Shown piece by piece: positions 1 through 64,000 of a stretch of DNA of 64,000 bases. The stretch comes from Sulfurimonas xiamenensis (GTDB lineage: Bacteria > Campylobacterota > Campylobacteria > Campylobacterales > Sulfurimonadaceae): positions 1,240,001 to 1,304,000 of the forward strand of contig NZ_CP041166.1 in the NCBI RefSeq assembly GCF_009258045.1, written 5' to 3'. The notes under the pieces were generated by a model. That model had not been told where the DNA came from, ran no database searches, and worked only from the letters and a program-made list of their open reading frames with translations. The first letter of the stretch is position 1; each line of letters opens with the position of its first letter. Position numbers and translations under genes: made by a program.

Positions 1-735
1 CAGCTTTGGAGTTGAGAGTTTGCCATCTTTTGAGACAAACACATCACCGCTAAGAAGTACAAACTCCAAAGAGCCACTCTCTTTGCTTAACATCACCCTC
101 TCTCTTAGCCACTCGTTAAAGTAGTAACTCTGATAAACCGAGATCAAAAAACTCTTAAGCTTCGCATCCTCTATGAATAGCTCACCTTTTATCATCTCTC
201 TAGCCTGCTCAATGCTATCTGCATCGCGCCCGAATCTTTGGTATCCGAAGTAGTTTGGAAGTCCGCTTTTAGCTATTTTTCTGGCAACTTTTTCTATCTT
301 GCCCGCATCTATCGCATCAACATCGTAAAGATTTATGCTAAATCTGTTTCCTGCCAAATCTCCCATTCTTATGGAGTGAGAGTGTCTTGTCATGCTTAAT
401 ATCTTAATCTGCTTGTGCTGAAATTTTTTAAGCGCATACTCATGTTTTGTCTCTAGCGATATATACTGCGTAGTCGTTGCATGCTTGTCTTTAAGTCCTG
501 CGTAACCTATCTTTTGAGCGGGAATCATAAGATGCTCTGCGAAGATGGCAATCATATCCCAAGTGGTGAGTTCAACTTTTTGCACCTTTAGTATGAGGTA
601 ATTTCCTCTGCCTAAAAACTCTTCCATAGGAATCTCATCAACTACGAAATCCTTCTCATTTTGGTAAAATTTTAAATCGATATCCTGTATGCTGTGTAGA
701 TACTCTCTATCTAACTCTTTTATAATTGTAGAAAT
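1..735 (-). CDS. truD: tRNA pseudouridine synthase TruD (3' end outside window)
   Basis: TruD makes pseudouridine-13 in tRNA. The 245 visible residues hold the family motif GYAGLKDKHATTTQ, whose Asp is the catalytic nucleophile in E. coli TruD, then NYFGYQRFG and the hydrophobic SVYQSYYFNEWL stretch, all in family order. The gene lies downstream of ribF and overlaps its 3' end. There is no in-frame ATG, GTG or TTG before the conserved part. An ATT codon at 735-733 sits five bases after a perfect AAGGAG ribosome binding site and starts a protein whose length before EKDFVVDEIP suits the family, so I take ATT as the start. The C-terminal part is cut by the window edge. Identity is secure; the start is inferred. 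Confidence 0.93.
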   Translation of the reverse strand, partial: MSTIIKELDREYLHSIQDIDLKFYQNEKDFVVDEIPMEEFLGRGNYLILKVQKVELTTWDMIAIFAEHLMIPAQKIGYAGLKDKHATTTQYISLETKHEYALKKFQHKQIKILSMTRHSHSIRMGDLAGNRFSINLYDVDAIDAGKIEKVARKIAKSGLPNYFGYQRFGRDADSIEQAREMIKGELFIEDAKLKSFLISVYQSYYFNEWLRERVMLSKESGSLEFVLLSGDVFVSKDGKLSTPKL

Positions 736-1586
736 TTTAGCTCCTTTGAAGCGGTTGCTATATCTTTTTTTATAGCTTTTCTTAACTCGTCTAACGAGTC
801 AAATTTTTTGTTCTCTCTGATAAAGTTAATAAAACTGATACTTGCGCGCTCTTTACATAACACTTCGCTATCAAGTATGTGGCTCTCTAACGCGAAACTT
901 CCATCCGTTGTTACTCTATGCCCGACAAACGAGACCGATGGATGAAAATGTTCCTCGTCATCAATGCGTGTAAGTGTTGCATAAACACCCTCTTTTGGCA
1001 TTAAAAACTCTTTCGCTTCTACATTTATAGTAGCGACTAGCTCTTTTTTGCCTATGCCCTGACCTGCTACCACTTTGCCTTTGATGGTGTAATTATGCCC
1101 TAAAAAAGCGTTGGCTCCCTCAATATCTCCGATTTGAAGCTTTGCTCTTATCTTGTGAGAGTGAACCGAATCGCCGTGCAGAGTCACCTCTTCAATCACA
1201 TCTACCTCTCCATCAAATAGAGTTTTGAGGTCATTAAAAGAGTATTTTCTATTTTTTCCAAAGTGAAAATCATACCCGACTACTATCTTTTGGAGTTTTG
1301 GAAACTTCTCTTTTAAAAAAGCTATAAACTCCTCTCCGCTGAAGTGGCGGATATCCTCTAGTTCAAGATAAAGAAAAGGAAAGTGCGAAAAGTGCTCACG
1401 CTCTTTTTTTGGAGTAAGGTTTGCATAACCCGTCTCGATAACAACTATAGTACTCTTCTCATCAAGTGCCGAAAAAAGCTGTTGATGTCCGATATGCATC
1501 CCGTCAAAGCCGCCTATAGCTATGGATGTGCTGTTTTTCAAATCTTTTTCCTCTCTAGCAAAATAGCTTCTCTCTTTTTTATGCAA
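720..1586 (-). CDS. ribF: Bifunctional riboflavin kinase / FAD synthetase RibF
   Basis: RibF phosphorylates riboflavin to FMN and adenylates FMN to FAD. The N-terminal nucleotidyltransferase half shows IGGFDGMHIGHQ, with the HxGH-type nucleotide-binding motif. The C-terminal flavokinase half begins near IKGKVVAGQGIGKKEL, and the usual PTAN motif reads VATIN; I recall similar divergence in Campylobacterota RibF proteins. Length is 288 residues, slightly below the usual 300-310. No ATG lies near the N-terminus. The options are TTG at 1586, which has no clear ribosome binding site, and TTG at 1541, preceded by GAGAGG. The truD start lies inside its 3' end, so the two are co-transcribed. Confidence 0.93.
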   Translation of the reverse strand: MHKKERSYFAREEKDLKNSTSIAIGGFDGMHIGHQQLFSALDEKSTIVVIETGYANLTPKKEREHFSHFPFLYLELEDIRHFSGEEFIAFLKEKFPKLQKIVVGYDFHFGKNRKYSFNDLKTLFDGEVDVIEEVTLHGDSVHSHKIRAKLQIGDIEGANAFLGHNYTIKGKVVAGQGIGKKELVATINVEAKEFLMPKEGVYATLTRIDDEEHFHPSVSFVGHRVTTDGSFALESHILDSEVLCKERASISFINFIRENKKFDSLDELRKAIKKDIATASKELKFLQL

Positions 1587-1603
1587 AATTTTATCAAAAA
1601 GGT

Positions 1604-1876
1604 CTATATTTTATCATTAAAAGCATTTTGCTTTTTGTTTTTATACCACTTATAAAGCCCATACACGCTTATCAATATCCAAAAAAATTCTATGATAAAA
1701 GAGGCGAAATTCCAGTTATACAAGAGTGAATAGACAATAAGAAGTGCACCTAAAAAGTTAAAAAACGAGTAGAAAAAGCCTTTGGCATCTATTTTTTCAC
1801 TCTGCAACAAAAAATATGTTGCCAAAACCATTGCTACACCTACAATACCAACAACATCTACTGCAAAACTACTCAT
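1604..1876 (-). CDS. Small membrane protein, CBU_0592-like
   Basis: A 90-residue, very hydrophobic protein with about three membrane segments (roughly residues 7-24, 34-52 and 57-76) and a basic C-terminal tail, KWYKNKKQ. The pattern, including LQSEKIDAKGFFYSFFNF between the first two segments, resembles the short CBU_0592-like inner-membrane family of unknown function. It ends 17 bases before ribF on the same strand and could be co-transcribed with it. It begins the stretch that separates ribF from tlyA, so it may belong to the inserted material. No function can be assigned. Confidence 0.72.
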   Translation of the reverse strand: MSSFAVDVVGIVGVAMVLATYFLLQSEKIDAKGFFYSFFNFLGALLIVYSLLYNWNFASFIIEFFWILISVYGLYKWYKNKKQNAFNDKI

Positions 1877-2241
1877 TTTATTATCTCCATGGTTTATTTG
1901 TTAAATCTAGTATATTTTAAACCGACTGCTAGATTTAAATTAATTTTTTATCTTTATTCTTTTTATTATGGCATAAAATTTTAATAGTACTAACATTGTC
2001 TGACTGTTTAATATATTGAGTGTCTTATAAATGTAATCATGGTTGGTAAAAGGGAGATAAGTAAGTGACTGCAAAAAAGTTTGAAAAAATCTCAGGTAAA
2101 ATAACAACGACACTCTATGCTTATATAAATAAAGCTGTTATATGAAATATTTTTAATTAGTAAGATTTAATATAAATTAAGAAGCTATTAAATTTATATG
2201 ATTATACTTAGAGTCAATAATAGTGCTAATTGAGGGGTTGT
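1877..2241. other. Divergent intergenic region ahead of the ATP-grasp operon
   Basis: About 365 AT-rich bases between the minus-strand membrane protein and the plus-strand five-gene operon. It must hold the operon promoter. TATACT at 2203-2208 is a plausible -10 element, but I see no good -35. GAGGGG ends four bases before the ATG at 2242 and is the ribosome binding site. A 26-codon GTG-initiated frame (2065-2145) is described separately. No RNA structure or strong repeat was seen. Confidence 0.5.
2065..2145 (+). other. Possible 26-residue small ORF upstream of the ATP-grasp operon
   Basis: GTG at 2065 lies eight bases after AGGGAG and opens a 26-codon frame that encodes a lysine- and threonine-rich peptide (begins VTAKKFEKISGK, ends INKAVI). 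It could be a leader peptide, the remnant of a longer gene or chance. No homology is recognised, and the codon count is too small for coding statistics. Confidence 0.15.
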
Positions 2242-3240
2242 ATGTCTAAAAAAAACATCTTATTTATTAACGGTATACCGGATGACAGAAAAATGCTTAT
2301 TCAAAAAATAAACAAAAATGGTCTAATTAAATGGCGGGGAAAGGGTGGTGCAAATCTAAGTTATTTTCTTAAAAATGATCTATTTGATCAATACGATATA
2401 GTCTTTGATCTAAAAGGTACACAGGAACTTCCTCGACAAATGATTCATGCGGTCTTTAATCAAATATCAGATGCAGATACGCATAAAAATGTACTTAAGA
2501 AAGCAGATAGTTTTTATAAAACTGTCTCAAAGCATGTCCCTTTTTTCAATCCTCCTGCAAATGTTATGAATACTACTCGTGATAATATTTATCGCTTACT
2601 GCAAGGAGTTGATAAACTGCATATTCCAAAAACAGTAAAAATCCAACCTAAATCACCATCTGATATTTATGATACGATTGAAAAAGAACATTTTGAGTTT
2701 CCGGTTATTTTTAGACAAGCAGGAGATCACGGTGGTATAAGTACAGTAAAAATTGATGATAAAACAGAACAATTTTATGCATTTCCTCTAGATGGAAGAG
2801 ATTATTATTTGACACAATTTGTTGATTATGCAGATACTATGGGGATTTATACTAAATATCGTCTTGTTGTAGTTGATGGTGAAGTGTATATACGACATGT
2901 GATTTTTAGCGATAGCTGGGTTATTCATAGCAAAAGCAGAGAGTATATGGAAAAAAACAAAAAGTATCAGAGTCAAGAAGCAAAGATTTTAAAATCTTTT
3001 GATATTGAAATAAAACCAAAAATAAAAGATGTGATTAATCAAATCTATCAAAAATTAAAGCTCGATTATTTTGGTATTGACTGCTATATTGATAAAGACA
3101 TGAACATACTGGTCTTTGAAATAAATGCCAATATGAATGTTCTTATTAATAATGCAAAAGACAAAATTAACATATGGACTAAACAGATCGATATAATTAA
3201 AAATGCAGTTATCGTAATGATAGAAAAAGTTAAAACATGA
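2242..3240 (+). CDS. ATP-grasp ligase A (RimK/glutathione synthetase-like)
   Basis: A 332-residue ATP-grasp enzyme. Such enzymes activate a carboxylate as an acyl phosphate and join it to an amine or another nucleophile. Residues 1-100 form a pre-ATP-grasp domain. NPPANVMNTTRDN (about 103-115) is the usual entry to the fold. FPVIFRQAGDHGG (about 153-165) fits the nucleotide-binding strand and flexible loop, KYRLVVVDGEVYIRHV (about 205-220) the central strand, and FGIDC plus VFEINANMN (about 277-299) the Mg-ATP acidic residues. The reading frame continues 12 bases upstream to a TTG, but ATG 2242 with GAGGGG is the better start. The stop overlaps the next gene by four bases. Its 5' two thirds match ligase B and its 3' two thirds match ligase C almost base for base. 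The substrate is unknown. Confidence 0.85.
   Translation: MSKKNILFINGIPDDRKMLIQKINKNGLIKWRGKGGANLSYFLKNDLFDQYDIVFDLKGTQELPRQMIHAVFNQISDADTHKNVLKKADSFYKTVSKHVPFFNPPANVMNTTRDNIYRLLQGVDKLHIPKTVKIQPKSPSDIYDTIEKEHFEFPVIFRQAGDHGGISTVKIDDKTEQFYAFPLDGRDYYLTQFVDYADTMGIYTKYRLVVVDGEVYIRHVIFSDSWVIHSKSREYMEKNKKYQSQEAKILKSFDIEIKPKIKDVINQIYQKLKLDYFGIDCYIDKDMNILVFEINANMNVLINNAKDKINIWTKQIDIIKNAVIVMIEKVKT
2248..2816 (+). repeat. Near-identical block shared with 4604-5172
   Basis: This 569-bp block encodes the N-terminal domain and part of the ATP-grasp core of ligase A. It recurs in ligase B at 4604-5172 with about three base differences by eye. Similarity falls sharply after the shared GACACA at 2811-2816. 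Near-identity over half a gene beside strong divergence in the rest suggests gene conversion or a very recent partial duplication. Confidence 0.9.
2536..3135 (+). repeat. Near-identical block shared with 6943-7542
   Basis: This 600-bp block encodes ligase A from VPFFNPPANVMN to FEINANM. It recurs in ligase C at 6943-7542 with three base differences by eye. The sequences on either side (the first 98 or so residues and the last 35 or so) are clearly different. The core 2536-2816 is common to all three ligase genes. Confidence 0.9.
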
Positions 3241-4601
3241 ATTTTATTATTGAATCTGCTAAGCAGAGTGAATTTAAAGAAATTATTGCTGTATTAAGAC
3301 CATGGAATATGCACCATATTCCTTCTAGTGAAATGGAAATGATAGATTTTGATACTTTTTTTGTAGCAAAACTTGATGATAAAATTGTAGGTGTATCTGG
3401 ATATAAAATACTCTCTTACGGTATGGGGAAAACAACACTGTTGGCTGTTTACCCTGAATTTCAAGGTTCAGGCATTGGCAAAGCATTGCAAGATAGACGA
3501 CTAAAAGAAATGTATAAAGCTGGAGTCAAAAAAGTAATTACCAATGCTGATCGCTCAGATATTATTTTGTGGTACAAAAAACATTATGGTTACCGTGAAA
3601 TCGGAAAATTGGCAAAACTAATCTCTTTTGGTTTAGATGAAATAAAGTATTGGACAACGCTGGAACTGGATCTTGAGATGCATATGACACAAAAAAAGTT
3701 TAAAGATGCAAAAAAACAACAATATATATATGATAATGATCCTGTTCCACTTTCACCTTATTCTCCATTGATCATTAATGCATGTTTGACTGGAATGATA
3801 CCTACAAAAACAAGTACAAGATATGTGCCTGTCAGTGTGGATGAAATTGTAAAAGACGCTATAGATGTTTATGATGCAGGAGCAAGGATCGTACATTTGC
3901 ATGCCAGAGATGCCGATGGTATTCCAACTCATGAAGCCCGTTATTATGAAGAGATGATTATTGCTATACGCCGTGAAAGACCTGATCTTATTTGTTGTGT
4001 TTCTACTTCAGGAAGGAATGTTAAAGAGATAGAACAACGATCAGAGGTACTGTATCTTACAGGTAAAGCAAAACCTGATATGGCAAGTCTGACACTTGGC
4101 TCTCTTAATTTTGCTACAGGTCCTAGTATGAATTCCCTTGATATGATTCAGCAGTTGGCTATGATCATGAAAGAGAAAGGAATCAAGCCTGAAATGGAAG
4201 TATTTGATTCCGGCATGGTCAATGTAGCCAAATATCTCGAGCGTCATGAAATTGTCAGCGGTAACAAATACTTCAATATTTTATTGGGTAACATTAATAC
4301 AGCTCCCGCAACAATAGGAGATCTAGCGCATCTTTTAAATGCATTGCCTAAAGATTCTATTTGGGCAGCTACTGGTCTTGGTGGATTTCAATTACCTATG
4401 AATACTGCAGCTATTATAGCTGGAGGACATGTGAGAGTAGGATTAGAAGATTCAATTTATTATGACTATAAACAAAATACATTGGCAACAAATACAAATT
4501 TAATCAAGCGCATTGTCCGTATAGCCAATGAATTACAAAGAGAAATTGCGACAGGAAGCGAAGTAAGAAATATATTGGGTTTATCAAAAGAAGTTTTATG
4601 A
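3237..4601 (+). CDS. GNAT acetyltransferase fused to beta-keto acid cleavage enzyme (BKACE/DUF849)
   Basis: A 454-residue two-domain protein. Residues 1-145 are a GNAT domain with the acyl-CoA-binding signature VYPEFQGSGIGKAL (71-84) and NADRSDIILWYKKHYGY near its end. Residues 170-454 are a BKACE (DUF849) TIM barrel. HLHARD (220-225) gives the two metal-binding His, E321 in EMEVFDSG is a candidate third ligand, and GGHVRVGLEDS (396-406) is the family's C-terminal signature. Known BKACEs condense a beta-keto acid with acetyl-CoA to give acetoacetate and a new acyl-CoA. A fused GNAT could pass that acyl group to an amine (inference). The gene overlaps both ligase neighbours by ATGA, so translation is coupled. 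Lysine-fermentation genes that accompany the classical Kce enzyme are absent. Confidence 0.86.
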   Translation: MNFIIESAKQSEFKEIIAVLRPWNMHHIPSSEMEMIDFDTFFVAKLDDKIVGVSGYKILSYGMGKTTLLAVYPEFQGSGIGKALQDRRLKEMYKAGVKKVITNADRSDIILWYKKHYGYREIGKLAKLISFGLDEIKYWTTLELDLEMHMTQKKFKDAKKQQYIYDNDPVPLSPYSPLIINACLTGMIPTKTSTRYVPVSVDEIVKDAIDVYDAGARIVHLHARDADGIPTHEARYYEEMIIAIRRERPDLICCVSTSGRNVKEIEQRSEVLYLTGKAKPDMASLTLGSLNFATGPSMNSLDMIQQLAMIMKEKGIKPEMEVFDSGMVNVAKYLERHEIVSGNKYFNILLGNINTAPATIGDLAHLLNALPKDSIWAATGLGGFQLPMNTAAIIAGGHVRVGLEDSIYYDYKQNTLATNTNLIKRIVRIANELQREIATGSEVRNILGLSKEVL

Positions 4602-5575
4602 TGAAAAAAAACATCTTATTTATCAACGGTATACCGGATGACAGAAAAATGCTTATTCAAAAAATAAACAAAAATGGTCTAATTAAATGGCGGGGAAAGG
4701 GTGGTGCAAATCTAAGTTATTTTCTTAAAAATGATCTATTTGATCAATACGATATAGTCTTTGATCTAAAAGGTACACAGGAACTTCCTCGACAAATGAT
4801 TCATGCGGTCTTTAATCAAATATCAGATGCAGATACGCATAAAAATGTACTTAAGAAAGCAGATAGTTTTTATAAAACTGTCTCAAAGCATGTCCCTTTT
4901 TTCAATCCTCCTGCAAATGTTATGAATACTACTCGTGATAATATTTATCGCTTACTGCAAGGAGTTGATAAACTGCATATTCCAAAAACAGTAAAAATCC
5001 AACCTAAATCACCATCTGATATTTATAATACGGTTGAAAAAGAACATTTTGAGTTTCCGGTTATTTTTAGACAAGCAGGAGATCACGGTGGTATAAGTAC
5101 AGTAAAAATTGATGATAAAACAGAACAATTTTATGCATTTCCTCTAGATGGAAGAGATTATTATTTGACACAGTTCGTAGAAACTGCCAAAAATAAAATA
5201 TATGCTAAATACCGTTTAGTAGTAGTAAATGGTGAAGTATTTATACGACATGTGATTTATGGGCGGGAATGGATGGTACATGCCGGCAGCCAGATCGAGG
5301 AACAAGAAATCAGTAACTATAAAAAATCAGTTTCTAAACATTTTCTTACAGAAATCAAACCTTTAATCCAACCGACTATTGATCAAATATATTACCGTAT
5401 TGGCTTGGATTATTTTGGCATTGATTGCCATATTGATAATAATATGAATTTATTGGTTTTTGAGATCAATGCAAATATGAATGTTTTTACTAAAAGTAAA
5501 AATAGTGTTTTTACAAAACACATTGAAATGGCTAGACAGGCATTAATAAATATGCTCATAAAAGGAAAAAAATAG
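4598..5575 (+). CDS. ATP-grasp ligase B (RimK/glutathione synthetase-like)
   Basis: A 325-residue paralogue of ligase A. The first 190 or so residues are nearly identical (one visible change is DIYNTV for DIYDTI). After YYLTQFV the sequence diverges to ETAKNKIYAKYRLVVVNGEV, a different lid region (YGREWMVHAGSQIEEQE) and the tail NVFTKSKNSVFTKHIEMA. ATP-grasp metal residues are kept in FGIDC and VFEINANMN. The start overlaps the stop of the GNAT-BKACE gene; ATG 4598 and ATG 4601 are both usable. Sharing the N-terminal domain while differing in the C-terminal lid suggests that ligases A and B share one substrate and differ in another, or act in successive steps. This is inference. Confidence 0.85.
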   Translation: MMKKNILFINGIPDDRKMLIQKINKNGLIKWRGKGGANLSYFLKNDLFDQYDIVFDLKGTQELPRQMIHAVFNQISDADTHKNVLKKADSFYKTVSKHVPFFNPPANVMNTTRDNIYRLLQGVDKLHIPKTVKIQPKSPSDIYNTVEKEHFEFPVIFRQAGDHGGISTVKIDDKTEQFYAFPLDGRDYYLTQFVETAKNKIYAKYRLVVVNGEVFIRHVIYGREWMVHAGSQIEEQEISNYKKSVSKHFLTEIKPLIQPTIDQIYYRIGLDYFGIDCHIDNNMNLLVFEINANMNVFTKSKNSVFTKHIEMARQALINMLIKGKK

Positions 5576-5577
5576 TT

Positions 5578-6615
5578 ATGATGAAAATGGGGGTTGAACA
5601 TGAATTTGTATTTAAGGATGATCGCGGGACTTATTTAGATTTTGAAACGGCAGAATATTCTATTTTTCAAAAAATTATAAATGAATTCCCCTATTTTGAA
5701 AATGATGATACATTCTTTGATTGTAAATCATTAGAACAAAAGCCAAAACGATGCTATATAGAGGGCTTTGAGCGATATGATATAAATGGAAAACTTATTG
5801 AAACTGTTCCTAAAGGTCTTGAGATTAGAACTTTACCGCATACCAATATAGATACAGTTATTAAAGATTTTACAAACTCTTATACATGTCTCATGCATAG
5901 TGCAGAAAAATTTGGTTTCTCTCCACTTCTTACAAGTATACATCCTTTTAAAAGTTCTGTTCATTTCAAAAAACCATTAAACAGAGCAGAAATAGCTTTA
6001 CGAACAGATGAAGAACTAACTATAGCAACAGATGCATTGCTTTGGCATGGGATTCATATTAATGTCTCTATAAGTAGTGCATCAAAAGAACAAATGACGG
6101 ATCTTTTGCAAAAAGTTAATTATTATGCTCCTTATATTATTCCTTTTAGCTTTTCATCTCCTTTTCATGATGGAAAAGTATTTGACGGTTTGTCGTATAG
6201 AACATACCGTAAAGCCAAAACAAGAAAAGTGATTCAATTACAAAATAGAAAAGGAGTTTATGTGCTTGAATTTAGAGGATTTGATTCTTGTGGGGATGTA
6301 AAATTACTTAAATCCCTGCTTCTTCTTTATAAAGGGCTTCTACTTGATAAAAGTTTGAAACAAAGAGCTTCATTTCAGAATCCAGAGCTTCTGGAACATT
6401 CTGCTCTTAAAGGGTTTGAAGATGAAACCATAAGAAAAGAAGGCTTAAATGTCTTAAAGGCTGTAAGAGCTGTAATTCAAGATGAGAAAGAAGCATTGCA
6501 AATGTTAGAAAACATGTTATATATAAATGATTCTTATGCATCAAAAATAAAACAAATATATCTCGAAACAGGTGATATTATGAAAAGTATTTCAAATAGA
6601 TATCACTATGATTAA
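5578..6615 (+). CDS. Glutamate-cysteine ligase-like carboxylate-amine ligase
   Basis: A 345-residue protein with the hallmarks of the glutamine synthetase/GCS2 amidoligase fold. It shows an N-terminal acidic strand GVEHEF (5-10), an arginine-bearing strand KGLEIRTLPH (79-88), the His strand HGIHINVS (157-164) and LEFRGFD (230-236). These motifs supply metal and carboxylate ligands in glutamate-cysteine ligases. It probably makes an amide between an amino acid carboxylate and an amine using ATP, perhaps the first bond of the cluster's product. It is shorter and more divergent than canonical GshA, so cysteine need not be the acceptor. It lies two bases after ligase B. The substrate is unknown. 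Confidence 0.72.
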   Translation: MMKMGVEHEFVFKDDRGTYLDFETAEYSIFQKIINEFPYFENDDTFFDCKSLEQKPKRCYIEGFERYDINGKLIETVPKGLEIRTLPHTNIDTVIKDFTNSYTCLMHSAEKFGFSPLLTSIHPFKSSVHFKKPLNRAEIALRTDEELTIATDALLWHGIHINVSISSASKEQMTDLLQKVNYYAPYIIPFSFSSPFHDGKVFDGLSYRTYRKAKTRKVIQLQNRKGVYVLEFRGFDSCGDVKLLKSLLLLYKGLLLDKSLKQRASFQNPELLEHSALKGFEDETIRKEGLNVLKAVRAVIQDEKEALQMLENMLYINDSYASKIKQIYLETGDIMKSISNRYHYD

Positions 6616-6648
6616 TTTAATAGTATTTCATATTCTAAAAGGAGTTTT

Positions 6649-7671
6649 ATGATGAAAAAAAATATTTTATTTATAAATGGTGTTCCAGATGATCAAAGAG
6701 CATTCGTTTATGAGATTGATAAAAATGGTGTTTATAAATGGCAAAGCATTGGTAGTTCGAATGTAAGTAACTTTCTTAAAAATGATCTGTTTAATCGATC
6801 TTCTATCCTTCTTGATACTACAGAAGATCAGGAACTTCCACGAATAGTGGTCTCTGCAATTTTCAATGAAATATCAGATGCAGATACACATAAGATCACA
6901 CTTAAGAAAGCAGATGACTTCTATAAATCAATTTCAGACAAAGTCCCTTTTTTCAATCCTCCTGCAAATGTTATGAATACTACTCGTGATAATATTTATC
7001 GCTTACTGCAAGAAGTTGATAAACTGCATGTTCCAAAAACAGTAAAAATCCAACCTAAATCACCATCTGATATTTATGATACGATTGAAAAAGAACATTT
7101 TGAGTTTCCGGTTATTTTTAGACAAGCAGGAGATCACGGTGGTATAAGTACAGTAAAAATTGATGATAAAACAGAACAATTTTATGCATTTCCTCTAGAT
7201 GGAAGAGATTATTATTTGACACAATTTGTTGATTATGCAGATACTATGGGGATTTATACTAAATATCGTCTTGTTGTAGTTGATGGTGAAGTGTATATAC
7301 GACATGTGATTTTTAGCGATAGCTGGGTTATTCATAGCAAAAGCAGAGAGTATATGGAAAAAAACAAAAAGTATCAGAGTCAAGAAGCAAAGATTTTAAA
7401 ATCTTTTGATATTGAAATAAAACCAAAAATAAAAGATGTGATTAATCAAATCTATCAAAAATTAAAGCTTGATTATTTTGGTATTGACTGCTATATTGAT
7501 AAAGACATGAACATACTGGTCTTTGAAATAAATGCCAATATGGGCATTCTTCTTCAAACCAAAGGTTATATTTTTGAAGATCGTATTGAAACAATTCGAC
7601 AAGCATTGATCAAAATGATATTAGAAAAAAACAGCCCTAAAGATTTCTCGCGCAATAATGTAATAGCTTAA
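6649..7671 (+). CDS. ATP-grasp ligase C (RimK/glutathione synthetase-like)
   Basis: A 340-residue third paralogue, 33 bases after the GCS-like gene, with its own ribosome binding site AAGGAG. The N-terminal domain (about residues 1-98) differs from ligases A and B (DDQRAFVYEIDKNGVYKW), yet keeps KKNILFING and FLKNDLFN. From VPFFNPPANVMN to FEINANM it is almost identical to ligase A. The tail then diverges (GILLQTKGYIFEDRIETIRQ) and carries a short polar extension, NSPKDFSRNN. The ATP-grasp motifs are intact. A different N-terminal domain on the same catalytic core suggests a different acceptor or donor from ligase A. It is the last gene before a hairpin terminator. Confidence 0.85.
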   Translation: MMKKNILFINGVPDDQRAFVYEIDKNGVYKWQSIGSSNVSNFLKNDLFNRSSILLDTTEDQELPRIVVSAIFNEISDADTHKITLKKADDFYKSISDKVPFFNPPANVMNTTRDNIYRLLQEVDKLHVPKTVKIQPKSPSDIYDTIEKEHFEFPVIFRQAGDHGGISTVKIDDKTEQFYAFPLDGRDYYLTQFVDYADTMGIYTKYRLVVVDGEVYIRHVIFSDSWVIHSKSREYMEKNKKYQSQEAKILKSFDIEIKPKIKDVINQIYQKLKLDYFGIDCYIDKDMNILVFEINANMGILLQTKGYIFEDRIETIRQALIKMILEKNSPKDFSRNNVIA

Positions 7672-7698
7672 ATATCGCAAAAAAATATGAAGTTTTCA

Positions 7699-7726
7699 TT
7701 CTATCAAGCCATATGGCTTGATAGAA
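7699..7726. terminator. Perfect inverted repeat between convergent genes
   Basis: The arms CTATCAAGCC and GGCTTGATAG pair across an ATAT centre (7701-7724) and extend by TT/AA. The hairpin lies between the stops of ligase C (plus) and the barrel gene (minus), so it can end both transcripts. The same hairpin recurs at 8653-8676 behind the second barrel gene. No long U-tract follows on the plus strand. Confidence 0.65.
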
Positions 7727-7731
7727 ATGGA

Positions 7732-8397
7732 TTAGAATTTATAGCTTAAACCTATGTTTACTGTATCTATTGTAACATCAAGATCATAGGTATAAATACC
7801 ATCGACATATGTGTCACCTTCATCTTTACATAATCTTACATAATCTATAAAAAACGAAGTGTTTTCTGTAATGCTATAAGATGCACCGATACCCCATTGG
7901 AAAACATTTTCATCTAGAAGACTTTGATCAAACCACCATTCATCATTAACAGAGACATTTCCATAACCCAGTAAAGCATAAACGCTAAAAGTCTCTGTTA
8001 CCGGATACATCGGTTTAACATAGATACCCCATGCACTCCAGTCTCCATCACTATAGTCATTAGAATAGTCCAACTCTCCATTTGTATATCTTGAATAACT
8101 GTACTTTTCTGAATCCATCGCATTCCAATATCTTCCTTCTATCGCAATATATTGGTTGAACTGATAACCAGCTTGAAGCATATAAGCATTAGTGTCAACT
8201 TCATATGAATCATAGTAATCATAATCATTACCCCCTGACTCATAATTTTCATGTATACTCATTTCGCTATTTACAAGACTATATGCACCACCTATGTAAA
8301 AACCGCTCTTTGAACCAACTGCCGGTATATTTTCACTCGCTACTGCAAATGTACTCAAAGCCAAAACTGTTGCTATTGAAAGTGTAAAATTTTTCAT
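7732..8397 (-). CDS. Outer-membrane beta-barrel protein, tandem copy 1
   Basis: A 221-residue protein with a signal peptide (MKNFTLSIATVLALSTFAVA) and a mature chain of alternating hydrophobic strands: GFYIGGAYS, AYMLQAGYQF, YIAIEGRYW, VYALLGYGNV, WGIGASYS and NIGLSYKF. It ends in an aromatic residue, as outer-membrane proteins do. This fits the small eight-stranded OmpA-like/OMP_b-brl porin family. Acidic, tyrosine-rich inserts (NDYDYYDSYE; NDYSDGDW) look like extracellular loops. It is about 85-90 percent identical to the copy at 8684-9361, with the differences concentrated in the loops. The specific role is unknown. Confidence 0.82.
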   Translation of the reverse strand: MKNFTLSIATVLALSTFAVASENIPAVGSKSGFYIGGAYSLVNSEMSIHENYESGGNDYDYYDSYEVDTNAYMLQAGYQFNQYIAIEGRYWNAMDSEKYSYSRYTNGELDYSNDYSDGDWSAWGIYVKPMYPVTETFSVYALLGYGNVSVNDEWWFDQSLLDENVFQWGIGASYSITENTSFFIDYVRLCKDEGDTYVDGIYTYDLDVTIDTVNIGLSYKF

Positions 8398-8683
8398 TAC
8401 TTTTCCTTTTTTTTAATATTTATATTTAACATTTTAAGATTATATGGCTTTATATAATCTTAATATATAATAAAGTTAAAAAATTATAATTTAATTTGAG
8501 GACATTGTAAATGAGTTAAATAAAAGAACTCCAGTATACATTTCTCATCGTCTACGATTGGAATGAAGAAGAAGAATAGCACTATTTCTTAGAGTGATTT
8601 GGTTTAGGAGAAAGTGTTCTAAATCAAAAATGTCAATTATAAAGTTTTCATTCTATCAAGCCATATGGCTTGATAGGAAGGGA
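8398..8683. other. Upstream region of barrel copy 1, part of a tandem repeat unit
   Basis: This 286-bp spacer carries the barrel gene's ribosome binding site (AAGGAAAAG on the minus strand), a palindrome at 8436-8461 (arms AAGATTATAT/ATATAATCTT, centre GGCTTT), and the duplicated terminator hairpin at 8653-8676 that follows barrel copy 2. The first 100 or so bases closely match those upstream of copy 2 (9362-9490), so the duplication included the promoter region. The middle (about 8530-8640) has no recognisable content. Confidence 0.6.
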
Positions 8684-9361
8684 TTAGAATTTATAGCTTA
8701 AACCTATGTTTACTGTATCAATAGTGATGTCAAGATCATATGTATTGTAGTCATAACCACCATCAACATATGTGTCACCTTCATCTTTACATAATCTTAC
8801 ATAATCTATAAAAAACGAAGTGTTTTCTGTAATGCTATAAGATGCACCGATACCCCATTGGAAAACATTTTCATCTAGAAGACTTTTATCATCAGACCAT
8901 TCGTCTTTTATAGAAACATTTCCATAACCCAGTAAAGCATAAACGCTAAAAGTCTCTGTTACCGGATACATCGGTTTGACATAGATACCCCATGCACTCC
9001 AGTCTCCATCACTATAGTCATTAGAATAGTCCAACTCTCCATTTGTATATCTTGAATAACTATTCTTTTCTGAATCCATCGCATTCCAATATCTTCCTTC
9101 TATCGCAATATATTGGTTGAACTGATAACCAGCTTGAAGCATATAAGCATTAGTGTCAACTTCATATGAATCATAGCGATCATAATCATTACCTTCTATA
9201 TATCCATAATCACGATGTACACTCATTTCACTATTTACAAGACTATATGCACCACCTATGTAAAAACCGCTCTTTGAACCAACTGCCGGTATATCTTCAC
9301 TCGCTACTGCAAATGTACTCAAAGCCAAAACTGTTGCTATTGAAAGTGTAAAATTTTTCAT
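8684..9361 (-). CDS. Outer-membrane beta-barrel protein, tandem copy 2
   Basis: A 225-residue paralogue of the protein at 7732-8397, with an identical signal peptide and the same strand pattern ending in LSYKF. Differences cluster in three loops: after EMSVHRDYGYIEGNDYD, at KDEWSDDKSLLDE, and a longer GGYDYNTYDLD insert near the C-terminus. Loop-limited divergence is typical of surface-exposed proteins under phage or immune-like selection, although this cause is inferred. The gene has its own upstream palindrome and downstream hairpin, so both copies look like complete transcription units. Confidence 0.82.
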   Translation of the reverse strand: MKNFTLSIATVLALSTFAVASEDIPAVGSKSGFYIGGAYSLVNSEMSVHRDYGYIEGNDYDRYDSYEVDTNAYMLQAGYQFNQYIAIEGRYWNAMDSEKNSYSRYTNGELDYSNDYSDGDWSAWGIYVKPMYPVTETFSVYALLGYGNVSIKDEWSDDKSLLDENVFQWGIGASYSITENTSFFIDYVRLCKDEGDTYVDGGYDYNTYDLDITIDTVNIGLSYKF

Positions 9362-9400
9362 TACTTTTCCTTTTTTTTAATATTTAACATTTTAAATTTT

Positions 9401-9426
9401 AAGATTATATGGCTTTATATAATCTT
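9401..9426. promoter_or_regulatory. Palindrome over the barrel-gene promoter region (copy 2)
   Basis: The arms AAGATTATAT and ATATAATCTT flank GGCTTT, 40 bases upstream of the ATG. On the minus strand one arm contains TATAAT, a perfect -10 hexamer, so this may be an operator overlapping the promoter or, if transcribed, a 5' UTR hairpin. It is conserved in the other copy at 8436-8461. Confidence 0.45.
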
Positions 9427-9484
9427 AATATAGAATAAAGTTAAAAAATTATAATTTAATTTGAGGACATTGTAAAGGAGTTAA

Positions 9485-9607
9485 ATAAAAGAACTTCCTA
9501 TAAAATATTGGCTCGACTTAGAACTTGAAATATTTAAAATTTCACCTAATGAATTTTATGTTGCTCTTTTAAAAGAAGAGATATATTGTATTAGCTATAT
9601 ACTATGA
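9485..9607 (+). pseudogene. Possible decayed coding fragment
   Basis: An open frame of about 40 codons reads IKELPIKYWLDLELEIF and then KISPNEFYVALLKEEIYC before a TGA. It has coding-like amino acid use but no start codon, and a stop immediately upstream. The matching site upstream of barrel copy 1 shares only the first few codons. It may be the tail of a gene disrupted by the barrel duplication. No homologue is recognised. Confidence 0.2.
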
Positions 9608-9645
9608 CAAATACTCTTTTGCTCTTCCCTCTGAGAAGTGTTGAA

Positions 9646-9741
9646 GGTATATCGTCATATATGTTTATTGATTTTAGATATGCGAAAGGCAGGTCTTAAT
9701 CCAATTCTCGCGGTATATCGTCATATATGTTTATTGATTTT
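9646..9741. repeat. Two-copy 30-bp direct repeat with 36-bp spacer
   Basis: Identical 30-bp copies lie at 9646-9675 and 9712-9741. Each begins GGTATATCGTC and ends TTATTGATTTT. The 36 bases between them are unrelated. The rest of 9608-9802 contains no gene and nothing else that I recognise. The geometry resembles a two-repeat CRISPR unit, but no cas gene or third repeat is present, so it is called only a direct repeat. Confidence 0.8.
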
Positions 9742-9802
9742 CACTGTAAACAGTAATCTTCTAGTATCTCTTTTAAGACAAATACTAAATTGTTAAAATG
9801 CA

Positions 9803-12506
<2,704 letters not shown>

Positions 12507-12525
12507 CTAAAGAAAGATAATTTTT

Positions 12526-12540
12526 TGATAATGAATATCA
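12526..12540. promoter_or_regulatory. Fur-box-like site 1
   Basis: TGATAATGAATATCA matches the 7-1-7 Fur inverted repeat (TGATAAT-N-ATTATCA) at 13 of the 14 defined positions. It lies about 75 bases upstream of the barrel-channel gene. A second site follows at 12582-12596. Confidence 0.65.
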
Positions 12541-12581
12541 ATTTTATATTTAATTAAGGGAAACTACTATAAAGTTCTACT

Positions 12582-12596
12582 TGAGAATGAATATCA
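12582..12596. promoter_or_regulatory. Fur-box-like site 2
   Basis: TGAGAATGAATATCA matches the 7-1-7 Fur repeat at 12 of 14 defined positions. It sits 19 bases before the GTG start, between promoter and ribosome binding site, where a repressor would block transcription. Confidence 0.58.
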
Positions 12597-12614
12597 ATAT
12601 AAAAAGGGTACACA

Positions 12615-13562
12615 GTGAAAAAAATATTTATAAAATCTCTTCTTTTGATTCCGTTTATTTTAAGTGCAGATGTTATACCTGCTATTAACTCAAATGGCGG
12701 AGGATTAGTTTTGCCTGAGGGAAAATTAAAAATGGGGATAAAACATATTAACTTTGAGAGAACTAGCATGTTTGATGGTACAAATGAAGTCCAAAACAGA
12801 GAAAAACTAGATGCAACTGCCAATATAACTATTGTTGGTTTACATTATGGACTAAACAAGAAAACAACAATCAGTGTAATTGTTCCATATAAAAACATAA
12901 AAGCAAAAGCCAGCTTAGGAGCAAGTGATGTTGCTATTGACAACAGAGGGTTAGGCGATATAATCTTAGCCGCGCGTCATGTTCTTTTGCCTATAAACGA
13001 ATATGGATATCAACTATCTATTGATGGCGGACTTAAGATTCCAACAGGAGCAACAAACGGCTCGTTTGTTAAAGCACCAGCTGTTGCAAATGGTGTAAAC
13101 ACACCTATGCCTACACAAATGGGTACCGGAGAGTTCGAATACAAACTTGGACTTGGTATTACAAAAATAATAGATGAAAACTGGGAGTTTGATGCACATA
13201 CAATGTATACATATCGACCAAAAGCACATAATGATTATGATTATGGAGATGAGATATGTTTAAATCTCTCAACAACAAAGGCAGTAACAAAGCAGATAAA
13301 TATTGGAGTTGAGTACAATTTCGCTTATAATACCAAAACTGACATGGGTGATGACACAAACGCACCGCTTAGATCTATGCTTCCTTTTAAAGCATTTAGC
13401 GGAAATGCGGGTTATATAACACCGCAAATCGAGTTTATACCTTTTGGCAAGCCAAAAATTCATCTAGGAGCAGGAATCTCGTTTTTAACACACTATAATC
13501 TAAGAGAGTATCAACCTCTTGAAAAAAAGAGATTTATTATTAGAATGGGATATTTATTTTAA
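12615..13562 (+). CDS. Outer-membrane channel-like protein (MetA-pathway/transporter barrel family)
   Basis: A 315-residue outer-membrane protein. It has a signal peptide (MKKIFIKSLLLIPFILSA), then glycine-rich GGGLVLPEGKLKMGIKH. Alternating strands follow, including VGLHYGLNKKTTISVIVPY, LSIDGGLKIPTG and NIGVEYNFAYN, and the chain ends in IIRMGYLF with a terminal Phe. This matches the barrel family often annotated as phenol-degradation MetA-like or simply transporter. The start is GTG at 12615, six bases after AAAAAGGG. The promoter carries two Fur-box-like sites and the ABC transporter behind it a third, so it probably admits the substrate taken up by that transporter when iron is low (inference). 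Confidence 0.8.
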   Translation: MKKIFIKSLLLIPFILSADVIPAINSNGGGLVLPEGKLKMGIKHINFERTSMFDGTNEVQNREKLDATANITIVGLHYGLNKKTTISVIVPYKNIKAKASLGASDVAIDNRGLGDIILAARHVLLPINEYGYQLSIDGGLKIPTGATNGSFVKAPAVANGVNTPMPTQMGTGEFEYKLGLGITKIIDENWEFDAHTMYTYRPKAHNDYDYGDEICLNLSTTKAVTKQINIGVEYNFAYNTKTDMGDDTNAPLRSMLPFKAFSGNAGYITPQIEFIPFGKPKIHLGAGISFLTHYNLREYQPLEKKRFIIRMGYLF

Positions 13563-13578
13563 TCTTGATTAAAATCAA

Positions 13579-13593
13579 TGATAATTAATATCA
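13579..13593. promoter_or_regulatory. Fur-box-like site 3
   Basis: TGATAATTAATATCA matches the 7-1-7 Fur repeat at 13 of 14 defined positions, 54 bases upstream of the substrate-binding protein gene. A partial site in inverse orientation follows near 13597-13612. A short TTGATT/AATCAA hairpin at 13565-13578 lies behind the barrel gene stop, so the transporter operon has its own regulated promoter. Confidence 0.62.
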
Positions 13594-13646
13594 AAATTGT
13601 TATTATATTATCAGTATAAATTTAAAAAAATAAGGAAAACATAAAT

Positions 13647-14630
13647 ATGAAAAATATTATTTATAGCCTTTTTACACTGTTACTGTTTTCAACTATTCTA
13701 AGTGCTGAAGCAAAATTAAAAAAGATAGTGATATCTGGTCCGTTTGCTTCATCTTCACATCCTATTTTACATATGATTGAAACAAATGCTCTAAGCGATA
13801 TAGCGGAAGAGGTAGAGTTTAAAATTTGGAAAAATCCGGATGAACTTCGCGCTATGACAATCAGAGGCAATGTTGATTTTGTGGCTGTTCCGACAAACAC
13901 TGCAGCAATTTTATACAACAAAGGCGTAGACATAAAACTTATAAATGTCTCTGTTTGGGGAATTTTAGGAATGATTAGTCGTGATGATTCACTAAAAACC
14001 CTTAAAGATTTTAAAGGTAAAAAAATAGCAGTTCCATTTCGCGCAGATATGCCTGATATCGTCTTTAAACAACTTCTAAAAAAAGAGGGTTTAGATCCGC
14101 AAAAGGATTTTGATCTTGTATATGTAGCTAATCCTATGGATGCTATGCAGATGCTTATTATGAGAAGAATAGATCATGCACTTTTAGCCGAGCCTGCCAT
14201 CTCTATTGCACTTCGCAAAACCAAATCTTTTCCTGTTAGCCTTGTAGCACCTGATCTTTTTAGAAGTGTTGATCTTCAAAAAGAGTGGGGAAATATTTTT
14301 GGCACAAACGGTGATATTCCCGAAGCTGGAATTGCAGTTATGGGACATATAAAAGATGAGCATGTTATCAAAAGATTTCAAGAAGAGTATGAAAAGTCCA
14401 TTGAGTGGTACAAAACAAATCCTGAAAAAGCAGCTGCTCTTGTTGTAAAAACATTTGATATGCTCCAAGAAGATGGTGTAAAAGACTCTATATCACATGT
14501 TAGACTTAAAAGCATAAATGCAGCTCAAGCAAAAAAAGATTTAGAATTTTTCTTTAATGTTTTAAAAGAAGAAGATCCAAAAAGCATAGGCGGCAAACTC
14601 CCAGATGATACCTTTTACTATGGATTTTAA
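13647..14630 (+). CDS. ABC transporter substrate-binding protein (NMT1/SsuA-like)
   Basis: A 327-residue periplasmic solute-binding protein with a signal peptide (MKNIIYSLFTLLLFSTILSA). The mature part has the two-lobed NMT1/TauA/SsuA pattern: VDFVAVPTNTAAILYNKG, INVSVWGILGMISRDD, LKDFKGKKIAVPFRADMPD and MQMLIMRRIDHALLAEPAIS. The family binds organic anions such as sulfonates, taurine or nitrate and pyrimidine precursors, and the ligand cannot be read from sequence. The permease starts two bases after its stop. Fur-type control suggests a ligand related to iron, or a role under iron limitation. Confidence 0.85.
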   Translation: MKNIIYSLFTLLLFSTILSAEAKLKKIVISGPFASSSHPILHMIETNALSDIAEEVEFKIWKNPDELRAMTIRGNVDFVAVPTNTAAILYNKGVDIKLINVSVWGILGMISRDDSLKTLKDFKGKKIAVPFRADMPDIVFKQLLKKEGLDPQKDFDLVYVANPMDAMQMLIMRRIDHALLAEPAISIALRKTKSFPVSLVAPDLFRSVDLQKEWGNIFGTNGDIPEAGIAVMGHIKDEHVIKRFQEEYEKSIEWYKTNPEKAAALVVKTFDMLQEDGVKDSISHVRLKSINAAQAKKDLEFFFNVLKEEDPKSIGGKLPDDTFYYGF

Positions 14631-14632
14631 AT

Positions 14633-15415
14633 ATGAAATTTGCACTTAAAATTATAAAAGACTTTCCTGCATATTTATGGAGCGGATGGGGAGCTATCGC
14701 TTCCATACTTCTTTTTATTGCGCTTTGGGATGTTGGCAATCAAATGTATGGTAATTTAGTTCTTCCTTCACCTCTAGAGACTTTTAAAACATTAAATGCA
14801 ATGCTGCATGATGAGAGCGTTATTAATGAGATAAATACTACACTTTATCGCGCTTCCATCGGTTTTGGTATTTCACTTATATTTGGAACTGCTCTTGGTC
14901 TATTGGCAGGATTTTTTGCTACAGCTTCTATGATGAGTCGACCTATTGTAACCATTTTTGTAGGTATGCCTCCGATTGCATGGATCGTTCTTGCAATGAT
15001 TTGGTTTGGTATGGGTGATGAAACCGTTATATTTACAGTTATCGTTGCTTCTTTTCCTATAGTTTTTGTCGGAGCGCTTCAAGGAACACGAACACTTGAC
15101 GGAGATCTTAAAGAGATGGCTGAGAGCTTTCATTTTCCTTGGCACATGCGCTTTTTCGATGTCTATTTTCCGCATATTTTTTCATATGTTTTTCCTGCTT
15201 GGGTCAGCGGTCTTGGTATGGCATGGAAAATAGTTGTAATGGCAGAGCTTCTTGCTACAAGCAACGGCATCGGAGCTTCTCTGGCTGTTGCAAGAAGCCA
15301 GCTAGACACACCTACAGCACTTTCTATAGTGGTTATTATGATAGGTTCTCTTATGTTTATAGAGTATATTGTTTTAGAGCCGATTAAAAGAGAGGTTGAG
15401 TTATGGAGAGATTAG
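14633..15415 (+). CDS. ABC transporter permease (SsuC/TauC-like)
   Basis: A 260-residue inner-membrane permease with about six membrane segments: ASILLFIALWDVGN, GISLIFGTALGLLAGFF, FVGMPPIAWIVLAMIWFG, VIFTVIVASFPIVFVGAL, the region around VFPAWVSGLGMAWKIVVMA, and IVVIMIGSLMFIEYIVL. The cytoplasmic EAA loop that docks with the ATPase reads EMAESFHFPWHMRFFDVYFP. It overlaps the ATPase gene by 13 bases, so translation is coupled. The length and arrangement are those of the BPD_transp_1 family for small organic anions. Confidence 0.88.
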   Translation: MKFALKIIKDFPAYLWSGWGAIASILLFIALWDVGNQMYGNLVLPSPLETFKTLNAMLHDESVINEINTTLYRASIGFGISLIFGTALGLLAGFFATASMMSRPIVTIFVGMPPIAWIVLAMIWFGMGDETVIFTVIVASFPIVFVGALQGTRTLDGDLKEMAESFHFPWHMRFFDVYFPHIFSYVFPAWVSGLGMAWKIVVMAELLATSNGIGASLAVARSQLDTPTALSIVVIMIGSLMFIEYIVLEPIKREVELWRD

Positions 15416-16140
15416 AGGTTAAAAAATTAAATCACCATTTTGGTTTTACGGAAATTTTAAGAGATATCAACTTTACTCTAAATAAAGGTGAGGTTCTCTC
15501 TATCGTTGGTCCTAGCGGCGGTGGAAAAACAACGCTTCTGCACCTTTGCGCAAATCTGCTTGATGTTGAGGATGGAAGCGTTACAAATACCTTTGAAAGC
15601 AGTGCGTATGCTTTTCAGGAAGCAAGACTGCTCCCATGGAAAAATGTTATAGACAATATCGCTTTAGCACTTATTGCAAAAGGTGAGAAAAAAGATACGG
15701 CTATCAAAAAATCACAAGAGATAGCACTTCGATTTGGACTTGATGAAGAGGATTTTGAAAAATTTCCAAAAGATTTAAGCGGAGGAATGAAGCAGAGAGT
15801 GAGTTTTGCAAGAGCACTTGTCGTCAAACCATCCCTCCTCTTTTTGGATGAGCCATTTTCTGCTCTTGATATCGGACTCAAAAAAGAGCTACAAAGCGTT
15901 TTGATAGATATGATAAGCAAAAAAGAGATAAGCATCCTCTTTATCACCCATGACCTTATGGAAGCGATTCGCCTGAGTGATGAGATGCTTCTTCTTAAAG
16001 CAGATCCGGGGCATATTGTAAAAAAATTCAAATTTGATTTGATTCAAAATCAAAGAGATGATAAATATGTTTACAGTAAAAGTGCAGAGATACTGCAAGA
16101 TGAAAAAATTATTGATACATTTGAACTGGAATTAAAGTAA
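15403..16140 (+). CDS. ABC transporter ATP-binding protein (SsuB/TauB-like)
   Basis: A 245-residue ATPase with every nucleotide-binding motif: Walker A GPSGGGKTT (about 36-44), Q-loop AFQEARLLPWKNV, signature LSGGMKQRVSFARAL, Walker B SLLFLDEPFSALD and the switch His in FITHD. It powers the permease at 14633-15415. The start lies inside the permease gene and the stop touches the nnrS start, which makes one translation unit of binding protein, permease, ATPase and NnrS. The C-terminal 45 residues after the H-loop resemble those of SsuB-type proteins and carry no extra domain. Confidence 0.93.
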   Translation: MERLEVKKLNHHFGFTEILRDINFTLNKGEVLSIVGPSGGGKTTLLHLCANLLDVEDGSVTNTFESSAYAFQEARLLPWKNVIDNIALALIAKGEKKDTAIKKSQEIALRFGLDEEDFEKFPKDLSGGMKQRVSFARALVVKPSLLFLDEPFSALDIGLKKELQSVLIDMISKKEISILFITHDLMEAIRLSDEMLLLKADPGHIVKKFKFDLIQNQRDDKYVYSKSAEILQDEKIIDTFELELK

Positions 16141-17390
16141 TGAGTAATAAAAAAGAACAGACACAAACTTTACATGCTACAAATCACTATCTTTACTATC
16201 CTGATGAGAAGGATGTACCTACATATTTAGCATATGGATTTAGACCTGCATTTTTACTTCTTGCTCCTTACCTCGTTATCTCTATGCTTTTGTGGGGACT
16301 GATTTGGAGCGGAATTATCAATATTCCGTTTATGGATAATATTTTAATCTGGCATGTTTATGAAATGCTATTTGGTATTTTAACTGCAGGAATATTGGCT
16401 TTTTTAACCACAGGGCTGCCTGAACTTTTTCCAGGAATGGTTCCTCTTATAGGCAAAAAACTCAAATATGTTGTGTTTTTATGGTTAGCCGGACGCATAA
16501 GCTTTTGGTTTATTGATATAACAGGTGTTTACATAGCCGCTTTTTTTAATCTTGCAATGCTTGGATGGCTGATCTGGTTTGCCAAAGATGCTGTTTTGGA
16601 TAAACTTCAAAGACATGCATCTTTAGGGTATGCGATGGTAGCTCTTTTTATACTTGAAGCATGGTTTTTTGCGTCAATGGCAGGATTTGCCCAAACTGAT
16701 GCAATGGATATACTTAAAACTGCTCTTGGCGGACATGTAGTTTTAATACTGCTTGCTATGAGAAGAGTAAATATGGAAGCTGTCAATGAACTTATGGAAG
16801 ACAAAGGAATTGATGATATTTATATTGCTCGCCCTCCATTGACAAATCTTGCTATTTTTACCGTTATAACATTTACTATAGTAGAATTTTTCTACCCTTA
16901 CAATTCTGCTTTAGGGTGGCTTGGACTTGCAGCGGGAGCTGCTATTTTGGCAATTACAAGTGATTATAATCTAAAAGACAAATTCATACTAAATCAGCCT
17001 TATGTAATTTATCTTAGTTTGGTTTTTATTATGATCGCTGTTGGCTACGCATTTATGGGTTGGGATATTTTAAGCAATAAAGGTGCAAATATAAACCACT
17101 TTAGACACTTTATAACAAGCGGTGGTTACGGACTTGCTTATTTGATGGTTATGATAATCATAGGATGGATTCATACAGGAAGACATCTTACTTCAAATAT
17201 CTATACACACCTTATGGTGTTTTTTATGCTCCTGGCTTCTATTATGAGAGGGTCTATTCCATTTTTTGAGGAGTATGCAAATGAACTTTATCTCTACTCA
17301 TCGATTATTTGGACTCTGCCTTTTGCAATATACATAAAACTATTTTTTAAATTTTTACTCTCACCTCGTGCGGATGGAATCAAAGGGTAA
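16140..17390 (+). CDS. nnrS: NnrS family membrane protein
   Basis: A 416-residue polytopic membrane protein of the NnrS family. It starts with the characteristic LAYGFRPAFLLLAPY, then WHVYEMLFGILTAGILAFLTTGLPE, GGHVVLILLAMRRVNME and, near the end, INHFRHFITSGGYGLAYLMV with IHTGRHL. About twelve membrane segments are visible. NnrS proteins bind heme and copper and protect against nitric oxide or its iron adducts; the conserved His residues in WHVYE, GGHVV and HFRHF are likely ligands. It is the last gene of a Fur-box-controlled transporter operon, a context that may link NO stress to metal uptake (inference). Confidence 0.92.
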   Translation: MSNKKEQTQTLHATNHYLYYPDEKDVPTYLAYGFRPAFLLLAPYLVISMLLWGLIWSGIINIPFMDNILIWHVYEMLFGILTAGILAFLTTGLPELFPGMVPLIGKKLKYVVFLWLAGRISFWFIDITGVYIAAFFNLAMLGWLIWFAKDAVLDKLQRHASLGYAMVALFILEAWFFASMAGFAQTDAMDILKTALGGHVVLILLAMRRVNMEAVNELMEDKGIDDIYIARPPLTNLAIFTVITFTIVEFFYPYNSALGWLGLAAGAAILAITSDYNLKDKFILNQPYVIYLSLVFIMIAVGYAFMGWDILSNKGANINHFRHFITSGGYGLAYLMVMIIIGWIHTGRHLTSNIYTHLMVFFMLLASIMRGSIPFFEEYANELYLYSSIIWTLPFAIYIKLFFKFLLSPRADGIKG

Positions 17391-17423
17391 AAAACTTATC
17401 AAATAAATCAACTATTTTAGAGC

Positions 17424-17455
17424 TTCACAATAATTTCACACTCCTTTGATATAGT
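17424..17455 (+). promoter_or_regulatory. Promoter with paired direct repeats, probable response-regulator site
   Basis: TTCACA occurs at 17424-17429 and again at 17435-17440, an 11-bp period typical of OmpR-family dimer sites. A TATAGT -10 element at 17450-17455 begins nine bases after the second copy, so the repeats take the place of a -35 element. AAAGGAGAT serves as ribosome binding site for the gene at 17488. The operon encodes an OmpR-type regulator, so autoregulation is likely. Confidence 0.5.
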
Positions 17456-17487
17456 TTTAAAAGCTAGAAAACAAAGGAGATCTATAA

Positions 17488-17769
17488 ATGAAAAAGATAG
17501 CAATATTATCACTGCTGAGTATAAGTTTATGTTTTGCAACCGATTACTCTCTTATGAGTACAGAAGAGCTGCAAAGTATGCGCGGTTCTGTCCCCGCCGA
17601 AGATCGTGACGCTTTTAAAGCTGAAATGCAAAGCCGTGTTCAAAACATGAGTCAAGAGGAGAGAGACTCCTTTAAAGAAAACAATTCTCAAAGCGGCACA
17701 AAGCAAGGCTCTCAAGATGGATCAGGCAATATGTATAAAGGTTCAAGAGGCGGCGGTAAATACAGATGA
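17488..17769 (+). CDS. Periplasmic DUF1104 protein
   Basis: A 93-residue secreted protein with a signal peptide (MKKIAILSLLSISLCFA), then DYSLMSTEELQSMRGSVP and ARG/ASP-rich AEDRDAFKAEMQSRVQNM. These features define the DUF1104 family found in Campylobacterota. The helical repeat MSQEERDSFKE resembles the LTxxQ-type periplasmic sensors CpxP and ZraP, and a disordered Gly/Ser/Gln tail follows (GSRGGGKYR). It overlaps the next gene by four bases and heads an operon with a two-component system, so it may be the periplasmic accessory or output protein of that sensor. Function is not established. Confidence 0.75.
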   Translation: MKKIAILSLLSISLCFATDYSLMSTEELQSMRGSVPAEDRDAFKAEMQSRVQNMSQEERDSFKENNSQSGTKQGSQDGSGNMYKGSRGGGKYR

Positions 17770-18032
17770 GAAAATTATACGCTGCAGGCATTAATTACAA
17801 TCAAAGCGGCATAAGAGATATTTTAAAAAATCTCTCTACAGAAGATAAAAACAGCATAATAGTGCGGCTTAGTTCTATGAATCAAACAGACAGATCAGCG
17901 GTAATCACCCAAATAAAAAAGATTGATCCAGATACTCTAAGCTTGCAAGATTATGTCAATGCGCTTAATAGTATGTTGAACAAATCAAATCTAAATAAAA
18001 TAAAAATTGAAAACTTTTCAGTTTCTATATAA
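17766..18032 (+). CDS. Small protein of unknown function in sensory operon
   Basis: An 88-residue protein without a signal peptide or membrane segment. It seems to hold two helical pairs of similar style, NLSTEDKNSIIVRLSSMN and TDRSAVITQIKKIDPD. These echo the charged helical stretch of the DUF1104 protein just upstream, so it may be a cytoplasmic relative or partner. It overlaps that gene by four bases and precedes the response regulator by 17. No family is recognised. Confidence 0.6.
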   Translation: MRKLYAAGINYNQSGIRDILKNLSTEDKNSIIVRLSSMNQTDRSAVITQIKKIDPDTLSLQDYVNALNSMLNKSNLNKIKIENFSVSI

Positions 18033-18049
18033 TTAAGATATAATTTTTT

Positions 18050-18706
18050 ATGAAAATTTTATATCTTGAAGATGACATAAATTTATCGCAAACTGTTGAA
18101 GAGTTTCTTAAAGATGAGGGTTTTGATGTCGTTTGTGTATATGATGGAGAGGAGGCATTAGAGTCTATTTATACTGCAAGATTTGATCTGTTTCTTTTGG
18201 ATGTAAGTGTTCCGCAAATCGACGGATTTGAACTTTTAAAAGAGTTAAGGGAGGCAAATATTTTAACTCCTGCAATCTTTATAACCTCGTTAAACAGCAT
18301 AAAAGATCTCTCTTCTGGCTATGAGTGTGGCGCAGATGACTATGTTAAAAAACCATTTGCACTAAAAGAACTGCTTCTTAGAATCAATGCTCTGCTAAAA
18401 AGAGTATATAAAACACAGGAGCGGCTTATTAAGGTAACAGATGAGATAGATTTTAATATTTACTCAAATGAACTAATAAAAGAGGGTGAAAAAATAGCAC
18501 TTAATCAAAAAGAGCTGTTACTCTTAAAATTGCTTTTAAGATATAAAAACGAATGTGTTAATTTTGAAAATATATATCAAAATGTTTGGCAGTATAACGA
18601 AAGCCACAGCTATATGAGTCTTAGAACCTATATTAAAAATTTGCGAAAACATATAGGAAAAGAACACATACTAAGTATAAAAAACATTGGATACAAACTT
18701 GTATAG
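18050..18706 (+). CDS. OmpR-family response regulator
   Basis: A 218-residue two-domain regulator. The receiver domain (1-115) has LEDD at the acidic pocket, phosphoacceptor Asp in FLLDVSVPQIDGFELL, Thr/Ser in AIFITS and Lys in YVKKPF. The C-terminal winged helix (about 125-218) has NQKELLLLKLLLRYKN and a recognition region YMSLRTYIKNLRKHIG. It is paired with the kinase whose start it overlaps by 20 bases, and probably controls its own operon through the TTCACA repeats at 17424-17440. The signal is unknown. Confidence 0.92.
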   Translation: MKILYLEDDINLSQTVEEFLKDEGFDVVCVYDGEEALESIYTARFDLFLLDVSVPQIDGFELLKELREANILTPAIFITSLNSIKDLSSGYECGADDYVKKPFALKELLLRINALLKRVYKTQERLIKVTDEIDFNIYSNELIKEGEKIALNQKELLLLKLLLRYKNECVNFENIYQNVWQYNESHSYMSLRTYIKNLRKHIGKEHILSIKNIGYKLV

Positions 18707-19847
18707 TGGTGAAAAAAAAAGTATTCTTTATGTTTTGGGACTCTATCTAAGCTCCACACTTCTGCTTATTGCGACTCTTTTTACAAGTTACTATTTCTAT
18801 GAAAAAGATCAACTTATGCATGACGAAAAAGAAACTTTAAAAAAATATGCACTTAAGATTGAAGATAAGCTCTCCGCTCTTCATGAAGTAAACAATCATG
18901 ACTATAAATATCCAAGATTTGATGATTTTAAAAGTGCAATTTACGATATTGATAAAAATCTTATCTTTAGCACTTTTGATGATGATATTGAGGAGTTAGA
19001 GAATAAGTTTTTTATAAAAGACTCTAAATCTTATCTTATCACATCCCTGTCACCCTACTATATGGGGGCTGCATATATCGTTGTACAAAAAGAGACAAAA
19101 AACCTAGATATTTTAAACGCTTTAATTTATCTCGCAATTATTGTTGTTTTGATTACCATAATTACATCCTTTTTTCTTGTAAATTTGGTTTTAAAACCCA
19201 TAAGAGAAAACATAAAACTTCTTGATAACTTTATAAAAGATACAACACATGAGCTAAATACGCCCATAACAGCAATTTTAACAAATATAGAAACACTTGA
19301 TTCGACAAATTGTGATGAAAAAACACTTCGAAAATTAGATCGGATAAAGATTGCGTCTATGGGCATCTCAAATATATATCAAGATTTGGTCTATCTGCTT
19401 TTAAATCATAAAACATCAACTCAAAATATAGATTTAAATCTCTCTCAAATATTAGTTCAAAGAGTAAACTACTTTGCAAATATGGCAAATATGAAAAAAA
19501 TCAAGTTTGTTTTGGAGATAAAAGAGAATGTTCATTTTATCGCCGATAAACAAAAAATGGAGCGTTTAATCGACAATATTCTCTCAAATGCAATCAAATA
19601 CACAAGAAAGTCAACAGCAATAACTGTCACACTTAATGAATCAATGCTAAGTATTGAGGATGAGGGAAAAGGCATGAGCAAGGAAGAGATAGAGAAAATT
19701 TTCACAAGATATCTGAGGTTTGACAAATCTCAGGGCGGATTTGGAATAGGATACAGTATTATAAAATCAATTATTGATGAGTATAATATAAAAATAGACA
19801 TTAAGTCCAAACAGAACAAAGGAACAAAGGTGACTCTGACATGGTAA
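18687..19847 (+). CDS. Sensor histidine kinase
   Basis: A 386-residue membrane kinase. There are two membrane segments (about residues 12-35 and 145-170) around a periplasmic sensor domain of roughly 110 residues with no recognised fold. The His box DTTHELNTPITAILTNIE carries the phosphorylated His. N-box DNILSNAIKYTRKS, G1 SIEDEGKGMSKEE and G2 GGFGIGYSIIKSI complete the catalytic domain. The start used is TTG at 18687, with another TTG at 18699 possible; neither has a clear ribosome binding site, which fits coupling to the regulator gene. It overlaps the cytochrome gene by seven bases. Confidence 0.9.
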   Translation: MDTNLYSGEKKSILYVLGLYLSSTLLLIATLFTSYYFYEKDQLMHDEKETLKKYALKIEDKLSALHEVNNHDYKYPRFDDFKSAIYDIDKNLIFSTFDDDIEELENKFFIKDSKSYLITSLSPYYMGAAYIVVQKETKNLDILNALIYLAIIVVLITIITSFFLVNLVLKPIRENIKLLDNFIKDTTHELNTPITAILTNIETLDSTNCDEKTLRKLDRIKIASMGISNIYQDLVYLLLNHKTSTQNIDLNLSQILVQRVNYFANMANMKKIKFVLEIKENVHFIADKQKMERLIDNILSNAIKYTRKSTAITVTLNESMLSIEDEGKGMSKEEIEKIFTRYLRFDKSQGGFGIGYSIIKSIIDEYNIKIDIKSKQNKGTKVTLTW

Positions 19848-20167
19848 AAAAAATAGTTTTTTTTCTTCTCTTTTGCACTCTGTTAAACGCTTCCGAATTT
19901 GAGCAAAACTGTTTAAGCTGCCATGGGGAAGACTTTAAATTTAATATTATTATGAAAAAATATACTCTTAAATACAGCAGTGAAGAAAGAATCAAAAAAG
20001 CTATTTTTGAGTATCTTAAAGATCCCACTTACGATAAATCTATCCTGCCTCTTGAATATCTAAAAAAATTTGGTATAAAAAAGAAGAGTGAGCTTGATGA
20101 TAAGACGCTAAAAAAAATGATAGATATATATTATAATAAATTTAATCTCTCCTCTAAACTATACTAA
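19841..20167 (+). CDS. Small monoheme c-type cytochrome
   Basis: A 108-residue secreted protein with a signal peptide (MVKKIVFFLLFCTLLNA) and one heme attachment motif, CLSCH, at about residues 24-28. No obvious distal Met ligand follows in the usual place: the only later methionines are IIMKKY and KKMIDI, so the axial ligation is uncertain. It is translationally coupled to the sensor kinase and ends the operon. A heme protein beside a sensor suggests redox or gas sensing, or that the cytochrome is a regulated output. It converges with the MATE gene, overlapping by four bases. Confidence 0.78.
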   Translation: MVKKIVFFLLFCTLLNASEFEQNCLSCHGEDFKFNIIMKKYTLKYSSEERIKKAIFEYLKDPTYDKSILPLEYLKKFGIKKKSELDDKTLKKMIDIYYNKFNLSSKLY

Positions 20168-21477
20168 ACTTTGGTATCAAGCCAGGCTCTCTTTTTGTAA
20201 AGATAAACATAAATAAGCCCTTTTAAAAGAGTCTCTATATTCATAATTACAAAAATTGCAATGATTCCATAACCCATTTTATAGGCTATATAAGATGGAA
20301 TAACCCTAAAAACCCATAAAGAGAAAACATTGACTTTGAGCGTTGTTTTTGTGGCTCCTGCTCCTCTTAATGCTCCAGAGTAGACAAACATAATAGCAAG
20401 AGGAATCTGTGCAAGTCCCACTAATACAAGATAGTAGGAAGCCACTGCAATTGTCGCACTGTCTTTTGTAAAAAAACCAACCAAAAACTCCGGAAAAAGA
20501 ATGAGAAAAACGCCTACACTTCCCATAAAGACATAAGCGATTCGTCCGCTTATAACTCCCATATTGTAAGCTCGCTCTTTGTCATTTGCTCCTAAATTTT
20601 GTCCTACAAGAGCCATTGCAGCTATTGCAAAACCAAAACCGGGCATAAAAGCAATTCCCTCTATTCTAAGTCCTACCTGGTATCCCGCAAGTTCTGCTGT
20701 TCCATAAGCGGCGATAATTGCTACAAAAACCAAAAACGACATGCTTGAGATCCCGCGATCAAGTGCTGCACTCCACCCTATATGCCAAACCCTGATAAGA
20801 TCTTTTACTCTGATAATCGGAACGATATTTAACTTTGAGTGCGGATTTTTTATCAATATGTAATAAGCTGCTACATTAAAACAGTAGGAGATGATTGTTG
20901 CATATGCAGCTCCCTCTATTCCCATCGCATCAAAACCATAATGACCAAAGATAAAAACATAATTTAAAAAAGCGTTGATCGCTGTAGAGATAAGTTTGAT
21001 ATAGAGCGAATTTTTCGTATCTCCTGCAGCTGAGAGCGCATTGTAGAGAAGCGTATCTATAAAAATAACCACGATACCCAGTGATATTATCTTAAAATAG
21101 AGCGCACCCTGCTCTACGACATCCTCTTTTGCACCCATGAGTACATAGATATATTCGCTTCCCATATAACCGCCGATGGTTACAAAAATAGATAAAACAA
21201 CGGCAAAAATCGCAAGCGAATACAAAAGCGCCGAAGCTCTTCTTTTTCTTCCCTGCCCGATAAAACGCGATATTAGTGCATTTCCTCCTACAACATATAG
21301 AGTCATAAGCACATTTATCACCATCATAAACTGCATACTCATCCCAACAGCGGCAAGTGCAGAAACACTTACCATACCTATCATAAGCATATCTACAAGG
21401 ATTTGAAGAATATCTACGAGATGTTTGAGTGCTGCGGGAATTGCAATAGAAAATACCTTCCGCGTATCGCGAGAAAT
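20164..21477 (-). CDS. MATE family efflux transporter (ATT start proposed)
   Basis: A polytopic exporter of the MATE/NorM family, which expels drugs or metabolites with Na+ or H+. Seen are VSALAAVGMSMQFMMVINVL, GGNALISRFIGQG, the mid-protein GYQVGLRIEGIAFMPGFGFA and MALVGQNLGA. The first internal ATG (21390) would cut off half of the first membrane helix. The frame continues upstream through KVFSIAIPAALKHLVDILQI, which is the missing N-terminus, and has no ATG, GTG or TTG. ATT at 21477-21475 overlaps the TAA of the upstream gene in the form TAATT, parallel to the common TAATG coupling. With it the protein has 437 residues, normal for the family. Confidence 0.85.
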   Translation of the reverse strand: MSRDTRKVFSIAIPAALKHLVDILQILVDMLMIGMVSVSALAAVGMSMQFMMVINVLMTLYVVGGNALISRFIGQGRKRRASALLYSLAIFAVVLSIFVTIGGYMGSEYIYVLMGAKEDVVEQGALYFKIISLGIVVIFIDTLLYNALSAAGDTKNSLYIKLISTAINAFLNYVFIFGHYGFDAMGIEGAAYATIISYCFNVAAYYILIKNPHSKLNIVPIIRVKDLIRVWHIGWSAALDRGISSMSFLVFVAIIAAYGTAELAGYQVGLRIEGIAFMPGFGFAIAAMALVGQNLGANDKERAYNMGVISGRIAYVFMGSVGVFLILFPEFLVGFFTKDSATIAVASYYLVLVGLAQIPLAIMFVYSGALRGAGATKTTLKVNVFSLWVFRVIPSYIAYKMGYGIIAIFVIMNIETLLKGLIYVYLYKKRAWLDTKV

Positions 21478-21758
21478 TAGTTTTGAAATAATTGTGATAC
21501 CTCTTGCATAACTGACATCAGCTCATCTTTTGTCTCAAACTCCAAAGTCATTCTATCTTTCACCTCTTTATGTACAGGTGTAAAATCAAAAACCAAAACA
21601 AAAGATTTTATTTTTACTTTATCGCCGTAGAGCTCCACCCACTCCAGACTCATTTCAGCAATTTCGCCATTTAAATCAACAACAACTGCAGGATAAAGCC
21701 GCGTAATCCTGCCAAGATCTATATCACCTATTTTTGACTTATATATCATATTTTTCAT
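21477..21758 (-). CDS. Conserved hypothetical protein upstream of MATE gene
   Basis: A 93-residue soluble protein rich in beta strands: LGRITRLYPAVVVDLNGEIA, then MSLEWVELYGDKVKIKSFVL and VFDFTPVHKEVKDRMTLEF. It has no signal peptide or membrane segment, and I recognise no family. The TTT/TAA end runs straight into the MATE gene, so the two are probably made together. ATG at 21758 is used; a second ATG three codons in is possible. Confidence 0.65.
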   Translation of the reverse strand: MKNMIYKSKIGDIDLGRITRLYPAVVVDLNGEIAEMSLEWVELYGDKVKIKSFVLVFDFTPVHKEVKDRMTLEFETKDELMSVMQEVSQLFQN

Positions 21759-21820
21759 ACAAAAACTTTTTAACTCTTATTTTTTCGTATATTAGCTAAT
21801 GATGGTTGATATTTGGCTTT

Positions 21821-22684
21821 TTAACTGCTTCTTATTTTATTCTTAAGAATGTGAAATATTTTCACAACAAACAAAACAACAACCCCTATAATTAAACCGA
21901 TAAAAAGATCATTGGTTAAAGCAGGAAGTGCTTCTATATAGTAGTCGTGAAAAAACTCTATCTTATGAGAAAGTATTCCACCGCCTACCAAAATCATCGC
22001 AAAAGTTCCGACAAATGCGAGAGTTTTTATAAGCTTTGGCATAGCGCCAATTAGAAAATTGCCGCTTTGAATACGCTTTTTTTCTATTAACCAAAAGCCG
22101 ACATTGTCCATTCTCACAATCATTGCAACTAATCCGTAAACTCCAAAAGTAGCTATTAACGCCACAATAACGGTTGAGGAGACTTGAACCAAAAACGGTT
22201 TGTCGGATACCGCAGCAAGAGCAATAACCACAATCTCTATTGAGAGTATAAAATCCGTAAGCACAGCTGACTTTATCTTCTCCTTTTCTATCTCCAAGAT
22301 GTTCTCTTCTGTTGAGTTTAAAAGCTCCTCATTTTTAACTTCCTCTTCTTTATGAAACAGATATTCTTCTATTTTCTCAACTCCTTCATAAAGAAGAAAA
22401 AGCGCTCCAAAAACAAGAATAATCGTGATTAAAAAAGGGGCAAAAGCGGTTAAAGCAAAGGCTACAGGCAAGATGATGGCCTTGTTTTTCAAAGAGCCTT
22501 TTGTAATCGCCCAGATAACTTTTAACTCTCTTGATTGATCAAACCCAGTAGCCTTTTGTGCATTGACCGCCAAATCATCCCCGAGAATTGCAGCCGTCTT
22601 TTGCGTAGCCATTTTACTTGCAACTGCCACATCATCCGCAAGCATCGCGATATCGTCTAAAAGTAAAAAAATTCCTGATGCCAT
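21821..22684 (-). CDS. DUF808 family membrane protein (YedI-like)
   Basis: A 287-residue membrane protein of the DUF808/YedI family. It starts with the diagnostic MASGIFLLLDDIAMLADDVA, then KTAAILGDDLAVNAQKATGF. About six membrane segments follow, including AIILPVAFALTAFAPFLI, IIVLALAA-type helices in the middle, and FIGLIIGVVVLFVVKIF near the end. The family is widespread and has no assigned biochemical function. It starts four bases after the MFS gene and is probably co-transcribed with it. Confidence 0.85.
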   Translation of the reverse strand: MASGIFLLLDDIAMLADDVAVASKMATQKTAAILGDDLAVNAQKATGFDQSRELKVIWAITKGSLKNKAIILPVAFALTAFAPFLITIILVFGALFLLYEGVEKIEEYLFHKEEEVKNEELLNSTEENILEIEKEKIKSAVLTDFILSIEIVVIALAAVSDKPFLVQVSSTVIVALIATFGVYGLVAMIVRMDNVGFWLIEKKRIQSGNFLIGAMPKLIKTLAFVGTFAMILVGGGILSHKIEFFHDYYIEALPALTNDLFIGLIIGVVVLFVVKIFHILKNKIRSS

Positions 22685-22688
22685 CTCT

Positions 22689-23894
22689 CTATCCTACCTC
22701 TTTAATATTTTGAGTACTAAGCACCCATTTAAAATAAATTGCACCGACAACAAATCCAAATCCTATAAGGAGTGTTATAAACTCCAAAGAGAAACCCTTT
22801 GTTGCCAAAAAACCTATCATAAAAGATGTAATTGTAGCCGATGTTAAAAACAACATATCGTTATATGCTACGATTCGTCCGTAATATTTCTTCTCTATAT
22901 TTTTTTGCAAAAGCGTGTATGTGTAGGACCACAGAGTTGTGGTAAAAAAACCCACGATGACACTTGCAAAGAGCGACATGTAAAAATCCTTCATAAGATA
23001 TGCCCAGAGCCAAATTGCAAATGCTTGAAAAATAAAAACATTTACCAACCTTTTGTTGTTTATCCAGTTTCCAAGAATAACGGGCCCAATAACAAGACCG
23101 ACTGCTCTTGAAGCGTGCAAAAGCCCAAGAGCAAGTGATGTTGCGATGATGGAGGCATAATATTTATCTACCATAAGCGCCACCAACGCATCAAAAGCGG
23201 TAAGTCCCACAAAAGAGTGCATCAGCATCAAATGGACGGCGTGTGGATTTCTCTTAAAGTATCTGAAACTATCACGCATCATCTCTTTTAAACTCTCTTT
23301 GCTCTTTATAAACTCCACTTCAATGCGGAGCTTGTAAAGCAGGAAAAAAGCAACGACAAACATCATAGCATCAAGGATAAAAGCCACCTTTACACCAAGC
23401 CAAAAAACAACAAAACCGCTGATTGCCATGCCCAAAGTGTAAGAGAGCGACCAGATAATAGAGTGAAGCTCGTTTGCTTTTTGAAGCTTCTCTCCTCCGA
23501 GCAGTTTTGGCAGAAGCGACATCTCTGTTGTGAAGTAAAAACTAGCCGCCGCCATCTTTAAAAACACAAGAGTATAAAGAAGCCACAGATCAGAGAGTTC
23601 ATTTACAAAAACCAAAAAAAGAGTAGCAAAAATCTCAACTGCTATCAATATCAGCATAAGCTTTTTTGGTTTCATACTGTCAATTATTGAACCTGAAAAT
23701 GGTGCTTGTATGATTCCAGAGAGAAAATGCAGCATTGCCGTAAACGCTACAACTTCAGGGGAAACCTGCATATGCAAAAGAAGCGTATAGATAGCAACAT
23801 TGCTAAACCAAGCCCCAAAATAGGCGATAAGCTGTATGGCAGAGAGTCTTCTAAGTGTGGGTTCTGACTTAAGTAATTGGATGTATTGATTCAT
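22689..23894 (-). CDS. MFS transporter
   Basis: A 401-residue protein with about twelve membrane helices. The signature region after helix 2 is QAPFSGSIIDSMKPKKLMLI, the common DRxGRR-like loop in variant form. A long central cytoplasmic loop contains SKESLKEMMRDSFRYFKRNP, typical of the MFS_3/enterobactin-exporter-like group. The substrate is unknown; this branch often exports siderophores or drugs. It is divergent from argG and followed at four bases by the DUF808 gene. Confidence 0.85.
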   Translation of the reverse strand: MNQYIQLLKSEPTLRRLSAIQLIAYFGAWFSNVAIYTLLLHMQVSPEVVAFTAMLHFLSGIIQAPFSGSIIDSMKPKKLMLILIAVEIFATLFLVFVNELSDLWLLYTLVFLKMAAASFYFTTEMSLLPKLLGGEKLQKANELHSIIWSLSYTLGMAISGFVVFWLGVKVAFILDAMMFVVAFFLLYKLRIEVEFIKSKESLKEMMRDSFRYFKRNPHAVHLMLMHSFVGLTAFDALVALMVDKYYASIIATSLALGLLHASRAVGLVIGPVILGNWINNKRLVNVFIFQAFAIWLWAYLMKDFYMSLFASVIVGFFTTTLWSYTYTLLQKNIEKKYYGRIVAYNDMLFLTSATITSFMIGFLATKGFSLEFITLLIGFGFVVGAIYFKWVLSTQNIKEVG

Positions 23895-23997
23895 AAATGC
23901 AAGATTATCATAAATTTTTTACTTCTAAACTTAACGCTTCAGTCATATTTGTTTTTTTTATTTTCAATAATTCCACTAACCGTTCTTTAATATTTTT

Positions 23998-24003
23998 TAT
24001 AGT
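23998..24003 (+). promoter_or_regulatory. Putative -10 element of argG
   Basis: TATAGT, about 40 bases before the argG ATG, in a T-rich context usual for Campylobacterota promoters, which often lack a clear -35. GGGGG at about 24029-24033 is the nearest purine run to the start codon and probably serves as ribosome binding site. Confidence 0.4.
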
Positions 24004-24042
24004 AAACTCGCGGTAATTATTTTGCTCACGGGGGTTTTTTAA

Positions 24043-25257
24043 ATGAAAAAAGAAGTTAAAAAAGTAGTCTTAGCATATTCCGGCGGACTTGATACAAGTG
24101 TTATTTTAAAATGGTTACAAGATGAATATAATTGTGAGGTTGTTACTTTCACTGCTGATATAGGACAAGGCGAAGAGGTTGAACCTGCACGCGCAAAAGC
24201 CCTCTCACTAGGTATTAAACCTGAAAATATTTTCATTGAAGATTTAAGAGAAGAGTTTGTAAAAGATTATGTTTTTCCTATGTTTAGAGCAAATGCTATT
24301 TATGAAGGCGAATATCTTTTAGGAACTTCTATTGCAAGACCTCTTATCGCAAAAAGACAAGTAGAGATTGCTCATCTTACGGGAGCTGACGGTGTTAGCC
24401 ACGGAGCTACTGGAAAAGGAAACGATCAGGTAAGATTTGAAATGGGCTATCTTGGAAAAGACTCCACTTTGACTATTATAGCTCCATGGAGAGAGTGGGA
24501 TCTGAACTCAAGAGAGAAACTTTTAGCATATGCTGAAACTCACGGTATAAAAATAGAGAAAAAAGGTAAAAAATCTCCTTACTCTATGGATGCAAATCTG
24601 CTTCACATCTCTTATGAAGGCGGTATTTTAGAAGACCCGAATGCAGAGCCAGAAGATAGCATGTGGCTGTGGACGACAAAACCCGAAGATGCTCCCGATA
24701 CTCCTGAATATATAGAAATCGGCTACAAAAACGGCGACCCTGTTTCGTTGAACGGTGAAGAGTTAAGTCCTGCGACAATGCTCGCTACTTTAAACAAACT
24801 AGCAGGTAAACACGGTATCGGTCGTGTAGATATCGTTGAAAACAGATTTGTAGGTATGAAAAGCCGCGGATGCTATGAGACTCCGGGTGGGACTATTATG
24901 CTAAAAGCGCACCGTGCTATCGAATCTATCACACTTGACCGTGAAGAAGCGCATCTAAAAGATGAATTAATGCCTAAATATGCGAAACTTATCTATAACG
25001 GTTTTTGGTTTGCTCCTGAGCGTGAAATGCTTCAAGCTGCAATTGACAAAACTCAAGAAAATGTAGAGGGAAGCGTAAGACTGAAACTCTACAAAGGAAA
25101 TATTACGGTTGTAGGACGCTCATCTGAGAGTTCACTCTTTAACCCAGAGTACTGTACATTTGAAGAGGATGCGGTATATGATCAAAAAGATGCTGCCGGA
25201 TTTATCAAATTAAATGCTCTTCGTTTTATTATTGAGGGCAAAGCAAGAAAAAAATAG
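24043..25257 (+). CDS. argG: Argininosuccinate synthase
   Basis: ArgG joins citrulline and aspartate with ATP in arginine synthesis. The 404-residue protein has the PP-loop [15 protein letters not shown], then [18 protein letters not shown], the substrate loop [14 protein letters not shown] and [15 protein letters not shown]. Length and order are standard for the type I enzyme. It is preceded by its own promoter and followed after 17 bases by the thioredoxin-reductase-like gene, with which it may share a transcript. Confidence 0.97.
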
Positions 25258-25274
25258 ATACTCAAGGAAACAGT

Positions 25275-26012
25275 ATGAGCATAATCAAGATAGATATAAA
25301 CTCAGATGAGTTTCAAACCGAATTAGAAAAAACAGTAAAATTTACTGACAAAGTAATCGAACAGTTCAACTGGGTATATAATCCTCAAGCCGAAGTAAAT
25401 GAGGGCGTACAGATGGGTCTTGCCAGAAATAAGATGATGTATGGCAAGCGCTTCTGCCCATGCTTTATGGTTGAGGAGGTTGAGGGAAAACCAAAAAGCG
25501 TTGATGACAGAATCTGTCCATGCAAACCTGCAATAGAAAAAGAGATGCCTGAGGATGGTGTATGTCACTGTGGAATCTACTGTACACCTGAATATGCTGA
25601 GAAAAAAAGAGCAGAGATGGGGATGGAAGAAGCAATTCATACTCACTCACGCGGTTTAACAAAAGATGAAGCTGAAACTTTGTTGACCCAAAGAGAGCTA
25701 GACGGCGATGAACTGGCATCTCTTGTAGAAGCAAGAGAGCTTGGCATGGTGAAATTTAAGCTTGTAGATGTTCGTGAGCATATGGAGTGGCAGATGGGTC
25801 ACATAAAAGATGCTGACAAATTGGTTCCTACAAGCAGTTTTTTTGCAGCCCTTGATGATGCAAAATTAAACAAAGATGAAAATATTATTCTTTATTGCCA
25901 TGTTGGAAGCCGCAGTGCTCACTGTGCAAGAATTTTAACAGATATGGGATATAAAAAAATTGGAAATCTGACTTATGGAATCGTCTCTTACGGCGGCGAA
26001 ATAGAGAGATAA
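25275..26012 (+). CDS. Ferredoxin-thioredoxin reductase-like domain fused to rhodanese
   Basis: A 245-residue two-domain protein. Residues 1-125 resemble the catalytic subunit of ferredoxin-thioredoxin reductase. The cysteine motifs are RFCPCFM, RICPCKP and CHCGIYC, which in that family hold a [4Fe-4S] cluster and the redox-active pair. Residues 130-245 are a rhodanese domain: [19 protein letters not shown] and active-site Cys in [16 protein letters not shown]. The combination suggests transfer of electrons or sulfur, such as persulfide reduction or delivery for Fe-S or thio-modification (inference). It sits between argG and rplI with no functional partner nearby. Confidence 0.85.
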
Positions 26013-26020
26013 GGAAAAAA

Positions 26021-26467
26021 ATGAAAGTATTATTGATTAAAGATGTAAAGAGTTTAGGCAAAGCAGGCGAAGTTAAAGAGGTAAAAGATGGCTACGGTCA
26101 AAACTTTTTAATAAAAAAAGGGTTTGCAAAACATGCAACTGCTGAAATTTTGGCAGAACATGAAGAGAATCAAAAAAGAGCAGCACAAGAGCTGGCAGAT
26201 GAAATTGCATCTTTAAAAGATTTGGCAAAAAAACTTGACAAACTCGAAATAGTAATTACAAAAAATGTTGGACAAAACGGACATCTTTTTGGCTCTATCA
26301 CAAAAGATGAAGTTGCACAAGCTTTACTAGAACAGCACAATATAGAAATAGATAAAAAACATATCACGGACAAAGTTGCTATTAAAACAGTCGGCGAACA
26401 TGACTTAGACCTTAAACTGGGTCACGCTATCCATGCGACGCTGCATGTGGATGTTGTAGGCGAATAA
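26021..26467 (+). CDS. rplI: Ribosomal protein bL9
   Basis: A 148-residue large-subunit protein. The N-terminal RNA-binding domain has the signature [19 protein letters not shown] and [13 protein letters not shown] long connecting helix (about 45-75) leads to the C-terminal domain with [19 protein letters not shown]. The length is normal. It lies eight bases after the rhodanese-fusion gene and its stop shares a base with the hslV start, so translation is coupled. Confidence 0.97.
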
Positions 26468-27012
26468 TGTTTGATGCCACTACTATACTTGCATACAAAG
26501 GCAAGAATAAAGCAGTAATCGGCGGTGACGGTCAAGTCACTTTTGGAAACAGTGTTCTAAAAGGAAATGCAACAAAGATCCGCACGCTTCATAACGGCAA
26601 AATATTAGCTGGTTTTGCAGGAAGTACCGCTGATGCTTTTAATCTTTTTGACATGTTTGAAGATTTTTTAGAGGCAAAAAAAGGCGATATCCTAAAATCC
26701 GTCGTAGAGTTTTCCAAAGCTTGGAGAAAAGACAAAGTACTTCGCCGTCTTGAAGCTATGATGATTGTTTTAAACAATGAGCATATTTTCATACTAACAG
26801 GCAACGGAGATGTTGTTGAGCCCGAAGACGGCGAGATAGCATCCATTGGGAGCGGCGGAAACTTTGCCATATCTGCTGCGCGGGCCCTTAAAAAACATGC
26901 AGAAATGGATGAAGAAGATTTGGTAAGAGAGAGCCTTAGTATTGCGGCTGATTTATGTATCTACACAAACCATAATATAAAAACTCTTATCTTAGAGGGA
27001 GAAACGAAGTGA
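26467..27012 (+). CDS. hslV: ATP-dependent protease subunit HslV
   Basis: The proteolytic core of the HslUV complex, 181 residues. The catalytic N-terminal threonine is in ATTILAYKG, here after the short leader MFDA instead of a lone Met. [38 protein letters not shown] and [14 protein letters not shown] are the usual HslV motifs. It overlaps hslU by four bases, which matches equal synthesis of the two subunits. Confidence 0.96.
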
Positions 27013-28337
27013 ATTTGACGCCAAAAGAGATAGTCGACTACCTAGATAAATATGTTATTTCTCAGCACAATGCTAAAAAAACAATTGCTCTAGCGCTTAG
27101 AACCAGATACAGAAGAATGCAGCTCTCCCAAGAGCTCCAAAAAGATATAACGCCAAAGAATATCCTTATGATAGGCTCTACGGGTGTCGGTAAAACAGAG
27201 ATTTCAAGACGCTTGGCGGGCATGATGAAAGTTCCTTTTATCAAAGTAGAAGCAAGCAAATATACCGAGGTCGGTTTTGTAGGACGCGATGTTGAGTCCA
27301 TGATTCGAGATTTGGTTGTGGCATCTATCTCCATTGTCAAAGCTGAAAAAGAGGAAGAAAACAGAGAAAAAATTGAAAATTATGTTTTAAACAAAATAGT
27401 CGAAAAACTTCTTCCCCCTCTTCCCTCAGGTGCGAGTGAATCTAAGAAAGATGACTATCAAAGACTTTTAGAGGCTATGGAGCAAAGAGTTCTCTCAGGT
27501 GAGATGGATGATAAAATCATAGAACTTGAAGTTGAAAAAATACATGTTGAATTCAACGACACAAATCTACCTCCGGAGATGGCAAAAGTTCAAGAATCAT
27601 TCTCTAAAGTATTCTCTCAAATGAATAAAGAAGATAATAAAAAAGAGGTGACGGTTAAAGATGCAAAATCGATACTAAAAAGCGAAGCGAGTGCAAAGCT
27701 TATTGATTCTGCAAGCATTAATGCCGAAGCGCTAAAGCGTGCCGAGGACGGCGGAATAATATTTCTCGATGAGATTGACAAAATAGCTGTCAGTGAAAAA
27801 TTTCAGGGAAGAAACGACCCTAGCAAAGAGGGAGTACAGCGAGACCTGCTTCCAATAGTTGAAGGTAGCAGCGTAAGCACAAAATATGGTGTGATAAATA
27901 CTGACCATATTCTTTTTATTGCAGCAGGTGCATTTCATCTCTGTAAACCAAGCGATCTTATTCCCGAACTCCAAGGAAGGTTTCCTCTAAGAGTAGAACT
28001 TGAATCTTTAACACAAGAAACTCTCTATAAAATTCTTACCCAAACTAAAAATTCACTGCTTCACCAATATGAAGCACTGCTAAGTACAGAGGGGATGAAG
28101 CTTGTTTTTGAAGACGAGGCAGTTAGAGCGATAGCAAAGCTGACTCATCGCACAAACGAAATAACTGAAGATATAGGTGCTAGAAGACTTCATACAGTTC
28201 TAGAGAGAGTTCTAGAAGATATAAGTTTTCATGCTGATGAATACAAAGACAAAGAGTTTGTTATCACTGAAAAGTTGGTACATGAAAAACTAGACATTGT
28301 TGTCGAAAATGATGACTTGTCGAGATATATCTTATAG
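27009..28337 (+). CDS. hslU: HslU AAA+ unfoldase of HslUV protease
   Basis: A 442-residue Clp/Hsp100 ATPase that unfolds substrates for HslV. It has the N-terminal [21 protein letters not shown], Walker [13 protein letters not shown], the pore motif [11 protein letters not shown] (GYVG in most homologues, here GFVG), Walker [22 protein letters not shown] and the sensor-2 region [20 protein letters not shown]. The C-terminal tail that inserts into HslV ends DDLSRYIL. The I-domain (about 110-230) is of normal length. Confidence 0.97.
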
Positions 28338-28345
28338 GAACAAAT

Positions 28346-29224
28346 ATGACAAAAGCAGGTTTCGTCTCCTTAATCGGTCGTCCAAATGCTGGAAAAAGCA
28401 CACTTATGAATTCGCTACTGGGCGAAAACATTGCAATGGTTAGCCAAAAGGCAAATGCAACTAGAAAAAGATCAAATGCAATAGTAATGCATAAAGATAC
28501 ACAAATCATCTTTGTTGATACTCCAGGATTGCATGAGAGAGAGAAAATACTAAATCAGTTTATGCTTGATGAAGCACTTAAGGCTATGGGAGATTGTGAC
28601 CTTATAGTCTATCTTGCCCCAGTTACTGACAGCATTGAAAATTATGAAAAATTTTTAAAACTAAATAATTCAAAAATCAAACATATTATAGTATTAAGTA
28701 AAATAGATCAGGTTTCACAAGAGAAACTTTTTAAAAAAATAGCGCAGTACAACCAGTTTTCAGATTATTTTGAAGCTCTTATTCCAATGGCAGTACCAAA
28801 AAAAATCGGTCATCAGGATCTGCTCGAAACTATCTCAAAACTTTTACCCAAATCCCCTTTTCTTTATGATCCTGAAGATTTGACAAGCGAATTGGTAAGA
28901 GATATATATGCCGGTTTTATAAGAGAGGGCATATTTCAAAATGTCAGTGATGAGATACCGTATGAGTCTGATGTTATAATTGACAAAATTTATGAAGATA
29001 AAAATATAGACAAAATTATTGCTACTATCATTATAGAAAAAGAGTCTCAAAAAGGGATTATAATTGGTAAAGGCGGCGAATCAATCAAGAGAATCGGAAA
29101 ATATTCCAGAGAAAAAATAGAAGCTCTAAGTGGAAAAAAAGTCTATCTTGATCTGCAGGTTGTTGTAAAAAAAGGCTGGACAAAAGATAAATCATTTTTA
29201 AAAGAGATTGGTTATATCTCATAA
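28346..29224 (+). CDS. era: GTPase Era
   Basis: A 292-residue ribosome-assembly GTPase that binds 16S rRNA. G1 is GRPNAGKSTLMN, G2 is around ANATRKRSN (commonly PQTTR, so the switch is divergent), G3 is DTPGLHE and G4 is LSKID. The C-terminal KH domain has IIGKGGESIKRIGKYSREKIE. The length is normal. It is eight bases after hslU and followed by a long gene-free region, so it ends this operon. Confidence 0.95.
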   Translation: MTKAGFVSLIGRPNAGKSTLMNSLLGENIAMVSQKANATRKRSNAIVMHKDTQIIFVDTPGLHEREKILNQFMLDEALKAMGDCDLIVYLAPVTDSIENYEKFLKLNNSKIKHIIVLSKIDQVSQEKLFKKIAQYNQFSDYFEALIPMAVPKKIGHQDLLETISKLLPKSPFLYDPEDLTSELVRDIYAGFIREGIFQNVSDEIPYESDVIIDKIYEDKNIDKIIATIIIEKESQKGIIIGKGGESIKRIGKYSREKIEALSGKKVYLDLQVVVKKGWTKDKSFLKEIGYIS

Positions 29225-29678
29225 AATAGTTATTACAAAAAAAAAGTAAAATTTATTTTCCTATATTACGATAAAAAATAGCAGAAAACATATAGTTAAA
29301 TGAACAAAAACAACAATATTTATTTAAAATTTTAAATAAAAAAAAATTTTTAAGCTTTCTTCAGATAAAATCAAAGAGTAAAGTAATTAAGTTCTCTGAT
29401 TTATGAAGAGTATTGATAGTAAAGTTAAAGTTTTATTACATAAAGCAGCAACTCTTAAACTACAATATTTAAAAAAAGAGTAAAATATTTACAAAATATT
29501 CGAGGTTATTGTAAAAAGAATTAAAGCTTTTTTAAATAAACTTCAAATACTATTGTAAACAATGATGTAACATTGCCAAAGAAAATGATTATCATGTAGA
29601 TTAATTAAATTTACAAGATTTAGTTTTATAAAAATAATAAATTTTGCACTTTAGTTAAAATTTATTTTAAACAGGATC
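29225..29678. other. 454-bp AT-rich leader ahead of the secretion/transformation operon
   Basis: No open frame of credible size is present on either strand. The stretch is extremely AT-rich with runs of A and T, no clear terminator after era, and one strong palindromic Fur-like site at 29581-29599. It may contain a long 5' UTR or a small RNA, but no structure is convincing by eye. AGGA near 29672 is the ribosome binding site for the next gene. Confidence 0.55.
29581..29599. promoter_or_regulatory. Fur-box-like palindrome upstream of the secretin operon
   Basis: GAAAATGATTATCATGTAG matches the classic 19-bp Fur box GATAATGATAATCATTATC at 13 of 19 positions, with an almost perfect ATGAT-T-ATCAT core. 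It is about 80 bases upstream of the first gene of the operon. Confidence 0.45.
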
Positions 29679-31238
29679 ATGAAAATGAGTAAAAAAGAAA
29701 AACACTCTTTCTCCAGCGTACTTTCTATTAACCCTTACAAGGGTACATATGTAAGTTCAATTTCAAATTTTTTAAATAAAATCGCATCGCCAACATACAA
29801 TAAAGAGCAGTATGTTGTCTCATATCTAAACACAAAAAGTTTTATCAATAGTCATATTTCTGTAAGTAAAAATATTCCAGATGATGATTTATATGATGCT
29901 ATTTATAATAAAGCATACGATGAGCTTGGTCTTGATCAAGCTATTATGTATCAAATAGAATATATTGAAACTTTTAACAATTTAGATGAAGAAAACAGAA
30001 ACTTTCATGTATTTATAATAGATCCGGCTGTAATAGATGATGTATTTAAAAATGTAGTTGAAAAAGTAAAATATATAGACTATATTATACCGTCTCCTCT
30101 TCTATTAAAATCTCTTTATTCTAAAGAGATTATAGAAAGCAGCGGTGTCCACTGCTTTATATATTTTCAAGAAAACGACACTTTTATTACTATATATAAT
30201 GAGAAAAATTTTATATATACTAAATCTATAAATTACTCATTTTTACAAATGCACGAAAGATTTTGTGAATTGCATGGGGAGATGATTGAGTATGAAGACT
30301 TTATCAATTTTCTTAAAAATGAAGATCTTAAAACTACTGAAAGTGTCTATAAAACAGATGTAATTAGGCTATATAAAGAGATATTTACAAATATCAATGA
30401 CATTTTAACATATGTAAAAAGAGCTTTAGATATAAATAAAATAGATTGTATCTACATAGATTCGCAACTTGCATCTGTAACTAAACTAGATGAGATATCA
30501 GAAGTTGAACTTAGTATTAAAAGTAATAATTTTAATTTTGACTATGGATTTGAGAAGAGTGAAAATAATATTGATCATCTTCATTCTCTTATGCATCTTT
30601 ATACTACTCTTTCTGAAAAAGAGAGATATGAGTGTAATTTCACTACATATCATCGTCCTCCAAAATTCATAAAGAGAGAAAGCGGTCGTGCTATTTTACT
30701 TAGTGCTGCTGCTCTTGTGCTTGCTTTTTTGTATCCTGCAACATACTGGACACTTACATATGCGCAATCACTCCAGTACAAACTTCTTGAAGAGGAGTAT
30801 AAAAATGTTCACAACATTAAAGTTACAAGAGAAGCTACTATAAAAAGCAGAGAAGCTGAAAAAGAAAAAGTTTCAAAATTACTAGCTCAGGAAGAACAAG
30901 AATATATTGAGAAGAAAAACACACTTATAAAAATTCACGATGTTAAAGTAAATTATCCTATGAAAGCTGGTTTGATATATACATTTACAAAAGATTTAAA
31001 TAGATACGATGTTAGATTGGAATCTGCTTTTTATACAGAATCAAATAAGTATAATAAAGATGATGAAACAAAAGAGTTGAAGCTTAGACTAGTCTCTTCT
31101 AATGATAAAAAGATAACTGACCTAATTAAATATTTAACAAAAATTTATGAAGGTAAATTCTATTTTTGGATAGATGAAATATCATATGAAGAAAAAACAA
31201 AATTATATTTTGGTGAATTAAAGGTGAATTTATTATGA
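29679..31238 (+). CDS. GspL/PilM-PilN-like inner-membrane assembly protein
   Basis: A 519-residue protein with a long cytoplasmic region (about 1-335), one membrane segment (AILLSAAALVLAFLYPATYW) and a periplasmic part of about 160 residues. That part starts with a coiled coil (EEYKNVHNIKVTREATIKSRE) and ends in a ferredoxin-like domain. This is the architecture of GspL, or of PilM fused to PilN. The cytoplasmic half has the strand-helix spacing of an actin-like fold but no conserved phosphate loops. By position it heads an operon like the Campylobacter cts transformation genes. Start: ATG 29679, or ATG 29685, which has better ribosome-site spacing. Confidence 0.68.
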   Translation: MKMSKKEKHSFSSVLSINPYKGTYVSSISNFLNKIASPTYNKEQYVVSYLNTKSFINSHISVSKNIPDDDLYDAIYNKAYDELGLDQAIMYQIEYIETFNNLDEENRNFHVFIIDPAVIDDVFKNVVEKVKYIDYIIPSPLLLKSLYSKEIIESSGVHCFIYFQENDTFITIYNEKNFIYTKSINYSFLQMHERFCELHGEMIEYEDFINFLKNEDLKTTESVYKTDVIRLYKEIFTNINDILTYVKRALDINKIDCIYIDSQLASVTKLDEISEVELSIKSNNFNFDYGFEKSENNIDHLHSLMHLYTTLSEKERYECNFTTYHRPPKFIKRESGRAILLSAAALVLAFLYPATYWTLTYAQSLQYKLLEEEYKNVHNIKVTREATIKSREAEKEKVSKLLAQEEQEYIEKKNTLIKIHDVKVNYPMKAGLIYTFTKDLNRYDVRLESAFYTESNKYNKDDETKELKLRLVSSNDKKITDLIKYLTKIYEGKFYFWIDEISYEEKTKLYFGELKVNLL

Positions 31239-31873
31239 GTTTTAAATTAATGATAGAAAATACCTTACAAAGAATTGATAATTTTTTTAAGGAAAAATCT
31301 CAAAAAGATGTTTATATGATATATATTATCATAGTTGCTATTTTGTTTTTTTTGGCTTACCCGTTTTATGATTCATCAGTTAATGAATTTAATAGCGCGA
31401 AAAAAAAAGTTGAAGATATTACAAAAAAAATAGATTCTGACAAAATTTATTTGAAAATAAACACAGAAGAAAAAGTCGCTAAACTTGTTCAAGAAATTAA
31501 AAATCTTGAAAATGAATTGTTGGTTCAAAAAGACAACAATAAATATATAAAAGAGAAGATAGAAACTATATATTCACTTATCTATGATGAAATTGCATGG
31601 GGTGAGTATCTTAATTCTATATCTGTAAATGCAAAAGAGCACAATGTAAAAATAATTAACTTTGAAGAGAGTTATCCAAAAAACGAAACATCAACTTTTG
31701 GTCATGTTTTGGATGTTGAACTCAAAGTTAAGGGAAATTACTTGAATACAGTTAAGTTTATCAATTCACTTGAAAAAAGTGAATTAGTTGTTGATGTTCA
31801 TGATTTAAGCATTAAAGCACAGAATGAGCTGAGTACAGATTTAAATATTTCAATTTGGGGGATTACTTACTAA
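31235..31873 (+). CDS. PilO/GspM-like inner-membrane protein
   Basis: A 212-residue protein with a short cytoplasmic start, one membrane helix (YMIYIIIVAILFFLAYPFY), a coiled coil (about 50-105, KKVEDITKKIDSDKIYLK and onward) and a C-terminal ferredoxin-like domain with HVLDVELKVKGNYLNTVKFI. This is the PilO/GspM layout; such proteins pair with PilN/GspL in the inner-membrane platform. It overlaps the upstream gene by four bases and the next by one. Confidence 0.75.
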   Translation: MSFKLMIENTLQRIDNFFKEKSQKDVYMIYIIIVAILFFLAYPFYDSSVNEFNSAKKKVEDITKKIDSDKIYLKINTEEKVAKLVQEIKNLENELLVQKDNNKYIKEKIETIYSLIYDEIAWGEYLNSISVNAKEHNVKIINFEESYPKNETSTFGHVLDVELKVKGNYLNTVKFINSLEKSELVVDVHDLSIKAQNELSTDLNISIWGITY

Positions 31874-32334
31874 TGAAAACATTATTAATAATATTACTTA
31901 CAGTTTTTTTAAGCAGCCTCCTTTATGCTACAGAACTAGAGTGGGTAGATGAACAAATAGAAGCAATCAAACCTCCAAGAAAAGGAGTTACAGTTGTGAA
32001 AGTAAAAGATCCTTTTATATTTTTAGACAAAAGCAAACCTGAAGTAAAAAAAGGAGCTAAAACTTCTTCAGTAGCTCGAAGAACAGTTTCGTCTTCAAAA
32101 GCTGTTGCTGTAGCTACTTCGGAAAAAAGCATTAAAAAAGACACTTTTGTCTTGAGTGCTATTGTCAATTCATCTGCTATGATTGACGGTAACTGGTATA
32201 AAAAGAATGAGAATATCAGCAATTATACAATTACTGATATTGACAAAACTTCGGTAACTTTAAAAAAAGGTGATAAGGAAATTATCTTATCAACAATTAG
32301 CAGAAATTCAAATTTAAAATTCAAAAATAAGTAG
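31873..32334 (+). CDS. Periplasmic PilP/GspC-like protein
   Basis: A 153-residue secreted protein with a signal peptide (MKTLLIILLTVFLSSLLYA). A basic Ser/Ala-rich linker follows (VARRTVSSSKAVAVATSEK), then a small beta domain with FVLSAIVNSSAMIDGNWYKK and NYTITDIDKTSVTLKKGDKE. The latter resembles the homology region of PilP/GspC that contacts the secretin. The open frame reaches 18 bases further upstream to a TTG, but ATG 31873, which overlaps the preceding stop as TAATG, is the likely start. Confidence 0.7.
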   Translation: MKTLLIILLTVFLSSLLYATELEWVDEQIEAIKPPRKGVTVVKVKDPFIFLDKSKPEVKKGAKTSSVARRTVSSSKAVAVATSEKSIKKDTFVLSAIVNSSAMIDGNWYKKNENISNYTITDIDKTSVTLKKGDKEIILSTISRNSNLKFKNK

Positions 32335-32343
32335 GGCAGATTT

Positions 32344-33870
32344 ATGAAACTTATAAAAACAACAATGTACTCGACTCTTTTAACACTTTTGTTATCAGTT
32401 AATACTTTAGCTGATTGTTCTTATGAACTCTTTAGCATTAGTTCCACAAAAAACACTAAGATAATAGATTTTATAGAACAGCTTAGTGATGAGTGTGAAT
32501 TTAGCATTATTGTCACTGATCCGACTGCTCAAGAGTTTTTAAATACTAATTTAAATAAAACAAATCTAAACAACCTAACGATTAATGAAGTTTTAGAACT
32601 TATATTGAAAGAGAATAATCTTACATATACTCTTGAGAATAATATTTTAAAAATTTCATATCTTGAAACTAAAATGTTTAGCATAGACTATATTCTTTCA
32701 CAAAGAAAAAGTGAATCTAAAACAGATATAACTCTCTCATCAGAAGGTGCTGGCGTTTCTTCTGGAACTACAACTACAACAGCAAACGCAGAAGTAGGTG
32801 GAGGCAGTGCAGGTAAATCAGGTATGAAAATAGATAGTTCAGATGAAGTGATGTTTTGGCATCAACTAGATTTAGAATTTCAAAAAATTCTTAACAGACC
32901 ACAAGATATCTATAAAGCTGAAGCTCCTATTATAAATAAAAATGCCGGTATTGTTACAGTTACTGCAACAACTAAACAGATGCAAAGATTTGAAAAATAC
33001 CTTAAAAATCTTCAAGACAAAGTACAGCTTCAAGTCTTAATAGATGTTCAGCTACTGTCTGTAACTTTAAATGAAGGAAAAACAACAGGTGTTGACTGGA
33101 GCCAGCTATATGCTCTTCAAGATATTGATGTAAGCTTTGGAACAGGTACTGGTACAGGCAATACGCAGGATAGTTTTATTACACTCAACAGCTCAAGCGG
33201 AATAAAATTAAATGAAGTTATTAAATTTCTTAAAACTCAAGGTGAAGTGAACTCTATATCTAACCCAAAAGTTTTAACTCTTAATAATCAAGCAGCTCTA
33301 ATAACAGCCGGAACTGAATATTTTTATAAAATTATAAGTACTGAAATATTGGCAGGCGGAACAACCGGAACTCAAAGTGAAAGTGAAGATGTTTTATCAG
33401 TTTTTGCCGGAGTTTTACTAGATATTACTCCAGAAATTTCTGATAACAATATGATAACACTAAAAATAAACCCTTCTCTATCTGAAACAGCTTCAGATAT
33501 ATCTAGTATCCCGGGAGAAGACAGAACAATGCCGCCGGATCTTACTCGCCGTCAGCTCTCCTCTGTTGTAACTGTAAAAGATGGTAATCGTATTATTTTA
33601 GGTGGTCTTATCAATACAAATGTTGAAAACAATGTAAACAAAGTTCCTTTACTCGGAGATATTCCTCTTTTAAACTATCTGTTTAAATATGAGGATAAAC
33701 AAAAAACTGTTCATGAGCTTATCATTGTTATAGAACCGCATATTATTCGTAAAGAAGAGAATGATTTATCTTTATCAGACTTAGGTTATCAAGGCCTGTC
33801 AGAGAAAATCTTACTTAATGCAGAAGATGCAATTACCGCTACTACTGATAGTGCAAAAGAAGAAAATTGA
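32344..33870 (+). CDS. Secretin (GspD/PilQ/MshL family; CtsD-like)
   Basis: A 508-residue outer-membrane secretin with a signal peptide (to about residue 23). N-terminal STN/N0-type domains follow (SISSTKNTKIIDFIEQLSDE; NNLTINEVLELILKENN), then a Gly/Ser/Thr-rich linker (about 135-165). The secretin barrel shows VQLQVLIDVQLLSVTLNEGK, VNSISNPKVLTLNNQAAL, the VPLLGDIPLLNYLF motif and HELIIVIEPHIIR. It would form the outer gate for pseudopilus or DNA traffic. Its gene order, before an AAA ATPase and GspE/F, is that of MshL/CtsD systems. Confidence 0.9.
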   Translation: MKLIKTTMYSTLLTLLLSVNTLADCSYELFSISSTKNTKIIDFIEQLSDECEFSIIVTDPTAQEFLNTNLNKTNLNNLTINEVLELILKENNLTYTLENNILKISYLETKMFSIDYILSQRKSESKTDITLSSEGAGVSSGTTTTTANAEVGGGSAGKSGMKIDSSDEVMFWHQLDLEFQKILNRPQDIYKAEAPIINKNAGIVTVTATTKQMQRFEKYLKNLQDKVQLQVLIDVQLLSVTLNEGKTTGVDWSQLYALQDIDVSFGTGTGTGNTQDSFITLNSSSGIKLNEVIKFLKTQGEVNSISNPKVLTLNNQAALITAGTEYFYKIISTEILAGGTTGTQSESEDVLSVFAGVLLDITPEISDNNMITLKINPSLSETASDISSIPGEDRTMPPDLTRRQLSSVVTVKDGNRIILGGLINTNVENNVNKVPLLGDIPLLNYLFKYEDKQKTVHELIIVIEPHIIRKEENDLSLSDLGYQGLSEKILLNAEDAITATTDSAKEEN

Positions 33871-34682
33871 AAACAAGTATCTATAAAAACGCAAGGGATG
33901 TTTTTTTAGATACTGTTGATGCTAAAGATTACATCCAGCTTGAAAGAATCTCTATGATTTACCAGGCATTAAAGGACTCAATAGCTAAACCTCTAAAAAT
34001 GGTGCTTTTATATGGAAGACCTGGTACTGGAAAAAGTATGTTTCTCTCAAGGCTTCACCAAGACCTTGTCTCTGAACAAAAAGTTTATCTATATAAAACA
34101 CCTATTTTAGATGAAAGTGAATTTTTTAAAACACTTGCTCAGGATTTATATGACATTAAATATGATGGTGAATTGAATTTTACACAATTTATGAAAGTTG
34201 TTGAAAATAGAGAAGTTGGAGCAGAAATTATGCCAATCATAATGCTAGATGAAGCTCAACTATACTCAACTTTTATGATGGAAAAGATAAGACTGCTCTC
34301 TGACACAAGAAAAGTAAAATTTGTTATTGCTCTTCATAAAACAGAAAAAGAGGATTTAATTGCAAAAGAGCATTTTCAAACTAGAATTTGGGAAAGTATC
34401 AAGCTTGAAAATGCTTCACCCTCAGAATTGAAAATTTACATTCAAAAAAAACTTATGAAAGTAAATTGCCTGGATGTTGCAAGTATGTTTAATCAAAAAT
34501 CAGTTAATTTGATTCATAAATTAACAAATGGAAATTATAGAGACACAAATAAACTAGTATATACATTATTTGATATATACATGCATTATGAAAATAATAA
34601 TTATAAAAAAATAAAAGGAAATGAGATTTCGAAAAAAATTATAGAGATGTCTGCTATTCATACAGGACTTATTAATGCTTAA
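33867..34682 (+). CDS. AAA ATPase, MshM/GspA/CtsP-like
   Basis: A 271-residue P-loop ATPase. Walker A is LYGRPGTGKSMFLSRLHQD, Walker B is MPIIMLDEAQLYS, and sensor-like FVIALHKTEKED follows; LTNGNYRDTNKLVYTLFDIY closes the AAA lid. It matches the ExeA/GspA/MshM group that helps secretins assemble, and CtsP of Campylobacter, but has no peptidoglycan-binding domain. The start is TTG at 33867, which overlaps the secretin stop as TTGA. It overlaps the TPR gene by eight bases. Confidence 0.85.
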   Translation: MKTSIYKNARDVFLDTVDAKDYIQLERISMIYQALKDSIAKPLKMVLLYGRPGTGKSMFLSRLHQDLVSEQKVYLYKTPILDESEFFKTLAQDLYDIKYDGELNFTQFMKVVENREVGAEIMPIIMLDEAQLYSTFMMEKIRLLSDTRKVKFVIALHKTEKEDLIAKEHFQTRIWESIKLENASPSELKIYIQKKLMKVNCLDVASMFNQKSVNLIHKLTNGNYRDTNKLVYTLFDIYMHYENNNYKKIKGNEISKKIIEMSAIHTGLINA

Positions 34683-35541
34683 TATTGATGATTTAGAAAT
34701 CAGACATAAAAAATATAAACAAAAAAAAATCATTCCTTACTTTACAATAACTGCGAGTATAATTATTGTTAGCTCTTCTATCGCTTTTTTTACTTTATAC
34801 AATTTTAATTCTAATATAGAGAAAAAAAATATTATAAAATCAACTGTTGATAAAAAAGAAAATATAATATTACAAAATACAAAAGCAGAACCTGCCAAAA
34901 AAGAGGAAAAAATAATAGAACAAGAAAAAATGGCGGAACCTGCTAAGATAGAAGAAGAGATCATAGCGCAAGAGCCAAAACTTATTAAAGAAGAAAGCTT
35001 GCAAAAACAAGAAAAGGTTATGCTCTCTCCATCATTAAAATTTATAGACAATATAAAAGCAGAAAAAGAAACATATTCTAAAAATATAAGCAATAATATT
35101 GATACAAAAAAAGAGATAAAAAAAGTTAGTGAAGAGAAAAAAACGGCACTCCCTGTAGAAGAGCCTGCAGTGGAAGAAGTTAAAGAATCTTTGCAAAATG
35201 TTAATCAAAAAAGTTCTATTTCTATAACAAGAAATGATGATGAAAAAGATATTCAAGATGTTATAAAAAGGTTTAATATAAATCACAATCCTGCCCTAAG
35301 CCTTTTTGTTGCAAAAAAGTATTATCAATTAGGAGACTATGAACAAGCGTATAACTATGCTTTGGCAACAAATGAATTAAATAACAATATTGAAGCAAGC
35401 TGGATAATTTTTTCAAAATCATTAGTAAAACTAGATAAAAAAGATATGGCAATAGATACACTCAGAAAATACATAAACTACTCTAATTCATCACAAGCAA
35501 AGCAGCTTCTAGATGAAATCTTATCAGGAAAATTTAAATGA
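34675..35541 (+). CDS. Membrane-anchored TPR protein (MshN-like)
   Basis: A 288-residue protein with a basic cytoplasmic start (RHKKYKQKK), one membrane helix (YFTITASIIIVSSSIAFFTL), and a long charged, low-complexity Lys/Glu linker (about 55-185) with repeats such as KAEPAKKEEKIIEQEKMAEP. The C-terminal TPR part has SLFVAKKYYQLGDYEQAYNY and ASWIIFSKSLVKLDKKDMAI. MshN proteins in MSHA-type pilus operons share this layout and place. The linker could span the periplasm toward the secretin. Confidence 0.75.
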   Translation: MLNIDDLEIRHKKYKQKKIIPYFTITASIIIVSSSIAFFTLYNFNSNIEKKNIIKSTVDKKENIILQNTKAEPAKKEEKIIEQEKMAEPAKIEEEIIAQEPKLIKEESLQKQEKVMLSPSLKFIDNIKAEKETYSKNISNNIDTKKEIKKVSEEKKTALPVEEPAVEEVKESLQNVNQKSSISITRNDDEKDIQDVIKRFNINHNPALSLFVAKKYYQLGDYEQAYNYALATNELNNNIEASWIIFSKSLVKLDKKDMAIDTLRKYINYSNSSQAKQLLDEILSGKFK

Positions 35542-36083
35542 AAATACTACTGTTAATACTATTTATAACAATAAATTTATATGGAAATATAAAACAAAAA
35601 ATGTTAAGTCAATATCAAGATAAAGAGTATAAAGAGGCGTGCAATCTTGGTTTTAATCATTTTAGCGAATATTCAAGAGATGAAGAGTATATCTCTTTAT
35701 ATGCTTTTTCATGTTTAAATGCTGATTATATAGATCGCCTGTCTGTTCCTATAGCAAAATTAAAATATTCTCAAGAATCACGCTCTAATGCTGCCTATTT
35801 TTCTATTATTTTAATGCAAAAAAAGCTTCTCTATCATGCAATGTTGGATAATTATGATATATCATCTCTAAATTTACCCTCAACAGATCATGTTTTATCA
35901 AAAGTTTTTGATTTATATAGTAAACTTAAAAAAGATGAACTTAAAGATGTTTATATTTTTGAAGATGAAAATGACAATCAATTAAAATATAAGCTTTATC
36001 TTTTAAAAGATGATAAAATAGATAAAATGGTTATTGAAGAGTTTTATAACTCTATTAGCGTTAAAAAACATATTTATTGGTAG
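35538..36083 (+). CDS. Hypothetical secreted protein of the secretin operon
   Basis: A 181-residue protein with a signal peptide (MKILLLILFITINLYG) and a helical mature chain: MLSQYQDKEYKEACNLGFNH, then DEEYISLYAFSCLNADYIDR. This has TPR-like spacing with two Cys. It overlaps the TPR gene by four bases and stops 13 bases before gspE. By position it may correspond to Campylobacter CtsX, but I cannot confirm this by sequence. No family is recognised. Confidence 0.62.
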   Translation: MKILLLILFITINLYGNIKQKMLSQYQDKEYKEACNLGFNHFSEYSRDEEYISLYAFSCLNADYIDRLSVPIAKLKYSQESRSNAAYFSIILMQKKLLYHAMLDNYDISSLNLPSTDHVLSKVFDLYSKLKKDELKDVYIFEDENDNQLKYKLYLLKDDKIDKMVIEEFYNSISVKKHIYW

Positions 36084-36096
36084 GGGAAGAGGCATT

Positions 36097-37830
36097 ATGG
36101 ATAGAATAACATCTGATCTATTAGCTAATGGCTCTATAATGAAGAGTCAAGTTGACAGACTGATCGCAAAAGGCTTAAATTCAAATTTAATTCTTAGAGA
36201 TATTACCTTATCTGGATTTATGACAATGGATAGGCTTGTTCGTTTTATTGTCGATAAAATTCAAAGCGGTGAGTATCCTTTATCAATTATTGATAATTAT
36301 GACTATATTCAAGAAAAAGATGTGTTAGCAAAACTTGCAGAAAAACAGAATCTTATGTTTCTTGATTTAGATTCAATAGATATGGATTATAGAATTATGG
36401 AGAAAGCATCACTTTCTCAATTAAAAAAATACAATGCTCTTCCAATATCAGAAGATGATTTAAGCATTACAATAGCTTTTTGCGATCCTCTTGATATTGA
36501 AGCTCAAGAAGCTGTACAGAGACTTTTTCCAAATAAACCAATTAAAACAGTAGTTGCAACTAAAAAACAGATTCAATCATACCTTACTAAGGTAGAATTA
36601 AAAGATAGTGTAAAAGGCTTAGTGAAAAAAATCAAAGATGAATTAAATTCTATAAGTTCTCTAGATCAAAAACAAGAAGCTTCTTCCATTTTACTTTTAA
36701 TTGATGTGATTCTAAAAGCTTGCATTAAAAATCGAGCGAGTGATGTACATATTGAGCCGACAGAAAAAAATTGTGTTGTTCGTACCCGTATCGATGGTAA
36801 ATTGATAGAAATTTTTATATTTGAAAAAGATATATATCCTCCGCTTGCTTCAAGATTAAAACTTCTCTCAAACCTTGATATAGCAGAAAAAAGAAAACCT
36901 CAAGATGGTCGTTTTTCTACAACAATTGGATCAAAAGAGTATGATTTTCGTGTATCTACTCTTCCCATAATTTACGGCGAATCTATTGTTATGAGAATTC
37001 TTGACAAACAAAAGGCGCTTGTAAAATTAGAAGATGCCGGCATGGACAGTGCGAGTTATCAAAAATTTACAAAAGCACTTAAAAGTCCTTATGGTATCAT
37101 ATTGGTAACCGGTCCTACAGGCAGCGGTAAAACGACAACACTATATGGAGCGCTAAATGAACTTAGAAATGTTGAAGACAAGCTTATTACGGTTGAAGAT
37201 CCTGTAGAGTATAAGATGAATCTTATTCAACAGGTACAGGTAAACCCTAAAATAGGTCTTACTTTTGCAGCAGCTCTTAGATCTATACTAAGACAGGATC
37301 CGGATAAAATTATGATTGGTGAAATTCGTGATTCAGAAACACTTGAAATTGCCATTAAAGCTGCACTAACGGGCCACCTGGTAATTTCTACACTCCATAC
37401 GAATGATTCCATTAGTGCTATAACTCGTATGGTAGATATGGGAGTTCCTTCTTACTTGATAAGCGGTTCGTTAGTTGCAATACAGGCTCAAAGACTTGTT
37501 AGAAAAATATGCCCGCATTGTAAAATAGAGGAAAAAGTTCCAGCAAATACTTTAGAGGAGTTACACCAATTTATACCTGAAAATAGTAAATTTTATACTG
37601 GAGCAGGTTGCAAAGAGTGCAATGGAACTGGATATTTGGGAAGAGAGATGATTTGTGAAGTTTTAACTGTTAATGAAAAAATGACATCTCTTATTGCTAA
37701 GAATGCCTCAATTGAGACTTTACATGCCCAAGCAGTAGAAGATGGATTTGTTGGGCTATTTGAAAATGGAATCGATAAAGCTCTTGAAGGTATTACAAGT
37801 TTAGAAGAAATTTTAAGGGTGGCAAAATAA
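36097..37830 (+). CDS. gspE: Type II secretion/type IV pilus assembly ATPase GspE (CtsE-like)
   Basis: A 577-residue secretion ATPase. The N-terminal MshEN-type region has YDYIQEKDVLAKLAEKQNLM. Then come RASDVHIEPTEKNCVVRTRI, Walker A VTGPTGSGKTTTLYGAL, the Asp box ITVEDPVEYKM, Walker B QDPDKIMIGEIRDSET, the His box LTGHLVISTLHTND, and a four-Cys zinc motif (CPHCKIEE and CKECNGTGYLG). The open frame extends 63 bases upstream, but ATG 36097 follows AGGGGAAGAGG and clears the previous stop, so I start there. It hydrolyses ATP to drive pseudopilus assembly with GspF. Confidence 0.94.
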   Translation: MDRITSDLLANGSIMKSQVDRLIAKGLNSNLILRDITLSGFMTMDRLVRFIVDKIQSGEYPLSIIDNYDYIQEKDVLAKLAEKQNLMFLDLDSIDMDYRIMEKASLSQLKKYNALPISEDDLSITIAFCDPLDIEAQEAVQRLFPNKPIKTVVATKKQIQSYLTKVELKDSVKGLVKKIKDELNSISSLDQKQEASSILLLIDVILKACIKNRASDVHIEPTEKNCVVRTRIDGKLIEIFIFEKDIYPPLASRLKLLSNLDIAEKRKPQDGRFSTTIGSKEYDFRVSTLPIIYGESIVMRILDKQKALVKLEDAGMDSASYQKFTKALKSPYGIILVTGPTGSGKTTTLYGALNELRNVEDKLITVEDPVEYKMNLIQQVQVNPKIGLTFAAALRSILRQDPDKIMIGEIRDSETLEIAIKAALTGHLVISTLHTNDSISAITRMVDMGVPSYLISGSLVAIQAQRLVRKICPHCKIEEKVPANTLEELHQFIPENSKFYTGAGCKECNGTGYLGREMICEVLTVNEKMTSLIAKNASIETLHAQAVEDGFVGLFENGIDKALEGITSLEEILRVAK

Positions 37831-39077
37831 TGAAATACTTTGTAGCAACTATCCTCACTAAGGGTAAAAAAGAACAAATAGGAATGTATGCCGAGAACAG
37901 AAAACATGCTAGTGAGCTTACAAAATTAAAATATCCAGGAATTATTCTTAAAATTTCTGAAGAAGAAGAGCCGCTAGAGAAGCAATTTGAAAGATTTAAA
38001 ACAAACTTGTTAAGCAATGTAAAAAAGCGAAAAATAAAGCCCGATGCATTAATAGCTTCTATTAGACAATTGGCTGTTATGACAAATGCAGGGATTTCAA
38101 TTTATGATTCTCTTAATGAAATTGCAAAGTCTACACAAGATAAAAATTTAAAATTGGTTTTTAATAAATTGGCAGAAGATATAAATTCTGGTTATTCCTT
38201 GTCAAAATCTATGAAAAATTTCCAATTTGAGCTAGGAAATTTAACTATCGCCATGGTTCAACTTGGTGAAAAAACAGGTAACCTTGATGATTCGTTGTAT
38301 TCGCTTGCTAATATGCTTGAAGAAATTCGTGCAAATTATATCAAATTTAAAAAAGCAATGGCATATCCAAGAAATGTTATGATTGCAATGGCAATTGCTT
38401 TTACAATTCTAATATCTTATGTTGTTCCTCAATTTAAAGTTATTTTTGAAGAGTTGCATGCTCAATTACCACTGCCTACGCTGATTTTACTAGAGCTTGA
38501 AAATATTTTCAACAATTATGGGCTTTATGTATTGGCTGCTTTAATTATAGGTCTTATTATTTTTAAATATCTAATAAACAACTATGAAGATATTAGGTAT
38601 AACTGGCATAAACTTTTGTTAAAAACATATCTCATTAAGGATATTATTATTTATGCTACACTTAGCCGATTTACACTTGTTTTCTCAGAGTTAGTCCGTG
38701 CCGGTATTCCCATTGCAGAAGCTCTAGATACTTCTATATCAATGTTAGAAAATCTTCCTCTAAAAAAGAAACTTGCATCCGTCAGAATATCTGTTGAAAA
38801 AGGTACATCTCTGCATGAAGGTTTAGAAGAAACACAATTATTTGAAAATATGATTATTCAAATGATTAGTGCCGGTGAAGACAGTGGTACTTTAGACTCT
38901 ATGGTAAGTAAAGTAGCTGAGTATTATAAAATGAAATTTGATGCTATTATTGATGGCCTTAATGAGGCGATAGAGCCAGTAATGCTGCTAATTCTCGCTG
39001 CTATGGTTCTTTTACTTGCTCTTGGTATATTTTTACCAATGTGGGATTTAGGAAATGCTGTTCAAGGAAGAGGATAA
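37830..39077 (+). CDS. gspF: Type II secretion/type IV pilus platform protein GspF (CtsF-like)
   Basis: A 415-residue inner-membrane platform protein with two GspF domains. The first has IRQLAVMTNAGISIYDSLNE and LANMLEEIRANYIKFKKAMA. The second has FTLVFSELVRAGIPIAEALD and the C-terminal helix VMLLILAAMVLLLALGIFLP. Three membrane segments are visible. It shares one base with the gspE stop and ends the operon. No pilin-like gene (prepilin peptidase site followed by a hydrophobic helix) lies beside it, so pseudopilins must be encoded elsewhere. Confidence 0.93.
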   Translation: MKYFVATILTKGKKEQIGMYAENRKHASELTKLKYPGIILKISEEEEPLEKQFERFKTNLLSNVKKRKIKPDALIASIRQLAVMTNAGISIYDSLNEIAKSTQDKNLKLVFNKLAEDINSGYSLSKSMKNFQFELGNLTIAMVQLGEKTGNLDDSLYSLANMLEEIRANYIKFKKAMAYPRNVMIAMAIAFTILISYVVPQFKVIFEELHAQLPLPTLILLELENIFNNYGLYVLAALIIGLIIFKYLINNYEDIRYNWHKLLLKTYLIKDIIIYATLSRFTLVFSELVRAGIPIAEALDTSISMLENLPLKKKLASVRISVEKGTSLHEGLEETQLFENMIIQMISAGEDSGTLDSMVSKVAEYYKMKFDAIIDGLNEAIEPVMLLILAAMVLLLALGIFLPMWDLGNAVQGRG

Positions 39078-39105
39078 AGAGTAAATATAATTTTATATTT
39101 ACTCT
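39078..39105. terminator. Perfect hairpin terminating the secretin operon
   Basis: The arms AGAGTAAATATAA and TTATATTTACTCT pair around TT immediately after the gspF stop. A T-rich stretch follows. It lies between convergent gspF and yebC and could act in both directions. Confidence 0.75.
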
Positions 39106-39176
39106 ATCTTATCCACTATTCAATTTTTTATAATTTAATTTTTATATTGTTATAAAATTATTATTTGCAAATTTAA

Positions 39177-39887
39177 TTATGCTATGTTTGTAAATATTTT
39201 TTGAACATCCTCATCATCTTCAAGTTTATCCAAAATTTTATCTATTTCAGCCTGCTCTTTTTCCGTAATTGTAATTGGTGAGTTTGGCATTCTTTCTAAA
39301 TTTGCTTTTGTAATTTCAATACCCATATTTTCCAAAGCGCTATTTAATGCACCAAAGCTTGTATAATCTCCTGTAACTATAACAACACCGTCTTCTGCTT
39401 CTATCTCTTCTAATCCGGCATCAATTAACTCTAATTCCAACTCCTCCAAATCCATATCATCTTTTAAAGGAAATTCTATTAAAGCTTTTCTATCAAACAT
39501 AAACTCCAAAGATCCTTTTGTAAGCATTTCACCACCATTTTTAGTAAGTATATTTTTAACATTTGCAACTGTTCTGGTATTATTATCAGTCATACACTCA
39601 ATAAAAAGCTGTACCCCGTGTGGAAGTTTACCTTCAAAACTTACTTCCAACATACTTGCCGTATCTTTTGCCGTTGCTCTTTTAATTGCTGCCTCTATAT
39701 TATCTTTTGGCATATTTTCAGCTTTGGCATTAAGAATTGCTGTACGAAGTCTAGGATTCATATCAGGATCTGTTCCGCCCTCTTTTGCAGCCAAGGTAAT
39801 TATTTTTCCTAATTTCGGAAACAGTTTTGACATTGCTCCCCATCTTTTTAGTTTTGATGCTTTTCTATATTCAAAAGCTCTACCCAT
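39177..39887 (-). CDS. yebC: YebC/TACO1 family protein
   Basis: A 236-residue protein of the YebC/TACO1 family, long annotated as a transcriptional regulator and more recently linked to translation of proline-rich stretches. It has the typical [40 protein letters not shown] and NIEAAIKRA. The middle reads [20 protein letters not shown] and the end is rich in acid ([15 protein letters not shown]). ATG 39887 follows AAGGAGAA; the TTG codon just before it is less likely as start. Confidence 0.95.
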
Positions 39888-39985
39888 CAATTCTCCTTTA
39901 TTATTTATAATATACTTTGTGTAATTACACTCATTTTAAAAATCAAAAATGTATAATAGCATATTAGACTATATGGGGTATTTAA

Positions 39986-40477
39986 ATGCAGCTAGCTTTT
40001 AAGATTAAACACTATCTTTTCAATGCATTTCGTGAATTATTTGTTTATAATCATAGTTCTTTAGAGTTTCGTGCGAAACTTTTTGCATTAATTCTCTCTG
40101 CAAATGAAAATGCAAAAATAGACGACTATTCAATTATAAAAAAGATAGGTATGAAAATATATAAAAATGATGAAGAGAGAGCAGATCTTTTAGTGCTAAA
40201 TACAAAAGAACTTATTGAAAAAGTAAAAGAAAACAATGGCTTAGATATAGACACACTTGTATTAAATATTCAAAAAGATCTAAAACTTATGCCAAGATAT
40301 GCTAAAAAAATAGATATTGACTCGCTCAAAGAACTGCTTAATCTTTCACATGATGGAGATGTTATCTCTTATCAAGAAAATATGATAGAGTTTTTACAAA
40401 CACTAAAAGTAGAAACACTACATGAGAAAAGAGTGCAGATTGCTAAAGATGAAGAGAATATAGAGTCTAAATATTAA
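39986..40477 (+). CDS. Hypothetical helical protein, possibly TerB-like
   Basis: A 163-residue soluble, all-helical protein. The stretch LEFRAKLFALILSANENAKI, then DDYSIIKKIGMKIYKNDEER, has the look of a TerB-type domain, where acidic residues bind metal, but the match is weak. No signal peptide or membrane segment is seen. It is the only plus-strand gene in this run, between divergent yebC and convergent ttcA, whose 3' end it overlaps by 11 bases. Function unknown. Confidence 0.65.
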   Translation: MQLAFKIKHYLFNAFRELFVYNHSSLEFRAKLFALILSANENAKIDDYSIIKKIGMKIYKNDEERADLLVLNTKELIEKVKENNGLDIDTLVLNIQKDLKLMPRYAKKIDIDSLKELLNLSHDGDVISYQENMIEFLQTLKVETLHEKRVQIAKDEENIESKY

Positions 40478-41225
40478 ACTTCTCTTTATCAAAAAAACTC
40501 TCAACTGATATATTTTTAAATGCTGCATTTAAACTGGTAAAAAATGAAGGGAAATCTTTTTCCATCTTTGCTAACATCTCTTTAGTATTTGCTCTAGCAT
40601 ATGGCATTTTTACATCAAAACGCATAGAAGGACATGCTTCATCGCCAATAGTAGGAATACTATTATCATCTGCAAATGCTCTTAATTGGCGCTCTCTCAT
40701 CTGAATCAGCGGACGAATAACTATTAAGCCGTTATCTGCTTTATATTTTGGCGCAAGTGAGCGCAACTGCCCATTGTAAATAAAATTCATAAAAAAACTC
40801 TCTGCAGCATCATCCATATGATGACCAAGAGCTACTTTATTACATCCATGTACCTGTGCAGCACTATAAAGAGAACCTCTTCTCATACGAGAGAAAAAAC
40901 TGCAAAAAGATGAATTTTTTCTAATCTTCTCTTCTGCTAAATTATAAATTTGCGTATCATGTATTGTGTGAGGAATTTCATATTCTTGGCAATGTGCAAT
41001 AAGATTATCAAAATTTTCACCCATCCCGTAAGAGACAGTTACTGCAATAAATTCAAATTTGAATGGTGCTCGGCGCTGCTGTTCTTTTAGCGCATGTACC
41101 ATAGTAAGCGAATCTTTGCCACCGCTTAATCCTACTAAAATCTTGTCACCCTCTTCTATAAGATTAAACTCTGCATTTGTTTTGCCAAGCTTACTCATTA
41201 TTTTTTTAGAAATCTTTATAGACAT
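40467..41225 (-). CDS. ttcA: TtcA-like tRNA 2-thiocytidine synthetase
   Basis: A 252-residue PP-loop ATPase with VGLSGGKDSLTMVHAL (SGGKDS at 34-39), SSFCSFFSRMRRGSLYSAA and KVALGHHMDDAAESFFMNF. These identify TtcA, which thiolates C32 of tRNA. E. coli TtcA binds a [4Fe-4S] cluster through C122, C125 and C222. Here the equivalent pair reads C108-S-F-F111, so one expected ligand is Phe; a later Cys is present in DEACPSM. The protein may use another ligand, or belong to a TtcA-like branch with a changed task. It starts two bases after mtnN. Confidence 0.82.
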   Translation of the reverse strand: MSIKISKKIMSKLGKTNAEFNLIEEGDKILVGLSGGKDSLTMVHALKEQQRRAPFKFEFIAVTVSYGMGENFDNLIAHCQEYEIPHTIHDTQIYNLAEEKIRKNSSFCSFFSRMRRGSLYSAAQVHGCNKVALGHHMDDAAESFFMNFIYNGQLRSLAPKYKADNGLIVIRPLIQMRERQLRAFADDNSIPTIGDEACPSMRFDVKMPYARANTKEMLAKMEKDFPSFFTSLNAAFKNISVESFFDKEKFNI

Positions 41226-41227
41226 AA

Positions 41228-41920
41228 CTACTCTACTATCCTGTCTACCATTTTCATCACAAACTCAGCACTCTCTTTTGCACTCGTTTCTAAAAATGTA
41301 TCAAAACTAAAGCTTGCATCCATATCTGCAGCATCACTGATTGAGCGAAGAATAAAAAACGGTATATTTAGAGCGTCACATACAACAGCAACGCTTCCTC
41401 CCTCCATCTCTAAAGCATCTGCGCCAAATGTTGTTCCTATCCAATTTTTTCTCTTTTCGTCGGCAACAAATTGATCTCCGGTTGCAATGATGCCCTCTTG
41501 TACGCTTTTACCCATGCTTGCAGCAACTTCTTTGCTTATCTCTATCATCTCTTTATCTGTCTCTACAAAAACGGCTCCCTCGGGAACATAGCCATATGGA
41601 TGACCAAATGCCGTAATATCCAAATCATGTTGAGTAAGTTTTGTAGCAACAATTAAATCGCCAACTTTTAGGGTGGGAGATATTGCCCCAGCAACTCCTG
41701 AAAACAAAAGTTTTGTAGCTCTAAAATGCTCGATCATGGTTGTAGCAGTAAGTGTCGAGAAAACCTTCCCTATCTTAGAGTACGCTATCACAAGTCGAAC
41801 ACCTCTGTATGTTGCCTCATAATATCTATTTCCGGCATACTCTACTGTTTTGTACGAACCGACCTTTTCAAGTATTGGGGCAATCTCTTCAGGCATTGCT
41901 CCCATGATAGCAATTTTCAT
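41228..41920 (-). CDS. mtnN: 5'-methylthioadenosine/S-adenosylhomocysteine nucleosidase
   Basis: A 230-residue nucleosidase that removes adenine from MTA, SAH or, in some Campylobacterota, aminofutalosine in menaquinone synthesis. It has MKIAIMGAMPEEIAPILEKV, FSGVAGAISPTLKVGDLIVA, ATGDQFVADEKRK, GADALEMEGGSVAVVCD and LRSISDAADMDA, covering the purine site and catalytic acids. It sits between fabD and ttcA in a tight run. The substrate range cannot be decided here. Confidence 0.95.
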   Translation of the reverse strand: MKIAIMGAMPEEIAPILEKVGSYKTVEYAGNRYYEATYRGVRLVIAYSKIGKVFSTLTATTMIEHFRATKLLFSGVAGAISPTLKVGDLIVATKLTQHDLDITAFGHPYGYVPEGAVFVETDKEMIEISKEVAASMGKSVQEGIIATGDQFVADEKRKNWIGTTFGADALEMEGGSVAVVCDALNIPFFILRSISDAADMDASFSFDTFLETSAKESAEFVMKMVDRIVE

Positions 41921-41931
41921 CTACTCTCCTC

Positions 41932-42870
41932 TTAATTACAAATTTCTTTAACTACTTTATCTAAAGTTTCCATATCAAAAACATTTAATGTTTCCAAATC
42001 TTTGGCTATTCTTTTATTGAGTCCTTTTAATGTTGAACCGTTGCCAAATTCTATTGCAATATCAACACTATCAGCAATTGCAAGAATAGAGTGTTTGTAT
42101 TTCACAGGTTTTATAAGCTGCTCTTTAAGAAGTGAAACTGCATCTTTTTTTGTGGAGTATGGAGAAGTGGTAACATTTGAGATTACAGGAGCTTCGAAAT
42201 TATCTTCAATCATGCCTTCCATTAAACTTGCAAGAGGTAATTGAGCAGAAGATAAAAGTTCACAGTGGCTTGCTACAGACATATTAAGAAGCAGTGCTCT
42301 TTTTGCACCTGCATTTTTAAATGTCTGTTCAAGTGATTGTAAATCAGCTTTCATACCTGCAACAACCAACTGTCCGTCTTGATTATAATTTGCCGGCCAA
42401 ACCTTTTTACCTTGACTTAAAGCTTCTACACAAACTTTCTCAACACTTGCATCATCAAGTCCAACTATAGCCATCATTCCAGCTTCTATATCACTGCAAG
42501 CATCCTGCATTAGCTGCCCGCGTCTATGAACAAGTTCAACAGCATCAACATAATCGATTGCACCGCTTGCACAAAGAGCCGAAAATTCACCCAATGAATG
42601 TCCTAAAAACAGCTCAGCTTTTAAATCGGGGCATTTCTCCTTAAACAGACGATAAGCTATCATCTGCACTAAAAGAATTGCAGGCTGCGTATAAGCAGTT
42701 TGTCCTAGCATATCATTCTCTTCAAATAATAAATTTTCAAAGTTTACACCAATTCTTTCACCCGCTTTTTCAAACATCTCTTTTGCCATATCTGAATTCT
42801 CATAAAAATTCTTTCCCATTCCCAAAGATTGAGAACCTTGTCCTGCAAAAATCATTGCTATTTTTTTCAT
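41932..42870 (-). CDS. fabD: Malonyl-CoA:ACP transacylase FabD
   Basis: A 312-residue acyltransferase that loads malonate onto acyl carrier protein for fatty acid synthesis. IFAGQGSQSLGMGKNFYENS starts the fold. LFLGHSLGEFSALCASGAID carries the nucleophilic Ser in GHSLG. Later motifs are NYNQDGQLVVAGMKADL and the active-site His in SVASHCELL. The length is normal. It follows the regulator gene by ten bases, so that gene and fabD are likely co-transcribed. Confidence 0.95.
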   Translation of the reverse strand: MKKIAMIFAGQGSQSLGMGKNFYENSDMAKEMFEKAGERIGVNFENLLFEENDMLGQTAYTQPAILLVQMIAYRLFKEKCPDLKAELFLGHSLGEFSALCASGAIDYVDAVELVHRRGQLMQDACSDIEAGMMAIVGLDDASVEKVCVEALSQGKKVWPANYNQDGQLVVAGMKADLQSLEQTFKNAGAKRALLLNMSVASHCELLSSAQLPLASLMEGMIEDNFEAPVISNVTTSPYSTKKDAVSLLKEQLIKPVKYKHSILAIADSVDIAIEFGNGSTLKGLNKRIAKDLETLNVFDMETLDKVVKEICN

Positions 42871-42880
42871 TTTATACCCT

Positions 42881-43630
42881 TTATAAATATTTTTGATTTT
42901 CAGCTATTTTTTTTCTAAGTGTGTTTCTGTTTAAACCTAGTTTTTCAGAAAGCTGCAACTGTGATTTAAATCTCTGTAATCCTGCTTTAATTATTGGAAC
43001 TTCATACAGATGTAAAAAATTTTTATAATCATTATTAGAGCCTAACTTATCCGTTAGATAGTTTTGAATAATAGTCATCAATTCATTTTCATTTATATCT
43101 TGCAAAAGATAGCTTATCATTACCTGTCTTCTTAAAGAGTGTGAATTTTGACTCAAATCTGGTTTGAAATTTTTAATCTTAAACTCATCTTTTGCATAAA
43201 ACAAAAGAGCTGCTTCTTTTATAAATGTTTTTACTAATATATCAACATCTTCAGGTCTCTCTGACAAAGATGGTATATTAAATTTTACACTAAAGTATTT
43301 ATCGACATTTTCATTATGATATAAATTTTTTGCTGTTGCTACAACTTTTATATTTTGACTATCTAAAATTTCTAAAATTTTGTTTATATTTGGTGAATTT
43401 TCTAAATTTGTAATAATTATCTCTTTAACACTATTTAAAGCTATTAAGAGTTCATTATAGTTAGATGCTTCCAATATTGGAGCATCTGGAAGTATATAGC
43501 GAGCTAAAGTTTTTTTTCCAACACCTGATTCTCCAGTTATAAGAGAATTTACACTTAATGTTTTTAAAAGAGTGGCAGTTTTAAATGCTTGCGCTGAAGA
43601 AGCGGAAGCAGTTATATAACTAGCATCCAC
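42881..43630 (-). CDS. Degenerate NtrC-like AAA+ regulator with Fis-type HTH
   Basis: About 249 residues resembling a shortened sigma-54 activator. Walker A is intact (LITGESGVGKKTLARYIL). The region where the GAFTGA sigma-54 loop should be is missing, and Walker B reads EIIITNLENS without the usual acidic pair. The end is a Fis-type helix-turn-helix, LQLSEKLGLNRNTLRKKIAE. It probably no longer activates sigma-54 promoters and may act as a DNA-binding protein. The frame reaches up to 43690 inside slyD; GTG 43630 at VDASYITASASSAQ fits the family N-terminus better. Confidence 0.72.
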   Translation of the reverse strand: MDASYITASASSAQAFKTATLLKTLSVNSLITGESGVGKKTLARYILPDAPILEASNYNELLIALNSVKEIIITNLENSPNINKILEILDSQNIKVVATAKNLYHNENVDKYFSVKFNIPSLSERPEDVDILVKTFIKEAALLFYAKDEFKIKNFKPDLSQNSHSLRRQVMISYLLQDINENELMTIIQNYLTDKLGSNNDYKNFLHLYEVPIIKAGLQRFKSQLQLSEKLGLNRNTLRKKIAENQKYL

Positions 43631-44132
43631 AACCAGCGCCAGCACCTGTGCCGCAACAGCTCTCTTGCTGATTTTCAGCTGGAATTCCACTCGCTATTTC
43701 TTCAGCAGATGCTTCTCTAATATTATTGATTGATACAGTAAAAGCCAAATCTTTGCCTGCTAGTGGGTGATTAAAATCAATAATGACACTTTCACTTCCT
43801 ATCTCTTGAACAACAACTTGAATAGTTCCTCCATCTTCACCTTGACCATAAAGAGTCATACCAACTTCTAGATCTATTCCTGCGAATTGATCCTTTGGAA
43901 CTTCTTGCTTAGCTTCAGCATTATGTTCACCATATGCATCCTCTGCTTTTACTAATACATCAGTTTTTTCACCTATTGACATATTTGCGATTGCATTTTC
44001 TAATCCCGGAATAATCTGACCTCTTCCAAACATAAATACTAACGGCTCAGCGCCAACATTACTATCTACAATTTTTTCTCCATCGCGGACTTCATATTCT
44101 ATTGATACAACTTGATTTGTTTCTATTGCCAT
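43620..44132 (-). CDS. slyD: SlyD-type FKBP peptidyl-prolyl isomerase
   Basis: A 170-residue isomerase and metallochaperone. The FKBP core has VSIEYEVRDGEKIVDSNVGA, PLVFMFGRGQIIPGLENAIA, and VIIDFNHPLAGKDLAFTVSI after an inserted chaperone flap. The tail is Cys- and Gly-rich (ESCCGTGAGAGCGC), not His-rich, which suits binding of Ni or other soft metals; SlyD supplies Ni to hydrogenases in E. coli. hyp genes occur about 16 kb away in this window, although not in the same transcript. Confidence 0.92.
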   Translation of the reverse strand: MAIETNQVVSIEYEVRDGEKIVDSNVGAEPLVFMFGRGQIIPGLENAIANMSIGEKTDVLVKAEDAYGEHNAEAKQEVPKDQFAGIDLEVGMTLYGQGEDGGTIQVVVQEIGSESVIIDFNHPLAGKDLAFTVSINNIREASAEEIASGIPAENQQESCCGTGAGAGCGC

Positions 44133-44201
44133 TATAGGTACCTTTTAATTTTTTGAGATTTTATCATAATATAATATCAATTACAAATTTATTGATATCT
44201 A

Positions 44202-45143
44202 TCATTTAATTAAATTTAATTTATCTTCTGCTTTTTTTGCATATGTTGTTTCGGGATATTGTTGAATTACAGCATTATAAAAATTTTTTGCATTATTTTT
44301 ATCACCTGTTTCATCCATAGAAATTGCTGTATGGAGCATTAAAAGAGGCATATAATCAGCTTTATCATAAAGAGAGGCACTTTTTTTAAAATATGCTATT
44401 GCTTCAGCATAATTTTTTTTATAATAATAGATCTCTCCTATCATATAGTGAGAGCGAGCAGGTTTATAATTGTTATCTATAAGATATTTATAATATTTTA
44501 TAGATTCAGTATAATGTTTTTTGTCATAAAGGTCTTTTGCTTTTGTTTCAATTTCTCCATTTGACATACCATCATATAAAGATTTTTTTGGCTCTATTTG
44601 CTTTTTTAACTCTTTTGCAACAAGATCTTTAAATTTATTGACATCATTTACTAGCGCATTAAATTCAGATTTTGTAATATAGGACTCATTTATAGAATCA
44701 ACAATTTTAGAAATTTCTGCAATTTGTAATTTTATTTTTTCTATCTCTTGTTTATTTATTATTATATTATCGCTATTTTCTTGAAAAAATTTTGTTACTC
44801 TTTGATCATACTCATTACTATTTTTTTTCTGAATCTCATTTTCATCAAATAATGATTTTATTTGAAGTCTGTTTTCATGTGTTGATGAATTTATACTTTC
44901 AATAATAGTCTGCAAGCCATCTATTCTCTCTCTTAGAGAATCAACTTCGTTTGCTTGATTATTACTTTTTATAACAACTTTATTAAGATCTTTTTTTGTT
45001 TCTAATAAAACTGATTCTGTTGAAGTCAAACCATAAGGGTTTGGATTATTTAAGTCGCCGGCGCCAAACGCAGAAGGTTCAGCACCGGTTAAATAGTAAG
45101 GAGAGATTATTGCCAGTAAAGCAATTAATTTAGTTCTGTTCAT
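44202..45143 (-). CDS. cpoB: Tol-Pal system TPR protein CpoB/YbgF
   Basis: A 313-residue periplasmic protein with a signal peptide (MNRTKLIALLAIISPYYLTG). A coiled coil (about 45-175, with NQANEVDSLRERIDGLQTII) is followed by C-terminal TPR repeats (KDLYDKKHYTESIKYYKYLI; GEIYYYKKNYAEAIAYFKKS; AKNFYNAVIQQYPETTYAKK). This is the CpoB/YbgF layout, with a longer coiled coil than in E. coli. It lies three bases after pal. Confidence 0.88.
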   Translation of the reverse strand: MNRTKLIALLAIISPYYLTGAEPSAFGAGDLNNPNPYGLTSTESVLLETKKDLNKVVIKSNNQANEVDSLRERIDGLQTIIESINSSTHENRLQIKSLFDENEIQKKNSNEYDQRVTKFFQENSDNIIINKQEIEKIKLQIAEISKIVDSINESYITKSEFNALVNDVNKFKDLVAKELKKQIEPKKSLYDGMSNGEIETKAKDLYDKKHYTESIKYYKYLIDNNYKPARSHYMIGEIYYYKKNYAEAIAYFKKSASLYDKADYMPLLMLHTAISMDETGDKNNAKNFYNAVIQQYPETTYAKKAEDKLNLIK

Positions 45144-45146
45144 TAA

Positions 45147-45731
45147 TTATGGTAAAAGTTTAAAGTCAACTCTACGATTTTTAGCCCAACACTCTTTTGT
45201 TTTGTCATTACAAACAGGATTGCTTTCACCAAAACTCACCATTGTAACGCGATTAGCATCAACACCTTCAGCAACTAAAGCTTTTTTAACTGAATTTGCT
45301 CTTTTTAAACCTAGTGCAAAATTATACTCGTCACTTCCCCACTCATCACAGTTACCTTCAAGTTTTACCAAAAATTTTTCAGCTTCTCCATTTGCGATAG
45401 CTACATCAGAAGAAACTCTATCTTGCATATCTTCACGAATGTTAAATTTATCAAAGTCAAAATATATACTCAACAGCTCATTTTCTAGATTCATCATAGC
45501 TTGAGCACTTAACGCATTTTTACTGCTCTCATCTAAAACTGAAGCCTCACTTGATGATACTGTTTCTGTTTCAACAGCAGAAACCTCTTGAGCAGAATCC
45601 CCTTGCATTTGTTCCTGAGAAACACTATCAACTGCCGACTCATCAACTTTAGGATCTTTGTCGCCACATCCACTTAATACTAAAAGTGCTGCTATTGCAC
45701 TTGATACTATTATACTTTTCATGTTTTTCAA
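45147..45731 (-). CDS. pal: Peptidoglycan-associated lipoprotein Pal
   Basis: A 194-residue lipoprotein. The lipobox is LLVLSGCGD, with Cys22 the lipid-anchored residue. An acidic linker rich in Ser, Glu and Val follows, then an OmpA-like peptidoglycan-binding domain with SIYFDFDKFNIREDM, KLEGNCDEWGSDEYNFALGL, KRANSVKKALV and RVTMVSFGESNP. It anchors the outer membrane to the wall and works with TolB. Confidence 0.94.
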   Translation of the reverse strand: MKNMKSIIVSSAIAALLVLSGCGDKDPKVDESAVDSVSQEQMQGDSAQEVSAVETETVSSSEASVLDESSKNALSAQAMMNLENELLSIYFDFDKFNIREDMQDRVSSDVAIANGEAEKFLVKLEGNCDEWGSDEYNFALGLKRANSVKKALVAEGVDANRVTMVSFGESNPVCNDKTKECWAKNRRVDFKLLP

Positions 45732-45794
45732 CCTTCAATTTTAATTGTCATAATTGTAGCAAAATAAAATTAATATATTTTTATAATTTTACTA

Positions 45795-47045
45795 TTACCA
45801 ATCCATTGACTGTACTTTTCCATATTTTAAAGGAAAAAGATAGTTTTTATTATGATTTAATCTTATGATACCTATAGAACTTTGAGCCTTATAATTTTTT
45901 ATAAAAATTATTGCATCACTGTCTACTGAAAATCTTGGAAATTCATTTACACCAACTGCCGTCAATCTTCGAATAAAATCAGTTTCCATAGATATTAGAT
46001 GCAGATTAAATGTATTGTCTGCAAATGATTCTGAACTCTCCCTTGCTTTATACACTATATATTTTCCTGAAACACTGCATGCTGCATTACTTTTTCCATA
46101 ATAGACCATTTGCTCAACACTGCTTGTATTAATATTTTTAGAAAAAATATTTGGATATCCTAAGCGATCTGATACAAACACTATGCTATTGTTGTCCATA
46201 AACTGACCGCCGACATCGATTCCACCATAAGTTGTAACTCTTTTTATATTTTCTGTTTTAACATCATACAAATAGATATCAGGCTGACCTTGTGGAGCCA
46301 TTGTTAAAAGAAGCTTGCTGCCGTCATCATTAACATCCGAACAGATCATCATGCCATCAGATGATTTTATAACTCTGCTTTTCGCGCTTGTTATATCAAC
46401 ATATTTTAAAGTAGGTTTATTTTCATCCATAGAACTGTAATAAAATGCATTCTGCTCTTTATTTGCCCATTTTGGAAATATATTAAACCCGCCTTTTACT
46501 ACTACATGCTGATATGCAAGTGTATAATCAGCAATGACTAATTCACTTTTTTTAGGTCCAACAATTCTTGAAAAAATAACTTTTCTTTTCATCCACTCTA
46601 CCGGCGCTTCACCCATAAACTCATTTATATCATACGCAATTGTGTGAGAAACAAACATATATATATTAGAATTATTTACTTTATATTTTTTATTAAAAAC
46701 AACATTATCCCCGCTTATCATTTTAAGCTCTACGCTTAATGCAAGATTATCATCTTCACTTAGCTTATATCTTAAAACATAATTCATGTCTTTATTTTCT
46801 ACCAATACGCTGCTTGCATCATAATTAACTCTGCGGTGATATCTGTCTACATTAAATATAGAAAGAACATTTAAATCAGCTAAAAGTGATTTGAAAAATT
46901 TATTTTTAAAAGTTTCATCATAACTAACAGAAGAGTCTTCAATAGCCAAAGTAGGCAAAGAATCAGCTTTTTTAATAACCTCAATTGTTGCATCACTTGC
47001 ATATGATATAGCAATTGCCATCAAAAATGAAATAAAAATTTTCAA
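45795..47045 (-). CDS. tolB: Tol-Pal system protein TolB
   Basis: A 416-residue periplasmic protein with a signal peptide (to about residue 16), an N-terminal domain, and a C-terminal beta-propeller. The propeller shows repeated blades such as DVNDDGSKLLLTMAPQGQPD, VFVSDRLGYPNIFSKNINTS and RFSVDSDAIIFIKNYKAQSS. TolB links TolA and Pal. The family usually has a clearer LPW/TSDR-style consensus, so this is a divergent epsilon-type member, but the gene context is decisive. Confidence 0.92.
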   Translation of the reverse strand: MKIFISFLMAIAISYASDATIEVIKKADSLPTLAIEDSSVSYDETFKNKFFKSLLADLNVLSIFNVDRYHRRVNYDASSVLVENKDMNYVLRYKLSEDDNLALSVELKMISGDNVVFNKKYKVNNSNIYMFVSHTIAYDINEFMGEAPVEWMKRKVIFSRIVGPKKSELVIADYTLAYQHVVVKGGFNIFPKWANKEQNAFYYSSMDENKPTLKYVDITSAKSRVIKSSDGMMICSDVNDDGSKLLLTMAPQGQPDIYLYDVKTENIKRVTTYGGIDVGGQFMDNNSIVFVSDRLGYPNIFSKNINTSSVEQMVYYGKSNAACSVSGKYIVYKARESSESFADNTFNLHLISMETDFIRRLTAVGVNEFPRFSVDSDAIIFIKNYKAQSSIGIIRLNHNKNYLFPLKYGKVQSMDW

Positions 47046-47047
47046 AA

Positions 47048-47812
47048 CTACTCCTTAGAAATTAATTTTACTTTGTGTAAGCTAGAACGACCGCTGGGAT
47101 TTTCTGGAAAAAGCACATTAAGAAGTCTTTCTTTTATATTATCACACTCTCTATTGAGTGCTTCATTATCAGAATATGTTAAGATTCTAAAATCTATAAC
47201 TTTACCCATAGAACTAAGTTCAATAACAGCAGTTACACTATTGCCCTGTGAATTTTCAGGCGGTTTAAAATATTGATATACTAAAGCTTGAATTTTAGCT
47301 AAATATTCATTAACTTCTGTAGCAGTAGAAGCTTTTGAATTTTCATTTTCTCTCTTTGTAGTATCCATGCTCATAATCTTTTGGGATATTGATTCAGCTC
47401 TATTGGAATCAGATTTTTTAATCTTTTTTTGAATCTCATCTAAAACTCTTTTGTCATTTGTAGGTTTTTTAATTTCTTGAGTTTTCTTGATATCCTTAGT
47501 CCACACTTGACTAAAAAGATCTTCAACATTTCTTACTTTTTTTTCTTCTACTTTTGTACTCTCTTTTGGAGCTTCATCTTTTACAACTATTTTTTTATCA
47601 ATTTCTTTAGGAGACTCTACATTTTTTTTAATACTAGAAGTTTCAATCTTTGGCATATCTATTGATACTGAAATATAATTATCTTTTTTTATAGCAAAGC
47701 TATCATTTTTTTTTGACAGGATAATAGATATGACAAAAAGAGTTGAAAAAAATATAAATAAGAGCAGTGATATAAAACCACTAATATAAAAATAAAAATT
47801 GTTTTTATCCAT
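47048..47812 (-). CDS. tolA: TolA-like energy transducer with TonB-type C-terminus
   Basis: A 254-residue protein with one N-terminal membrane helix (FYFYISGFISLLLFIFFSTL), a charged Lys/Glu linker of about 110 residues, and a C-terminal domain with NEYLAKIQALVYQYFKPPEN, then VTAVIELSSMGKVIDFRI. This domain fits TolA/TonB. It connects the TolQR motor with TolB/Pal across the periplasm. It overlaps tolR by eight bases. Confidence 0.85.
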   Translation of the reverse strand: MDKNNFYFYISGFISLLLFIFFSTLFVISIILSKKNDSFAIKKDNYISVSIDMPKIETSSIKKNVESPKEIDKKIVVKDEAPKESTKVEEKKVRNVEDLFSQVWTKDIKKTQEIKKPTNDKRVLDEIQKKIKKSDSNRAESISQKIMSMDTTKRENENSKASTATEVNEYLAKIQALVYQYFKPPENSQGNSVTAVIELSSMGKVIDFRILTYSDNEALNRECDNIKERLLNVLFPENPSGRSSLHKVKLISKE

Positions 47813-48197
47813 TAGTAGCTAATGATACCTCGGTAAAACCTGCCTGTTTAACAGCAGCCAGAACAGACATAACGACACCGTAATCCAAACTTTTATCTGC
47901 ACTGATAAGTACAGTTGCTTTTAAATCAAGTTTTTTTGAATAGAGAAAAAAATTATCTAAAAATGCATTAAGCTGGTAGTTGTCTTTATTGACTTTCAGA
48001 TTTAAATCTTTATCTATTGTAATATGAACAGGTGGAATTTTAGATAGTGATTTAGTTTTTGAGCTTTGAGGAAGATTTATCTTCTCCTCATATATCATAT
48101 TTGGTGCAATTACCATCATAATTGCTAAAAGAACCAACATTACATCTACAAGAGGAGTAATGTTCAGTTCAGGTTTTTCTTCCCAATTATAAGCCAT
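47805..48197 (-). CDS. tolR: TolR/ExbD-type proton channel subunit
   Basis: A 130-residue protein with one membrane helix, LNITPLVDVMLVLLAIMMVI, whose Asp is the proton-path residue of ExbD/TolR. The periplasmic domain has HITIDKDLNLKVNKDNYQL and VLISADKSLDYGVVMSVLAA. It starts four bases after tolQ. Confidence 0.92.
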   Translation of the reverse strand: MAYNWEEKPELNITPLVDVMLVLLAIMMVIAPNMIYEEKINLPQSSKTKSLSKIPPVHITIDKDLNLKVNKDNYQLNAFLDNFFLYSKKLDLKATVLISADKSLDYGVVMSVLAAVKQAGFTEVSLATNG

Positions 48198-48201
48198 TTT
48201 T

Positions 48202-48768
48202 TCACACTTTTTTAGCTATGATTGCATCACTTTGCATCTCGATAAAGCTAATAAGTTCAAATGATTTTCTCTTAAGTATTTGATGATAAGTATATGCAAA
48301 AATAGCAACAAATATACCTGCTGCAGTTGCGACAAGCGCATCAGAAACTCCCCCGGCTATCACGGACATGCCACCGCTGCTTTGTCCAATGTGTGTAAAT
48401 GTATCTAAAATTGAAACAACAGTTCCAAAAAGACCTATAAAAGGAGTAGTAGAAGCAAATACGGAAAGTATAGATAAACCTTTTGTAGCATCTTTTGTCG
48501 CTGCTAGTTTAGCTAAATCTAAAATATTTTTTGTGATATTTGAATTAGTTTTTAAAAAATTACTTAAAAAAGATTGAGAATCAACACTGTTGGCTCCCAT
48601 AAGAAGACCCTCAAGAGATCTATTTTCTATTTCAAACCAACTATTAAGAGAGAAGTATCGATAGAAAAAAACCCAATTTAGCACTATGAAATATAGTGCT
48701 AAAAGAGCTAAAACACCCAAAGTTACCGGGTGACTTTTAAGATAAAAATCTATTAATTCGTTAATCAT
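48202..48768 (-). CDS. tolQ: TolQ/ExbB-type proton channel subunit
   Basis: A 188-residue protein with three membrane helices, the last two in LSVFASTTPFIGLFGTVVSI and the region GGVSDALVATAAGIFVAIFA, the signatures of MotA/TolQ/ExbB. It lies three bases behind atpC, so the Tol motor appears to be made from the ATP synthase transcript. It forms the proton-driven motor with TolR. Confidence 0.93.
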   Translation of the reverse strand: MINELIDFYLKSHPVTLGVLALLALYFIVLNWVFFYRYFSLNSWFEIENRSLEGLLMGANSVDSQSFLSNFLKTNSNITKNILDLAKLAATKDATKGLSILSVFASTTPFIGLFGTVVSILDTFTHIGQSSGGMSVIAGGVSDALVATAAGIFVAIFAYTYHQILKRKSFELISFIEMQSDAIIAKKV

Positions 48769-48771
48769 TAT

Positions 48772-49164
48772 TTATAATAAACTCTGAGCTGCTGATTCTA
48801 TTCTGGCAGTAACAGAGGCAATGGCAGGATTATTGTCTTTAATAGATTCAATAAGTTCCTTAGCATCACCAAGAGCTTTTGCAACTGCACTTTCAGTCTC
48901 ACCACGAATCGCTACAGCACCCTCAACTAATACAATAACTTTTTCTTCATCAACCTGAACTACGCCCCAGTTGATTAGAATTGATTCGACTGATTTATCC
49001 TCTTTCTCTATATCAATTACACCTGCTTCAAGCAGTGTAGTTAAACAAGAGTGTTGTGCTAGAACTCCAAACTCGCCCTCTTCACCCGGAAGAGTTACAC
49101 TAAGGGCTTCACCATTATAGATTACACCGTTAGGAGTCAGGATTTCAAGTTTTAACTTATCCAT
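48772..49164 (-). CDS. atpC: ATP synthase F1 subunit epsilon
   Basis: A 130-residue subunit with the beta-sandwich start LKLEILTPNGVIYNGEALSV, LPGEEGEFGVLAQHSCLTTL, and a C-terminal helical pair (ETESAVAKALGDAKELIESI). It couples rotation to catalysis and can inhibit ATP hydrolysis. It is the last atp gene of the operon and is followed at three bases by tolQ. Confidence 0.95.
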   Translation of the reverse strand: MDKLKLEILTPNGVIYNGEALSVTLPGEEGEFGVLAQHSCLTTLLEAGVIDIEKEDKSVESILINWGVVQVDEEKVIVLVEGAVAIRGETESAVAKALGDAKELIESIKDNNPAIASVTARIESAAQSLL

Positions 49165-49180
49165 GTCAGTCCTTTATGAA

Positions 49181-51474
<2,294 letters not shown>

Positions 51475-51484
51475 AAGTTTTTCC

Positions 51485-53002
51485 TTACGCTACTACGAAG
51501 CTAGCTTTGAACTCTTCAAGTGCTTTCAACATTAGTGCTTTAGTATCATCATCTACTTTAGAACTGCTTCTAATATTCTCAAATATTTGAGGATAAGATG
51601 CTTCAATGAATGGATACATCTCTGCTTCAAAACGAACAACATTAGATGAATCCATATCATCTAAAAAGCCTTCATTCCCTGCAAATATTATCATAACTTG
51701 CTTTTCAACAGAAAGCGGAGAAAATGGAGGCTGCTTTAAAACTTCCACCATTCTTTGTCCACGCTCTAATTGATTACGAGATGTCTCATCAAGATCAGAT
51801 GCAAACTGTGCAAAAGCTTGAAGTTCACGATACTGAGCAAGATCAAGTCTTAATGTACCTGCAACTTGTTTAGTTGCTTTAATCTGAGCGGCACCACCAA
51901 CACGAGAAACTGAAAGACCAACATTAATTGCCGGACGAATACCTGAGTTAAAAAGCTCAGTTTCAAGGAAAATTTGACCATCAGTAATAGAGATAACATT
52001 TGTCGGAATATATGCTGAAACATCGCCTGCTTGCGTTTCAATAATTGGAAGAGCAGTTAACGAACCTGCACCTCTTTCATCAGAAACTTTTGCAGCTCTC
52101 TCAAGAAGACGAGAGTGAATGTAAAAAACATCACCCGGATATGCTTCACGGCCCGGAGGACGACGAAGAATAAGTGACATTTCACGATAAGCAACTGCAT
52201 GTTTACTTAAGTCATCATATACAATAAGACCATGTCTAGCGTTATCACGGAAATACTCGCCCATAGTAACACCGGTATATGGAGCTAAAAATTGAAGTGC
52301 TGCTGCTTCAGACGCCGTAGCAGAAACAACAATAGTATATTCCATTGCGCCATGCTCTTCCAAACGACGAATAATTTGTGCAACAGTCGACTCTTTTTGA
52401 CCGACTGCAACATAGATACATACAACACCGTTACCCTTTTGGTTGATAATAGCATCAAGCGCAACTGTTGTTTTTCCAGTTTGTCTATCACCGATAATAA
52501 GCTCTCTTTGACCTCTACCGATTGGAACAAGTGCATCAATTGCTTTAATACCAGTTGCTAATGGCTCATGAACAGATTTTCTATCCATAATACCAGGAGC
52601 TTTTTCTTCAACAAAACGAGTTTCTGTTGTCTCAATAGGGCCTTTACCGTCGATTGGTTCACCAAGAGCATTTACAACACGCCCAAGAAGTGCATCACCA
52701 ACAGGAACACGAAGAAGTTTGCCCAGTCTTTTAACAGTCATGCCCTCTTTCAATGTTGCTCCTGCACCAAGAATAACGATACCCACAGTGCTTTCCTCAA
52801 GGTTCATAACCAAACCTCTTGTTCCCTCTTCGAACTCTACCATCTCTCCAGCCATAACATTGCTAAGGCCATAAACCTGCGCAACACCATCAGCATAAGA
52901 AACGATTTTACCCGTCTCATTAATATCAACACTTAGTTCAAAGTTGTCAATACGCTCTTTTATTATTGAGCTGATTTCATCAGCTTGAATTTTTGCTACC
53001 AC
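51485..53002 (-). CDS. atpA: ATP synthase F1 subunit alpha
   Basis: A 505-residue regulatory F1 subunit. Features are [20 protein letters not shown] (Walker A), [20 protein letters not shown], the arginine-finger region [16 protein letters not shown] and [20 protein letters not shown]. It follows atpH by 21 bases. The family length is usual (about 500-513). Confidence 0.97.
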
Positions 53003-53023
53003 TACACATCTCCTCTCATGAAG

Positions 53024-53557
53024 TTAAATTGCTTTTGCAATATGTTCTATAATTTGACTATTAATTCTTGATTTAGAAAAACTTATCTCTATACCAAGAT
53101 CTTCAACATCTACTTTTATACCATTAAAATTTTCTTTTACCAATTTCAACGATATATTAGAATCAAATTTACTGCCTAAACCGTTACCTAAATCTTCTAT
53201 AACTTTTGAATCCATATCACTATCACTATATATAATTCCATTATAGTTTTTAGTTGTTATTGCTATATCTTTTCTCATCACTTCTGCTATTGCAGGAATA
53301 ATGTTAATACGATTGTGTTCAACAAGTAGTTTAATTAAGTTTTCAACAATATTAGAATCAGCTGATTTTACGGCCAATAACAAAATATCAGCTTTTTGTT
53401 TTTTACTGATATCAGGATTGTTCATAACTTGATTAAACTTTTCATTATTAAAAGATTCAGCTAAAACAGAAAATATAGAAGCTATTTTTTGTATCGATTC
53501 AATATCAAGACCTTGCTTAATAGCTTTTATATATCTTTTTGCAATTAACTCTTCCAT
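53024..53557 (-). CDS. atpH: ATP synthase F1 subunit delta
   Basis: A 177-residue stalk subunit. The helical N-domain starts MEELIAKRYIKAIKQGLDI, with KFNQVMNNPDISKKQKADIL and NLIKLLVEHNRINIIPAIAE. The C-terminal part has GIKVDVEDLGIEISFSKSRI, where most members end in GGxxxxxGxxxxDxSxxxxL; this one is divergent, as in related species. It directly abuts atpF with no gap. Confidence 0.9.
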   Translation of the reverse strand: MEELIAKRYIKAIKQGLDIESIQKIASIFSVLAESFNNEKFNQVMNNPDISKKQKADILLLAVKSADSNIVENLIKLLVEHNRINIIPAIAEVMRKDIAITTKNYNGIIYSDSDMDSKVIEDLGNGLGSKFDSNISLKLVKENFNGIKVDVEDLGIEISFSKSRINSQIIEHIAKAI

Positions 53558-54073
53558 TTATGCCACCTTCTTTAAGATAACATTAGCCATAGCTTCTTTA
53601 TCAAAACTATCATCACTTTGACTTAATACTTCTTTAAGTGTATTCTCAACAACATTTCTAACCATTTTTCTTTGCTCAAATTCAATTAGTATAGATTGTT
53701 GTTTAACAATTGTTTCAATATCTGCATCACATTGAGTAATAATACTATCATTAATAATTTTATTCTCTTTTTTAGAACTAACTATCAAATCTTGTGCAAA
53801 TTTTTCAGCTGCTGATATTTTAGCAAGCGCCTCTTTTTTTAATAAATCAGTCTCTTTTAACTTTTCTTGTACTTTTTTCATTTCATCAGCAATAGACTGA
53901 CTTCTTGAAGAAAAATAGTTTTTTACAGGTTCGGCAACAAGATACCAAATAAGCCCTGCAAATAGTAAAAAGTTAACTGTTCTTTGAACAATATCTGTTT
54001 CTGCATGTTCTGCACCACTAGATGCTAATGCAAAGGTTGATATCATTAGCATAAATACTAAAATTCTACTCAC
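53558..54073 (-). CDS. atpF: ATP synthase Fo subunit b
   Basis: A 171-residue peripheral-stalk subunit. It starts with a signal-like hydrophobic MSRILVFMLMISTFALASSG, then the true membrane helix TVNFLLFAGLIWYLVAEPV, and a long charged coiled coil (KNYFSSRSQSIADEMKKVQE). The extra N-terminal hydrophobic segment is a recognised feature of epsilonproteobacterial b subunits, as far as I recall. It follows the b' gene by nine bases. Confidence 0.92.
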   Translation of the reverse strand: MSRILVFMLMISTFALASSGAEHAETDIVQRTVNFLLFAGLIWYLVAEPVKNYFSSRSQSIADEMKKVQEKLKETDLLKKEALAKISAAEKFAQDLIVSSKKENKIINDSIITQCDADIETIVKQQSILIEFEQRKMVRNVVENTLKEVLSQSDDSFDKEAMANVILKKVA

Positions 54074-54082
54074 ATTACATCC

Positions 54083-54505
54083 TTATATTTGACTAAATTT
54101 AGCTTTGACAGCTTCTTTAAACATTGGGATTTGTAATTTAAGATCACTTTCCAATTGTTCACGATTTCGAGCAAGTTCTTGCTCAAATTCTAAATACTGA
54201 CTAGCTAATTCAGCACGCTTTGCTTCTAACTTACTATCTGCTAACTCTTTAGCATCCGCAATAACTTTCTCTCTTAAGGCCGCAGCTTCCAATTTAGCGT
54301 TTGCAATTATTGATTGCGCTTTTGATTCAAGCTCGTTGATTTCATCATCATTAGAACCTACTTTTTCCAAGTCTTTCTTGATGTCCTCATCTCTTTTTTT
54401 CATATAAGCGAATAATGGATTGTAAAGCCAACTGTTTAGAACGGCAATAAGTGTAAGAAACACGATTAATGTAGCTACAAGTAGTATCGGATTTATATCT
54501 AACAT
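54083..54505 (-). CDS. atpF': ATP synthase Fo subunit b'
   Basis: A 140-residue second stalk subunit. The single membrane helix is ILLVATLIVFLTLIAVLNSW, then YNPLFAYMKKRDEDIKKDLE and a coiled coil. Two different b-type subunits make a heterodimeric stalk, as in photosynthetic bacteria and Campylobacterota. It opens the atp operon with AGGAGGTGCT ahead of ATG. Subunits a and c are not in this window and must be encoded elsewhere. Confidence 0.92.
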   Translation of the reverse strand: MLDINPILLVATLIVFLTLIAVLNSWLYNPLFAYMKKRDEDIKKDLEKVGSNDDEINELESKAQSIIANAKLEAAALREKVIADAKELADSKLEAKRAELASQYLEFEQELARNREQLESDLKLQIPMFKEAVKAKFSQI

Positions 54506-54630
54506 AGCACCTCCTAAAAGTTGCGTGATTATACTATCTTAAAATTAAAAGAATTGTTAAACTGACAAAATATTTAAATTTTTTTTATATTTTTATGAAA
54601 AATTATAAATTTATTTTAATTTATACTATT

Positions 54631-55473
54631 TTAATTTGAAAAATAACTCAACAAATCTTTTATTTGATCTTCGCTTTCAAACTCTATTATTAATTTTTTA
54701 TTAGAACTTTTACTCTTAAATCCAAGTTCTGATAATTTATCTTTAATATTTTTAAAATTATATGAAACTGTTTCTATTTTATCATTCAACTCTTTGTTGT
54801 TGTTTTTAATGTTTTTTATAATTGACTCAACATCCCTTACACTTAACTTTTGTCCAACAATTGAGTTAACGATTAGCTGCTGCTGTTTTTCATCAAGACC
54901 AATTAAAACTTTAGCATGTCCTGTACTAATTTTTTTTTCTACTAAAGCTTTTTGCGTTTTTGACGAAAGTTGCAACAATCTGATAGTATTTGTGATATGT
55001 GTTCTGCTTTTATGAATTCTAGCAGAAAGCTCATCTTGTGTTATACTGTGCAGCTTAATAAGCTCAGCATAAGCATGTGCCAATTCTATTGAATTTAACT
55101 CATCTCTTTGAATATTTTCAATAAGTGCAAACTGCCTCATTTTATGCTCATCACTATTTAAAATAATGGCACGAATTGACTTTAATTTTGCAAGCTTTGA
55201 TGCACGAAGTCTTCTCTCTCCTGCAATAAGCATATACCCGTCAACATCTTCCGTTACTACTACAGGTTGAAGCAGCCCGTTGCTTTTTATAGATTCGCTA
55301 AGTTCATACAATGAACTCTCTTCAAAATGTTTTCTTGGCTGAAATGGATTGGGTCTAATATCTTTTAGTGGAATCTCTACAATAGAATCTTTTTGAGAAA
55401 CTTCATTCTCATACGCCTCATCTATTTCACCTAACAGTGCACCTAAACCTCTACCTAATTTTTGTGACTTCAT
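54631..55473 (-). CDS. parB: Chromosome partition protein ParB
   Basis: A 280-residue ParB/Spo0J protein. It starts KSQKLGRGLGALLGEIDEAY. The CTPase/ParB core has EIPLKDIRPNPFQPRKHFEE, VTEDVDGYMLIAGERRLRAS and FALIENIQRDELNSIELAHA. The HTH shows ITQDELSARIHKSRTHITNT, and a dimerisation region follows. It binds parS sites; I found no TGTTTCACGTGAAACA-like site in the window. It overlaps parA by four bases and is separated from the atp operon by 125 bases. Confidence 0.95.
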   Translation of the reverse strand: MKSQKLGRGLGALLGEIDEAYENEVSQKDSIVEIPLKDIRPNPFQPRKHFEESSLYELSESIKSNGLLQPVVVTEDVDGYMLIAGERRLRASKLAKLKSIRAIILNSDEHKMRQFALIENIQRDELNSIELAHAYAELIKLHSITQDELSARIHKSRTHITNTIRLLQLSSKTQKALVEKKISTGHAKVLIGLDEKQQQLIVNSIVGQKLSVRDVESIIKNIKNNNKELNDKIETVSYNFKNIKDKLSELGFKSKSSNKKLIIEFESEDQIKDLLSYFSN

Positions 55474-56255
55474 ATTTCCATAATCGCTTGTGCTAAATTT
55501 TGATATGATATAGAACCGCTTGATTTTACATCATATAAAATCACAGGTTTCCCAAATGATGGAGACTCTGCTAATTTTACATTTCTTGGCACTACTATAA
55601 TTTCTCCATTTTCATCTTTAAAAAGTTTGCTGTCAAAATGTTGTTTTAAATCAGCAAAAACTTGTTTGGATAGATTATTTTGAACACTAAACATAGTTGG
55701 TAAAAATCCTTTAATATTTAACTTTTGATTAATTGATTTTCTTACTAGTTTTACAGTATTTAAAAGCTGCGCCAAACCTTCAAGTGCAAAAAACTCACAC
55801 TGTATAGGAATGATTACAGAATTGGAAGCAGAGAGTGCATTTATGGTCATCGGTCCAAGTGCCGGAGGAGAGTCTATAATGATATAGTCATAATCTTTTA
55901 AGACATTTGCTATAGCTTTTTTCAAAACTAGTTCACGCCCTTTAGAGTTTTGCGCATCATAATACTCCTTTTCAATTCCAACCAACCCTATATTTGAAGG
56001 TGCCAAATGAAGTGTAGGCAGTTCAGATTTTAAAATAATATCTTTTAATTTTTTTGTTCCGATTAGTACATGATAAATATTAAATTCATAATCATTTCTG
56101 TGAAATCCCAAAGATGTAGTAGCATTGGCTTGCGGATCAGAGTCTATTAAGAGCACTTTTTTTTCTGCAACTGCAAGTGATGCAGCTAAGTTTACGGCTG
56201 TCGTCGTTTTGCCTACACCACCTTTTTGATTTGCAATTACAATTACTTCACTCAT
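55470..56255 (-). CDS. parA: Chromosome partition ATPase ParA (Soj)
   Basis: A 261-residue Walker-type partition ATPase. Deviant Walker A is ANQKGGVGKTTTAVNLAASL, then LLIDSDPQANATTSLGF and YIIIDSPPALGPMTINALS. It ends FGKPVILYDVKSSGSISYQN. It drives chromosome-origin segregation with ParB. It lacks an N-terminal HTH, so it is the chromosomal type. It overlaps birA and parB by four bases each. Confidence 0.95.
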   Translation of the reverse strand: MSEVIVIANQKGGVGKTTTAVNLAASLAVAEKKVLLIDSDPQANATTSLGFHRNDYEFNIYHVLIGTKKLKDIILKSELPTLHLAPSNIGLVGIEKEYYDAQNSKGRELVLKKAIANVLKDYDYIIIDSPPALGPMTINALSASNSVIIPIQCEFFALEGLAQLLNTVKLVRKSINQKLNIKGFLPTMFSVQNNLSKQVFADLKQHFDSKLFKDENGEIIVVPRNVKLAESPSFGKPVILYDVKSSGSISYQNLAQAIMEI

Positions 56256-56887
56256 CTTAAACTATATATCCTTTCACCATTGATTACAACCGAACCATCA
56301 CTCTGTAGTGACGCATCTTCTAAAGAAATTCTTAAATTTTTATCATGTGTATAAAAGTTTTGATTTCTATAAAATTCTAACTTATATTTACTAAAAACTT
56401 GCTTCCATGAACTCTTTTTTTTAATGTTTATAAAATATCTTTCAATCAACTTTTCTCTGTTAACTTTTATATCTAATTTTTCAAAACTTTCAGGCGCCTC
56501 TGTTATATTTAATCCAACTCCGCAAACAAGGCTCTCTTTGATTATATTAGTAATCATACCGCCTGCTTTTTTATTTTTTATGTAAAAATCATTGGGCCAC
56601 TTAAGCCAAACTTTTGAACCAAACTCTTTAAGAGTCTCTTTTAAAATATAAGAAAAATAAATAGATGCAGATTCAAGTTTCAGATCTTTTGGCAAATCTT
56701 GCAAAGAAAGCGCAAAAGATAAAAAAAGATTATCTCTGCCTTCGCTCCAAGAGTTTCCTCTGCTTCCGATTCCTGCTGTTTGAAAATTTGCAACCACGGC
56801 ATAAGGAGGAGAAATTTTATTATTTTGAATAAGCTCTTTTAGATATTTTTGCGTTGAGTCTACACTCTCAAGATAGAGTATCTGCAA
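56252..56887 (-). CDS. birA: Biotin-acetyl-CoA-carboxylase ligase BirA (no HTH domain)
   Basis: A 211-residue biotin protein ligase that attaches biotin to AccB. It has YLESVDSTQKYLKELIQN, the biotin loop FQTAGIGSRGNSWSEGRDNL, KWPNDFYIKNKKAGGMITNI, and GVGLNITEAPESF. There is no N-terminal DNA-binding domain, so it does not regulate the biotin operon. The GRGS-type loop of most BirA reads GIGSRGN here. It overlaps fmt by 20 bases. Confidence 0.9.
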   Translation of the reverse strand: MQILYLESVDSTQKYLKELIQNNKISPPYAVVANFQTAGIGSRGNSWSEGRDNLFLSFALSLQDLPKDLKLESASIYFSYILKETLKEFGSKVWLKWPNDFYIKNKKAGGMITNIIKESLVCGVGLNITEAPESFEKLDIKVNREKLIERYFINIKKKSSWKQVFSKYKLEFYRNQNFYTHDKNLRISLEDASLQSDGSVVINGERIYSLR

Positions 56888-57776
56888 CCCCTATCCTTTT
56901 TCCATTTATATACGAGAGGATGTCCATCTCTTTTTTTGATTCTGGTTGTACATTATAGACTCTTATGCTGCCTTTTTTGCATCCTACAATAATAGAATCT
57001 TTTTCAATTTTTAAAATTTTACCGCTCTCGTTTTGAGTCTCATTCTCTAAAAACTCTATCCTTTTTAGTTTCAATTTACTTGAGAGGTATACTCCCGGCC
57101 AAGGAGTAAATGCGCGATACTTGTTAAAAAGAGTTTTTGCTTCTTCAAATGTAACTTCACCATCTTGTTTTGTAATTTTTGTACAATGAGAAGATTTAGA
57201 ATTATCCTGTTTAGCCGGGGTATATTTATTAAAATTCTCTAAAACATCAACAGTAAGCTCGCATGCAACATCAGCAAGTTTATTAAAGAGTGATTCTGCC
57301 ATCTCATTTTTATCTATATCAATCTCTTTAATTTTTATGATATCTCCCGTATCAAGACCTTCATCCATAAGCATTGCTGTTACGCCGGTTTTTCTTTCTC
57401 CCTTTAAGAGAGCTTGCTGGATTGGACTTGCTCCTCTATATTGTGGCAGTATCGAGGCATGAAGATTTATGCATGGGGCATGTTCTAATATTTCACGAGG
57501 CAATATCTGCCCATAGGCTGCCACTACAATGTAATCACACTCTATTTTTTTAAGCTCTTCAATAACATCCGCTTCTCTTAATCGATTTGGCTGATAGACT
57601 TTAATGTTATTTTGAAGTGCTACAGTTTTAACAATTGAAGGCGTAAGAACTTTTTTTCTTCCTACAGGTTTATCCGGCTGTGTATAAACAGCAACCACTT
57701 CCATATCTTTTGTGGTTATAATTTTTTCTAAAATCCTAGCGGCATACTCCGGTGTTCCCATGAAAATTATTTTCAT
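56868..57776 (-). CDS. fmt: Methionyl-tRNA formyltransferase
   Basis: A 302-residue enzyme that formylates initiator Met-tRNA. It starts MKIIFMGTPEYAARILEKI, has VVAAYGQILPREILEHAPCI, then the active-site strand NLHASILPQYRGASPIQQAL and MDEGLDTGDIIKIKEIDID. The C-terminal OB-like domain follows (PWPGVYLSSKLKLKRIEFLE). The start is ATG 57776, which overlaps the proB stop as TGATG. A GTG three bases upstream is also in frame. Confidence 0.96.
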   Translation of the reverse strand: MKIIFMGTPEYAARILEKIITTKDMEVVAVYTQPDKPVGRKKVLTPSIVKTVALQNNIKVYQPNRLREADVIEELKKIECDYIVVAAYGQILPREILEHAPCINLHASILPQYRGASPIQQALLKGERKTGVTAMLMDEGLDTGDIIKIKEIDIDKNEMAESLFNKLADVACELTVDVLENFNKYTPAKQDNSKSSHCTKITKQDGEVTFEEAKTLFNKYRAFTPWPGVYLSSKLKLKRIEFLENETQNESGKILKIEKDSIIVGCKKGSIRVYNVQPESKKEMDILSYINGKRIGVADTLS

Positions 57777-58540
57777 CACTTGACCTTAGTAAAAAGAGTT
57801 CCGCCTAAATGCCTGTTTTGCAACATAAGACTCTTTATATCGCTCAAATCATATCCGCTTGTTAAAACCATATCTATGCCGTGTTTTAAAAGATAATTAG
57901 CAGCTTTAAGCTTTGTTAAAATTCCGCCGGTTGCAAAAGCTCCATGTGGACTAGCCTCTTTCTCTAACTCATTCTCATCAATACTGTTTACAATTTTAAG
58001 TATTTTTGCATCTGAAAATTTTCTCGGATCTTTATCATAATAAGCATCAATATCTGAAAGAATAATAAGTAAATCAGAATCGGTATATTTTGTAATATAT
58101 GCGGAGAGCTGATCATTGTCTCCAACGACTAACTCTTTTGTGGAAGTAGCATCATTTTCATTAATAATAGGAATAACACTGTTTGAGAGAAGCGTATTGA
58201 CGGTATCTTTGATTCTTTGTATCTCATCATCTCTTTGCAAATTTGCAGCCGTTACTAAAACTTGTGCTGTCAAAATATTGTGAGTTGCAAATTTTTTACT
58301 ATATTTGTTCATCAAAATTGGCTGTCCAATAGATGCCAGAGCTTGTTTATTTTGCAATATGCCTCTATCTAATTTTAACGCTGTATATCCAGCTGCAACT
58401 GCACCTGATGAAACCAGTATAACTTCATTGTTTTTTCTTAATTCTGCCAAAAAATCTACTAATTCTCTCATTCTAGCAAGCGCAATGGAATCGTCTTGCG
58501 TTAAAACAGCACTTCCTACTTTTACAACTACTCTTCTCAT
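57776..58540 (-). CDS. proB: Glutamate 5-kinase
   Basis: A 254-residue amino acid kinase, the first enzyme of proline synthesis. It has RRVVVKVGSAVLTQDDSIAL, VILVSSGAVAAGYTALKLDR, QPILMNKYSKKF, IPIINENDATSTKELVVGDN and DQLSAYITKYTDSDLLIILS. There is no C-terminal PUA domain, as in the short type. It is four bases after obgE. Confidence 0.95.
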   Translation of the reverse strand: MRRVVVKVGSAVLTQDDSIALARMRELVDFLAELRKNNEVILVSSGAVAAGYTALKLDRGILQNKQALASIGQPILMNKYSKKFATHNILTAQVLVTAANLQRDDEIQRIKDTVNTLLSNSVIPIINENDATSTKELVVGDNDQLSAYITKYTDSDLLIILSDIDAYYDKDPRKFSDAKILKIVNSIDENELEKEASPHGAFATGGILTKLKAANYLLKHGIDMVLTSGYDLSDIKSLMLQNRHLGGTLFTKVK

Positions 58541-58544
58541 TTTT

Positions 58545-59651
58545 TTATAACTCGGATCGTTTGGATTGAACTAATTTAAATAAAGCCTTTTTAAGCGATT
58601 CAATATTTTTTTGTGTCGCCGATGATATCGGTGCAACAAAATATGGAAGTGATCTATCATATCCAAGTGTTTCATCTGCACTATCTTGAATAAAATATGG
58701 AATTGAATCGTCAAACCCAATATCACTGTTTTTAGTGGCTTTTACTCCTACTATTTCTAAAAAATTACTGACCAGATCAGTTATTTCATCTGGAGAAACT
58801 GCATCTGATCTTGTTAATGCAATGGCATATTTACTATTTGCCAGCTTATCTGAGAACGCAGATACTTCAGCCTTTAAGGTGTCTATCTGCTCTTTTAAAT
58901 CTCTGTACGATGCCAAGTCAACCATAAAAAGAAGAATCTCCGTTCTTTCTATGTGTCTCAAAAATTCTATTCCAAGACCTTTGCCCTCATGAGCTCCGCC
59001 TATAATTCCTGGAATATCAGCCATTATAAACGACTCGAAATCACCAATATTTACCTGACCGAGCTTTGGCGTAAGAGTAGTAAACTCATAGTTTGCAATC
59101 TCAGGACGAGCATTTGAGAGTGTTGAAATCAGGGTTGATTTACCTACATTTGGAAAACCGACCAAACCAACATCGGCAATAAGCTTAAGATCAAGTTTAA
59201 TTCTTCTTGTTTCACCCTTTTCTCCGGGTTGCGCATAAGTAGGTCTTTGATTTGTAGATGACTTAAAGTGGGTATTTCCAAGCCCGCCTTTTCCACCTTT
59301 TAAAAACAGCTCTTCTTGCCCATCTTCTAACATATCAAACAGTATTTCACCACTGTCCTGATCAATTATCTGTGTACCCGGCGGTACTATAATAACTTTT
59401 TTTGCACCAGATTTTCCCGTCATGCTTGAACCTTCACCTGGAGCACCATTATCTGCTTTTATATGCATCTTTTTTTGAAAATGAGAAAGCGTATGAGTGT
59501 TGTTATCGCATTTAAACCAGATGTCACCACCTTTGCCGCCGTCTCCGCCGTTTGGTCCACCGTTTACAACAAATTTTTCACGGCGAAATGCTACACACCC
59601 TTGACCGCCCTTTCCTGAAGAGACCGTTAATTCAACGCTATCTGTAAACAT
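58545..59651 (-). CDS. obgE: GTPase ObgE
   Basis: A 368-residue ribosome-associated GTPase. The Gly-rich Obg domain includes [39 protein letters not shown] and [20 protein letters not shown]1 is [13 protein letters not shown], the switch lies near [11 protein letters not shown], and G3 is [18 protein letters not shown]. The usual position behind rplU-rpmA is kept. No long C-terminal extension is present. Confidence 0.97.
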
Positions 59652-59805
59652 ATATATTTTCCTTGATATTTAAATACCTGATGTTACGCACTATTATAAA
59701 AGGTGTGTAAAGTCAGTTAATACTTAAAAATTTACTAGTAACAATAAAAAGTAAACTATTAAATATTTAAAATTTTTTAGGCGCACGACCTAATATTGAA
59801 GTAGA

Positions 59806-59831
59806 AATATTTGAGCCTAGGCTCAAATATT
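59806..59831. terminator. Perfect hairpin behind rpmA
   Basis: The arms AATATTTGAGCC and GGCTCAAATATT pair around TA, seven bases behind the rpmA stop on the minus strand. It lies between rpmA and obgE. No long U-tract follows, so it may attenuate more than terminate, or it may protect the 3' end of the rplU-rpmA mRNA. Confidence 0.6.
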
Positions 59832-59837
59832 GTAGAA

Positions 59838-60095
59838 TTATGCAGCGGGGATAATTGAAACTTGTTGGCGTTTTTTATCTTTTCTATGAAATGATACAAC
59901 ACCGTCAACCAATGCATATATAGTATGGTCTTTACCCATGCCTACATTTTTACCAGGGTGAACTTTAGTTCCTCTTTGACGAATAATAATGTTTCCTGCT
60001 ATTACAGCTTCTCCACCATACTTCTTTACACCAAGTCTTCTACCAGCCGAGTCACGATTATTCTGTGTACTACCTTGACCTTTCTTATGTGCCAT
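59838..60095 (-). CDS. rpmA: Ribosomal protein bL27
   Basis: An 85-residue large-subunit protein near the peptidyl transferase centre. It starts [20 protein letters not shown] and has [40 protein letters not shown]. The N-terminus lacks the Firmicutes cleavage leader. It is 26 bases after rplU. Confidence 0.97.
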
Positions 60096-60121
60096 CTTAA
60101 ATCTCCTTGAGTTTTTTTAGC

Positions 60122-60430
60122 TTATGCCGCTATTTTTGTAATACGAACGCGCGTATAATCTCTTCTAAAGCCTCTTTTTACTTTAGAATCTTTACGACGA
60201 CGCTTCTTAAAAGTCATAACTTTTTTATCACGACCTTCATTGATAACCTCAGCAGTTACAACAGCACCCTCTACGAATGGTGCTCCAACTTTAAGTTCAC
60301 CTGCGTTAACAGCTAGAACTTCTTTAATCTCGATAGAAGCTTTAGGTTCAAGAGACATTTTATCAAATAATAAAATATCACCCTCTTGAACTTTATACTG
60401 CTTGCCACCGTTTTTGATAATTGCGTACAT
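60122..60430 (-). CDS. rplU: Ribosomal protein bL21
   Basis: A 102-residue large-subunit protein with [40 protein letters not shown], then [19 protein letters not shown]. It is the first gene of the rplU-rpmA-obgE run and follows a 309-bp intergenic region with a likely promoter. Confidence 0.97.
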
Positions 60431-60739
60431 CTACAATTCCTTAAATCTTTAAATACTTGGGTCCCTATGGGCGCATTAAATTTACATTCCCATTGGTTTT
60501 GTTTCTACAAAAAGTTCGAAATTATACTCTTACAAGCTTTAAGTATTGTTTAACTTAAATAAAAAGTTTTCAATTTAAATATCTAAACTACAAATTTAGC
60601 TACTTTTATAAACATCATTTCTTCAAAATATTGTAAACTTATTGAAAAAAAGGTATAAAAATTATAAATTTGCTATTTATTTACTCTATTTTTCTACTGT
60701 AACTATATAAAGAGAATAATTCAACCATATTTCACACAT
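60431..60739. other. Intergenic region upstream of rplU
   Basis: AT-rich spacer between hypA and rplU, both on the minus strand. TATAAT at 60526-60521 (minus) is a strong -10 for rplU, which leaves a leader of about 85 bases containing GCGCCCATAGGGACCC, which could form a small hairpin. No gene or convincing terminator for hypA was seen. Confidence 0.55.
60521..60526 (-). promoter_or_regulatory. -10 element of the rplU-rpmA promoter
   Basis: A perfect TATAAT on the minus strand, 91 bases ahead of the rplU ATG. The -35 region is not clear, as is common in these bacteria. Confidence 0.5.
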
Positions 60740-61081
60740 CTACTCAAGCTCTAACTGCATCAGATACATATCTTCACCATCAAGAATTTCAATATCCGTA
60801 TCTTTACATTTAGGACAACAATAATCTATACTTTTTAAAACTGACTCATTTAAACATTTGTTGCATTTTATAACGATTTGCTGGATATTTATAACAAACT
60901 CCGCCTCTTCACAGAGCGTCTTCTCTTTAAATGTGTCAAAGGCAGTTTTTAAAAGTTCAGGTTCAACTCCGCTCATTACGCCTATTTTTATTACGACTTT
61001 TGTTACTTTTGTAGCTCTGTTTTGTACGGCATTCTCTTCACATGAATCCAAGAGAGATTGCACTATGCTGTATTCATGCAT
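60740..61081 (-). CDS. hypA: Hydrogenase nickel incorporation protein HypA
   Basis: A 113-residue Ni metallochaperone for [NiFe] hydrogenase. It starts [18 protein letters not shown], where His2 binds nickel. The zinc finger has two Cys pairs, [12 protein letters not shown] and YCCPKCKD. The start overlaps the hypX stop by eight bases. Confidence 0.95.
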
Positions 61082-62729
61082 CTGTAACTCCTTTTAATCT
61101 TTGTGGTGTTTCAATTGAGCAGACTTTATAAACAAAATCATGTCTCAGTCTGTGAAACGAACTCTCTTTATCCCAAAATTCAGGATACATTATTTTTAAT
61201 TCATTCTCTTTGCACTCATTTATAAACTCTCTGTTTCTTTGCAGATAATCCTCTTTTTCATATATAAAATCATCATACTCGTCTTGCATATTTGCCAGTT
61301 TATCGGAGAAACTTCTTAATTGTTCAAAATAGTTCTCTTTTTCAAAAACCTCGTCCACCATATTTATCTCTTTCGCTTTAGCGGCATTTATCGGCAGACA
61401 ACGCTCCAGCAGCTCTTTTGACTTGTGCGCACCTACTCTTTTTGGCAGCGTAAATGTATGATACTCGCTTCCGCTCAGCCCCAAAGTTTTGTAGTGCGGA
61501 TTTAAAACAACATCTTTACATGTAAGAACATAATCACATGCCAAAGCCAAAAACACTCCGCCTGCTCCTGCATTTTTGTGCAAAGAGGCAACCGTAATTA
61601 TGTCATCTGCGAATATGATTGACTTTATTAAATCATTCATGGCATTTATGTTGCTCCAGCCGTCTTCTCCCTGCTTTTTGGAATCTTCAAGTATATTTAG
61701 GTGGATTCCGTTGCTGAAAAAATCCTGCGCACCTATAAGCACAATGACTTTTGCACTCTCTTTGAGATACTCAAACGCATACTTTAGCCTGATGCACTGC
61801 TCAGAATGCATAGCACCGTTGTGAAAGTTAAAACACAAATACGCCACATCGCCGTCATTATGGGAGCTGATTTCATAAAATGTTTTATAGCTCATGTCAA
61901 AAATAAGAGGAAGCCGCTCTTCTTTAACGCCTTTGATTTTCTCTTTTAAAACATAGGTTGAGGGGAGTTTAAACCTGCCGACTTCTGACATGTGACTTAT
62001 CCAGATTGCCCCGTCAATCGTGCCGACACAAATCGCACCGTCTCTTTTGGCGATTATCTCTTTTGGATTGCCTTTGAGTTTATCTTCTTCCCACGCTCCG
62101 AAGAGATAACACTCTATCCCAAAAAACTCATCTTTTACTCCGGGAAAACTATCGCTTACATGTATCTTTTTTATGATCTCTTGAGTAGTGTCTTTTTCCC
62201 AGTTAATGGCTCTGTCATTTTGGCTCAGGTAATTATGCATCGGCATTTTGAGTTGAGGAGTGGGTTTGAACTCTTTGTCGTCCAAATTTTTAAGCAGCCC
62301 TTTTAACGCTTTTGAGGCGGCATCTGCGACTTCGTTTCTGTAGATGGAAGCCTTTGTCGCATCTCTCATCTCAAACCTGACCTCGGCGTATATATCTCCG
62401 CCGTCAAACTCTTCGTTTGCTCTGAGTATGACAACGCCCCACTCTTTTTTATCTTCCCTTATGGCATGGTCGAGCGCGTTGTGTCCTCTGTCTCCTCTTA
62501 TGCCGGGATGGAGAATAAAAGTGGGAGTTTTTAGAAATATCTCACATGGGAGGTATTTTTTCAAGTAAGGACAAAAGATAATATCGGGCGCAAACGCGTC
62601 AACACTTTGCATCATCGCCTCATTGCTTATGGCATACTGCACCGAGACCGTATGATTCATCTCTTGAAGCTCACAAAAAACTCTTTGCGTAAGAGAGTTA
62701 AAGGCAGATACGATAAGAAGTATTTTCAT
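61074..62729 (-). CDS. hypX: Hydrogenase maturation factor HypX (HoxX)
   Basis: A 551-residue two-domain protein. The N-terminal half resembles formyltransferases with [20 protein letters not shown] and [20 protein letters not shown]. The C-terminal half is an enoyl-CoA hydratase/crotonase fold: [40 protein letters not shown] and [20 protein letters not shown]. HypX makes the active-site CO ligand of [NiFe] hydrogenase from a formyl group by way of formyl-CoA, which lets cells mature the enzyme in oxygen. It sits between hypE and hypA in one transcript. Confidence 0.92.
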
Positions 62730-62733
62730 AGCT

Positions 62734-63732
62734 TTAGCAAATCCTTGGAAGCAGCTCGCCGCTTGGCGTATCTAAAAACCGTGAAGTTCCCCAACTGCTC
62801 TTTAAAACGACTTTTTTTAGATGCGTATCCGTTACTTTGCCAATTATCGCTGCATTTTTGCAACTCTCAAAAGTTTTTAAAATCTCAACTGCTCTTGGTG
62901 CATCTTCATGATTTATCGCCAACACAAAAGTACCCTCATTTGCCAAAGCCGTCGCTTCAAAACCGAGCATTTCACAGATGCCTTTTACCTCATCACTGAC
63001 GGGAATACTTTCCTCCTCAACCTCTATGCAGATATTTGACTGCTTCGACCATTCATTTAGCACTGCACTCACTCCGCCTCTGGTTGCGTCTCTCATAGCC
63101 GTTATCTTTATATCTGCGTCCAAAAGAGCCTTTACCTGAGGAAAAAGCGACTCACAATCACTCTGCAAAGAACTGCTCATCTCAATGCCTTCGCGCGCAA
63201 CAAAGATAGCCGCACCGTGACAGCCGATATCACGGTTTACGATGATGAGATCATCTTTTGTTATGTTGTTGGAGCTGATACCCTTTTTCAAAACTTCGCC
63301 GATTCCCGTAGTGTTTATGAAAATCTTATCGACACTTCCGCGAGGCACAACCTTGGTGTCTCCGCTCACGACAATCGCACCGTTTACCTCAAGCTCTTTT
63401 TTCATACTTCGCACGATTCTCTCTAACTCTCTAGTCTCAAAACCCTCTTCGATAATCACGCTACATGTCAAATATTTCGGCTTCGCCCCCATCATGGCAA
63501 GGTCGTTACATGTACCGCAGATAGCAAGCTTACCTATGTCCGCTCCCGCAAAAAAAAGAGGCGAAACCGTAAAACTATCAGTTGAAAATGCCAACTCCCC
63601 GTTATGGATAATAGCCGCATCTTCGCTTTTGTCGAGGATGTCGTTTTTAAAAGCCTTGTAAAAAACTTTAGAGATAAGTTCGTTGTTCTCTTGCCCGCCG
63701 TTACCCTGTGCTAATGTTATGGTTTTAGTCAT
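62734..63732 (-). CDS. hypE: Hydrogenase maturation protein HypE
   Basis: A 332-residue AIRS-type enzyme that dehydrates a C-terminal thiocarboxamide to give the cyanide ligands of [NiFe] hydrogenase. It has TLAQGNGGQENNELISKVFY, AAIIHNGELAFSTDSFTVSP, GADIGKLAICGTCNDLAMMG, AMRDATRGGVSAVLNEWSKQ and the C-terminal LPRIC, whose last Cys receives the carbamoyl group. The carbamoyl donor HypF and partner HypD are not in the window. Confidence 0.96.
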   Translation of the reverse strand: MTKTITLAQGNGGQENNELISKVFYKAFKNDILDKSEDAAIIHNGELAFSTDSFTVSPLFFAGADIGKLAICGTCNDLAMMGAKPKYLTCSVIIEEGFETRELERIVRSMKKELEVNGAIVVSGDTKVVPRGSVDKIFINTTGIGEVLKKGISSNNITKDDLIIVNRDIGCHGAAIFVAREGIEMSSSLQSDCESLFPQVKALLDADIKITAMRDATRGGVSAVLNEWSKQSNICIEVEEESIPVSDEVKGICEMLGFEATALANEGTFVLAINHEDAPRAVEILKTFESCKNAAIIGKVTDTHLKKVVLKSSWGTSRFLDTPSGELLPRIC

Positions 63733-64000
63733 CTGCTTTCTCCATTGTATTTATTATATTCACTTTCCAGTATCCACCTTTGTTCGCACCTGCTTGTTTT
63801 GTATTTTTTTCGTTCCAATGCTCCAAAGGCTGTAAAGACTTCAAAATTAGGAAGCGATGTATGCACTCCCATCGGAGAAGATGGGAACGAGGAGAAATTT
63901 TCCTATCAAGTTTAAAATATTTATGAAGCAGTGGCGTATCTATGATATGCTCTTTTAGCTTTTTATCTTTTACTTTACTGTATTCATATATTATATTTAA
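63725..64000 (-). other. Open frame running off the window, doubtful gene
   Basis: A 91-residue frame is open from the window edge to a TAA inside the hypE start. It reads LKEHIIDTPLLHKYFKLD, then a Trp/His/Arg-rich stretch (SHLLRWECIHRFLILKSL) and ends NTMEKADD. It does not resemble the HypD C-terminus expected upstream of hypE. The Arg/His/Trp-rich part coincides with the inverted repeat at 63867-63886 and looks more like translated repeat DNA than protein. It could be the 3' end of a gene or noise. Confidence 0.25.
63867..63886. repeat. Inverted repeat upstream of hypE
   Basis: The arms TCCCATC and GATGGGA flank GGAGAA. The surrounding bases (about 63830-63900) are more GC-rich and differ in style from their neighbours, as in interspersed palindromic repeats. 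A single copy is seen in this window. Confidence 0.4.

Follow-up and report, generated by a model that had tools for sequence, protein, structure and literature searches.

A five-gene operon of Sulfurimonas xiamenensis may encode an accessory, probably horizontally acquired modular pathway to a small acylated peptide-like metabolite made without the ribosome or a non-ribosomal peptide synthetase (NRPS); we infer its chemistry, its transfer and its product alike, and put the probability of this reading at about 50%. The comparative evidence fits the original prediction of a biosynthetic operon of amide ligases and an acyl-CoA enzyme, but the five-gene set was not seen in any other genome searched and the ligases were not independent. 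No description of the operon was found in the open-licence literature, in agreement with the earlier view that it looks undescribed. Amidoligase neighbourhoods in which ATP-grasp, GCS-like and acetyltransferase genes co-occur were reportedly outlined by Iyer and colleagues in 2009.

Locus layout and gene families

The window, a stretch of 64,000 nucleotides, contained the following features at this locus.

2065..2145, plus strand: possible 3'-end remnant of an alanine racemase gene (suggestive at most)
2242..3240, plus strand: A1, RimK-like ATP-grasp ligase of type 1 (ORF list, Pfam, neighbourhoods)
3237..4601, plus strand: GNAT-BKACE fusion (GNAT at about residues 1-125, BKACE at 177-449; Pfam)
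4598..5575, plus strand: A2, RimK-like ATP-grasp ligase of type 2
5578..6615, plus strand: GCS2/YbdK-like carboxylate-amine ligase (Pfam GCS2)
6649..7671, plus strand: A3, RimK-like ATP-grasp ligase with a type-3 tail
7701..7726, no strand: perfect palindrome of 26 nt, separating the operon from the convergent OMP1
7732..8397, minus strand: OMP1, OmpA-like beta-barrel protein of the outer membrane, transcribed towards the operon
8684..9361, minus strand: OMP2, tandem near-copy of OMP1 (93% at protein level)

The ORF list reproduced exactly the predicted arrangement of five plus-strand genes, in which two junctions overlap by 4 bases each and the other two leave gaps of 2 and 33 bases; it extended the start of the first ORF (A1) to a TTG at 2230. 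The assigned families (RimK-like ATP-grasp three times, GNAT plus BKACE, and GCS2) were upheld by Pfam. As had been noted, no transporter lay within the operon, and no regulator gene was found within it. A terminator had been proposed at the 3' end; the perfect palindrome at 7701-7726 is consistent with it, but the terminator scan did not report it as a site (4 sites in window positions 1-12000 vs 5.4 expected by chance). No T-run followed this copy of the palindrome on the plus strand, and the 26 nt were repeated at 8651-8676. The statement that the operon looked complete needs correction, since two barrel genes that had been left out converge on its 3' end.

A1, A2 and A3 (ORFs 1, 3 and 5) matched the Pfam RimK-like ATP-grasp family with E-values of 1e-8 to 3e-7 and scores of 30.7-35.3 against a gathering score of 21, and reached 25-32 bits against the curated cutoff of 143.4 in TIGR00768. 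Across the RimK-like ligase family, 13 of 22 members matched Pfam RimK at E 0.01. The GCS-like ligase matched Pfam GCS2 at E 2e-9 (37.7 against a cutoff of 21) and carried near its N-terminus the motif GVEHEF, which we take to be the mark of the GCS-like family. Its score with TIGR02050, the NCBIfam model of the YbdK subfamily, was 39.6 against a cutoff of 176.4; a typical YbdK protein from within the phylum (L003) scored 271.8 with the same model. Close GCS-like relatives occurred in two other genomes among those searched (G396 and the genome of locus L008), a scan of genome contigs with the GCS-like protein gave one locus, and a plasmid search gave one distant match. Searches of solved structures returned nothing convincing with either the ATP-grasp profile (top match a designed helical bundle, E 0.009) or the GCS profile (top match YbdK, 1r8g, E 0.35), and the predicted structure models for the RimK and GCS2 families (pLDDT 41 and 37) were too poor to use. 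Anti-phage defence was considered and rejected, with 0 PADLOC matches in seven proteins.

The GNAT-BKACE fusion and its partner ligases

The BKACE part of the fusion matched Pfam PF05853 at E 5e-83, with 278.9 bits against a curated cutoff of 24.8; a further score among the family membership tests was 267.2 bits, and of the NCBIfam BKACE models, four matched the protein, each with a score under its cutoff. The fusion was present in 13 of 397 phylum genomes, at 14 loci. With Kce numbering (an offset of 6 from the aligned structure chain), the His-His-Glu metal site (His46, His48, Glu230) was kept in all 14 sequences, and Arg226 and Asp231 were likewise retained in 14 of 14. The window protein shares these residues and the BKACE domain with BKACE/Kce (DUF849) enzymes and differs from them in its N-terminal GNAT domain and at two positions: Glu14 was replaced by Ile or Val in 14/14 sequences (Ile in the window protein) and Tyr145 by Phe in 14/14. 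In the excerpted text of PMC10470551, Glu14 of Kce binds the substrate amine; the catalytic Tyr, Tyr145 of Kce, is said in an excerpt of PMC12871164 to be present in all BKACE sequences, and it was absent here.

The same Phe occurs in BsfD of flavophos, a DUF849 enzyme of a biosynthetic cluster (PMC12871164, in part). It would suit a C-C bond-forming route, which we regard as quite improbable, where BKACE is an acyl-transferring Claisen enzyme like BsfD and the ATP-grasps build a ketomemicin-like pseudopeptide; the ketomemicin cluster, as far as the excerpt of PMC11943689 goes, combines an ATP-grasp ligase, an aldolase and a C-acyltransferase. However, Phe alone is a weak sign, because 3no5, a BKACE-like structure whose deposition labels it an uncharacterised protein, also aligned with Phe at this position. 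BsfD is further marked by a loop insertion of roughly 20 residues. The BsfD product is a phosphonate, and the text of PMC12871164 contains none of the words ATP-grasp, ligase and GNAT. Ketomemicin (PMC11943689) and fungal E-64 (PMC12568646) resemble the present system as ATP-grasp-built small amides without NRPS but have other partner enzymes, with no BKACE or GCS-like ligase described in those portions of the two papers.

An ATP-grasp gene adjoined GNAT-BKACE at 13 of the 14 loci; the adjoining ligases belonged to the RimK-like family at 9 loci, were cyanophycin-synthetase-like at 3 and were an AMP-ligase/ATP-grasp fusion at 1. The position of one enzyme beside ligases of three different groups argues for a building block made for amide ligases. 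GNAT acylation is also coupled to ATP-grasp amide ligation in the synthesis of N-acetylglutaminylglutamine amide (NAGGN), and a compatible solute of this kind, a neutral dipeptide osmolyte formed by GNAT N-acylation and ATP-grasp ligation, was weighed as a decidedly unlikely product. In NAGGN synthetase, GNAT is fused to ATP-grasp, whereas here GNAT is fused to BKACE and accompanied by three separate RimK-like ligases and a GCS-like ligase. TIGR03103 (NAGGN synthetase) describes a single chain with GNAT and ATP-grasp; here the two are on separate chains, and at E 1 none of the window proteins had a match to this model. In three genomes, the partner ligases of GNAT-BKACE scored 83-119 bits with NAGGN synthetase, in favour of an osmolyte though far under the cutoff of 569, and scored higher with cyanophycin synthetase (221-250 bits, also under the cutoffs). 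L053, where an asparagine-synthase gene and an opposite-strand ATP-grasp gene lie no more than about 2.2 kb from GNAT-BKACE, also points towards an osmolyte, but the rarity of the fusion, the P450/TauD genes of two clusters, the number of ligases (three) and the surface genes would all be unusual for one.

Gene conversion among the ligases

The three ligases were mosaics produced by gene conversion inside the locus, with homogenised cores and spared type-specific C-terminal ends. A1 and A2 had zero synonymous differences across codons 10-175, codons 128-295 of A3 were nearly identical to A1, and the identical runs between ligase genes within the locus measured 402 and 439 bases. The A3 segment was probably overwritten by A1, as far as the direction can be inferred. 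The three ATP-grasp ligases, at first taken as independent, are instead gene-converted paralogues of three conserved types. When the two loci of the S. xiamenensis genome were compared, dN/dS was 0.06-0.13 for the ligases and GNAT-BKACE, and both loci are under purifying selection.

Paired paralogous RimK-like ATP-grasps, together with subtilases near some relatives, are also what a graspetide-type RiPP pathway could show, with ATP-grasp ligases macrocyclising a small precursor peptide; this reading is very improbable. None of the 18 small ORFs in the intergenic stretches examined at the two S. xiamenensis loci was conserved at a matching place in the other loci, and no precursor peptide gene was found beside an ATP-grasp among them, the weak matches lying elsewhere except for an alanine-racemase-like one. 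We know of no graspetide genes among GNAT-BKACE and GCS-like ligases, whose presence counts against this reading. Graspetide ATP-grasp pairs share the side-by-side paralogous arrangement (PMC8939145, in part) and differ from the present locus in its lack of a detected precursor gene. The alanine-racemase-like ORF upstream of A1, picked among the 18 and a hint at most, gave a weak match of 24 residues, which 1 and 2 of 2000 shuffles equalled. In the relative G364, an alanine racemase gene lay just upstream of the ligase. It is suggestive only that 2065..2145 may be a remnant of such a gene.

Conserved modules and accessory distribution

The conserved units were two- and few-gene modules, not the five-gene set. 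Among the genomes searched, the exact five-gene order occurred at the window locus only; the prediction of one conserved unit therefore failed for the full set, which no other genome searched contained, but held for GNAT-BKACE plus ATP-grasp, which recurs. Type-1 ATP-grasp lay directly upstream of GNAT-BKACE at 4/4 complete close loci and as a truncated copy at a fifth (G371, where its type was assignable in part). Type-2 ATP-grasp was directly upstream of the GCS-like gene at 3/3 loci, and type 3 paired with P450/TauD at both loci having P450/TauD. The second locus of the same genome ran ligase, GNAT-BKACE, ligase, barrel gene. These gene lists came from a simple longest-ORF script, which may have misplaced starts and overlooked small genes.

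The RimK-like family was found in 15 of 397 genomes, 8 of which also had GNAT-BKACE; these 8 represent four genera, so locus counts are not independent. The RimK-like family also occurred on its own, which counts against the proposed pathway: among genomes with the family outside these 8, 0/6 tested had GNAT-BKACE, and it was absent from the L008 genome too. The ligase family was absent from the rest of the genus sample, and in G286 the corresponding site was empty, spanning 1.2 kb compared with 7.9 kb in the window. The cluster is probably accessory cargo that was acquired horizontally.

Viral contigs held no GNAT-BKACE relative in a single-protein query, which reaches close relatives only. 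On plasmids, BKACE matches occurred in 609 records, 2 of which covered at least 80% of the GNAT-BKACE query; plasmid H34, among the matches listed with at least 80% coverage, had a 24% match running into a regulator gene and no visible fusion. The GNAT part alone matched 4 plasmid records, in each case a short GNAT match in E. coli. A3 matched 7 plasmid records, always over less than 80% of the query; in the three of their neighbourhoods that were inspected, BKACE was not among the annotated genes.

Linkage to surface proteins

An OmpA-like barrel gene adjoined 5/5 close loci, 3 of 4 barrel-family members in the S. xiamenensis genome sat at its two ligase loci, and at E 1e-20 the family was present in 2 of 60 genus genomes, including this one. 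This rarity in the genus suggests that the barrel genes are part of the same accessory cargo. An autotransporter gene adjoined the ATP-grasp in G330 and lay one gene away on the same strand in G240; other neighbours of the RimK-like family also encoded surface proteins (autotransporters, lipoproteins, subtilases). Such neighbours are as compatible with protein modification as with a free metabolite, and both the barrel linkage and the autotransporters favour a reading, unlikely though conceivable, in which the linked barrel, autotransporter or lipoprotein, before its export, would receive from the ligases acyl or amino-acid groups that derive from GNAT-BKACE. However, the linked surface proteins came from different families with no shared acceptor motif seen by eye, and GNAT-BKACE paired with ligases at L053-L057, where no barrel of the OmpA-like family was seen. 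Adjacency was also less telling in genus g50, where the barrel family had 6-12 matches in each of 4/4 genomes searched, and the candidate barrel beside the ATP-grasp in G389 matched no Pfam family.

A more elaborate and rather unlikely version is a modular tagging system: three ligases from a single lineage, each with its own building-block enzyme (GNAT-BKACE, GCS-like, oxygenases), would assemble an acylated amide chain, either on a dedicated outer-membrane barrel or for it; gene conversion within the operon would swap specificity segments between the ligases, a natural combinatorial biosynthesis by recombination.

Proposed pathway and significance

For the modular pathway to a small acylated peptide-like metabolite, the BKACE domain would convert a beta-keto acid and acetyl-CoA to a short, probably neutral acyl-CoA, a chemistry possibly altered by the change of Tyr145 to Phe. 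The fused GNAT domain would acylate an amine, yielding an N-acyl amino acid or a comparable compound; this step draws on the fusion and on the GNAT/ATP-grasp logic of NAGGN synthetase. A1, in which the E-x-N and Asp residues are present, would by its family chemistry turn the N-acyl carboxylate into an acyl phosphate and couple it to an amine. A2 and the GCS-like ligase may append a further building block and A3 another, and the product might be exported or act at the surface, aided by the linked OmpA-like barrel proteins.

Because GNAT-BKACE recurs with three groups of ATP-grasp ligase, it should make a building block common to them, which a single enzyme assay could identify. The gene-converted ligases form a ready domain-swap set, and their near-identical cores and type-specific ends hint where specificity may lie. 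Literature searches for natural products of this bacterial group yielded little, and the locus offers a small set of genes with which amide synthesis independent of NRPS can be tested.

Organization of the operon

The original prediction placed five ORFs on the forward strand of the window, and their positions, overlaps and gaps were all exactly confirmed. Its domain calls were likewise borne out: ORFs 1, 3 and 5 encode RimK-like ATP-grasp proteins (ligases A1, A2 and A3, of types 1, 2 and 3), ORF 2 joins GNAT and beta-keto acid cleavage (BKACE) domains in a single chain, and ORF 4 encodes a GCS2/YbdK-like carboxylate-amine ligase, in line with the predicted GCS-like amidoligase. The operon 3' end faces a convergent tandem pair of genes that encode OmpA-like outer-membrane barrel proteins, with a perfect palindrome in between.

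Window features:
2242-7671, forward strand, five-gene operon
7701-7726, perfect 26-nt palindrome, 3' of the first barrel gene
7732-8397, reverse strand, barrel gene OMP1
8651-8676, identical 26-nt palindrome, 3' of the second barrel gene
8684-9361, reverse strand, barrel gene OMP2

Among the loci found, the exact five-gene order occurred only in the window. A full-text search of mainly open-licence papers found no description of the cluster, and its novelty is claimed for that literature. An amidoligase survey of 2009 reportedly outlined neighbourhoods in which ATP-grasp, GCS-like and acetyltransferase genes occur together.

A second locus and modules at related loci

A paralogous locus was found in the same 1.92-Mb genome at 1633153-1637281 (in L031), with a type-1 ligase (B1), GNAT-BKACE (96%), a type-3 ligase (B3) and a convergent barrel gene (84%), and without a type-2 ligase or GCS-like gene. 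The dN/dS ratios between the two loci were 0.10 (A1/B1), 0.06 (GNAT-BKACE), 0.13 (A3/B3) and 0.22 (barrel), showing that purifying selection acts on both. At L031:11378-11676, 5' of the second locus, there are fragments that resemble, by eye, an IS3-type transposase and the C-terminus of a 2-hydroxyglutaryl-CoA dehydratase; they hint at the arrival route of this copy.

The nearest cluster relatives found belong to g50, a different genus within the order (genomes G396, G364 and G371); together with the two own loci these are the close loci. A type-1 ligase lay directly 5' of GNAT-BKACE in all four complete close loci. In G371 the ligase in this place was cut by the contig end, leaving its tail type undecided; its variable segment was type-1-like (62-66% to type 1 vs 42-48% to types 2 and 3, with A3 set apart as it bears the type-1 segment). 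A barrel gene adjoined the cluster at 5/5 close loci. The type-2 ligase was directly 5' of the GCS-like gene in 3/3 cases (window, G396 and the named metagenome contig L008), and the type-3 ligase adjoined a set of cytochrome P450, TauD-like oxygenase and 154-/155-residue protein genes in 2/2 (G396, G371). GCS-like relatives were rare, with matches at E 0.001 in 3 of the 397 phylum genomes (the own genome, G396 and one weak match that is an ordinary YbdK protein) and one further relative on L008.

Three more barrel genes stand in tandem just 3' of the GNAT-BKACE gene of G396 (L058:7691-10062). A GCS-like protein with 30% identity to ORF 4, over 62% of the ORF 4 protein, is encoded at L071:8983-10080, within a pilus gene cluster of a conjugative Serratia symbiotica plasmid.

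Mosaic structure of the ligases

Identical nucleotide runs reached 402 bases in A1/A2, 439 in A1/A3 and 535 in B1/B3; same-type pairs across the two loci shared at most 52 (A1/B1) and 75 (A3/B3). Synonymous divergence was 0.00 for A1/A2 (codons 10-175), 0.01 for A1/A3 (128-295) and 0.00 for B1/B3 (119-295). Between the loci it was higher: 0.39 for A1/B1 (codons 128-295), and 0.25-0.39 when ligase and GNAT-BKACE pairs were compared over their full length. We read this as gene conversion within each locus, later than the separation of the loci. Segment trees agreed with this reading, with several support values modest (down to 0.03-0.6): in the core (126-222), A1/A2/A3 formed one group and B1/B3 another; tails (298 to end) clustered by type across genera (A1/B1/C1/D1, A2/C2/C2b/F2 and A3/B3/C3/E3, C2b being the second type-2 ligase of G396). 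Segment 223-262 was also type-specific, except that A3 and B3 had the type-1 form. Given these type-specific ends, our best guess is that the end segments would set ligase specificity.

Ligase pairs in genomes G359, G191 and G219 each had one partner with altered residues in the E-x-N metal motif (FGVNC, FGLDC or LEVSS replacing FExN), perhaps a non-catalytic subunit.

Altered partners:
L035:7865-8875
L038:8994-10004
L040:8801-9796

Distribution and residues of GNAT-BKACE

At E 1e-60, GNAT-BKACE was detected in 13/397 phylum genomes (14 loci), with an adjoining ATP-grasp gene at 13 loci. The adjacent ligase was RimK-like at nine (same strand at six, convergent at three, all of one genus), cyanophycin-synthetase-like at three (G331, G318, G332; all scoring far under cyanophycin synthetase cutoffs) and an AMP-ligase/ATP-grasp fusion at one (G309). 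G331 had two cyanophycin-synthetase-like ligases, and both G331 and G332 carried an ornithine-cyclodeaminase-family gene. At the remaining locus (G251), an ATP-grasp gene lay 2.2 kb off on the opposite strand, beside an asparagine-synthase-like gene. GNAT-BKACE associates with ATP-grasp ligases in general. The RimK-like family (E 0.001) occurred in 15/397 genomes; eight held both, and because these eight fall into just four genera the counts cannot be treated as independent. The association is weakened by the absence of the fusion (E 1e-20) from L008's genome and from the six checked of the seven RimK-like carriers that lack an adjacent GNAT-BKACE; the seventh, G210, is a weak match.

Numbered as in Kce (by an inferred shift of 6 relative to the aligned structure), His46, His48, Glu230, Arg226 and Asp231 were kept in 14/14 BKACE sequences; the first three are the metal ligands and the last two are important. 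All 14 had Ile or Val at position 14 and Phe at position 145. In Kce, Glu14 contacts the amine of the substrate (PMC10470551). An amino keto acid is therefore an unlikely substrate, and the chemistry may be shifted. The Phe145 argument is weakened by the uncharacterised structure 3no5, which also aligns with Phe there. Tyr145 is said to be common to all BKACE sequences, and the diverged enzyme BsfD to have Phe there (PMC12871164).

Accessory status and probable origin

The cluster is accessory and probably imported. The genus sample comprised 60 genomes, 38 of which reach 90% completeness or more with no more than 5% contamination. In this sample the ATP-grasp family (E 1e-10) occurred in the own genome only, and the barrel family (E 1e-20) in just one further genome (46% identity). 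Among 26 genomes drawn, the tlyA closest to the window's was that of G286 (88%), where tlyA and the 90-residue gene are 1.2 kb apart, with a methyltransferase gene, vs 7.9 kb in the window; in G340 (tlyA 86%) the 90-residue gene was not visible within the fetched flank. The barrel family was abundant in g50 (6-12 matches at E 0.001 in four genomes searched). A weak alanine-racemase-like remnant lies 5' of A1; since alr directly precedes the ligase in G364, a g50-like donor would suit it, as a hint only.

Proposed function and surface association

At two loci (L034:1570-10083 and L042:6860-14158), ATP-grasp genes share a strand with genes for an autotransporter and a DUF4915-TPR protein, the latter matching TIGR03032 in L042. 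Next on that strand, L034 has a gene with adenylylsulfate kinase/PAPS-reductase domains. At two distant loci (L008:2452-4610 and L035:3433-6371), a P-domain subtilase stands beside a small separate protein, propeptide-like by eye, near ATP-grasp genes.

What is shown here is at the gene level. In the most likely mechanism, BKACE would supply an acyl-CoA, GNAT would then N-acylate, and A1, A2/GCS and A3 would form ATP-dependent amide bonds stepwise. Surface association was strong at close loci, and exported proteins near ATP-grasp genes varied by relative (barrels, autotransporters, or lipoproteins and subtilases). These varied neighbours fit either metabolite export/sensing or surface-protein modification.
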